A stretch of DNA of 33,289 nt, taken from Oscillospiraceae bacterium (GTDB taxonomy: Bacteria; Bacillota; Clostridia; Oscillospirales; UBA929). Of the stretch, positions 1-33,289 are shown in pieces. Numbering within the stretch: the stretch's first letter is position 1; each line of letters begins with the position of its first letter. The position numbers and the translations under genes are program-made. The stretch covers positions 1 to 33,289 of the forward strand of contig JAISVI010000022.1 in the NCBI GenBank assembly GCA_031271665.1, written 5' to 3'. The notes beneath the pieces were generated by a model. The model saw only the letters and a program-made list of their open reading frames with translations, was not told where the DNA came from and ran no database searches.

Positions 1-109
1 CTCTAAAAACGATATACCCCCGCCGACTGCGGTGTAACGCGGAAGCGCCGGAGGGCATATAATCGAAACGGGGAATCTATCCCTATCTTTTGTCGAAAGG
101 GGAATCGTT

Positions 110-802
110 TTGAAAAAGAAATTCTTGAGAAGATGTCTGCTGCTGACGCCTGTCATAGTTTTATGCGGTACGCTGTTCTTCTTGAACTACACTATTCAGC
201 TTTTTAAGGATACGGCCTATAAATTCGTCTATGATACCAACATCGGCTCTGTCCAGCGATTCACAAGAGAACTGCGCGAACTTACGGCGCAGGGGTATTC
301 ATCCAAAGAATACAGCGACCTCTATACAGTTTTAATAAACAGTTATAACAAAACCCTTGGAGAGAAGGACGCTATCGTCACTTTTTTGCTTGACGAAGAC
401 GGCGCGATACGCCACAGCAGCGAGGAAAACCAAAATTACCTGTCCGTAATGCTTGAGGACGACGACAATATGACCGTTATCAACTCCGCCTTCGCCGCAA
501 TGGGAGAGGGTGAAATCTCGCTTAAAAACGGCGGCAGGCAGGAAACTTTGTACTACAGCAGATATTACAGCGACGAGTATGACTATTGCCTGTTTATGAC
601 CGTGGACAGAGAGGTCGTTAACGCAGACCCCGACCTTCACGCCAACGGCGTGGTTATCCCCATTTGCCTTATTGGGCTTCTGCTTCTCTTTACGTTGGAG
701 GGCTGTATTTATCACTTGATCAAGGACGGTATACGCGACAGCGGGGGCAACGCAGAACAGGACAAAGGAACTGCAAAGCAAGGTGAGGAAGATGCAAATT
801 AA
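110..802 (+). CDS. Membrane-anchored extracytoplasmic sensor-like protein (TM - ~150 aa extracellular region - TM), no output domain
   Basis: ORF with TTG start preceded by AAAGGGG; hydrophobic segments LLLTPVIVLCGTLFFL and GVVIPICLIGLLLLFTLEGCIY flank a soluble region; short charged C-terminus. Confidence 0.6.
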   Translation: MKKKFLRRCLLLTPVIVLCGTLFFLNYTIQLFKDTAYKFVYDTNIGSVQRFTRELRELTAQGYSSKEYSDLYTVLINSYNKTLGEKDAIVTFLLDEDGAIRHSSEENQNYLSVMLEDDDNMTVINSAFAAMGEGEISLKNGGRQETLYYSRYYSDEYDYCLFMTVDREVVNADPDLHANGVVIPICLIGLLLLFTLEGCIYHLIKDGIRDSGGNAEQDKGTAKQGEEDAN

Positions 803-1100
803 CTTTGTTGAACTGCTGATAAACATAATCCTTGCCTCGTTCGGCGGACTAGTCCGGCGGATATCCGAACTTGAAAAGCAGGGTTCCGGCAAAAAAGCAA
901 CCGTGTCATACTACATTGCCGGCTCGCTTGTGTCTATGTTCGTGGGCATCGTTGTGTACATCCTTTGCAAGAATTTCGAAGCCTCGCAGTTCCTTACCGC
1001 CGGACTGACCGCGCTTGCGGGGTACGCGGGCGTACCCGTTCTTGATTTGCTTTCAGAGATTGCCAAAAAGAAGCTTAACAAACAGGCGGGCGCGGAGTGA
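783..1100 (+). CDS. Small phage-holin-like membrane protein
   Basis: ORF overlaps the upstream gene (GTG 783 or ATG 792); hydrophobic segments; 'LTAGLTALAGYAGVPVLDLL' resembles phage holin families. Confidence 0.55.
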   Translation: MRKMQINFVELLINIILASFGGLVRRISELEKQGSGKKATVSYYIAGSLVSMFVGIVVYILCKNFEASQFLTAGLTALAGYAGVPVLDLLSEIAKKKLNKQAGAE

Positions 1101-1178
1101 CGCAAAAAAGATCCGCAACTCCCCCGTAGGGAACGGCAACCGCATGAAGACACAAAATGCACAAAAACCGGCATCCTC

Positions 1179-1260
1179 ATGTAGGGGCGACCGTCCTCGG
1201 TCGCCCGCGCCTGCGGGATTTTCCGGAGTTACGGGCGGTCGGGGACGACCGCCCCTACAT
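1179..1260. repeat. Paired-hairpin inverted repeat (REP/BIME-like, GTAGGGGC...GCCCCTAC ends)
   Basis: ATGTAGGGGCGACCGTCCTCGGTCGCCCG near-inverted to CGGGCGGTCGGGGACGACCGCCCCTACAT; each arm is itself a perfect hairpin (GGGCGACCG-tcct-CGGTCGCCC at 1185-1206; GGGCGGTCG-ggga-CGACCGCCC at 1233-1254). Confidence 0.85.
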
Positions 1261-1355
1261 CTAGTCTGTGCAACTTGGACATTCATGCGTCAGCCGCGCC
1301 CCGTGGGGTGCGTTGCAGACCGCAGATAAACGCCGTAATTCAGATGGCGCGCCGA

Positions 1356-1372
1356 GGGCGTCGCGCCCTACA
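1356..1372. repeat. Short hairpin module GGGCG-tcg-CGCCC-TACA overlapping the TgpA-like gene stop
   Basis: GGGCG(1356-1360) TCG CGCCC(1364-1368) followed by TACA, same design as the other hairpin+CCTAC modules. Confidence 0.6.
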
Positions 1373-3815
1373 ACCTTCCAAGGACGTATCTTTGAAGCAA
1401 CATCAGCATTTTCCCGCGTTTGGTGGCTCGCAGCTGCAACTCAAGAAACTCAATCGCTTTTACCGCGGCAAGCCGCTGCTTTTCGGTTGGCGGCAACCCG
1501 CCGTAGACGGCCCGGCCGCGTATCTCCGCGATGCAAAGTAGCGCGCCGTTATCGTTCAGCGCTCCCCCGCAGCGCACCGCAAACTCCTGCGGCGTTTCCG
1601 TCCGTACAGGCGTGAAATGTAAAAGGCGAAGCATAAGCAGATAACGCTTATATATCCGCGCCACTCCCCTTATCCCGTAAGCCGTCCATGCAAGCCAGCT
1701 TCGGAAACGGTTTCGGCGGACGCCGTTATACGCAATCCAGACAAAAGCGGCAATAAGCGCAATTGCAACCCAGACAGTCCCGTATTCCCAAATGGTTTCC
1801 CGCGTGTTGGGCGCATCGTCGCCGGAGGAGACGTCCGTGGGAGGACGGGTTGGCGGAGGAGTCGGATCCTCGGTCAACCCTTCATCTCCGATTATCGGGG
1901 TAAAGGTGCTTTCGGGTTCTTCCCCCCTGTAAACCTCGCGGAACGCCTGACCGAAACCCGCCGTAGGTTCGTAGGGAATCCAGCCGATGCCGCCATAATA
2001 AACCTCTACCCATGCGTGCGCCTGCGACGCTTTGGCGTAGTAAAAGCCTTGGTATTTCTCGGGGTTAAACACAAACCCCTCTACATACCGCGCGGGTATG
2101 CCCGCCATGCGGCACATAACGGTCATCGCCGTTGCGTAGTAAGTGCAGTAGCCGCGCCTTGCGTCGAACAGGAAGTAATCCACGAAATCACGCCCCGGCG
2201 GGGTTTCCGGCATTTCCGTGGAATACGGGAACTGCGACGAAAGGTATTGCTCGATTGCCTCGGCCTTCTGGCGCATCGTCTCGGCGCCCGCCGTCAGTTC
2301 CTCGGTAAGATCGTACACCCTTTGCGGCAGAGTGTCCGGAAGCTGTAAATATGTCTCCCAGAATCGAGACGCCGTTTCAGAGTCGAAGGCGGGCGGTCTG
2401 GACATCTGGTATATGGGGTAAAAACTATTGCTTAAATCAAGCAGCGCATCCCACTCTTCGGGCGAAAGGTTATATTTAAAGTAATGAAAATCGTATGTGT
2501 CTTCCTTTCGCTGCGTTTCGTCCGCTGTAACTGTCTGCGTCCAGTCGATGTTAAACGGTTCCTCCCACCCCTCCTCTGCTTCCTGCGGACGGTAAAAGCT
2601 TGCAAAGCCGGACGGGATAAAAACGCTTCTTGTGGCGATATCCCAATAATGGACGGTAGCGCTTCCCAAAGCGTACCATTCGTATCCGGGTTCGCGCGCC
2701 AAAATACCTTGCGCTTCTCTTCCTTGAAGGTCGTTAAGCATTAAAGGAAGCTGATAGCGTTCGGCTGTTATTCTATCCGTTTCGGACGCGGCTTCGCCGC
2801 CGAAGGTCATTCTGTACCGAGCCATTATGTCGTAGAAGGGATATTCGCCGCCGCTGAACCATTCGTCAGAAAACTCTGCGCTGTTCTGCGGCGCTTGTCG
2901 CCAGCTTCGCCCCGTGTATTCCGACGAGGAAAGCCCCTTAAGATAAAGCGGCTCGTCGGCCGAGAGGTAAAGCATTGTTATGTCAGATGGGTCAAACGCG
3001 CCGCCCAGTTCGCTCTCCACGCCGCCGAAACTCCCCACCGCGACCTTTGTCACGGAAAACAGCCCGATGTCAGAAGTAAGCGTCTCATCTCCGAAAAGCC
3101 GCGCGGCTGTGTCAACCAGCCACTGACCGCGCATGCTTAAATCCGACGGCATAAACAAAAAAGCAAGAAGCAGCAATACCGCGCATGACGGGGCCATGCT
3201 TAAAAGAAACTTGTACCTTTTCCCGCTGTGCCAATCGGTTTGCTTTGTCGCCACCAACAAGATGCAGAAAAGGAATCCCCACAGATTCCACTCCGGGTAC
3301 ACAAAGCCCGTAAACTGCATTCCCATAAATACGAAAACACCGACAAGCAGAACCATACCCACATTTGCGCGATAGCGCGTCAGCATAAACATTGCCGCCG
3401 AAAACAGGAACGATACCGCCGCCGCGACAATTGTCCGGTATGTCGCGAATCTTGGCGCGTTATGCTCGGTTGACCACGCAATCCAACCGAAAAATTCACC
3501 CATCCAGTCAACTACAGGCTTCATTCCGCCAAACACCGTAAAAAGCGCGACCGCGCCGATAAATATGACAACAATCTTGACTATCGTCTTAGATGAAAGG
3601 CGAACCCATGACAGTACGAAGAACAGCAGATGCCAAAAAAGAACAAAGAGCAAAACCGTCCATGCGGAAAACTCAATCACTATGGTAAATTTTAAGGTAC
3701 ACAAAAGCAAAAAGCTTATCGCGGCGGAAATAAGCGCGTCGGTGGCTTCCGGTTTGTGGCTGCCCCGATAAGCTCCCGCCCCGGCGTTATTTAATCCGCG
3801 GCTGTCAGGATTCAT
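1368..3815 (-). CDS. TgpA-like transglutaminase-domain membrane protein
   Basis: N-terminal multi-TM region, transglutaminase core 'RRGYCTYYATAMTVMCRMAGIPARYVEGF...HAWVEVYY', C-terminal TM; start at MNPDSRG preceded by GGAGGGG (ORF open to 3857); next to DUF58 and MoxR genes. Confidence 0.88.
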   Translation of the reverse strand: MNPDSRGLNNAGAGAYRGSHKPEATDALISAAISFLLLCTLKFTIVIEFSAWTVLLFVLFWHLLFFVLSWVRLSSKTIVKIVVIFIGAVALFTVFGGMKPVVDWMGEFFGWIAWSTEHNAPRFATYRTIVAAAVSFLFSAAMFMLTRYRANVGMVLLVGVFVFMGMQFTGFVYPEWNLWGFLFCILLVATKQTDWHSGKRYKFLLSMAPSCAVLLLLAFLFMPSDLSMRGQWLVDTAARLFGDETLTSDIGLFSVTKVAVGSFGGVESELGGAFDPSDITMLYLSADEPLYLKGLSSSEYTGRSWRQAPQNSAEFSDEWFSGGEYPFYDIMARYRMTFGGEAASETDRITAERYQLPLMLNDLQGREAQGILAREPGYEWYALGSATVHYWDIATRSVFIPSGFASFYRPQEAEEGWEEPFNIDWTQTVTADETQRKEDTYDFHYFKYNLSPEEWDALLDLSNSFYPIYQMSRPPAFDSETASRFWETYLQLPDTLPQRVYDLTEELTAGAETMRQKAEAIEQYLSSQFPYSTEMPETPPGRDFVDYFLFDARRGYCTYYATAMTVMCRMAGIPARYVEGFVFNPEKYQGFYYAKASQAHAWVEVYYGGIGWIPYEPTAGFGQAFREVYRGEEPESTFTPIIGDEGLTEDPTPPPTRPPTDVSSGDDAPNTRETIWEYGTVWVAIALIAAFVWIAYNGVRRNRFRSWLAWTAYGIRGVARIYKRYLLMLRLLHFTPVRTETPQEFAVRCGGALNDNGALLCIAEIRGRAVYGGLPPTEKQRLAAVKAIEFLELQLRATKRGKMLMLLQRYVLGRL

Positions 3816-5067
3816 TCCGCCCCTCCATTCCGGCGACAAGGTCGCCATTGGGGTCAAGCGGGAACATGCGGACGTGACCCTGATTGTCGGAGAGCGGCAG
3901 GTTCTCGCCGGGTTCTCGCCTTACACGGAAAATATCGGCGTACGCACCCTGCGGAAGCGCGTCGAAGAATTCGTCGTCCGTATTCTGACATGTGAAAACC
4001 ATTACATAATGCGCGCCTGCGGCAATTTGTGAATTGGACGCGGAGGCTATAAGCACACTTGGCGAGACTGTGGAATCGAAAGCTGCGGTCGCGCATAAAT
4101 GATGTATGCGGTCAAATCCCGCCGCCTCATACGCGGTAAGCGTAATCGGCACTTGCCCCGTGTCGCAAGTAAATGTAAGTTCCGCCCCGCATGTAAGCGC
4201 GAATCTGGACGCCGCAAGCGCCGCCTCGATAACCGTATCCTGACAGGTAAGCGGGTCGAGTGCCAAAAACGGCCGCAGATCGAGTACGCACAGCACCCGC
4301 AGTTTTGACTCGCGCGCCAGAAGCCGGGTTGTAAGTTCACGTCGGCGGGCAGTAAGCTTCCAATGTATACGCGCCATGGAATCGCCCGGAATATACGGCC
4401 TTGTCTCCGGAAGAGTTTCGTCCGAATCAAGCGCCGTAAGGCGCGGACGCTCTTTCTCGCTAAGGCGCGACAGCGAAAAGCGCGTAAGCGTATGAAGGCG
4501 CGGCCACACGGTAACGCGCATATCCTGCGTCAATCTTCGGCTTATGCGAAGCAGCCGGAACGGGTCGGAGATGCCCATACTTTTGGCGCTTAAAGTGTAC
4601 TCTCCGCGATGAGGGAAAACAATGCTTTGCTTGTGGATATGACTGCTGAAAGGAAGAACACTTACGTTATATTTCCCGGATATCTCCCCAAGTTCGGCAT
4701 ACGGCGCCGTTACAATCTGCACCCATGGAAGCGGGAAAGGGCCTTTGTTGAACACGGCGAAAGCCCACTCAACGCTTGCGCCCCTTTGGATATCGCGCGG
4801 GTCAAGCCTCTGCTGTATTTTCACGCACAACGCGGCGGCAATTACATGCACGATTGCGTATGCAAACGCAATCACACAAAGGCCAAGCAACGCAAAAGCA
4901 AGCGTCCCGCCAAAAAGAAGCACGAGAAGCACACTTCCAAGCATTATGCTGATAAAGGTAATTCGTGATCCGCGCAAATCGGAACGCGTTTTTTTTCGTT
5001 TGACCTTCACTGCCTGTCTTACGACCCGGTCTGCTTTAAGCGTTGTAGCCACGTACGACCTCGGCAA
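3805..5067 (-). CDS. DUF58 domain-containing protein
   Basis: Two N-terminal TMs, then 'ETRPYIPGDSMARIHWKLTARRRELTTRLLARE' typical of DUF58; start codon uncertain (overlaps moxR end). Confidence 0.87.
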   Translation of the reverse strand: MPRSYVATTLKADRVVRQAVKVKRKKTRSDLRGSRITFISIMLGSVLLVLLFGGTLAFALLGLCVIAFAYAIVHVIAAALCVKIQQRLDPRDIQRGASVEWAFAVFNKGPFPLPWVQIVTAPYAELGEISGKYNVSVLPFSSHIHKQSIVFPHRGEYTLSAKSMGISDPFRLLRISRRLTQDMRVTVWPRLHTLTRFSLSRLSEKERPRLTALDSDETLPETRPYIPGDSMARIHWKLTARRRELTTRLLARESKLRVLCVLDLRPFLALDPLTCQDTVIEAALAASRFALTCGAELTFTCDTGQVPITLTAYEAAGFDRIHHLCATAAFDSTVSPSVLIASASNSQIAAGAHYVMVFTCQNTDDEFFDALPQGAYADIFRVRREPGENLPLSDNQGHVRMFPLDPNGDLVAGMEGRNES

Positions 5068-6013
5068 TCGATATGCGTGACAGTATTTCAGAAATAACGT
5101 CGTACTGTCTTACGCGTCTTAGTCGCGCCTCTTGGCGAAGAATAAGGCGGTGCGCCAATACAGGTTCTGCCATAGCCTTAACGTCGTCCGGCAGCATATA
5201 GCCCCTTCCGCGGGAAAGGGCGCGCGCCTGGGCGGCGCGGAACAGCGCGAGCGAACCGCGCGGCGAAGCCCCAAGCTCGATATCCGGGTGTTCGCGTGTG
5301 GCGCGAACCACGTCCGTTATGTACTCGTAAAGGGTTTCTTCCACGCGGATACCCCGGACAAGCTGTTGAAGCGCCAGAATATGTTTTGCCTGTATAACGG
5401 GCGTAAGCTCGTCCAGAGGGTCGGATTCCTTAAACCTGCGCAGTATTCCCCCCTCTTCTTCCCTTGCGGGATAGCCAAGGGAAATACGCAAAAGGAAGCG
5501 GTCCATCTGCGCCTCCGGCAACGGGTAAGTCCCAACGTATTCAAGCGGGTTCTGTGTGGCTATGACCATAAAAGGTTCGCCGACGCTGTGTGTTATACCG
5601 TCAACCGTAACTTGGCTTTCCTGCATAACCTCAAGCAGACTGGCCTGCGTTTTCGGTGAGGTGCGGTTTATTTCGTCCGCGAGAATAAACGAACTCATTA
5701 CAAGCCCCGGCCTGTACTCAAACTCGTTTGTTTTGGGGTTGAACATGGAAAAGCCCGTAATGTCGGACGGCAATATGTCCGGGGTGAACTGGATACGCTT
5801 AAACGAGCATCCAACGCTTTTTGCCATCGCCTGCGCCAGAGAGGTTTTGCCGACGCCCGGCACGTCCTCGATAAGCACATGCCCCTCGCACAAAAGCGCG
5901 AGAAGCGCCATCTCGGCCGCCCCCTCCTTCCCCACCAGTACCTTCGCGATGTTCCCTACTACCACTTGGCAGACTTTTTGACCGTCGGTGTAATCCGATT
6001 CCCCTGCTTGCAT
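5036..6013 (-). CDS. MoxR-family AAA ATPase
   Basis: Walker A 'EDVPGVGKTSLAQAMAKS', 'ILADEINRTSPKTQASLLEVMQE', 'ATQNPLEYVGTYPLPEAQMDRF'; start preceded by AGGAGGG. Confidence 0.95.
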   Translation of the reverse strand: MQAGESDYTDGQKVCQVVVGNIAKVLVGKEGAAEMALLALLCEGHVLIEDVPGVGKTSLAQAMAKSVGCSFKRIQFTPDILPSDITGFSMFNPKTNEFEYRPGLVMSSFILADEINRTSPKTQASLLEVMQESQVTVDGITHSVGEPFMVIATQNPLEYVGTYPLPEAQMDRFLLRISLGYPAREEEGGILRRFKESDPLDELTPVIQAKHILALQQLVRGIRVEETLYEYITDVVRATREHPDIELGASPRGSLALFRAAQARALSRGRGYMLPDDVKAMAEPVLAHRLILRQEARLRRVRQYDVISEILSRISIAEVVRGYNA

Positions 6014-6071
6014 ATCTGTGTACCCTCCTAATTATTATATATATATCTAAGGGTGTACTCCTTGTTTGTCA

Positions 6072-7760
6072 TTACAAGAGATTGATGTTGTTCAAACATT
6101 GTTCAACAATCTCATGTCGCCTAAAAGCAGCGGCAATTGTACGCCCATCCATATCTTTCAATGAATGACCAATAAAGCTAAGGCTATCATGCAGACGGCC
6201 AATTAAATAATTCTCACAATCGGCATAAAGTTTTTCTTTATGTTCTTCAAAAAACTCTTTAACTTCTTTAAAATTTTTATGCGATAGCTGGTCAAATTTT
6301 AAATTGAATTGCATCATTAATTTGCTTCCAATAATCATTGAAAGCAAATACTGACTATATTTACGCGTAGCTTGTACTTCTGAATTCGCAGAGAGTTTTC
6401 TTCGATTATTATCACAATAACGGAAGATTAAAACCGCCAATATCATTTGAGCGGCATTTAAATCCTTGAAAATAATATCATAATAATTATTAAAAAATTC
6501 GTTTTTCTTATGTTTTGCTAAATGAGGTCGGTTTCTCCAAATGGCTAACACAGACTCTGCTGCAACAGATGAAGGAATGATTTCAGACCAAATTTGATTA
6601 ATTTGGCTGTCTCTTTTCCGTTTATAAACATAACCTAATTGAGTGGCTCCTTGTTCCAATAATAGCTGTTCTTCTGAGTTTGATTTTAAATCCCGGAAAT
6701 CAACAGGGTTTTGGCTGTTGGTTGCCAAGGTAATATCTTGAACAACATTCTCATCAGAACTTACTTCATAAATACGCACAAGAACATCTACATCAGTAAA
6801 ATCAATGTCAGGGTTATCCTCCAATGTATGAAAAATTGTTTTACAGGTCTGCCCCCCATTGATAATTTGTATATTATCGGCTTTTAAAATCCAATCCTTG
6901 TCCTGTAAATAGTTCGCGGAAAATTTCTCGCAGACAATGGTAATACCATTGTTGAAGAAAAAGAAATTATTCCGATTATCTTCTTGCAAGAGGGTGTTGC
7001 GAATCCCTTCATTCACAAGGTTTCTTCCAAGAAATTTACGGATATTCTTCTCAAGAAGCTTATCACCCTCTTCTTTCATAAGCCGATGGACTTCTTTGAC
7101 ACTTAGTCTGCCAAGTATAACACTTTTATAATTAAAATCTTCGCGGATAGATTTTCCCTTTAGCTGAAGAGATGCGTTTATACCCTTTATTTTCATAGTG
7201 CGCGCTATAATATTTTCGTGATTATAATAATCAAATACGACTTGCTTTTGAGTTCCAAAATTATTGTCTATGTGTTGTTGTGCTGAATTGTCCCATTTAA
7301 TGCCATTGTTTATACATACAAACGTAACAAAAGGAATGTATCCGTCTAAAAGATATGACCGGATATCGGTTAAAACGGTTTTGCTGTTTTCATTAAGATC
7401 TATGTGTTTGTTAGGATCAAAAACACAACTGATTGCATTTATGGCCTTTACAATTGCATTTTCAGGATAATTTGCATCCTTTGAAAGATCCCTAGTATAT
7501 TTTGTTTGAAAAAGAATAACCGTTAATTGTGAATCTTCGGCCTCAGCTATAAACGCTGCATCAAATCCCCCGTCGGCACCCCCATCAGTAATGTATTGAA
7601 GTGCGTCGGAAACCTCTATCTCCAAATATGAAGCCACAGCCAATAATAGGAAAGCTTTTGATTTCTTTCTTTCCACGTCGGCGATGTCTGAAAAGAACTC
7701 GGGGTTTTCCTCGACAATATTGTCAACCCGATTATCAACAAGCTGTTTTGCAATGTTCAT
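6072..7760 (-). CDS. AIPR-family (abortive infection phage resistance) protein with putative N-terminal Mrr-like nuclease motif
   Basis: 'NNFFFFNNGITIVCEKF...IQIINGGQTCKTIFH' typical of AIPR; N-terminal 'GGADGGFDAAFIAEAEDSQLTVILFQTKY' resembles the Mrr-type D...QxK site; clearly lower GC than flanks; GGGAG upstream of ATG. Confidence 0.85.
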   Translation of the reverse strand: MNIAKQLVDNRVDNIVEENPEFFSDIADVERKKSKAFLLLAVASYLEIEVSDALQYITDGGADGGFDAAFIAEAEDSQLTVILFQTKYTRDLSKDANYPENAIVKAINAISCVFDPNKHIDLNENSKTVLTDIRSYLLDGYIPFVTFVCINNGIKWDNSAQQHIDNNFGTQKQVVFDYYNHENIIARTMKIKGINASLQLKGKSIREDFNYKSVILGRLSVKEVHRLMKEEGDKLLEKNIRKFLGRNLVNEGIRNTLLQEDNRNNFFFFNNGITIVCEKFSANYLQDKDWILKADNIQIINGGQTCKTIFHTLEDNPDIDFTDVDVLVRIYEVSSDENVVQDITLATNSQNPVDFRDLKSNSEEQLLLEQGATQLGYVYKRKRDSQINQIWSEIIPSSVAAESVLAIWRNRPHLAKHKKNEFFNNYYDIIFKDLNAAQMILAVLIFRYCDNNRRKLSANSEVQATRKYSQYLLSMIIGSKLMMQFNLKFDQLSHKNFKEVKEFFEEHKEKLYADCENYLIGRLHDSLSFIGHSLKDMDGRTIAAAFRRHEIVEQCLNNINLL

Positions 7761-7814
7761 AGTCCACTATCTCCCAATAACGAATAAAAACGCCCATGCA
7801 TTTTATACAAGAAG

Positions 7815-7844
7815 ATTATAGCATATCAGTCTATGCTTGTACAA
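7815..7844 (-). promoter_or_regulatory. Sigma70/SigA-type promoter driving the AIPR gene
   Basis: On the minus strand: TTGTAC - 18 nt - TATAAT with extended -10 (TGCTATAAT), about 55 nt upstream of the ATG. Confidence 0.7.
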
Positions 7845-7883
7845 TACTTTTTTCAAGTTTCACTACCGATTGACATAAAATGG

Positions 7884-7919
7884 CAAAGCGGACAAACGCA
7901 TTCGCATTTGTCCGCTTTG
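7884..7919 (-). terminator. Hairpin terminator after the DUF5610-like gene
   Basis: Perfect 13-bp stem CAAAGCGGACAAA / TTTGTCCGCTTTG with 10-nt loop; short TTTT tract on the minus-strand side. Confidence 0.6.
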
Positions 7920-7933
7920 GGGTGTTTTTAATG

Positions 7934-8569
7934 TTATCCGCCTGCCGCAATCGGGGCTGTGACGGGCGAGGCCGAGGTTGCCACGGCGTCAAACCCTTCC
8001 ATCACGGCGTCGTAAGTCTTTTGTGTAAGTTCGGGCATATCCCCGCCGGTCATCGTGGCTAGACGGGCAAAAGCGTCCTGCACGGCGGCGCGGTAACGCT
8101 CGGTCTTCGCGCTGTCGTTCTCGGACTGCTGACGGACGAAGTCCACGATCTGGGACGCGGCGTTCTCCGGGCTGAACGGGCCGTTTGCCCCGACCATTTC
8201 CCGCGCGTGCTTAAGAAGCTCTTCGCGTGAAGGCCCCATGCCCTTCGAGCGAAGGTTCGGGTCGATGCGAAGCGCAATATGACCGTAAAGCAATTTATAA
8301 AACTGATTACCCTCGCTGTATTGTTTCGTGATAATGCGTTCCGCCATCCTGCTTAAAATCATATCCTGCGCGTTGGGTTTGGCTTCGGACACATCTGCCT
8401 TGGAGTAGGTGGCGGAGGGCGTGGGCGTCATGCTCATATCTGCCTTTGCGGGCGTCGGTATGATATAAAGCGACGATTTGTTCGCCGACTGAGCCGCGTT
8501 CGCCGTATTTACCTGCGGCGGAGCGACGGGCGGCATTACCAAGCTGCTTCCTACAGACTTTACACTCAT
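7934..8569 (-). CDS. DUF5610-like hypothetical protein
   Basis: C-terminal 'PFSPENAASQIVDFVRQ...GGDMPELTQKTYDAVMEGFDAV' resembles DUF5610; start ATG preceded by GGAGGG (ORF open to 8584); low-complexity N-terminus. Confidence 0.55.
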   Translation of the reverse strand: MSVKSVGSSLVMPPVAPPQVNTANAAQSANKSSLYIIPTPAKADMSMTPTPSATYSKADVSEAKPNAQDMILSRMAERIITKQYSEGNQFYKLLYGHIALRIDPNLRSKGMGPSREELLKHAREMVGANGPFSPENAASQIVDFVRQQSENDSAKTERYRAAVQDAFARLATMTGGDMPELTQKTYDAVMEGFDAVATSASPVTAPIAAGG

Positions 8570-8641
8570 TTCGGCTCCCTCCAATTCTAAGATTAATATC
8601 GAAAGGTAAAACCGCGAACTTTAGGGAAATAATTGTGAGGT

Positions 8642-9319
8642 TTATGTGAGGTTTAGGGCCGCCTTAAGCGCGCGTACCTTTCGCTCGGTTTCCTGTTCGG
8701 TTTTGCCGAACGCGGCGCTGCCGGCAACGAAAATATCCGCGCCCGCGGCGGCGCAGCCAAGGATGTTTTCCGTGTTTATCCCGCCGTCAACCTGAAGGCG
8801 GCAAGAGGGCTTCTCGCGGTTAAGAAGCTGACGCATTGCGCGTATGCGCGAAAGCGAGTTGGGAAGAAAACTCTGCCCCCCGAAGCCCGGTTCGACCGTC
8901 ATAATCAAAACCATGTCCGCAAGATGCAGAAACGGCAAGACCGCCTCTATGTCCGCGGCGGGTTTTATTGACACTCCCGCGTACTTCCCCGCCCGCTTGA
9001 CCTTTTGAAGCGCGGATACGGCACTGTCCCCCACCTCGGCGTGGACGGTAACAAGCGCCGCGCCGCCGTCAAGAAACGCATCCGTAAGACCCGACGGGTC
9101 GGACACCATAAGATGTACGTCAAGCGGCATGTCGGTTACACGCGCCAATGCCGCGCAGATATGCGGCCCAAAGCTTAGATTTGGCACAAAATGCGCGTCC
9201 ATTACGTCAAAATGCAGAATCGCCGCGCCGCCGCGCTTCGCGGCGTTCACGTCGCGGCCAAGGTTTGCCGCGTCCGCCGCAAGAAGCGAGGGGGCTATTA
9301 TAAGCTCGTGGCCAAACAC
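8642..9319 (-). CDS. rpe: Ribulose-phosphate 3-epimerase
   Basis: 'IAPSLLAADAANLGRDV', 'HFDVMDAHFVPNLSFGP', 'DVHLMV', 'MTVEPGFGGQSF', 'QVDGGI'; GTG start with AGGAGGGG 7 nt upstream. Confidence 0.95.
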   Translation of the reverse strand: MFGHELIIAPSLLAADAANLGRDVNAAKRGGAAILHFDVMDAHFVPNLSFGPHICAALARVTDMPLDVHLMVSDPSGLTDAFLDGGAALVTVHAEVGDSAVSALQKVKRAGKYAGVSIKPAADIEAVLPFLHLADMVLIMTVEPGFGGQSFLPNSLSRIRAMRQLLNREKPSCRLQVDGGINTENILGCAAAGADIFVAGSAAFGKTEQETERKVRALKAALNLT

Positions 9320-9393
9320 CCAAAGACCCCTCCTGACATAACATAGGGTTGCGGGTCACCCCCCGCTATATATAAAAGGCCGCTTTATCTTTT

Positions 9394-11883
9394 TCAGGTT
9401 TTGCCGATTTTCGCAGGCCTGACCGAGGTGGACGGCCTTTCTTTTTCGCATGTGGGCGTTATATGCCAAATATCATTGGCATATTGCGTTATAGTGTTAT
9501 CTGAAGAGAATATACCGCTTCCCGCGATATTCATAAGAGACATTTTTGACCACAGCTTGGTGCTGCGATACATCTTTTCAAGCTTCTCTTGCGTCTGGAC
9601 ATAAGAGGAAAAATCGCGCAGGACAAAAAATTCGTCATTATAGTCAAGAAGGCTTCGCGCAATGTTGATAAATTCGTCCGCCGGAATATGCTCACAGCCA
9701 AGGCCGCTGCGGATAAACGCAAGTATGCGCTCAAGACGCGGGTCAGAGTTCAGAACCTGCCACGAGGAGTAATTCCCGTGCGCGTAATATTCAAGCACTT
9801 CGTCCACGGACAGTCCAAAACTTATAAAATTCTCATCCCCCACCTGGTTGCGGATTTCAATGTTCGCGCCGTCGCCGGTGCCGATAGTGACTGCGCCGTT
9901 CATCATAAACTTCATGTTCGAGGTACCCGACGCCTCTTTACTGGCTGTGGAAATCTGCTCGCTTACCTCGGCGGCGGGGAAAATATGCTCGGCCAGAGCT
10001 ATGCCGTAGTTTTCAAGGAAAATAAGCGAAAGTTTTCCTTTACAGCTTGGGGCGGCGGCAAGAAGCCTTGTTATCTCGCTTGCAAGCTTTATTACGTTTT
10101 TGGCGTAATAATAGCTTGGCGCGGCCTTGCCCGCCATGATAAATGTGCGCGGCGTGCCGATGTCGTCGCCGTTTTGAAGCCGGAAATAAAGGTGAAGCAC
10201 ATGAAGAAGGTTAAGTATCTGGCGTTTATAGGCATGTATGCGCTTAACCTGTACGTCGAATATAGAGTTTGGATCTATAGAGATGCCGTTTTTCTCAAGT
10301 ATGATTTTTGCAAGCCTTTGTTTATTTGCGCGTTTAATCTCCGTAAGGCGCGTAAGCACTGACGCGTCGTTCTTAAAGCGCTCGAACTCGGCAAGTCTCT
10401 GCGGCTCGCGTATCCAGGCGCTGCCTATGGTATCGCAAAGCAGTTCCGAAAGCGCGGGGTTCGATTTAAGAAGCCAGCGGCGGTGCGTTATGCCGTTAGT
10501 CTTATTATTGAATTTTTCCGGGTACAGCTCGTAGAAATCGCGCAGCACATGCGTTTTAAGAAGCTCGGTATGCACGGCCGCGACGCCGTTGACCGAGAAC
10601 GAGCCTACTATGGCCAGATTGGCCATTCGCACAACGCCGTCGCCGATGATTGCCATTCGCGCCACGCGCCCGGGATCGCTTGGAAAACGGCGGAGCATTT
10701 CCGCGCAGAACCGGCGGTTTATTTCCTCTACGATCATGTAAATACGCGGAAGCAGTGCGCGGAATGAGTCTATCGGCCACTTTTCAAGCGCTTCGGGCAT
10801 AATTGTATGGTTTGTATAGGCAATGATGCCGGTAGTTACGCGCCATGCGTTGTCCCAGCCAAGACCGCAGGAATCCATAAGGATGCGCATAAGTTCGGGA
10901 ACAGCAAGCGACGGATGGGTATCGTTGATATGTATGCAAATATGCTTGTCAAGCTCGGCGATTTTGAATTCCTTTTTGCGCATGTGATGCCGCACAATGC
11001 TTTGCAGTCCGGCGGACACGAAGAAATACTGCTGTTTAAGGCGCAGCTCGCGGTTATTATAGTTCGAGTCGTCGGGATAAAGCACCTCGCTTATGGCCTC
11101 GATGGCATAGCGGTCATACACGGCGTTTACATAGTCGCCGCGCGAAAAGCTTTTAAAGTCAAGGTCGTCCTCGTCCGAGGCCGCCTCGGCGCTCCAAAGT
11201 CTTAGGTTATTGACTGTCGAATTGCGATAACCGACTATCGGTATATCATATGGCACCGCGCGTACGCGAAGCGCGTCTTCGTAGATGAATTTAAGCGACC
11301 CGTCCTTTTCCGGCACGGGATAACAGCGCCCGCCAAGAAGCACTTCGACGGATTTGTCGGGTTTGCGTATCTCCCACGCGTTCGCCTCGCGAAGCCAGTT
11401 ATCGGGCAGCTCTACCTGATAGCCGTCAACGATTTTTTGCGTGAAAAGACCGTATTTATACCGAATGCCGTTGCCATGCCCGGCATATCCCAAGGCGGCC
11501 ATTGAATCCAAAAAACAAGCCGCCAGACGCCCAAGACCGCCGTTGCCCAGCCCGGCGTCCGGTTCGGTTTCCAAAAGCGCGTTAAGGTCAACGCCAAGCT
11601 CGCCAAGGGCCTCTTCGCAGATATCGCGCACGCCAAGGCACAGAAGATTATTCTCAAGGAAGCGTCCCGTAAGAAACTCAAGCGAGAAGTAATACACCTG
11701 GCGCTCGTCTTTACGCGTATATCTGGCGTTTGTTTCAACCCAATCTTCGTTTATTTCGTCGCGGACAACCGCCGCCAGCGCCGCATAGCGATTGGCCACA
11801 GACGCCTCTTCAAACGGTATTCCAAACATGTTGGATATTTTCTTTTTAAACTCGGCTATGACTTGCGTCTTGCTTCTAAGCAT
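9394..11883 (-). CDS. glgP: Glycogen/starch/alpha-glucan phosphorylase
   Basis: 'PDAGLGNGGLGRLAACFLDSMA', 'GTSNMKFMMNGAVTIGTGDGANIEI', 'VQVKRIHAYKRQ'; start MLRSKT preceded by GGAGGG (ORF open to 11901). Confidence 0.96.
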   Translation of the reverse strand: MLRSKTQVIAEFKKKISNMFGIPFEEASVANRYAALAAVVRDEINEDWVETNARYTRKDERQVYYFSLEFLTGRFLENNLLCLGVRDICEEALGELGVDLNALLETEPDAGLGNGGLGRLAACFLDSMAALGYAGHGNGIRYKYGLFTQKIVDGYQVELPDNWLREANAWEIRKPDKSVEVLLGGRCYPVPEKDGSLKFIYEDALRVRAVPYDIPIVGYRNSTVNNLRLWSAEAASDEDDLDFKSFSRGDYVNAVYDRYAIEAISEVLYPDDSNYNNRELRLKQQYFFVSAGLQSIVRHHMRKKEFKIAELDKHICIHINDTHPSLAVPELMRILMDSCGLGWDNAWRVTTGIIAYTNHTIMPEALEKWPIDSFRALLPRIYMIVEEINRRFCAEMLRRFPSDPGRVARMAIIGDGVVRMANLAIVGSFSVNGVAAVHTELLKTHVLRDFYELYPEKFNNKTNGITHRRWLLKSNPALSELLCDTIGSAWIREPQRLAEFERFKNDASVLTRLTEIKRANKQRLAKIILEKNGISIDPNSIFDVQVKRIHAYKRQILNLLHVLHLYFRLQNGDDIGTPRTFIMAGKAAPSYYYAKNVIKLASEITRLLAAAPSCKGKLSLIFLENYGIALAEHIFPAAEVSEQISTASKEASGTSNMKFMMNGAVTIGTGDGANIEIRNQVGDENFISFGLSVDEVLEYYAHGNYSSWQVLNSDPRLERILAFIRSGLGCEHIPADEFINIARSLLDYNDEFFVLRDFSSYVQTQEKLEKMYRSTKLWSKMSLMNIAGSGIFSSDNTITQYANDIWHITPTCEKERPSTSVRPAKIGKT

Positions 11884-11964
11884 CGGTGCAAATCCCTCCA
11901 TGCGTTTTTTGTTTGTATAGGGTCATTATAACAAGTTTTCTCGCGCTGCGCAACAATCGCCCGA

Positions 11965-13236
11965 TTAAAGCCTTCTGCGAATCGAAGCGGCGTGGGCGTC
12001 AAGTCCTTCGCTGTCGGCCATAAGCGCGGCCTTTTCCGCGTGTTTGGAAAAGCTTTCGCGGTCATATTCGATATAGCTTATGTATTTTACAAAACTAAGC
12101 GCCGACAGCGGCGAGAAGAACCGCGCGGTTCCGGCGGTGGGCAGCACATGGCTTGGCCCGGCGATGTAGTCTCCGACAGGCTCGGGCGTCCATGCCCCGA
12201 CAAAAAGCGCCCCCGCGTTTCTGATTTTTGGAATAAGCGCGTCCGGGTCACTGACCATAAGCTCCAGATGTTCCGGCGCAAGGGCGTTCGCGCAGTCCGC
12301 GCATTCGTCAAGGTCTTCGCAGATAAACGCCGTTCCAAAGTCCGCGAGGGATATCCGCGCTATCTCGCTTCTGGAAAGCCGCGCAATCTGGGCTGAAAGC
12401 TGTTCGTTAACGGCAAGCGCAAGCTTTTCGTCGGTCGTAACAAGATAACAGGCCGCCAGTACGTCATGCTCGGCCTGACTAAGCAGATCCGCCGCGATAT
12501 TACCGGGGTCGGCGCTTGCGTCCGCGAGGACAAGCACCTCGGAAGGCCCCGCAGTCATGTCGATGTCGATTCTGCCGTACAGTATGCGCTTTGCCGCCTG
12601 AACGTAAGCGTTCCCGGGGCCGACAATCTTGTCGGCGGCGCTTACCGGCCCCGCGCCGAACGCAAGCGCCGCGACAGCCTGTACACCGCCGACGGCGTAT
12701 ACTTCGTCAACGCCCGCGATAAGGGCGGCGGCAAGCACCTCGTCCTTCAAAAACCGCGTGGGCGGCGTTACCATGATAAGCCTTTCTACACCCGCCGCCT
12801 TGGCCGGACAGGCGTTCATAAGCACGCTTGACGGATACGCGGCCGTTCCGCCCGGCACGTACATCCCCACACAGCCAAGCGGGCGCACAAGCTGGCCAAG
12901 CTTTGCGCCGTCCGGCCCTTCCCAAACAGCGCCGGAGGGAACAAGCCGCCTTTGATAGTCAAGTATATTCCGCGCCGCGTGTTCCATCGCGCCTGTAACG
13001 TCCGCGCCGCAGCGCGCACGGGCTTCTTCAAGTTCCCCGCGTGAAACCGCGCGGGGCGCGGCCTTGTCAAACTCAAGCGAAAAGCGCGTTACGGCGTCCC
13101 AGCCGTCTGTTTCAACCGCGCTTATTATGCTTTGTGCCTTCTCTGAAACCTGGGCTTCGCTGACAGCGCGCTTTCTCCGCATCTCCTCTGACCGGCGCGC
13201 CTGTTCCGGTGAATTATGCCGGACGACCGTAAGCAT
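11965..13236 (-). CDS. hisD: Histidinol dehydrogenase
   Basis: 'GMYVPGGTAAYPSSVLMNACPAKAAGV', 'IVGPGNAYVQAAKR', 'GPSEVLVLAD', 'GPSHVLPTAGTARF'. Confidence 0.96.
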   Translation of the reverse strand: MLTVVRHNSPEQARRSEEMRRKRAVSEAQVSEKAQSIISAVETDGWDAVTRFSLEFDKAAPRAVSRGELEEARARCGADVTGAMEHAARNILDYQRRLVPSGAVWEGPDGAKLGQLVRPLGCVGMYVPGGTAAYPSSVLMNACPAKAAGVERLIMVTPPTRFLKDEVLAAALIAGVDEVYAVGGVQAVAALAFGAGPVSAADKIVGPGNAYVQAAKRILYGRIDIDMTAGPSEVLVLADASADPGNIAADLLSQAEHDVLAACYLVTTDEKLALAVNEQLSAQIARLSRSEIARISLADFGTAFICEDLDECADCANALAPEHLELMVSDPDALIPKIRNAGALFVGAWTPEPVGDYIAGPSHVLPTAGTARFFSPLSALSFVKYISYIEYDRESFSKHAEKAALMADSEGLDAHAASIRRRL

Positions 13237-13875
13237 CTAAAGCGCCCCCTTGCACATGTTAATAAAGTCCGTTACAAGCGCCTTCTTTGTCTTAACGGCG
13301 GCAATGTTGGCGATAAGGCGCGCGCTTACGTACGCCACGTCCTCTATGGGCGCAAGCCCGTTTTCCCTTAGCGTGCCGCCCGTTTCTACAATATCGACGA
13401 TTCCGTCGGCAAGGCCAAGTATGGGCGCAAGCTCGACCGAACCCTCTATTTTCACGATGTCGGCGTCTACGCCCTTTTTCTCAAGGAAATTTCGTGTCAC
13501 ATTGGGATATTTCGTGGCCACCGTGCGGTGGCGCAGTCCCCCGAAAAAGTCCGTGCCGTCCGGCACGGCAAGCACAAAGCGGCACGCGCCGAACCGCAAA
13601 TCCAAAACCTCGTAAAAACTGCTGCCAAGCTCAAGAATCGTGTCCTTGCCGACAATTCCGAAGTCACACACGCCATGCTCTACATAGGTGATTACGTCCG
13701 GCGCTTTCGCAAGCACAACCTCGAACGGGATGTTTCCCAAAACCGGCAGGGTAAGTCTGCGTCCGGGGGCGCGAAGCGCCGCGCAGTCCGCGCCCGCGCG
13801 CTCGAACATGCCTATGCTCTTTTCAAGAAGGCGGCCTTTTGTTACGGCAATGCGCAACAATGCGTCATTATTCAT
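13237..13875 (-). CDS. hisG: ATP phosphoribosyltransferase, short (HisZ-dependent) form
   Basis: 'RIAVTKGRLLEKSIGMF', 'YVEHGVCDFGIVGKD', 'ADGIVDIVETGGTLRENGL'; start MNNDALL inferred (ORF open to 13992); overlaps hisZ. Confidence 0.93.
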   Translation of the reverse strand: MNNDALLRIAVTKGRLLEKSIGMFERAGADCAALRAPGRRLTLPVLGNIPFEVVLAKAPDVITYVEHGVCDFGIVGKDTILELGSSFYEVLDLRFGACRFVLAVPDGTDFFGGLRHRTVATKYPNVTRNFLEKKGVDADIVKIEGSVELAPILGLADGIVDIVETGGTLRENGLAPIEDVAYVSARLIANIAAVKTKKALVTDFINMCKGAL

Positions 13876-14833
13876 GACAAACCGCCTCCAATCCCGATAA
13901 TGCGTCAATATCAAGCACAAACCCAATCGCCGGCTCTGCCTGTCCGAACTTCTCCATAAGCGCGTCATATCGTCCGCCGACGGCAATTTCACGCGAAGCG
14001 CCGGGCGCGTATACTCGGAAAATAAGCCCCGTGTAATAGTCCATGCGGCTTACCATAGCGCAGTCAAGCGCCGCGTCCTCGCCGCTAAGGGCGCGGATAA
14101 GCGCGTTCAGCTCGTCAAGGATACGGCGCGCCCGCGCGTTTTGGATTGGCTTCGTGCCGCCGCCGCAGTCCCCCGCGCCCGAAAGCATGACAAGGTTGTA
14201 AAGCCCCTCTGCCTCTTCCCTGCTGCCGCATTGAGCCAATATATCGCCCACTACGGCGAAGTTGCGCCGCTCGAAGGCATGCAGTAAATCCGCCTGCGAG
14301 TCCTCGGAAAGGCCAAGTTCGGGCAGGAACGCGCGTATAAGCCCGGCGTGTCCGATTTCAAGGTGAAGCGTTTCCAGTCCAATACCGCGAAGCGTACCGA
14401 GCAAAAGGCGCAAAACCTCGATATCAGTGTCAGAGCCGCCCGCGCCGATATACTCTATGCCCGCTTGGGCGTACTTGGCGATTTTCCCGTCCGGTTGGAC
14501 GCGGAAAACCGGCTGTTCATAGCTTAGTTTAAGCGGTCTTTCGTCGCCGCGCAGTTTTGTCGCCGCGACCCGCGCCGCCGGGATTGTAGAGTCGGGGCGC
14601 ATAACGCACATACGCCCGGCGCGATCCTCGGTTTTAAGGATTGCCTCTTGCGGAAGGGGCAGACCGGCGTGGATAAAAAGGTCGTAATACTCAAGCACGG
14701 GCGTTTGAATCTGCGTGAACCCGGACGCGGCAAGGGCGGAAATGACGCGCCGCCCAATCCCGCCAAGCCGCGCCGTCTCCTGCCCCAATTCGTCTTTAAG
14801 CCCGGAAGGTATGCCGATCCATCGGTTATTCAT
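13868..14833 (-). CDS. hisZ: ATP phosphoribosyltransferase regulatory subunit
   Basis: Class II HisRS-like: 'GFTQIQTPVLEYYDLF', 'MRPDSTIPAARVAATKL', 'GGRYDALMEKFG'; paired with short hisG; start MNNRW preceded by AAAGGAC (ORF open to 14899). Confidence 0.9.
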   Translation of the reverse strand: MNNRWIGIPSGLKDELGQETARLGGIGRRVISALAASGFTQIQTPVLEYYDLFIHAGLPLPQEAILKTEDRAGRMCVMRPDSTIPAARVAATKLRGDERPLKLSYEQPVFRVQPDGKIAKYAQAGIEYIGAGGSDTDIEVLRLLLGTLRGIGLETLHLEIGHAGLIRAFLPELGLSEDSQADLLHAFERRNFAVVGDILAQCGSREEAEGLYNLVMLSGAGDCGGGTKPIQNARARRILDELNALIRALSGEDAALDCAMVSRMDYYTGLIFRVYAPGASREIAVGGRYDALMEKFGQAEPAIGFVLDIDALSGLEAVCHE

Positions 14834-14931
14834 ATGATTTGTCCTTTCTGCTGCTGCTTCGTCCGCCATTGTAAGGGCGCGCAACCGCCCGCGAAACACC
14901 CAATGCCAGCCAAACGCCCCGCATTTAAGAC

Positions 14932-15093
14932 GGGCGAACGCTGTTCGCCCCTACGGACGATTGCTATCGTCCCCTACGCGCCCGTGTCCCACATACGCCG
15001 CCGGGATGCGCGGGCGGCCAATGGCCGCCCCTACAAATCATCCCCAAAATTGTCAATTGTTCATTGTCAATTGTCAATTGCCATCGTCCCCTA
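14932..15093. repeat. Composite interspersed repeat: three hairpin+CCTAC modules plus an AATTGTCAATTGTTCATTGTCAATT module, ending at the polC stop
   Basis: Hairpins GGGCGAAC-gct-GTTCGCCC (14932-14950), GGACGAT-tgct-ATCGTCC (14955-14972), GGGCGGCCA-a-TGGCCGCCC (15012-15030), each followed by (C)CTAC; 25-bp core at 15048-15072 is the exact reverse complement of 24609-24633. Confidence 0.85.
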
Positions 15094-18000
15094 CAGGGCG
15101 AACAGTGATATCTGCGCACTTTCCGGAAGGCCGGACAGCGCACCGACCTCGCGAAGGCTGTCTATATGGGCCTTGTTGGCCTTGGTTCGGTTTTGAATGT
15201 CCTCTATGGATAAAAAGAAGGACTTTTCCCGCTCGGCCTGAATGCTCTCCGCCGCCGCCTCGCCAAGACCCGGAAGCGCGGTAAAGGGCGGCAGCAGCGT
15301 CTTTTCGTCAATCTCAAGGAAATCCGTCGCGTGCGAATGCTGAAGGCTCACCTGATTAAAGGTAAAGCCGCGCAGATAGAACTCGTATACGACCTCAAGC
15401 GTGACAAGCTGTTCCTTGCGCTTGTTTTTATCTTTATCGCCGTCGTCCTTAACGGCGCGGTCGTTCTTTATGCGGCGCTTTACCTGCTCGATACCCTCGG
15501 TCATAAGCGGCGCCTCGAAATGCTTGGCGCGCTTTGTAAAATAGGCGCGGTAGAACGCAAGCGGACGGTGTACCTTGAACCACGCCACGCGGAACGCCAT
15601 CATCACATAAGCCACGGCGTGCGACTTTGGGAACATGTACTGTATTTTTTTACAGGATTTTATATACCACTCCGGCACGGCGGCGCGGCGCATCTCAAGC
15701 TCCCACTCTTGGGTAAGCCCCTTTCCCTTGCGGACGGATTCCATGATGTTAAAGGCCGTTTTATTGTCAATCCCAAGGGATATTAAGTATAGCATAATAT
15801 CATCGCGCGAGCAAATTATTTGCCTTAGCGTGGCCACGCCTTTACGCACAAGCTCTTCCTGATTGCCCATCCAGACGTCCGTGCCGTGTGACAGGCCGGA
15901 GATACGAAGCAGCTCTTCAAAACAGGTCGGCTTTGTGGCAAGAAGCATTCCCCGCACAAACTGCGTCCCGAACTCCGGCACGGCAACCGCGCCCGTCGGC
16001 CCCAAAATCGGGTCGTCCTCAAAGCCAAGCGCCTTTGACGAGCGGAAAAGGCTTATCGTCTCTTTGTCGTCAAGCGGGACGTCCATTGCGCTTATGCCCG
16101 TCATATGCTCAAGCGCCCGTATCATCGTCGGGTCTTTATGCCCAAGAAGGTCAAGTTTTAAAAGGTTTTCCTCGATAGAGTGGTAGTCAAAATGCGTCGT
16201 TATCATCTTTTCGCTGTCATTGGCCGGGTAGTGTACGGGGCAGAAGTCGTTTATATCAAGCCCGCGCGGGACGATGACAAGCCCGCCGGGATGCTGTCCT
16301 GTGGTGTCTTTTACGCCGATACATCCCTGGGCAAGCCGGCTTACCTCGGCGGGGTTGTCGCAGGGCAAGCCTTGGCTTTCTATGTATTTCTTCGCGTAAC
16401 CACGCGCGTTGTTGGCCTGAAGCGTGTTTACCGTCCCGGCGCGGAACACTTGGCTTTCACCGAAAATCTCGACGGTGTGGGCGTGCGCGCGCTCTTGATA
16501 CTCGTCCGAGAAATTAAGGTCGATGTCCGGCTTTTTATCCGCGAAGAACCCCAAAAATGTCGCGAAGTTAAGGTCAAACCCGTCTTTTGTAAGGGGTTTT
16601 CCGCATTTGGGGCAAAGCTTGTCCGGCATATCCACGCCGCATAGCGCGCCCGCGCGCGCGTCCTCGTCCGGGAACTCCCAGAATCCGCAGCCGCTTCTTG
16701 TACACAGATAATGCGGCGGCAGGGCGTTTACCTCGGTAATCCCCGCAAGGAACGCCACTATGGACGAGCCGACCGAACCCCGCGAACCGACGTAGTACCC
16801 CTGTTCAAGGCTTCTTTGCACGATTTTTTGGGCGATTATATATATGACGTCATAGCCCTTTTTGGTAATCGAGCCAAGCTCGGTTTCAATGCGCGTCTTC
16901 AAAAGCTCTGGCAGCTCCGCGCCGAACAGCGCGTGAGCCTTGTCATAGCAAAGCTTTGTCAAAAGCTTTGCGGAGCCCTTTATTTCCGGCGAGAACTCGC
17001 CGTCGCGCACGGGCTTTATCTTTTCGGCGCTGTCCGCGACGGCGTTTGGGTTCGTCACGACGACCTCAAGCGCCTTTTCCGAGCCAAGGTATGAAAACTC
17101 GCTTAACATTTCGTCCGTCGTGCGGAAATAAAGCGGAAGGGGGTCGGCGCTTAACATGCTTGTCCCGGCCATCAGGACACGGCGGTATATCTCGTGCTCC
17201 GGTTCAAGAAAATGCACGTCGCCCGTGGCGCATACGGGAATCCCAAGCTCTTCGCCCAAGGAAACAACGGTGCGGTTGAAATCGCGAAGGTGTTCGTCGT
17301 CCCGCGCAAGACCGTCGCGGACAAGGAATTTATTGTTGCAAATCGGCTGTATCTCTAAATAATCATAAAACCGCGCGCATTCAAGCAGTTCTTCGCGCGG
17401 TCTGCCCGCCACAATCGCGCGGAACAGTTCCCCCGCCTCGCAGGCCGAGCCGACTATAAGCCCCTCGCGCCGCGCGATAAGCGTTTCACGCGGTATAAGC
17501 GGCCTTCTTTTAAATGTCTTGGTGTGCGATTCAGATACAAGCCTGTAGAGGTTTCTAAGACCTGTATCGTTTTTCGCGATAAGGATAATGTGGTTATTGC
17601 GCTTCCCTTCCGAAGGCATATAACCCTCTACGCCGTACAGTATTTTAACGCCCGTCTCCTTGGCCGCCCTTATCGTATCGGGGAAAGCGTGGCAAACGCC
17701 GTGGTCGGTAATGGCGATTGCCTTATGCCCCCACGCGGCCGCAAGGCGTATCGCGTCCCCAACCGGGGTAGTCGCGTCCTTTTGGGACATCTGCGTATGT
17801 AAATGAAGCTCTACCCGCTTATGTTCGGACGTGTCCGTACGCGCGGCGCGCGGGATATGGCGTATGGCGCTTGGGCGCAGAAGCCACTCGGTTTCATCGC
17901 GGAACGTATTAAGTTCCATTTTCCCGGAAACCTCTAAAAGGTCGCCGCTTTTAAGAACTTTTTCAATTTGGTCGCACACCCGGATTTGTTCCACGGGAAA

Positions 18001-18471
18001 CATTCCCGATACGCGCACAGCGCCCGTGACGTCGCCCAAATCGAACCGTAAATAATACTTTTTATTGTCGCGGGTGTCGCGGCTGTCCATGTCCGTGACC
18101 CAGCCGCGCACAACCACGCGGCTTTCCGCGAACACGACGTCGCCCATCGGCGTTGGTTTACCGGAAAACGCTTTTCCGAAAATCATCGCGTCTTTTCCCG
18201 GGTTTTCCGCCTTTACGCGCGTGTGCGCCGCCGTGGAGTGTCGCGGCGCGGCGGCGCGTTCAAGGTTAATATCAACGCTTACTAAATCAAATAGTTGAAG
18301 CAGCTGCGCTTTCACCCCGTCAACCCACTGCGCGGTAAGCGTGCCTGTCTCGTCATAAAGCTGAAGCACCAAACTTCTGTTCTTCTGCGAAAGACGCGCC
18401 TCGCGAACAAGCGGATCTCCCGCCCCGGGCGGGGTTATGTCAAACACGGCGGAAAAACGCTTCTTATCCAT
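15091..18471 (-). CDS. polC: DNA polymerase III alpha subunit, PolC type, lacking the embedded 3'-5' exonuclease domain
   Basis: OB region, PHP '[13 protein letters not shown]...AITDHGV...YGVEGYM', '[29 protein letters not shown]', '[12 protein letters not shown]', '[12 protein letters not shown]', '[22 protein letters not shown]', C-terminal clamp motif 'QISLF'; no ETTG/exonuclease segment. Confidence 0.93.
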   Translation of the reverse strand: [1126 protein letters not shown]

Positions 18472-19594
18472 GCGAAGTGGCTACCTCCGTCTGTTTAATA
18501 AAATCCTTTATATGCGCCAAAAGCCGCGCAAGCATATGTTCTTCCGATACGGCTTCCACTATTTCGCCCTTTTTGAAGATAACGCCCTTGCCGTCGCCGC
18601 CCGCAAGTCCTATGTCCGCGGCGCGAGCTTCGCCGGGGCCGTTGACGGCGCACCCCATGACCGCGACTGTGACGGGCGTTTTCACCCCGTCAAGCGCCCG
18701 CTCCACGGCGTTCGCTATCTCCCCTACCCGTATCCGGCATCTTCCGCAGGTCGGGCAGCTTATAAGCTCAAGCCCCTCTCTGCGCAGACCGCAGGCTTTA
18801 AGTATCGCGATTCCCGCGCGCACCTCTTCAACCGGGTCGGCGGTAAGGCTTACGCGCAGAGTGTCGCCCAATCCCTCGCACAGAAGCGCGCCGATTCCGA
18901 CGGCGGACTTGACAATCCCCATAAAGCTTGTCCCCGTCTCCGTTACGCCAAGGTGAAGCGGCGCGTCGGTAAGCGCGGCGACGCGCCTGTAAACCGCAAG
19001 CGTCTGTTTTACGGACGGCGCTTTCACCGACAGGCACACGTCTTGGAAGCCAAGCGCCTCTAACTGTCCAAGCTGTTCAAGCGCGGACTGCGCCATAGCG
19101 TCCTCAAGCGGCATTTTCGCAAGCTTTTCCCGCGAGACAGACCCGGAATTCACACCAATGCGTATCGGGACATTACGCTCTTTACACGCGTCCGCCACAG
19201 CTTTGACGCGGGACGCTTCACCGATATTGCCGGGGTTTATGCGTATTTTAGAAACGCCCGCCTTCAGCGACGCAAGCGCAAGGCGGAAGTCGAAATGTAT
19301 GTCCGCCACAACCGGAAGCGGGCTTTGCGCGCAAATGCGCCCAAGCGCCTCCGCCGCCCCGGCGTCCGGGACGGCGACGCGGATTATCTGACAGCCCGCC
19401 TCGTAAAGCTTTTCAATTTGGGCAAGCGTGGCCTTTGCGTCGCGCGTGTCGGTGTCGCACATGGACTGCACCGTAACCGGCGCGCCGCCGCCGATAAGCA
19501 CCCGCGCCGCGCGCCCGGTTCCTCCGGCGGCAATCTGGCGCGTTACGCGCTTTTTATCCGCCGACAAGCCGCATGATGTCGTTGAAGAAGACAA
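18464..19594 (-). CDS. ispG: 4-hydroxy-3-methylbut-2-enyl diphosphate synthase
   Basis: 'PVTVQSMCDTDTRD', 'ADIHFDFRLAL', 'KIRINPGNIG', 'LGVTETGT', 'ISCPTCGRC', 'VMGCAVNGPGEA'; true start uncertain, may be a downstream TTG. Confidence 0.95.
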   Translation of the reverse strand: MSSSTTSCGLSADKKRVTRQIAAGGTGRAARVLIGGGAPVTVQSMCDTDTRDAKATLAQIEKLYEAGCQIIRVAVPDAGAAEALGRICAQSPLPVVADIHFDFRLALASLKAGVSKIRINPGNIGEASRVKAVADACKERNVPIRIGVNSGSVSREKLAKMPLEDAMAQSALEQLGQLEALGFQDVCLSVKAPSVKQTLAVYRRVAALTDAPLHLGVTETGTSFMGIVKSAVGIGALLCEGLGDTLRVSLTADPVEEVRAGIAILKACGLRREGLELISCPTCGRCRIRVGEIANAVERALDGVKTPVTVAVMGCAVNGPGEARAADIGLAGGDGKGVIFKKGEIVEAVSEEHMLARLLAHIKDFIKQTEVATSHG

Positions 19595-20636
19595 ATATAA
19601 TCAGTCCAATCAGCAAAAGGAATATAACGCCGTGAATCCTGCCCTCGACAGTCGGGCTTAACGGCTTCTTGCGGATTTTAAGAAGCAGGAAGGAGATAAA
19701 CAAAAACAGAATCCGCCCGCCGTCCAGCGCCGGAATTGGAAGCAGGTTGAACACCGCAAGGTTGACCGACAGAAGCGCCGTCAGATTGGCAAGGTTACTG
19801 ACAACGTCACCGAAGCTCTCTTCTTGGGTAACAATATTGTTTATCTCGCTTCCTATGCCGACCGGCCCCATCATATCGGTGGGCTTTACCCGCCCGGTGA
19901 ACAAGTCGGAAAGGCTTACCCGCACGACGCGGACATATCCGGTCGCCGTATACCACGCGTTTTCAAACGCCCGCGGCAGAGTAAGCTTATCCCAATGGCC
20001 GAACGTCATGCCTATTACAGGTTCGCCGTTTTCGCTTGTAAGCGTTCTTTCAATATTATTGACCTTAAAGGTTTTCCCGTCGCGTCTGAATGTGATTGTA
20101 TACGGCTTATCCGTGTCTCTGGCGATAAAAATTCTTAGATCTGTATAGGTGTGTATCGCGTTGCCGTTTATATTTACAATCTCGTCGCCCACCTGAATTT
20201 GATTTCCGTACGGAAAGTCGTCGGCAAGCGCGGATATTTTTGTCGTTTGGTAACTCCCGCCGACGTAGGCAAGGAACAGGATAAGCGTAACCAAAAACCC
20301 AAGCAACAGATTCATTATGGAACCCGCCGCGAGTACGATGCAGCGCTGGATTCGCGGCTTGTTTACAAAACTTCTGGGGTTGTCGGACTCGCTGTCTTCG
20401 CCAAGGTCGCAAAAGCCGCCAATCGGGAACGCGCGCAGTGAAAAAGCCGTGCCTATGGGGTTGCCTTCCTCGTCTTCCTTGCGCTTGCGCTTATAGATGG
20501 CCGGACCCATGCCGATGGCGAACTCGCGCACCTCCATGCCAAAAATCCGTGCGGCGATAAAATGCCCGAACTCGTGAAGGGTTATCATAATGCCCATTAT
20601 CAGTATCAGTATCAGCACGGAAAGGACTGTACTCAT
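19554..20636 (-). CDS. rseP: RseP-family site-2 membrane metalloprotease
   Basis: 'TLHEFGHFIAARIFGM', PDZ region, 'LPIPALDGGRILF'. Confidence 0.95.
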   Translation of the reverse strand: MSTVLSVLILILIMGIMITLHEFGHFIAARIFGMEVREFAIGMGPAIYKRKRKEDEEGNPIGTAFSLRAFPIGGFCDLGEDSESDNPRSFVNKPRIQRCIVLAAGSIMNLLLGFLVTLILFLAYVGGSYQTTKISALADDFPYGNQIQVGDEIVNINGNAIHTYTDLRIFIARDTDKPYTITFRRDGKTFKVNNIERTLTSENGEPVIGMTFGHWDKLTLPRAFENAWYTATGYVRVVRVSLSDLFTGRVKPTDMMGPVGIGSEINNIVTQEESFGDVVSNLANLTALLSVNLAVFNLLPIPALDGGRILFLFISFLLLKIRKKPLSPTVEGRIHGVIFLLLIGLIIFVFFNDIMRLVGG

Positions 20637-21764
20637 TCAATCACCTTTCATCCCGCGAACAAAGCGGTCTGTTTCCAGAATATCTTGCAGGGTCGGGTTA
20701 TCAATGTGCGTGTACCGCGACAGCGCGTACTCTATCCGTTCGGGGATACGGTTAAAGCCGCATTTGCCGTCCAAGAACGCCCCGACCGCCGTTTCTGCGG
20801 CGGCGTTGAAGACCGCCCCGGCGTTGCCGCCCCTCTCCGCCGCGCTGTAGGCAAGCGGAAGACTTGGGAATGCCGTCATGTCCGGCGCTTCAAAGGTAAG
20901 TGTTCCCGCCTTTACCAAATCTAAACGGCTGCCCGGACAGGGCTTGCGGCTTGGGTAGGTTATCGCGTACTGTATCGGAACGCGCATGTCCGGCGCGCCC
21001 AACTGGGCAAGCATCGCGCCGTCCTCGTACTCGACAAGCGAGTGTATGACGCTTTGCGGGTGGATAACCACGGAAATGCGTTCGGGCGGCATACCGAAAA
21101 GCCACATAGCCTCTATAAGCTCAAGCCCCTTGTTAAGCAGAAGCGCGCTGTCGATTGTAACCTTCGGCCCCATATTCCAGTTCGGGTGTTTAAGCGCCAT
21201 TTCCGGCGTCACGCCCGCAAGCCTTTCCCGGTTCCAGCCCCGGAACGGGCCGCCGGAGGCCGTGAGGATAAGCTTGCGTATACCCTGCTTGCCCGCCTGA
21301 AGGCACTGGAAGATGGCGGAATGCTCGGAATCGACCGGGATAATCGGCACGTCCGTGTCCCGCGCCGCCGCGGTCAGTATCGCCCCGCCGCAGACAAGCG
21401 CCTCTTTATTGGCGAGAAGAAGCGTTTTACGGCTTTTTACCGCCGCCAACGCGGGTTCAAGTCCCGCCATTCCGACCATAGCGTTAAGCACGGCGTCCGC
21501 CGCCGGAAACGACGCGGCCTCTATAACGCCTTCCCGCCCGCCGACAACGCGTATGTCCGTGTCGGCAAGGGCGGTTTTAAGCGAGCGAGCCGCACCCGTG
21601 TCCTCCAAACAGACAAGCTTTGGACGGTAACGCCGCGCCTGCTCCTCGATACTTTTTACGCTGCGGCGCGCAGCAAGAACCTTGGGGCGCAGCCCAAGCG
21701 CCGACATAACCTCAAGCGCCTGGGTTCCGATGCTTCCGGTGCTTCCAAGAAGGGATATGTTCAT
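20637..21764 (-). CDS. dxr: 1-deoxy-D-xylulose-5-phosphate reductoisomerase
   Basis: 'LLGSTGSIGTQALEV', 'LLANKEALVCGG', 'PVDSEHSAIFQCL', 'LTASGGPFR', 'HPNWNMGPKVTIDSA'. Confidence 0.97.
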   Translation of the reverse strand: MNISLLGSTGSIGTQALEVMSALGLRPKVLAARRSVKSIEEQARRYRPKLVCLEDTGAARSLKTALADTDIRVVGGREGVIEAASFPAADAVLNAMVGMAGLEPALAAVKSRKTLLLANKEALVCGGAILTAAARDTDVPIIPVDSEHSAIFQCLQAGKQGIRKLILTASGGPFRGWNRERLAGVTPEMALKHPNWNMGPKVTIDSALLLNKGLELIEAMWLFGMPPERISVVIHPQSVIHSLVEYEDGAMLAQLGAPDMRVPIQYAITYPSRKPCPGSRLDLVKAGTLTFEAPDMTAFPSLPLAYSAAERGGNAGAVFNAAAETAVGAFLDGKCGFNRIPERIEYALSRYTHIDNPTLQDILETDRFVRGMKGD

Positions 21765-22576
21765 AGCAGCGTTACCGCCGGAAGGCTGTAAATAAGTATC
21801 TCCACTATCGGCGCGACGAAAAGAAGCGAGTCAAAACGGTCAAGTATACCGCCGTGTCCCGGGAAAACTTTGCCGAAATCCTTTATGCCAAGGCTTCGCT
21901 TCACCGCGGACATGGATAAATCCCCCGTCTGCGCCAATACTCCGCCCACCGCCGCGTAGACAAAAAGTCTTAGATAATCAACCTGCGCGCCAAGAAGGCT
22001 TACCACCGCGCCATAGCCAAGCATAACGCCGACACAGCACACAAATCCGCCGACAGAACCCTCGATTGTCTTGCGCGGGCTTACAACCGGCGCAAGCCTG
22101 TGCTTTCCGAAAAGCTTTCCCGCGAAAAGCGCGAACGCGTCGCTGCTTATCGTTATAAGGAACGGGATTATCGCAAGAAAGGCATGGTCGGGAAGCGCGG
22201 CGATACGAACCATAGACGAGTAAAGCGCGGGAAACACCGCCCCGCAGAAACATACGCCCACAAGCCCGAAAAAACCGAAGTTGTCGTAATCCGCCAACAC
22301 CTCGAAAAACATAAGAAGCAAAAACACAAAGAAAAGCGCCATGTAATAATATGGCTGCACGTCTAAGTATATGAGCGTGTACACAAACGGGGTAAGACAG
22401 CACGCGGCAAGCCGTATCCGTTTCTTTATCGGCGTTGGCCAGTGGCTTAACACCTCGTACGTGGCAAGGGTTGATATGGCCGCAACTCCAAGCGTCACCG
22501 CCCAAAGCGGCGCGAAAAGCAGAATAAGCAGAAGCGGCAGCAGCATAAGCCCGGTAATTGTGCGCAGAAGCATCAA
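21761..22576 (-). CDS. cdsA: Phosphatidate cytidylyltransferase
   Basis: Multi-TM; 'SDAFALFAGKLFGKHRLAPVVSPRKTIEGSVGG', 'LGIKDFGKVFPGHGGILDRFDSLLF'. Confidence 0.95.
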   Translation of the reverse strand: MMLLRTITGLMLLPLLLILLFAPLWAVTLGVAAISTLATYEVLSHWPTPIKKRIRLAACCLTPFVYTLIYLDVQPYYYMALFFVFLLLMFFEVLADYDNFGFFGLVGVCFCGAVFPALYSSMVRIAALPDHAFLAIIPFLITISSDAFALFAGKLFGKHRLAPVVSPRKTIEGSVGGFVCCVGVMLGYGAVVSLLGAQVDYLRLFVYAAVGGVLAQTGDLSMSAVKRSLGIKDFGKVFPGHGGILDRFDSLLFVAPIVEILIYSLPAVTLL

Positions 22577-23310
22577 ACACCTCCAAACCGTCGATTCCGG
22601 CGCGTGTATTCGTTAAGTATCGCCGTAAGCTCCTTTTGGGAGAAATCCGGCCAAAGCGTTTTCGTGAAGAAAAACTCGGTGTACGCCGTCTGCCAAAGAA
22701 GGAAGTTTGAAAGGCGTATTTCCCCGCTTGGGCGTATGCAAATTTCCGGGTCGGGAATCCCGGAAGTATACAGTTGGGCAGAAAAGCTTTCGGGCGTGAT
22801 TTCCCCGCCGCTTGCCTGGAGAATACGCGCGGCGCGAAGGATTTCGTCGCGTCCGCCGTAGTTCACGCAAAGACTTACAAGCACACCCTCGAACGTCTTG
22901 CTTACATCTTCGGCGCGGCGTATGCTTTCCCTTATGTCCGCCGGAAGCACGCTGACGTCGCCCAAAAAACGTATGCGCACCCTGTCGCGCACCATTTTCT
23001 GTAAAAGCTCGTCCAGATACTTGCGAAGCAGATTGAAGATACCCTCTATTTCATCCGCGGGACGGGCCCAGTTCTCGGTTGAGAAGGCGTATACGGTAAG
23101 GTATTCAATTCCTATGTCCTTGCAGAACGTAGCGATGCGGCGGAAGTTCTCGCTTCCGGCGGCGTGTCCGGCCATTCGCGGAAGACCGCGCGCCTTCGCC
23201 CAACGCCCGTTGCCGTCCATTATTATGGCGATATGGCGCGGAAGCTTTTCCGGAATCGCGTCGTCCCCGCGCGTTTCCGCCTGAGAGGGCTTCGCTTTTT
23301 TTCTGAACAA
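22573..23310 (-). CDS. uppS: Isoprenyl transferase (undecaprenyl diphosphate synthase)
   Basis: 'HIAIIMDGNGRWAKARGLPRMAGH', 'YLTVYAFSTENWARP', 'NYGGRDEI', 'IRPSGEIRLSNFLLWQTAYTEFFF'. Confidence 0.97.
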   Translation of the reverse strand: MFRKKAKPSQAETRGDDAIPEKLPRHIAIIMDGNGRWAKARGLPRMAGHAAGSENFRRIATFCKDIGIEYLTVYAFSTENWARPADEIEGIFNLLRKYLDELLQKMVRDRVRIRFLGDVSVLPADIRESIRRAEDVSKTFEGVLVSLCVNYGGRDEILRAARILQASGGEITPESFSAQLYTSGIPDPEICIRPSGEIRLSNFLLWQTAYTEFFFTKTLWPDFSQKELTAILNEYTRRNRRFGGV

Positions 23311-23874
23311 TTAGACCTCCATAAGCTCTTTTTCCTTTTTGGCGGTAAGCTCGTCAATATCCTTTATCCCTTTGTCGGTAAGCGTTTGAAGGTCGCGCTC
23401 GGCGTCTTTAAGGTCGTCCTCGGTTATTTCGGAACGCTTTTTCTGCGCCTTGGCCTCTTCAATACAGTCGCGGCGGACGTTGCGCACGGCCACCTTGGCC
23501 TCTTCGCAGAAGCGGTGAACCTGTTTGATAAGGTCTTTGCGGCGTTCCTCGGTAAGTTGGGGGAAGACAAGGCGTATGACCTTGCCGTCGTTGGTGGGGT
23601 TTATCCCAAGGTCAGAGGCTTGGATTGCCTTTTCTATCATTTTAAGCGCGCCCTGATCCCACGGGGATATGGTAAGACTGCGCGGATCCGGCGTGGAGAT
23701 CGAGGCGATTTGCCCGATTGGGGTCTGCGCGCCGTAATAGTCCACAAAAATGCGGTCAAGTACCGCGGCGTTGGCGCGTCCGGCGCGTATGGTGGCATAA
23801 TTGTGCGCAAGGGCTTCAAGCGTCTTTTTGCATTTTTCCTCGAAGTGCGGGTAACTGGCGGCTGGCATGTTCAT
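23311..23874 (-). CDS. frr: Ribosome recycling factor
   Basis: 'TIRAGRANAAVLDRIFVDYYGAQTPIGQIASIS', 'ISPWDQGALKMIEKAI', 'LTEERRKDLIKQVH'. Confidence 0.97.
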   Translation of the reverse strand: MNMPAASYPHFEEKCKKTLEALAHNYATIRAGRANAAVLDRIFVDYYGAQTPIGQIASISTPDPRSLTISPWDQGALKMIEKAIQASDLGINPTNDGKVIRLVFPQLTEERRKDLIKQVHRFCEEAKVAVRNVRRDCIEEAKAQKKRSEITEDDLKDAERDLQTLTDKGIKDIDELTAKKEKELMEV

Positions 23875-24590
23875 TTCTCCTCTCTTACTATCGTACCGAT
23901 ATTTTCACCTTTCACGGCGCGTACTATATTTTCCGGGTCTTTAAGCGCGAACAGAAGCACCGGGATTTTATTGTCCATCGACAAACTTGCGGCGGTGGAG
24001 TCCATCGCGGAAAGATTCTGAGTAAGAAACGCGTTTGGGCTTAGGAAATCGTACTTTTTCGCGTCCGGGTTTTTGCGCGGGTCGTCGTCGTAAACCCCGT
24101 CCACATTCTTGGCAAGAAGCACGATATCCGCGTTTATCTCCATCCCGCGCAGTACGGAAGCCGTGTCGGTTGAAAAGAAGGGCATACCAAGCCCGCACCC
24201 GAAAATCACAACGCGCCCCTTTTCAAGATGCCGCATCGCGCGAAGGCGGACATACGGCTCGGCAATGGCGCGCATATCTATCGCGCTTTGCACCCGCACG
24301 TCCACGCCAAGTGACTCCAGCACGTCGGCCATTGCAAGGCAGTTTATCATCGTGGCAAGCATCCCCATATGGTCGGCGCGGCTTCTCTCCATATTCCCGC
24401 CGCCGTCCCGCGCGCCGCGCCATATATTGCCCGCGCCGATAACGATACCGACCTCTACGCCAAGACTGACGCAATCCTTAATCGCCTGGGCAATCTCGCG
24501 CACAAGCTTAAAGTCAAGCACGCTGTCCTCGCCCGCCATAGCCTCGCCGCTTATTTTAACAAGAACCCGCTTATAAACAGCCTGTCCCAT
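23871..24590 (-). CDS. pyrH: UMP kinase
   Basis: 'YKRVLVKISGEAMAGE', 'GAGNIWRG', 'ADHMGMLATMINCLAM', 'KNVDGVYDDDPRKNPDAKKY'; start MGQAVYK inferred (ORF open to 24716 through the repeat). Confidence 0.95.
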   Translation of the reverse strand: MGQAVYKRVLVKISGEAMAGEDSVLDFKLVREIAQAIKDCVSLGVEVGIVIGAGNIWRGARDGGGNMERSRADHMGMLATMINCLAMADVLESLGVDVRVQSAIDMRAIAEPYVRLRAMRHLEKGRVVIFGCGLGMPFFSTDTASVLRGMEINADIVLLAKNVDGVYDDDPRKNPDAKKYDFLSPNAFLTQNLSAMDSTAASLSMDNKIPVLLFALKDPENIVRAVKGENIGTIVREEK

Positions 24591-24608
24591 CCGCTCACCC
24601 CTGATGTT

Positions 24609-24717
24609 AATTGACAATGAACAATTGACAATTGACAATTGTTGAAATCGCGCCATGCGTGACAATCTTATTGAAAAACCGGCAACGCTTTGAGAAGAAT
24701 AATTGTCAATTATCAAG
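24609..24717. repeat. MITE-like interspersed element with AATTGACAATT-type ends
   Basis: AATTGACAATGAACAATTGACAATTGACAATTGTT at the left, inverted AATAATTGTCAATTATCAA at the right; 25-bp core shared with 15048-15072 (reverse complement). Confidence 0.75.
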
Positions 24718-27051
24718 CAGTTTTCCTATCAGTTCGTGGCCCTCTTCAATAAGGATGCCGGACTCTTCGCATGACGCTTCGCTGAAGCCGCGCGGTATTG
24801 GTTTGCGTTTGGCGCGGCTGTCGTAAAGCAGGAACGGCACCGGTTCGCCGTTGTGTCCGCGCGTCTCGGTAAGGGTAAGATGGTCGCTTAGTATTAAAAG
24901 GCGGTACGGCTTACCCGCGCGGTCAAGCCCCTGTTTCAGACGGGCTATGGCGCGGCTGTCAAGCCACTCGATGGCTTGCAGCTTGCCTTCCAGGTCGCCC
25001 GCGTGCGTACACTCGTCCGGCGCCTCGATATGCAGAACGGCGAAGTCAAAGCCGCTGTTAAGCCCGTGAAGCACGGCGTCCGTTTTCCCCTCGAAGTCGG
25101 TGTCAAGCTCGCCCGTAGCGCCGGGGATAATAACGCGTTCCATTCCGGCAAGCGCGCCGATTCCGCGCACAAGCGGCACCGCGCTTACAACAAAGCCGCG
25201 CTTTTTATACTTGTCTTTAAGCGGGGGAAGAAAAGCCGCAGTCCCCTCTGCCCAGAACCATATGCCGTTCGCGGGCGGCTTGCCCTCCGCGCGGCGCTTT
25301 TCATTTATCTCATGCCTGTCAAGGAACACATGCGCAATGTGCATAAGTGTGTTAAGCGAGTCTGCGGGGCCGTATCTGGGCAGCAGCGGCCCGATAGCCT
25401 CGCCAAGGTGGTCGTGCGGCGGCGCGGCAAGCAAGCCCGTAACGTCAACACCTTGCTGTACGGCGATTTGACGGAATGACGCCGCGGGGTAAACCGATAC
25501 CCTGTAGTACCCGGCGGCGGCGGCAAATTCCGGGTCTTCAAGCAAATCCCGCATAAGGGCAAGGGCGCTTTCTCCGTCAACCGAACCGCCGCTGTGTGAA
25601 AGTATCCGCTTTTCGTGATAGGGCATATCCCCGTCTTCAAGGCTTATAAGGTTACAGCGGTACGCCGCGTCGCCCGGCATAAGCGGTACGTCCGCCCCCG
25701 CCGCCTCCAGCGGGGCGCGCCCGGTATAGCATTTGCGCGGATCATAGCCGCAGACGCTTAAAATCGCGGTGTCGCTTCCCGCCGGAACGCCCTCGGGGAC
25801 TGTGCGCAAGCATCCGATAACACTCTGCGCGGCCAGTTCGTCCATCACCGGGATGTTCGCCGCCTGAAGCGGGGTGCGCCAGTCAAGCTCTTTGACCGGG
25901 TGGTCGGCCATGCCGTCGCCGATAACGATGCAGTATTTTCTTTTAAGGGGCTTGCTTAACACCCGATACCCGAGAATAGCCGCCGCCGCGACGCCTGCGC
26001 CGACAAGCGCGCTTATCCACGGGCTATCCACCGCGAATTCAGCAAATACCGGGATAAAGTTCATGCCGTTAAAGGCCATATGCGCAAATATCGGAACAAG
26101 GATATTGTCACAGCGGTTATAAATCCACCCAAGAAATACGCCAAGGGCAAAGGCGTACGTCACCTGGATCGGCCCGGCGTGCAGTATCCCGAACAGCGCC
26201 GACGCAATCAGAATCGACGGCCATTTGCGCATAAAGCGGCTAAGCCGCTTCTGCACAAGGCCGCGCATCATAAATTCCTCCAGAAGCGGGGCGAAAACCA
26301 CAATGCTTAAGACCGAAAGCCAACCCGGCCCCGAGGTCAAAAGATTATCCATAAGATCGTTGAGATTTGAAAGAAAGTCCGGCAGTAACCGCTGGATAAT
26401 CCGGTCAAGCCCCGAAAGCGCCCCGCTTACAAGCAGCCAAAGCCCGGCGGAAGCAATCATCCCGACAAACGCCAGATCCAACGCCCGAATCCCCGGATGC
26501 GCCGATGTAAGGGCGTGTTTCTTATATTTTATAAAGAAAGCCGCGAAAACCAAAAACAAGGATACCTGTATGAAGACATTCAGATAGAAGCTCCATTCCA
26601 CAAGCATCGCCATAATCCTGTTATAAAGCTCGTCAAAACCCATGCCGTAGTCAATTGACGGGACAACGGCAATAAAAAGCACAAGTATCACGATAATACT
26701 AAGCAGCGTGCTAACGCCCAAATACACAAAGAACGGCCAAATCGCGCCGAAAAACTTTCTTGTGTTTGTGCGTTTTTTTGCTCTCACCGGCGCGGCAGAC
26801 CCGTAGTAAACTCCCTGCGCGGGCGCAGCCATATGCTGCGGCACAGGCGCGGGAATCGGTGCGGATACGGATGTCTGCGGCGCTGTCTTAATGCGCATAT
26901 ATTCCGCGCGCCAAGCGTCGCGATAGCTTTCCCACTCGGACGCGCTCATGCGGTCGCGGTGCGCCTGCCACTGCTGCAAGGTCATGTTTGGGTGAAGGGT
27001 CATCCAAGGTTCGTATACAACTGCGGAACTGTCCGCGCGGTTATCATCCAA
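24706..27051 (-). CDS. Fusion protein: N-terminal CPBP-family intramembrane metalloprotease + C-terminal 2,3-bisphosphoglycerate-independent (ApgM-type) phosphoglycerate mutase
   Basis: CPBP motifs 'LLEEFMMRGLVQKRL', 'FGILHAG', 'AHMAFNGMNF' in an 8-TM region; uninterrupted into 'KYCIVIGDGMADHP', 'PAGSDTAILSVCGYDP', 'HIEAPDECTHAGDLEGKLQAIEWLD', 'LSDHLTL'. Probable TTG start preceded by AGGGAGGTG (ORF open to 27102). Confidence 0.88.
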   Translation of the reverse strand: MDDNRADSSAVVYEPWMTLHPNMTLQQWQAHRDRMSASEWESYRDAWRAEYMRIKTAPQTSVSAPIPAPVPQHMAAPAQGVYYGSAAPVRAKKRTNTRKFFGAIWPFFVYLGVSTLLSIIVILVLFIAVVPSIDYGMGFDELYNRIMAMLVEWSFYLNVFIQVSLFLVFAAFFIKYKKHALTSAHPGIRALDLAFVGMIASAGLWLLVSGALSGLDRIIQRLLPDFLSNLNDLMDNLLTSGPGWLSVLSIVVFAPLLEEFMMRGLVQKRLSRFMRKWPSILIASALFGILHAGPIQVTYAFALGVFLGWIYNRCDNILVPIFAHMAFNGMNFIPVFAEFAVDSPWISALVGAGVAAAAILGYRVLSKPLKRKYCIVIGDGMADHPVKELDWRTPLQAANIPVMDELAAQSVIGCLRTVPEGVPAGSDTAILSVCGYDPRKCYTGRAPLEAAGADVPLMPGDAAYRCNLISLEDGDMPYHEKRILSHSGGSVDGESALALMRDLLEDPEFAAAAGYYRVSVYPAASFRQIAVQQGVDVTGLLAAPPHDHLGEAIGPLLPRYGPADSLNTLMHIAHVFLDRHEINEKRRAEGKPPANGIWFWAEGTAAFLPPLKDKYKKRGFVVSAVPLVRGIGALAGMERVIIPGATGELDTDFEGKTDAVLHGLNSGFDFAVLHIEAPDECTHAGDLEGKLQAIEWLDSRAIARLKQGLDRAGKPYRLLILSDHLTLTETRGHNGEPVPFLLYDSRAKRKPIPRGFSEASCEESGILIEEGHELIGKLLDN

Positions 27052-27125
27052 ACAAAACACCTCCCTGCTAAGTCCATGGCATTGTATCACACCGCGATAC
27101 AAGAATCAAGTAAAACGCGCGGTTA

Positions 27126-28235
27126 CTATCGGCTGTTTATCGCGGACGCGATTACCTTTGAAAGCGTTCCCGGCGCGGCGGCAAAGCAGGGTACGCCCAT
27201 TTCGGCCAAAGCCTTTGCGTTTGCTTCGTCAAAGCGGGGACGCCCCTTGTCGGACAGCGCCAGTAAGCAAACGCACTTGACGCCCAAGTCTGTAAGCGCC
27301 TTCATCTGCCCGTAAAACCGCGCGCGGCTTCCCCCCTCGTAAAGGTCGCTTATCAAAATAAGCAAAGTACGTTCGGGAACTGTTGCAAGCCCCGCGCAAT
27401 AGGCAAGCGCCTTACCGATATCCGTACCTCCGCCAATCTGAAGACCGAAAAGCAAATCAACCGGGTCGCCAAGACAGCTTTCCGTCAAATCCGCGACTTG
27501 CGCGTCAAACGCGACAACATGGGTCTTTATCGACGGAAGCGACGCCAGAACGCACCCGGCCAACGACGCGTAAACCGCCGACTCGGCCATCGAGCCGCTT
27601 TGGTCAAGCGCGAGTATAACGCGCCAAGGGTTTTGTCGTACCCCGCGCCGAAAATATACAAGCTTTTCCGGGATTAACGCCTTCCTTTCCTTATCAAAGC
27701 GTCCAAGGTTTTTCTTAACGGTCGCATGCCAGTCCACGACGCTTGACGGCACAGGCGAGTGCGCGCGAAGCCTTGTCGCGCTGCTGACGGACTGTCTAAG
27801 CTCCGGCTCGATTTCTTTAAGGATTTTCCGTGTGGCTTCACGCACTGCCTGACGTGCCGCGTCTTTCGCCCTTTCCGGGATTTTATGTTTCAGTGAAATC
27901 AGCATTGTAACAAGGTTTATATCCGGGGTAACGGTTTTCAAAAGTTCCGGCTCGGTAAGCAACTGTGTCATATTTTGTCGATTTATTGCGTCATTTTGAA
28001 TGACAACGAGTGTTTCTTCCGGAAAAAAGCGACGAATGTCGCCAAGCCACTTTGCGATGAACGGCACGGATTTTCCGCTTGTTCCGTCCTTGCCGCCATA
28101 GGAAAACCCCGATGTCTTATCATAAATCGCGGCAAGCGCCCCGTCCAAAATCTCGTCGTCGCCCGTCAGCGGGGGCGCAAATTCCGCCTCGGCGCACTCG
28201 CCAAGGATAAGCCGCCACCGGCGGATATTCTCCAC
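27126..28235 (-). CDS. VWA-domain protein (CoxE-like)
   Basis: MIDAS-like 'ILALDQSGSMAESAVYASL', 'GGGTDIGKAL', 'LILISDLYEGG'; probable GTG start at VENIRRW preceded by AGGGAGG (ORF open to 28397 through a terminator). Confidence 0.85.
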   Translation of the reverse strand: MENIRRWRLILGECAEAEFAPPLTGDDEILDGALAAIYDKTSGFSYGGKDGTSGKSVPFIAKWLGDIRRFFPEETLVVIQNDAINRQNMTQLLTEPELLKTVTPDINLVTMLISLKHKIPERAKDAARQAVREATRKILKEIEPELRQSVSSATRLRAHSPVPSSVVDWHATVKKNLGRFDKERKALIPEKLVYFRRGVRQNPWRVILALDQSGSMAESAVYASLAGCVLASLPSIKTHVVAFDAQVADLTESCLGDPVDLLFGLQIGGGTDIGKALAYCAGLATVPERTLLILISDLYEGGSRARFYGQMKALTDLGVKCVCLLALSDKGRPRFDEANAKALAEMGVPCFAAAPGTLSKVIASAINSR

Positions 28236-28250
28236 GCCCCGCACCTCCCT

Positions 28251-28292
28251 AGAAAAAAGAGGCCGCGTCCAACTGGCGGCCTCCCCTTTTTT
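28251..28292 (-). terminator. Rho-independent terminator after the ClpE/ClpC-type gene
   Basis: Stem GAGGCCGC/GCGGCCTC (28259-28266/28276-28283) with A6 on the plus strand left side, giving a U6 tract in the minus-strand transcript. Confidence 0.88.
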
Positions 28293-30618
28293 ACAGCAGT
28301 CGAATCTCGATTTTTGCCTCTCCCTTTTCGTCTTTCGCGGCGGAAAGGTGAACCACGGTCGGAGAGGAATTATAGTTACGCACCATCTCGGCCGCAAGCG
28401 GGTCTTCGATATCCTTCTGGATAAGGCGGCGCAGATTCCTCGCGCCGTATTTCAGGGAATAGGATTTATCTACAAGGTATTCTGTGACGTCGCCGCCGTA
28501 CTTCAGCGTCATTCCCCTTTTTTCAAGAACGGCGGAAAGGTCGCCAAGCATGATGCCGCAAATCGCGGCAAAATCGACCTTTTCAAGCGCGCGGAAGGCG
28601 ACAATCTCGTCAACGCGGTTTATAAACTCGGGGCGCATGATATCCGAAAGCGCCTTCATGGCGCGCTCGCGGCTCATTTCGGTAAGCGTCCTGTTAAAGC
28701 CCACCGCCCCGCTTGCCTTATCGCCGCTTCCGGCGTTGGAGGTCATAATGACAATCGTGTTTTCAAAATTCACGCGCCGTCCATGCGCGTCGGTAATATG
28801 TCCGTCATCCAAAATCTGCAAAAGCACGTTAAGCACGTCGGGGTGCGCCTTTTCGATTTCATCGAAAAGTACAACGCTGTACGGGCGGCGGCGTATCTTC
28901 TCGGTAAGCTGTCCGGCTTCGTCATAGCCGACGTATCCGGGGGGCGAACCGATTATGCGGGACACCGCGTGCTTTTCCATAAACTCGGACATGTCAAGGC
29001 GTATAAGGGATTCCGGCGTGTCGAACAAATCCTGGGCAAGCAGCTTAACAAGCTCGGTCTTGCCAACGCCCGTCGGCCCGGTGAAGATAAACGACACGGG
29101 TTTCTGCTTCGGCGAAATCCCGACGCGGTTGCGCTTAATCGCGGCGGCCACGGCGGCAACAGCCTTGTCCTGGCCGATAAGGCGGCTTTTAAGGCGGTTT
29201 TCAAGCTGTTCAAGCCGCTGAAACTCCTGCTCGCGGATTTTTGACGCGGGTATCTTCGTCCACTGCTCGATAACGTTTGCAAGGTTTTCAACGCTTAACT
29301 CCGGCGCGCCGTCCTTCATAACTTCCTCAAGCTTGCCGACAAGGACAAGCTCTTCGCTTTTAAGCTCGGCAAGCCGGGCGTAGGAACTGTTGTCCGCGGC
29401 GTTCATAAGCGCCTCGCGCTCGCCGCGCACCTTGTCAATCTTCCCGCGAAGCGCGTCGCCTTGCTGGATTACCGTGCTTTTAAGGTTAAGGTCGGAACAT
29501 GCCTCGTCGATAAGGTCAATGGCCTTGTCCGGCAGGAAGCGGTCGGTGATATACCGTTCGCTTAACGCCACGGCTTGACGCGCTACCTCGCGCGGAATCC
29601 TTACGCCGTGGAACTGCTCGTAATAATGGGCGATGCCCGCGATTATCTCTTCGGATTCGGCAATTGACGGCTCGGCCACCGTGACGGTCTGAAACCGGCG
29701 TTCAAGCGCCGCGTCCTTTTCTATGTGCTTTCTGTATTCGGAGAAGGTCGTCGCGCCGATTACCTGTATCTCTCCGCGCGAAAGCGCGGGTTTAAGGATA
29801 TTCGCGGCGTTCATAGAACCTTCCGCGTCCCCCGCGCCGACAAGGTTATGCACCTCGTCTATGACAAGTATGATATTGCCAAGCCGCCGTATCTCCTCGA
29901 TAAGTCCCTTCATGCGGCTTTCAAACTGGCCGCGGAACTGTGTGCCCGCGACAAGAGCCGTAAGGTCAAGCAGGTATACCTCTTTGCTTAAAAGCTTCAT
30001 CGGGGCGGCTCCGTCAACGATGCGTTGGGCAAGCCCCTCGGCAATGGCGGTTTTTCCGACGCCCGGCTCGCCGATAAGGCATGGGTTATTCTTCTGGCGG
30101 CGGTTCAGAATTTGCACGACGCGCTCGATCTCCGACGCGCGCCCTACAATACGGTCAAGCTTCCCCTCTTTGGCCTTTTGCGTAAGGGAAATACAGTAGT
30201 TTTCCAAAAACTTGCGCTTGGGCGCGCTGTTTTCGCGGCGCTCGGGGTCACGTCCGGGACGCGTAGGCGGCGGATTTTCGGGCTGTTCATGGGGCTGCAT
30301 CGAAAAGAGCTTGTTGATGAACGGAAAGGTGGCGGTCTTGCCGTCCTCTTCCTCGTCGCCGGAGTCGTCGCCGTCAATCGCGGCAAGCCCCAAAAGCTCT
30401 TGGGGATTGTTAAGCGCCTCGGTCATGTCTTTAGTAAGGGCGTCAAGCTCGTCGTCGCTGATGCCCATTCTTTTGATAAGGTCGTTCATGGGCTGGATAC
30501 CCAATTCACGCGCGCACCTAAGGCAAAGCCCCTCGCTTGAGGTTTTGCCGTTTTCCAGTTTGGTTAAAAACACAACAGCCACGTTTTCCTTACAGCGGCT
30601 GCAAATAGCGGGTTGCAT
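28291..30618 (-). CDS. Clp AAA+ ATPase with N-terminal zinc ribbon (ClpE/ClpC type)
   Basis: N-terminal 'CSRCKENVAV...LCLRCARELG' (two CxxC); Walker A 'GEPGVGKTAIAEG' and 'GPTGVGKTELVKL'; 'GSPPGYVGYDEAGQLTEKIRRRPYSVVLFDEIEKAHPDV'. Confidence 0.93.
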   Translation of the reverse strand: MQPAICSRCKENVAVVFLTKLENGKTSSEGLCLRCARELGIQPMNDLIKRMGISDDELDALTKDMTEALNNPQELLGLAAIDGDDSGDEEEDGKTATFPFINKLFSMQPHEQPENPPPTRPGRDPERRENSAPKRKFLENYCISLTQKAKEGKLDRIVGRASEIERVVQILNRRQKNNPCLIGEPGVGKTAIAEGLAQRIVDGAAPMKLLSKEVYLLDLTALVAGTQFRGQFESRMKGLIEEIRRLGNIILVIDEVHNLVGAGDAEGSMNAANILKPALSRGEIQVIGATTFSEYRKHIEKDAALERRFQTVTVAEPSIAESEEIIAGIAHYYEQFHGVRIPREVARQAVALSERYITDRFLPDKAIDLIDEACSDLNLKSTVIQQGDALRGKIDKVRGEREALMNAADNSSYARLAELKSEELVLVGKLEEVMKDGAPELSVENLANVIEQWTKIPASKIREQEFQRLEQLENRLKSRLIGQDKAVAAVAAAIKRNRVGISPKQKPVSFIFTGPTGVGKTELVKLLAQDLFDTPESLIRLDMSEFMEKHAVSRIIGSPPGYVGYDEAGQLTEKIRRRPYSVVLFDEIEKAHPDVLNVLLQILDDGHITDAHGRRVNFENTIVIMTSNAGSGDKASGAVGFNRTLTEMSRERAMKALSDIMRPEFINRVDEIVAFRALEKVDFAAICGIMLGDLSAVLEKRGMTLKYGGDVTEYLVDKSYSLKYGARNLRRLIQKDIEDPLAAEMVRNYNSSPTVVHLSAAKDEKGEAKIEIRLL

Positions 30619-31206
30619 TTACGCCTCATCCCTTTCCTGTCGCGAATCCGGTTTTTTTGTATCAACCTTTATCAGACGTATAAAATCAGCCGCGTAAGTG
30701 ACAAACGCAACAAGCGTAAGCGTGACACCCACCGCGCACAAAACAATCATAACAGTGCCGTTAAAGTCTTTGTCAAACAGCAAAACGGCAATAAACATAA
30801 GATAGAAGTAAATAGTTGACAATTTGCCGAAGATATTCGACGACGGCACCTCTGCGATTTTTTTATAATGCAGAACCACGCCGATCCCCATAAGCACCTC
30901 TTTAAGGAACATGACAACCGCGGCCCACCAAATATAGGCGTGTGTGGCGACGATACATACAAGCGCCGTAAAGGACATCATTTTATCGGCAAGCGGGTCA
31001 AGTACGCGCCCAAGACGTGTTATCATATTATACTTGCGCGCGATGTATCCGTCCAGAGCGTCCGTTCCCTGGGAAACGGCATAGATGGCAAACGCGAAAT
31101 AATGCGTCGGGCGCTCGGTCGCATAGGCGTACACAAAAACGGGGATCATGCATATCCGGAAAAGTGAAAGGATATTAGGGATATTAAGGCTTCTGTTGCT
31201 TTTCAT
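30619..31206 (-). CDS. pgsA: CDP-alcohol phosphatidyltransferase (PgsA-like)
   Basis: 'NIPNILSLFRICMIPVFVYAY', 'GTDALDGYIARKYNMITRLGRVLDPLADKMMS' CDP-alcohol signature. Confidence 0.88.
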   Translation of the reverse strand: MKSNRSLNIPNILSLFRICMIPVFVYAYATERPTHYFAFAIYAVSQGTDALDGYIARKYNMITRLGRVLDPLADKMMSFTALVCIVATHAYIWWAAVVMFLKEVLMGIGVVLHYKKIAEVPSSNIFGKLSTIYFYLMFIAVLLFDKDFNGTVMIVLCAVGVTLTLVAFVTYAADFIRLIKVDTKKPDSRQERDEA

Positions 31207-31218
31207 TGGAAGTTTCCC

Positions 31219-31923
31219 CTATGGTTTAAAGTTTAGAAGGCCGTTAAGCCAGCCCATATTCATAAATCCGCGCAGCAGTCCGGATCCCGTAAACGACTCG
31301 GCGGGCAGGAACACCCCGATAAACTGAAGCGCCCATCCAAAGAAGACAAGTACAAACATCCCGAAAACAAGACCAAGCACCCCTCCGCCGATTTTATCGA
31401 CAAGTTTGAAATCCGGAAGCTTAAACATCGCGCTTATGAAGTGAATCAAAAGCGTAAGCAGGATAAGCGTTACGATAAAGGCAAACACGCACAGTAAAAG
31501 ATATGAGACGCCGTAAAGGAAATTGTCCGCGATTGCCTGTCTTATTGTAACGTCGCCGGACAATTCCCCCAAAGCCTTCTCGGTCAGTATCTCCTTAAAC
31601 GCCCCCGTGATACCGATCTTTTCAAAAGCGACGTCGGCAATATCTCCTAGAACGGTTTCGTCCGTAATCTGGCTTATCGGGCCAAGCCCGCCCGCGACTT
31701 CGTCAACAGCCTCGTCGATTTTGATATCCGGAAGCCAGTCCAGAACCGGCGCCATGATTTCTGTCGCGTCGCCCGCGTACTGGCGCGCGATTTGCCCCGC
31801 CGCGTACGCGGAGATAAAGACAATCACGATACTGCATATGGACATTATAAGACCCTTTTTGTACCCTTGCCACACGCAGAACGCCAAAATCAGCAGCACC
31901 GCCAAATTAAGGGCTACAGACAT
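31219..31923 (-). CDS. CvpA-family membrane protein
   Basis: 'FCVWQGYKKGLIMSICSIVIVFISAYAAGQIA', 'DKIGGGVLGLVFGMFVLVFFGWAL'. Confidence 0.8.
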   Translation of the reverse strand: MSVALNLAVLLILAFCVWQGYKKGLIMSICSIVIVFISAYAAGQIARQYAGDATEIMAPVLDWLPDIKIDEAVDEVAGGLGPISQITDETVLGDIADVAFEKIGITGAFKEILTEKALGELSGDVTIRQAIADNFLYGVSYLLLCVFAFIVTLILLTLLIHFISAMFKLPDFKLVDKIGGGVLGLVFGMFVLVFFGWALQFIGVFLPAESFTGSGLLRGFMNMGWLNGLLNFKP

Positions 31924-31982
31924 ATTAAACCCCCGTTTCTTACGCGCGCCTTGCAGGCGAACACGCAGTTTTCAACACTTCT

Positions 31983-33140
31983 TTATTGAAGCCAAATCGC
32001 TTTGTCGTGCGCTATAAGCAACACAGAACCGTCTGCCGTCACAAGAAGATTCCTGTGTTCCGAAAGGTTTTCCTCGTAAAAGCAAAGCTCGGCCTTATCG
32101 TTGTAAAGAGCCAGCGCCCCGCCTTGAAGTATCCCCGCGTACGAACCGCCGGCGGAGAAAGCGTCAATCTGCGTCTCTTCAAGGGCGATATCCCCGATTA
32201 CCTTGCCGTTTTTGTCAAGCAGGGTAAGTCCGCCCCTATAATCCCCCGTCTGGCGCGAAGTGCGCAAAACGCACATTTCCGGCGTAATTTCCGCGCCAAG
32301 ATAGTATCTGTCGTCCAGAGGATACGAGGAGACCGTCTCCCCCTCCATATCGTAAAAACGCACCTCGTACTCAAGCAGAACGCAAAGCCTGTCGCGACCC
32401 ATATATTCCGCGCGTAGTATAAGCTGGTCGGGAATGTCAATTACCGCGTCCGGCGTCTCGCTGTTCGTCCGGCTTAGTGTAAGGCGGCTTATAGTGGCGT
32501 CCTTTTCCTGCCGCACCGAACCGACCGCAAGGCGCGAACCGTCTTTACTAAGCGCGATTTCCGTAATATAGCCGCTTTCGGCCAGATAGCTGTAATACCT
32601 TATGTCGTTTTCGTTATCATAAACGGTTACAACCCCGCGATAGCCGCTTTGCTCGGTAGCGACGGCGAACCAGTTGTCCTCGGTAACTCTTGCGGTAACG
32701 ATGGGCTGATCAGGATTATTGATCTCAAGTTCAACGCCGTCTTTCCCTGCGACTATACAAGCGGTGCCGGCACGGTCAAAAACAAGCACCTTATCACCCG
32801 CCGCGCGAAGCCGCGGATTCTCCATATGGATAGCGGCGGAAGACGACTCGTTGCCGGACGCGTCGTAAAGCACCAGACGCTCGGGGGAAAGCACAGCAAG
32901 CCGCTCGCCGTAAAGGCCGTACTGATTTTGGGTATTCCCGTCTATTGAAACTGCGGCGGCGATTTGTCCGTCGGGTCGCGCAAAAGACCCCACTATGGAA
33001 TTAAGCGTACCCTCATCAATATCGTCGCGAAACACCGTAAACGCGATAGCGCCCAGAACCACGGCGAACACCAGCACCGCATAGACAATCACCCTGATAG
33101 GCGTCAGGGCCAATTTAGAAAGCAGGCGGGTAATTCTCAT
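31983..33140 (-). CDS. DUF5711-like protein (single TM plus beta-propeller-like repeats)
   Basis: N-terminal TM followed by repeated beta-rich segments (e.g. 'YGERLAVLSPERLVLYDASGN', 'ITEIALSKDGSRLAVG'); AGGAG upstream of the ATG. Confidence 0.65.
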   Translation of the reverse strand: MRITRLLSKLALTPIRVIVYAVLVFAVVLGAIAFTVFRDDIDEGTLNSIVGSFARPDGQIAAAVSIDGNTQNQYGLYGERLAVLSPERLVLYDASGNESSSAAIHMENPRLRAAGDKVLVFDRAGTACIVAGKDGVELEINNPDQPIVTARVTEDNWFAVATEQSGYRGVVTVYDNENDIRYYSYLAESGYITEIALSKDGSRLAVGSVRQEKDATISRLTLSRTNSETPDAVIDIPDQLILRAEYMGRDRLCVLLEYEVRFYDMEGETVSSYPLDDRYYLGAEITPEMCVLRTSRQTGDYRGGLTLLDKNGKVIGDIALEETQIDAFSAGGSYAGILQGGALALYNDKAELCFYEENLSEHRNLLVTADGSVLLIAHDKAIWLQ

Positions 33141-33289
33141 AAAACACTCCTGTCATGTAACACGCTCGGACGATGCGCTCTTCTCTCTGTCAAGCGCATG
33201 CGCGCCCTCGCGGGCGGCGGAATAAGGCGCTTGCGCTCTGTCCAACCAGTCCGCGCTCCGCGCGGCCTTGGGTTGCCCAACGCTGCAGC

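Follow-up and report, generated by a model that had tools for sequence, protein, structure and literature searches.

When one open frame in an Oscillospiraceae genome runs from a CPBP-type intramembrane protease straight into an ApgM-type enzyme, two questions arise: whether the two genes are truly fused in the cell, and in which pathway an enzyme tethered in this way would work. The window analyzed here, 33,289 bases, is the whole of contig C138 of a 2.03-Mb genome in 168 contigs that is 94% complete. An earlier note on this DNA had described the locus as a membrane protease tethering a glycolytic enzyme.

Results and Discussion

One Open Frame Encodes Both Halves

The listing of open reading frames in the window contains a frame at 24706..27102 (-) without a stop between the two domains, and the fused ORF within it (Table 1) is real in the assembly. 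The earlier claim of a single ORF joining a CPBP protease to an ApgM-type enzyme stands: the Pfam matches (Rce1-like, 80.6 bits; PhosphMutase, 136.6; Metalloenzyme, 118.0) all exceed their cut-offs, and every motif that had been quoted is present, with KYCIVIGDGMADHP at residues 372-385 of the fused protein. TTG at 27051 is the likely start, which yields the same extent of the gene as in the earlier note; its sequence context includes a strong Shine-Dalgarno-like stretch and, with a spacing of ~30 bases to the start, a promoter-like site whose second hexamer is preceded by TG. At the other end, despite the repeat that overlaps the stop codon, the C-terminus has a normal length. The fused protein is presumably expressed.

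Table 1. Features of the fused gene and its surroundings (coordinates in the window; strand in brackets)
Feature	Coordinates	Description
Fused ORF	24706..27051 (-)	781 aa; TTG start (27051), TGA stop
Sigma-70 promoter-like site	27081..27109 (-)	TTGATT-17-TACAAT, TG before second hexamer; consensus match only
Shine-Dalgarno-like GGGAGGTG	27058..27065 (-)	6 nt 5' of TTG start; read from sequence
CPBP/Rce1-like half, residues 1-366	25954..27051 (-)	PF02517, 80.6 bits (cut-off 22.4)
CPBP motif 1, EEFMMR, residues 258-263	26263..26280 (-)	From alignment
CPBP motif 2, FGILH, residues 287-291	26179..26193 (-)	From alignment
CPBP motif HMAFN, residues 324-328	26068..26082 (-)	From alignment
Junction, residues 366-371	25939..25956 (-)	AGA-AAA-TAC (RKY) in place of relatives' ATG-AAA-TAY (MKY)
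ApgM-family half, residues 371-781	24709..25941 (-)	Read as ThrB2-like, probable alternative homoserine kinase; TIGR00306 score
Dispersed repeat, inverted ends, AATTGACAATTGAC units	24605..24716 (.)	Between pyrH and fusion; edge overlaps the fusion's stop codon

By score and motifs, the N-terminal half is a member of PF02517. Its glutamic-protease motifs (EExxxR, FxxxH, and HxxxN) are all intact, and E258, E259, R263, F287, H291, H324, and N328 are invariant when it is aligned to 19 CPBP proteins that stand alone in genomes of the same family; this half probably keeps an activity of its own. Hydropathy and AlphaFold both predict a membrane domain of several helices, the last of them at residues 344-366; the eight transmembrane helices of the earlier description are, in detail, a prediction. 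Modeled alone because a mixed alignment gave a poor model of it, the half is helical (pLDDT 80), and its best PDB match is SpdC (SagB-SpdC), at an E of 0.013 (prob 1.00); a PDB sequence search with the CPBP half returned no match.

The C-terminal half belongs by score to the ApgM family (TIGR00306, 408.4 bits against a cut-off of 320, positions 1-402 of 403). Across 131 relatives, 52 alignment columns reach at least 95% conservation, and this half keeps 51 of them; the metal and phospho-Ser positions retained include D379, S426, D679, H683, D723, H724, and H733. The AlphaFold model (pLDDT ~96) matches PDB 2zkt in Foldseek with an E of 2.9e-30. Against TIGR02535 this half scores 415.6 bits, below the cut-off of 446.3. 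Of nine stand-alone relatives compared with the same profile, eight fall short too, and one of these is encoded near ThrC; we therefore describe it as ApgM-family and probably ThrB2-like in function, and not as a TIGR02535 member.

The Junction Coincides with the Natural Ends of Both Proteins

In most stand-alone relatives of the enzyme, a Shine-Dalgarno sequence precedes a start of ATG, GTG, or TTG and then AAR-TAY, giving a protein that opens with MKY; at the junction this start is replaced (Table 1). Stand-alone CPBP relatives finish where the junction falls, their final hydrophobic helix being followed by a few polar residues. In the models a tether of ~6 residues would connect the last membrane helix, which stops near residue 366, to the enzyme's first strand, which starts at 372. 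The placement of the ApgM domain in the cytosol, as proposed earlier, holds up under the positive-inside rule, by which the domain would lie on the cytosolic face of the membrane. Close to the junction, GTG 25962 is the one ordinary start codon, and no Shine-Dalgarno sequence precedes it; an internal start that yields a separate mutase would have to use this codon and is unlikely. The lost start codon, together with the lack of a Shine-Dalgarno sequence before GTG 25962, makes it unlikely that two genes, intact in other respects, were joined simply through an overlooked stop codon.

The main rival to a real fusion is an artefact of assembly or consensus: in the cell the genes would be separate, or would be neighbors divided by a stop and a start codon. 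An error of this kind is possible since the fusion was seen in no other genome, and the fragmented, incomplete assembly adds to the concern, as do a TAA in another frame directly at the junction (CCT TAA AAG) and the mobile-looking repeat at the 3' end of the gene. Against this, the join coincides exactly with the natural limits of the two proteins and leaves no start codon behind, a result that random chimeras would rarely give; the window holds no repeat longer than 13 bases that matches the junction; and codon-position composition is coding-like on either side. On balance we regard an artefact as unlikely, though it is an explanation to be taken seriously.

The Fusion Is Confined to One Genome

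The earlier note had suggested looking for the same architecture in related genomes, and it did not turn up there: among the matches listed for 396 genomes of the same order and 392 of the same class, none spans both halves, and a scan of GTDB r220 contigs that included CPBP-half patterns found only stand-alone enzymes among the best 80 loci, records nearest to the window's genome possibly being left out of that scan. No CPBP relative occurs near the enzyme gene within the fetched flanks of these 80 related loci, and a linkage of CPBP and ApgM genes predating the fusion was not found in relatives. A genome of the same genus (G015) encodes a 333-aa CPBP protein on contig C9 and the enzyme on C26. 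Long open frames upstream of the enzyme at three loci (L009, 730 aa; L119; L129), considered as possible further fusions, contain no CPBP sequence. The absence of the fusion from the relatives searched makes it private to this one, fragmented genome, and marks it as a curiosity rather than a new system.

This distribution bears on the idea that the halves are functionally coupled, with the protease half controlling the enzyme, through release by self-cleavage or signal-triggered degradation, or scaffolding it. Both halves keep their catalytic residues; SpdC, to which the CPBP half shows its best structural similarity, is a CPBP-type partner of an enzyme in the SagB-SpdC complex; and a curated family of ABC-permease/CPBP fusions exists (NF041647). 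However, the fusion was seen in no relative and a CPBP gene near the enzyme at none of the 80 loci, and neither a sensor domain nor a cleavage site was seen in the fused protein. Coupling therefore appears very improbable, and we give still less credence to its specific form, in which membrane protease and threonine-pathway kinase make up a genuine regulatory unit and the protease releases or degrades the kinase on a membrane signal. The two halves would then have no special joint function.

A Probable Role of the ApgM Half in Threonine Synthesis

The genome encodes a separate, full-length gpmI on contig C16 (659.5 bits, cut-off 330.65), so glycolysis has no need of the fused protein; the fused ApgM half is the sole PF10143 match, and a second ApgM copy, which the earlier note had thought worth looking for alongside gpmI, is absent. 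Threonine synthase (ThrC) lies on C70 and homoserine dehydrogenase on C77, and the profile search for ThrB gave no hit over cut-off, either here or across the family's 19 genomes. The strongest, weak ThrB match in the genome, considered as a second homoserine kinase, reads from its sequence as an ispE-like kinase ORF; a homologous gene beside ThrB2 at locus L094 scores as ispE. Over the order's 396 genomes, an ApgM-type gene without ThrB occurs in 184, ThrB without an ApgM-type gene in 87, both in 29, and neither in 96, in a cross-table that rests on the matches listed per genome and may include false absences; the two genes anti-correlate (odds ratio 0.17, Fisher P 1e-13, a statistic that ignores relatedness). 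In one genome that is ~95% complete (G004), ThrC and homoserine dehydrogenase occur without ThrB or an ApgM-type gene, and there may be a further homoserine kinase.

Where the surroundings of the gene in relatives are informative, they are those of amino-acid metabolism. In three genomes of the family (G008, G009, and G011) homoserine dehydrogenase and an aspartokinase-like match share a contig with the ApgM gene, at ~10 kb or less from it. The closest relatives of the fused enzyme rarely adjoin threonine genes, and some more distant ones co-localize with them; within its subclade the frequent company is an Lrp/AsnC regulator, an aminotransferase, and ispE. At six Oscillospiraceae loci (L094, L096, L097, L101, L102, and L103) an aminotransferase of class I/II often precedes the stand-alone enzyme, in most cases together with an Lrp/AsnC regulator. 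At several of them a GHMP kinase comes after the enzyme (ispE in L094), and this arrangement may offer a clue to the substrate.

A group named ThrB2 or TIGR02535 has been predicted to be an alternative homoserine kinase whose occurrence complements that of ThrB; in Bacteroidetes and many Firmicutes its genes form clusters with asd, hom, or thrC, and mutants of its best-studied member, BT2402, require threonine (PMC9026213, PMC7311316). A thrB mutant of E. coli was reportedly not rescued by BT2402 (PMC7311316), so that homoserine kinase is still a predicted activity of the group.

A second, membrane-bound phosphoglycerate mutase, which would place a glycolytic step at the membrane, would account for the score above the TIGR00306 apgM cut-off, for archaeal cofactor-independent mutases as the closest solved structures, and for the conserved metal and Ser positions. 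It sits poorly with the full-length gpmI, with a ThrC and a homoserine dehydrogenase left without ThrB, and with the context of relatives, and we judge it improbable. The glycolytic part of the earlier reading is therefore set aside, the more so as this half falls in a ThrB2/TIGR02535-like group. Going by gene content, this genome offers no candidate homoserine kinase other than the ApgM half, and the best reading is that this half functions like ThrB2, most likely with homoserine as its substrate.

Neighborhood of the Fused Gene

In the window the fusion is flanked by pyrH and a VWA_CoxE gene, with no threonine genes alongside. The downstream order pyrH-frr-uppS-cdsA-dxr is kept across the family, and the genes upstream of pyrH vary, which puts the fusion at a locally variable site. 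The intergenic AATTGACAATTGAC repeat, possibly a MITE-like element, occurs twice in the window, the second copy at 15047-15080; the copy at 24605 folds as a hairpin (z -3.3).

Adjoining the VWA_CoxE protein is a ClpC-like AAA protein (28291-30618 (-)) with an N-terminal, zinc-ribbon-like CxxC...CxxC segment. A row of MoxR-type AAA ATPase, DUF58, and transglutaminase-core genes, a common and poorly understood set, occupies 1368-6013 (-). An AIPR family protein (6072-7760 (-); PF10592, 172 bits), a family linked to abortive phage infection, lies amid housekeeping genes.

Proposed Origin and Role

We consider it reasonably probable that a lineage-specific fusion anchors a kinase of the threonine pathway on the cytosolic side of the membrane and that it probably adds little in the way of new function. 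Two once-separate genes, a CPBP gene whose product ended just past its last helix and a thrB2-like ApgM-family gene, would have been joined at their natural boundaries, the latter losing its start codon in the process. A single message from the CPBP promoter, translated from the TTG start, would yield a membrane protein whose ApgM domain, on the cytosolic side, most likely phosphorylates homoserine for ThrC by a metal-dependent mechanism through a phospho-Ser (Ser426), while the separate gpmI serves glycolysis. The fusion most likely arose by chance and was retained because the enzyme half still works.

If real, the fusion is a new domain architecture that puts the sole candidate homoserine kinase on the membrane with no separate copy left, and it provides a natural test of whether an anchored ThrB2-like enzyme works. 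Of wider value is a correction: ApgM-type genes in Clostridia that lack ThrB and have gpmI should be taken for probable threonine-pathway enzymes and not for glycolytic mutases.

Comparison with Known Systems

Each half resembles an established family. Like CPBP/Rce1-like glutamic intramembrane proteases (PF02517), the fused protein has the EExxxR, FxxxH, and HxxxN motifs in a predicted helical membrane domain; stand-alone relatives stop after the last helix, whereas the fusion adds a C-terminal enzyme domain. With archaeal-type cofactor-independent phosphoglycerate mutases (ApgM; TIGR00306; PDB 2zkt, 3kd8, and 3idd) the C-terminal half shares full-length homology and the metal and phospho-Ser positions, but identity to 2zkt is ~28%, a membrane domain has been added N-terminally, and the cell already has gpmI. 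ABC-permease/CPBP fusions (NF041647) likewise carry CPBP and another domain in one chain; there CPBP is C-terminal to a permease, whereas here it is N-terminal to a soluble enzyme, and the fused protein scores 75 against that family's cut-off of 435. The ThrB2/TIGR02535 proteins, represented by BT2402, share with the fusion an ApgM-like sequence present as a single copy in a genome without ThrB but with Hom and ThrC; they are stand-alone, whereas the enzyme described here follows a membrane protein in the same chain and scores below the TIGR02535 cut-off.
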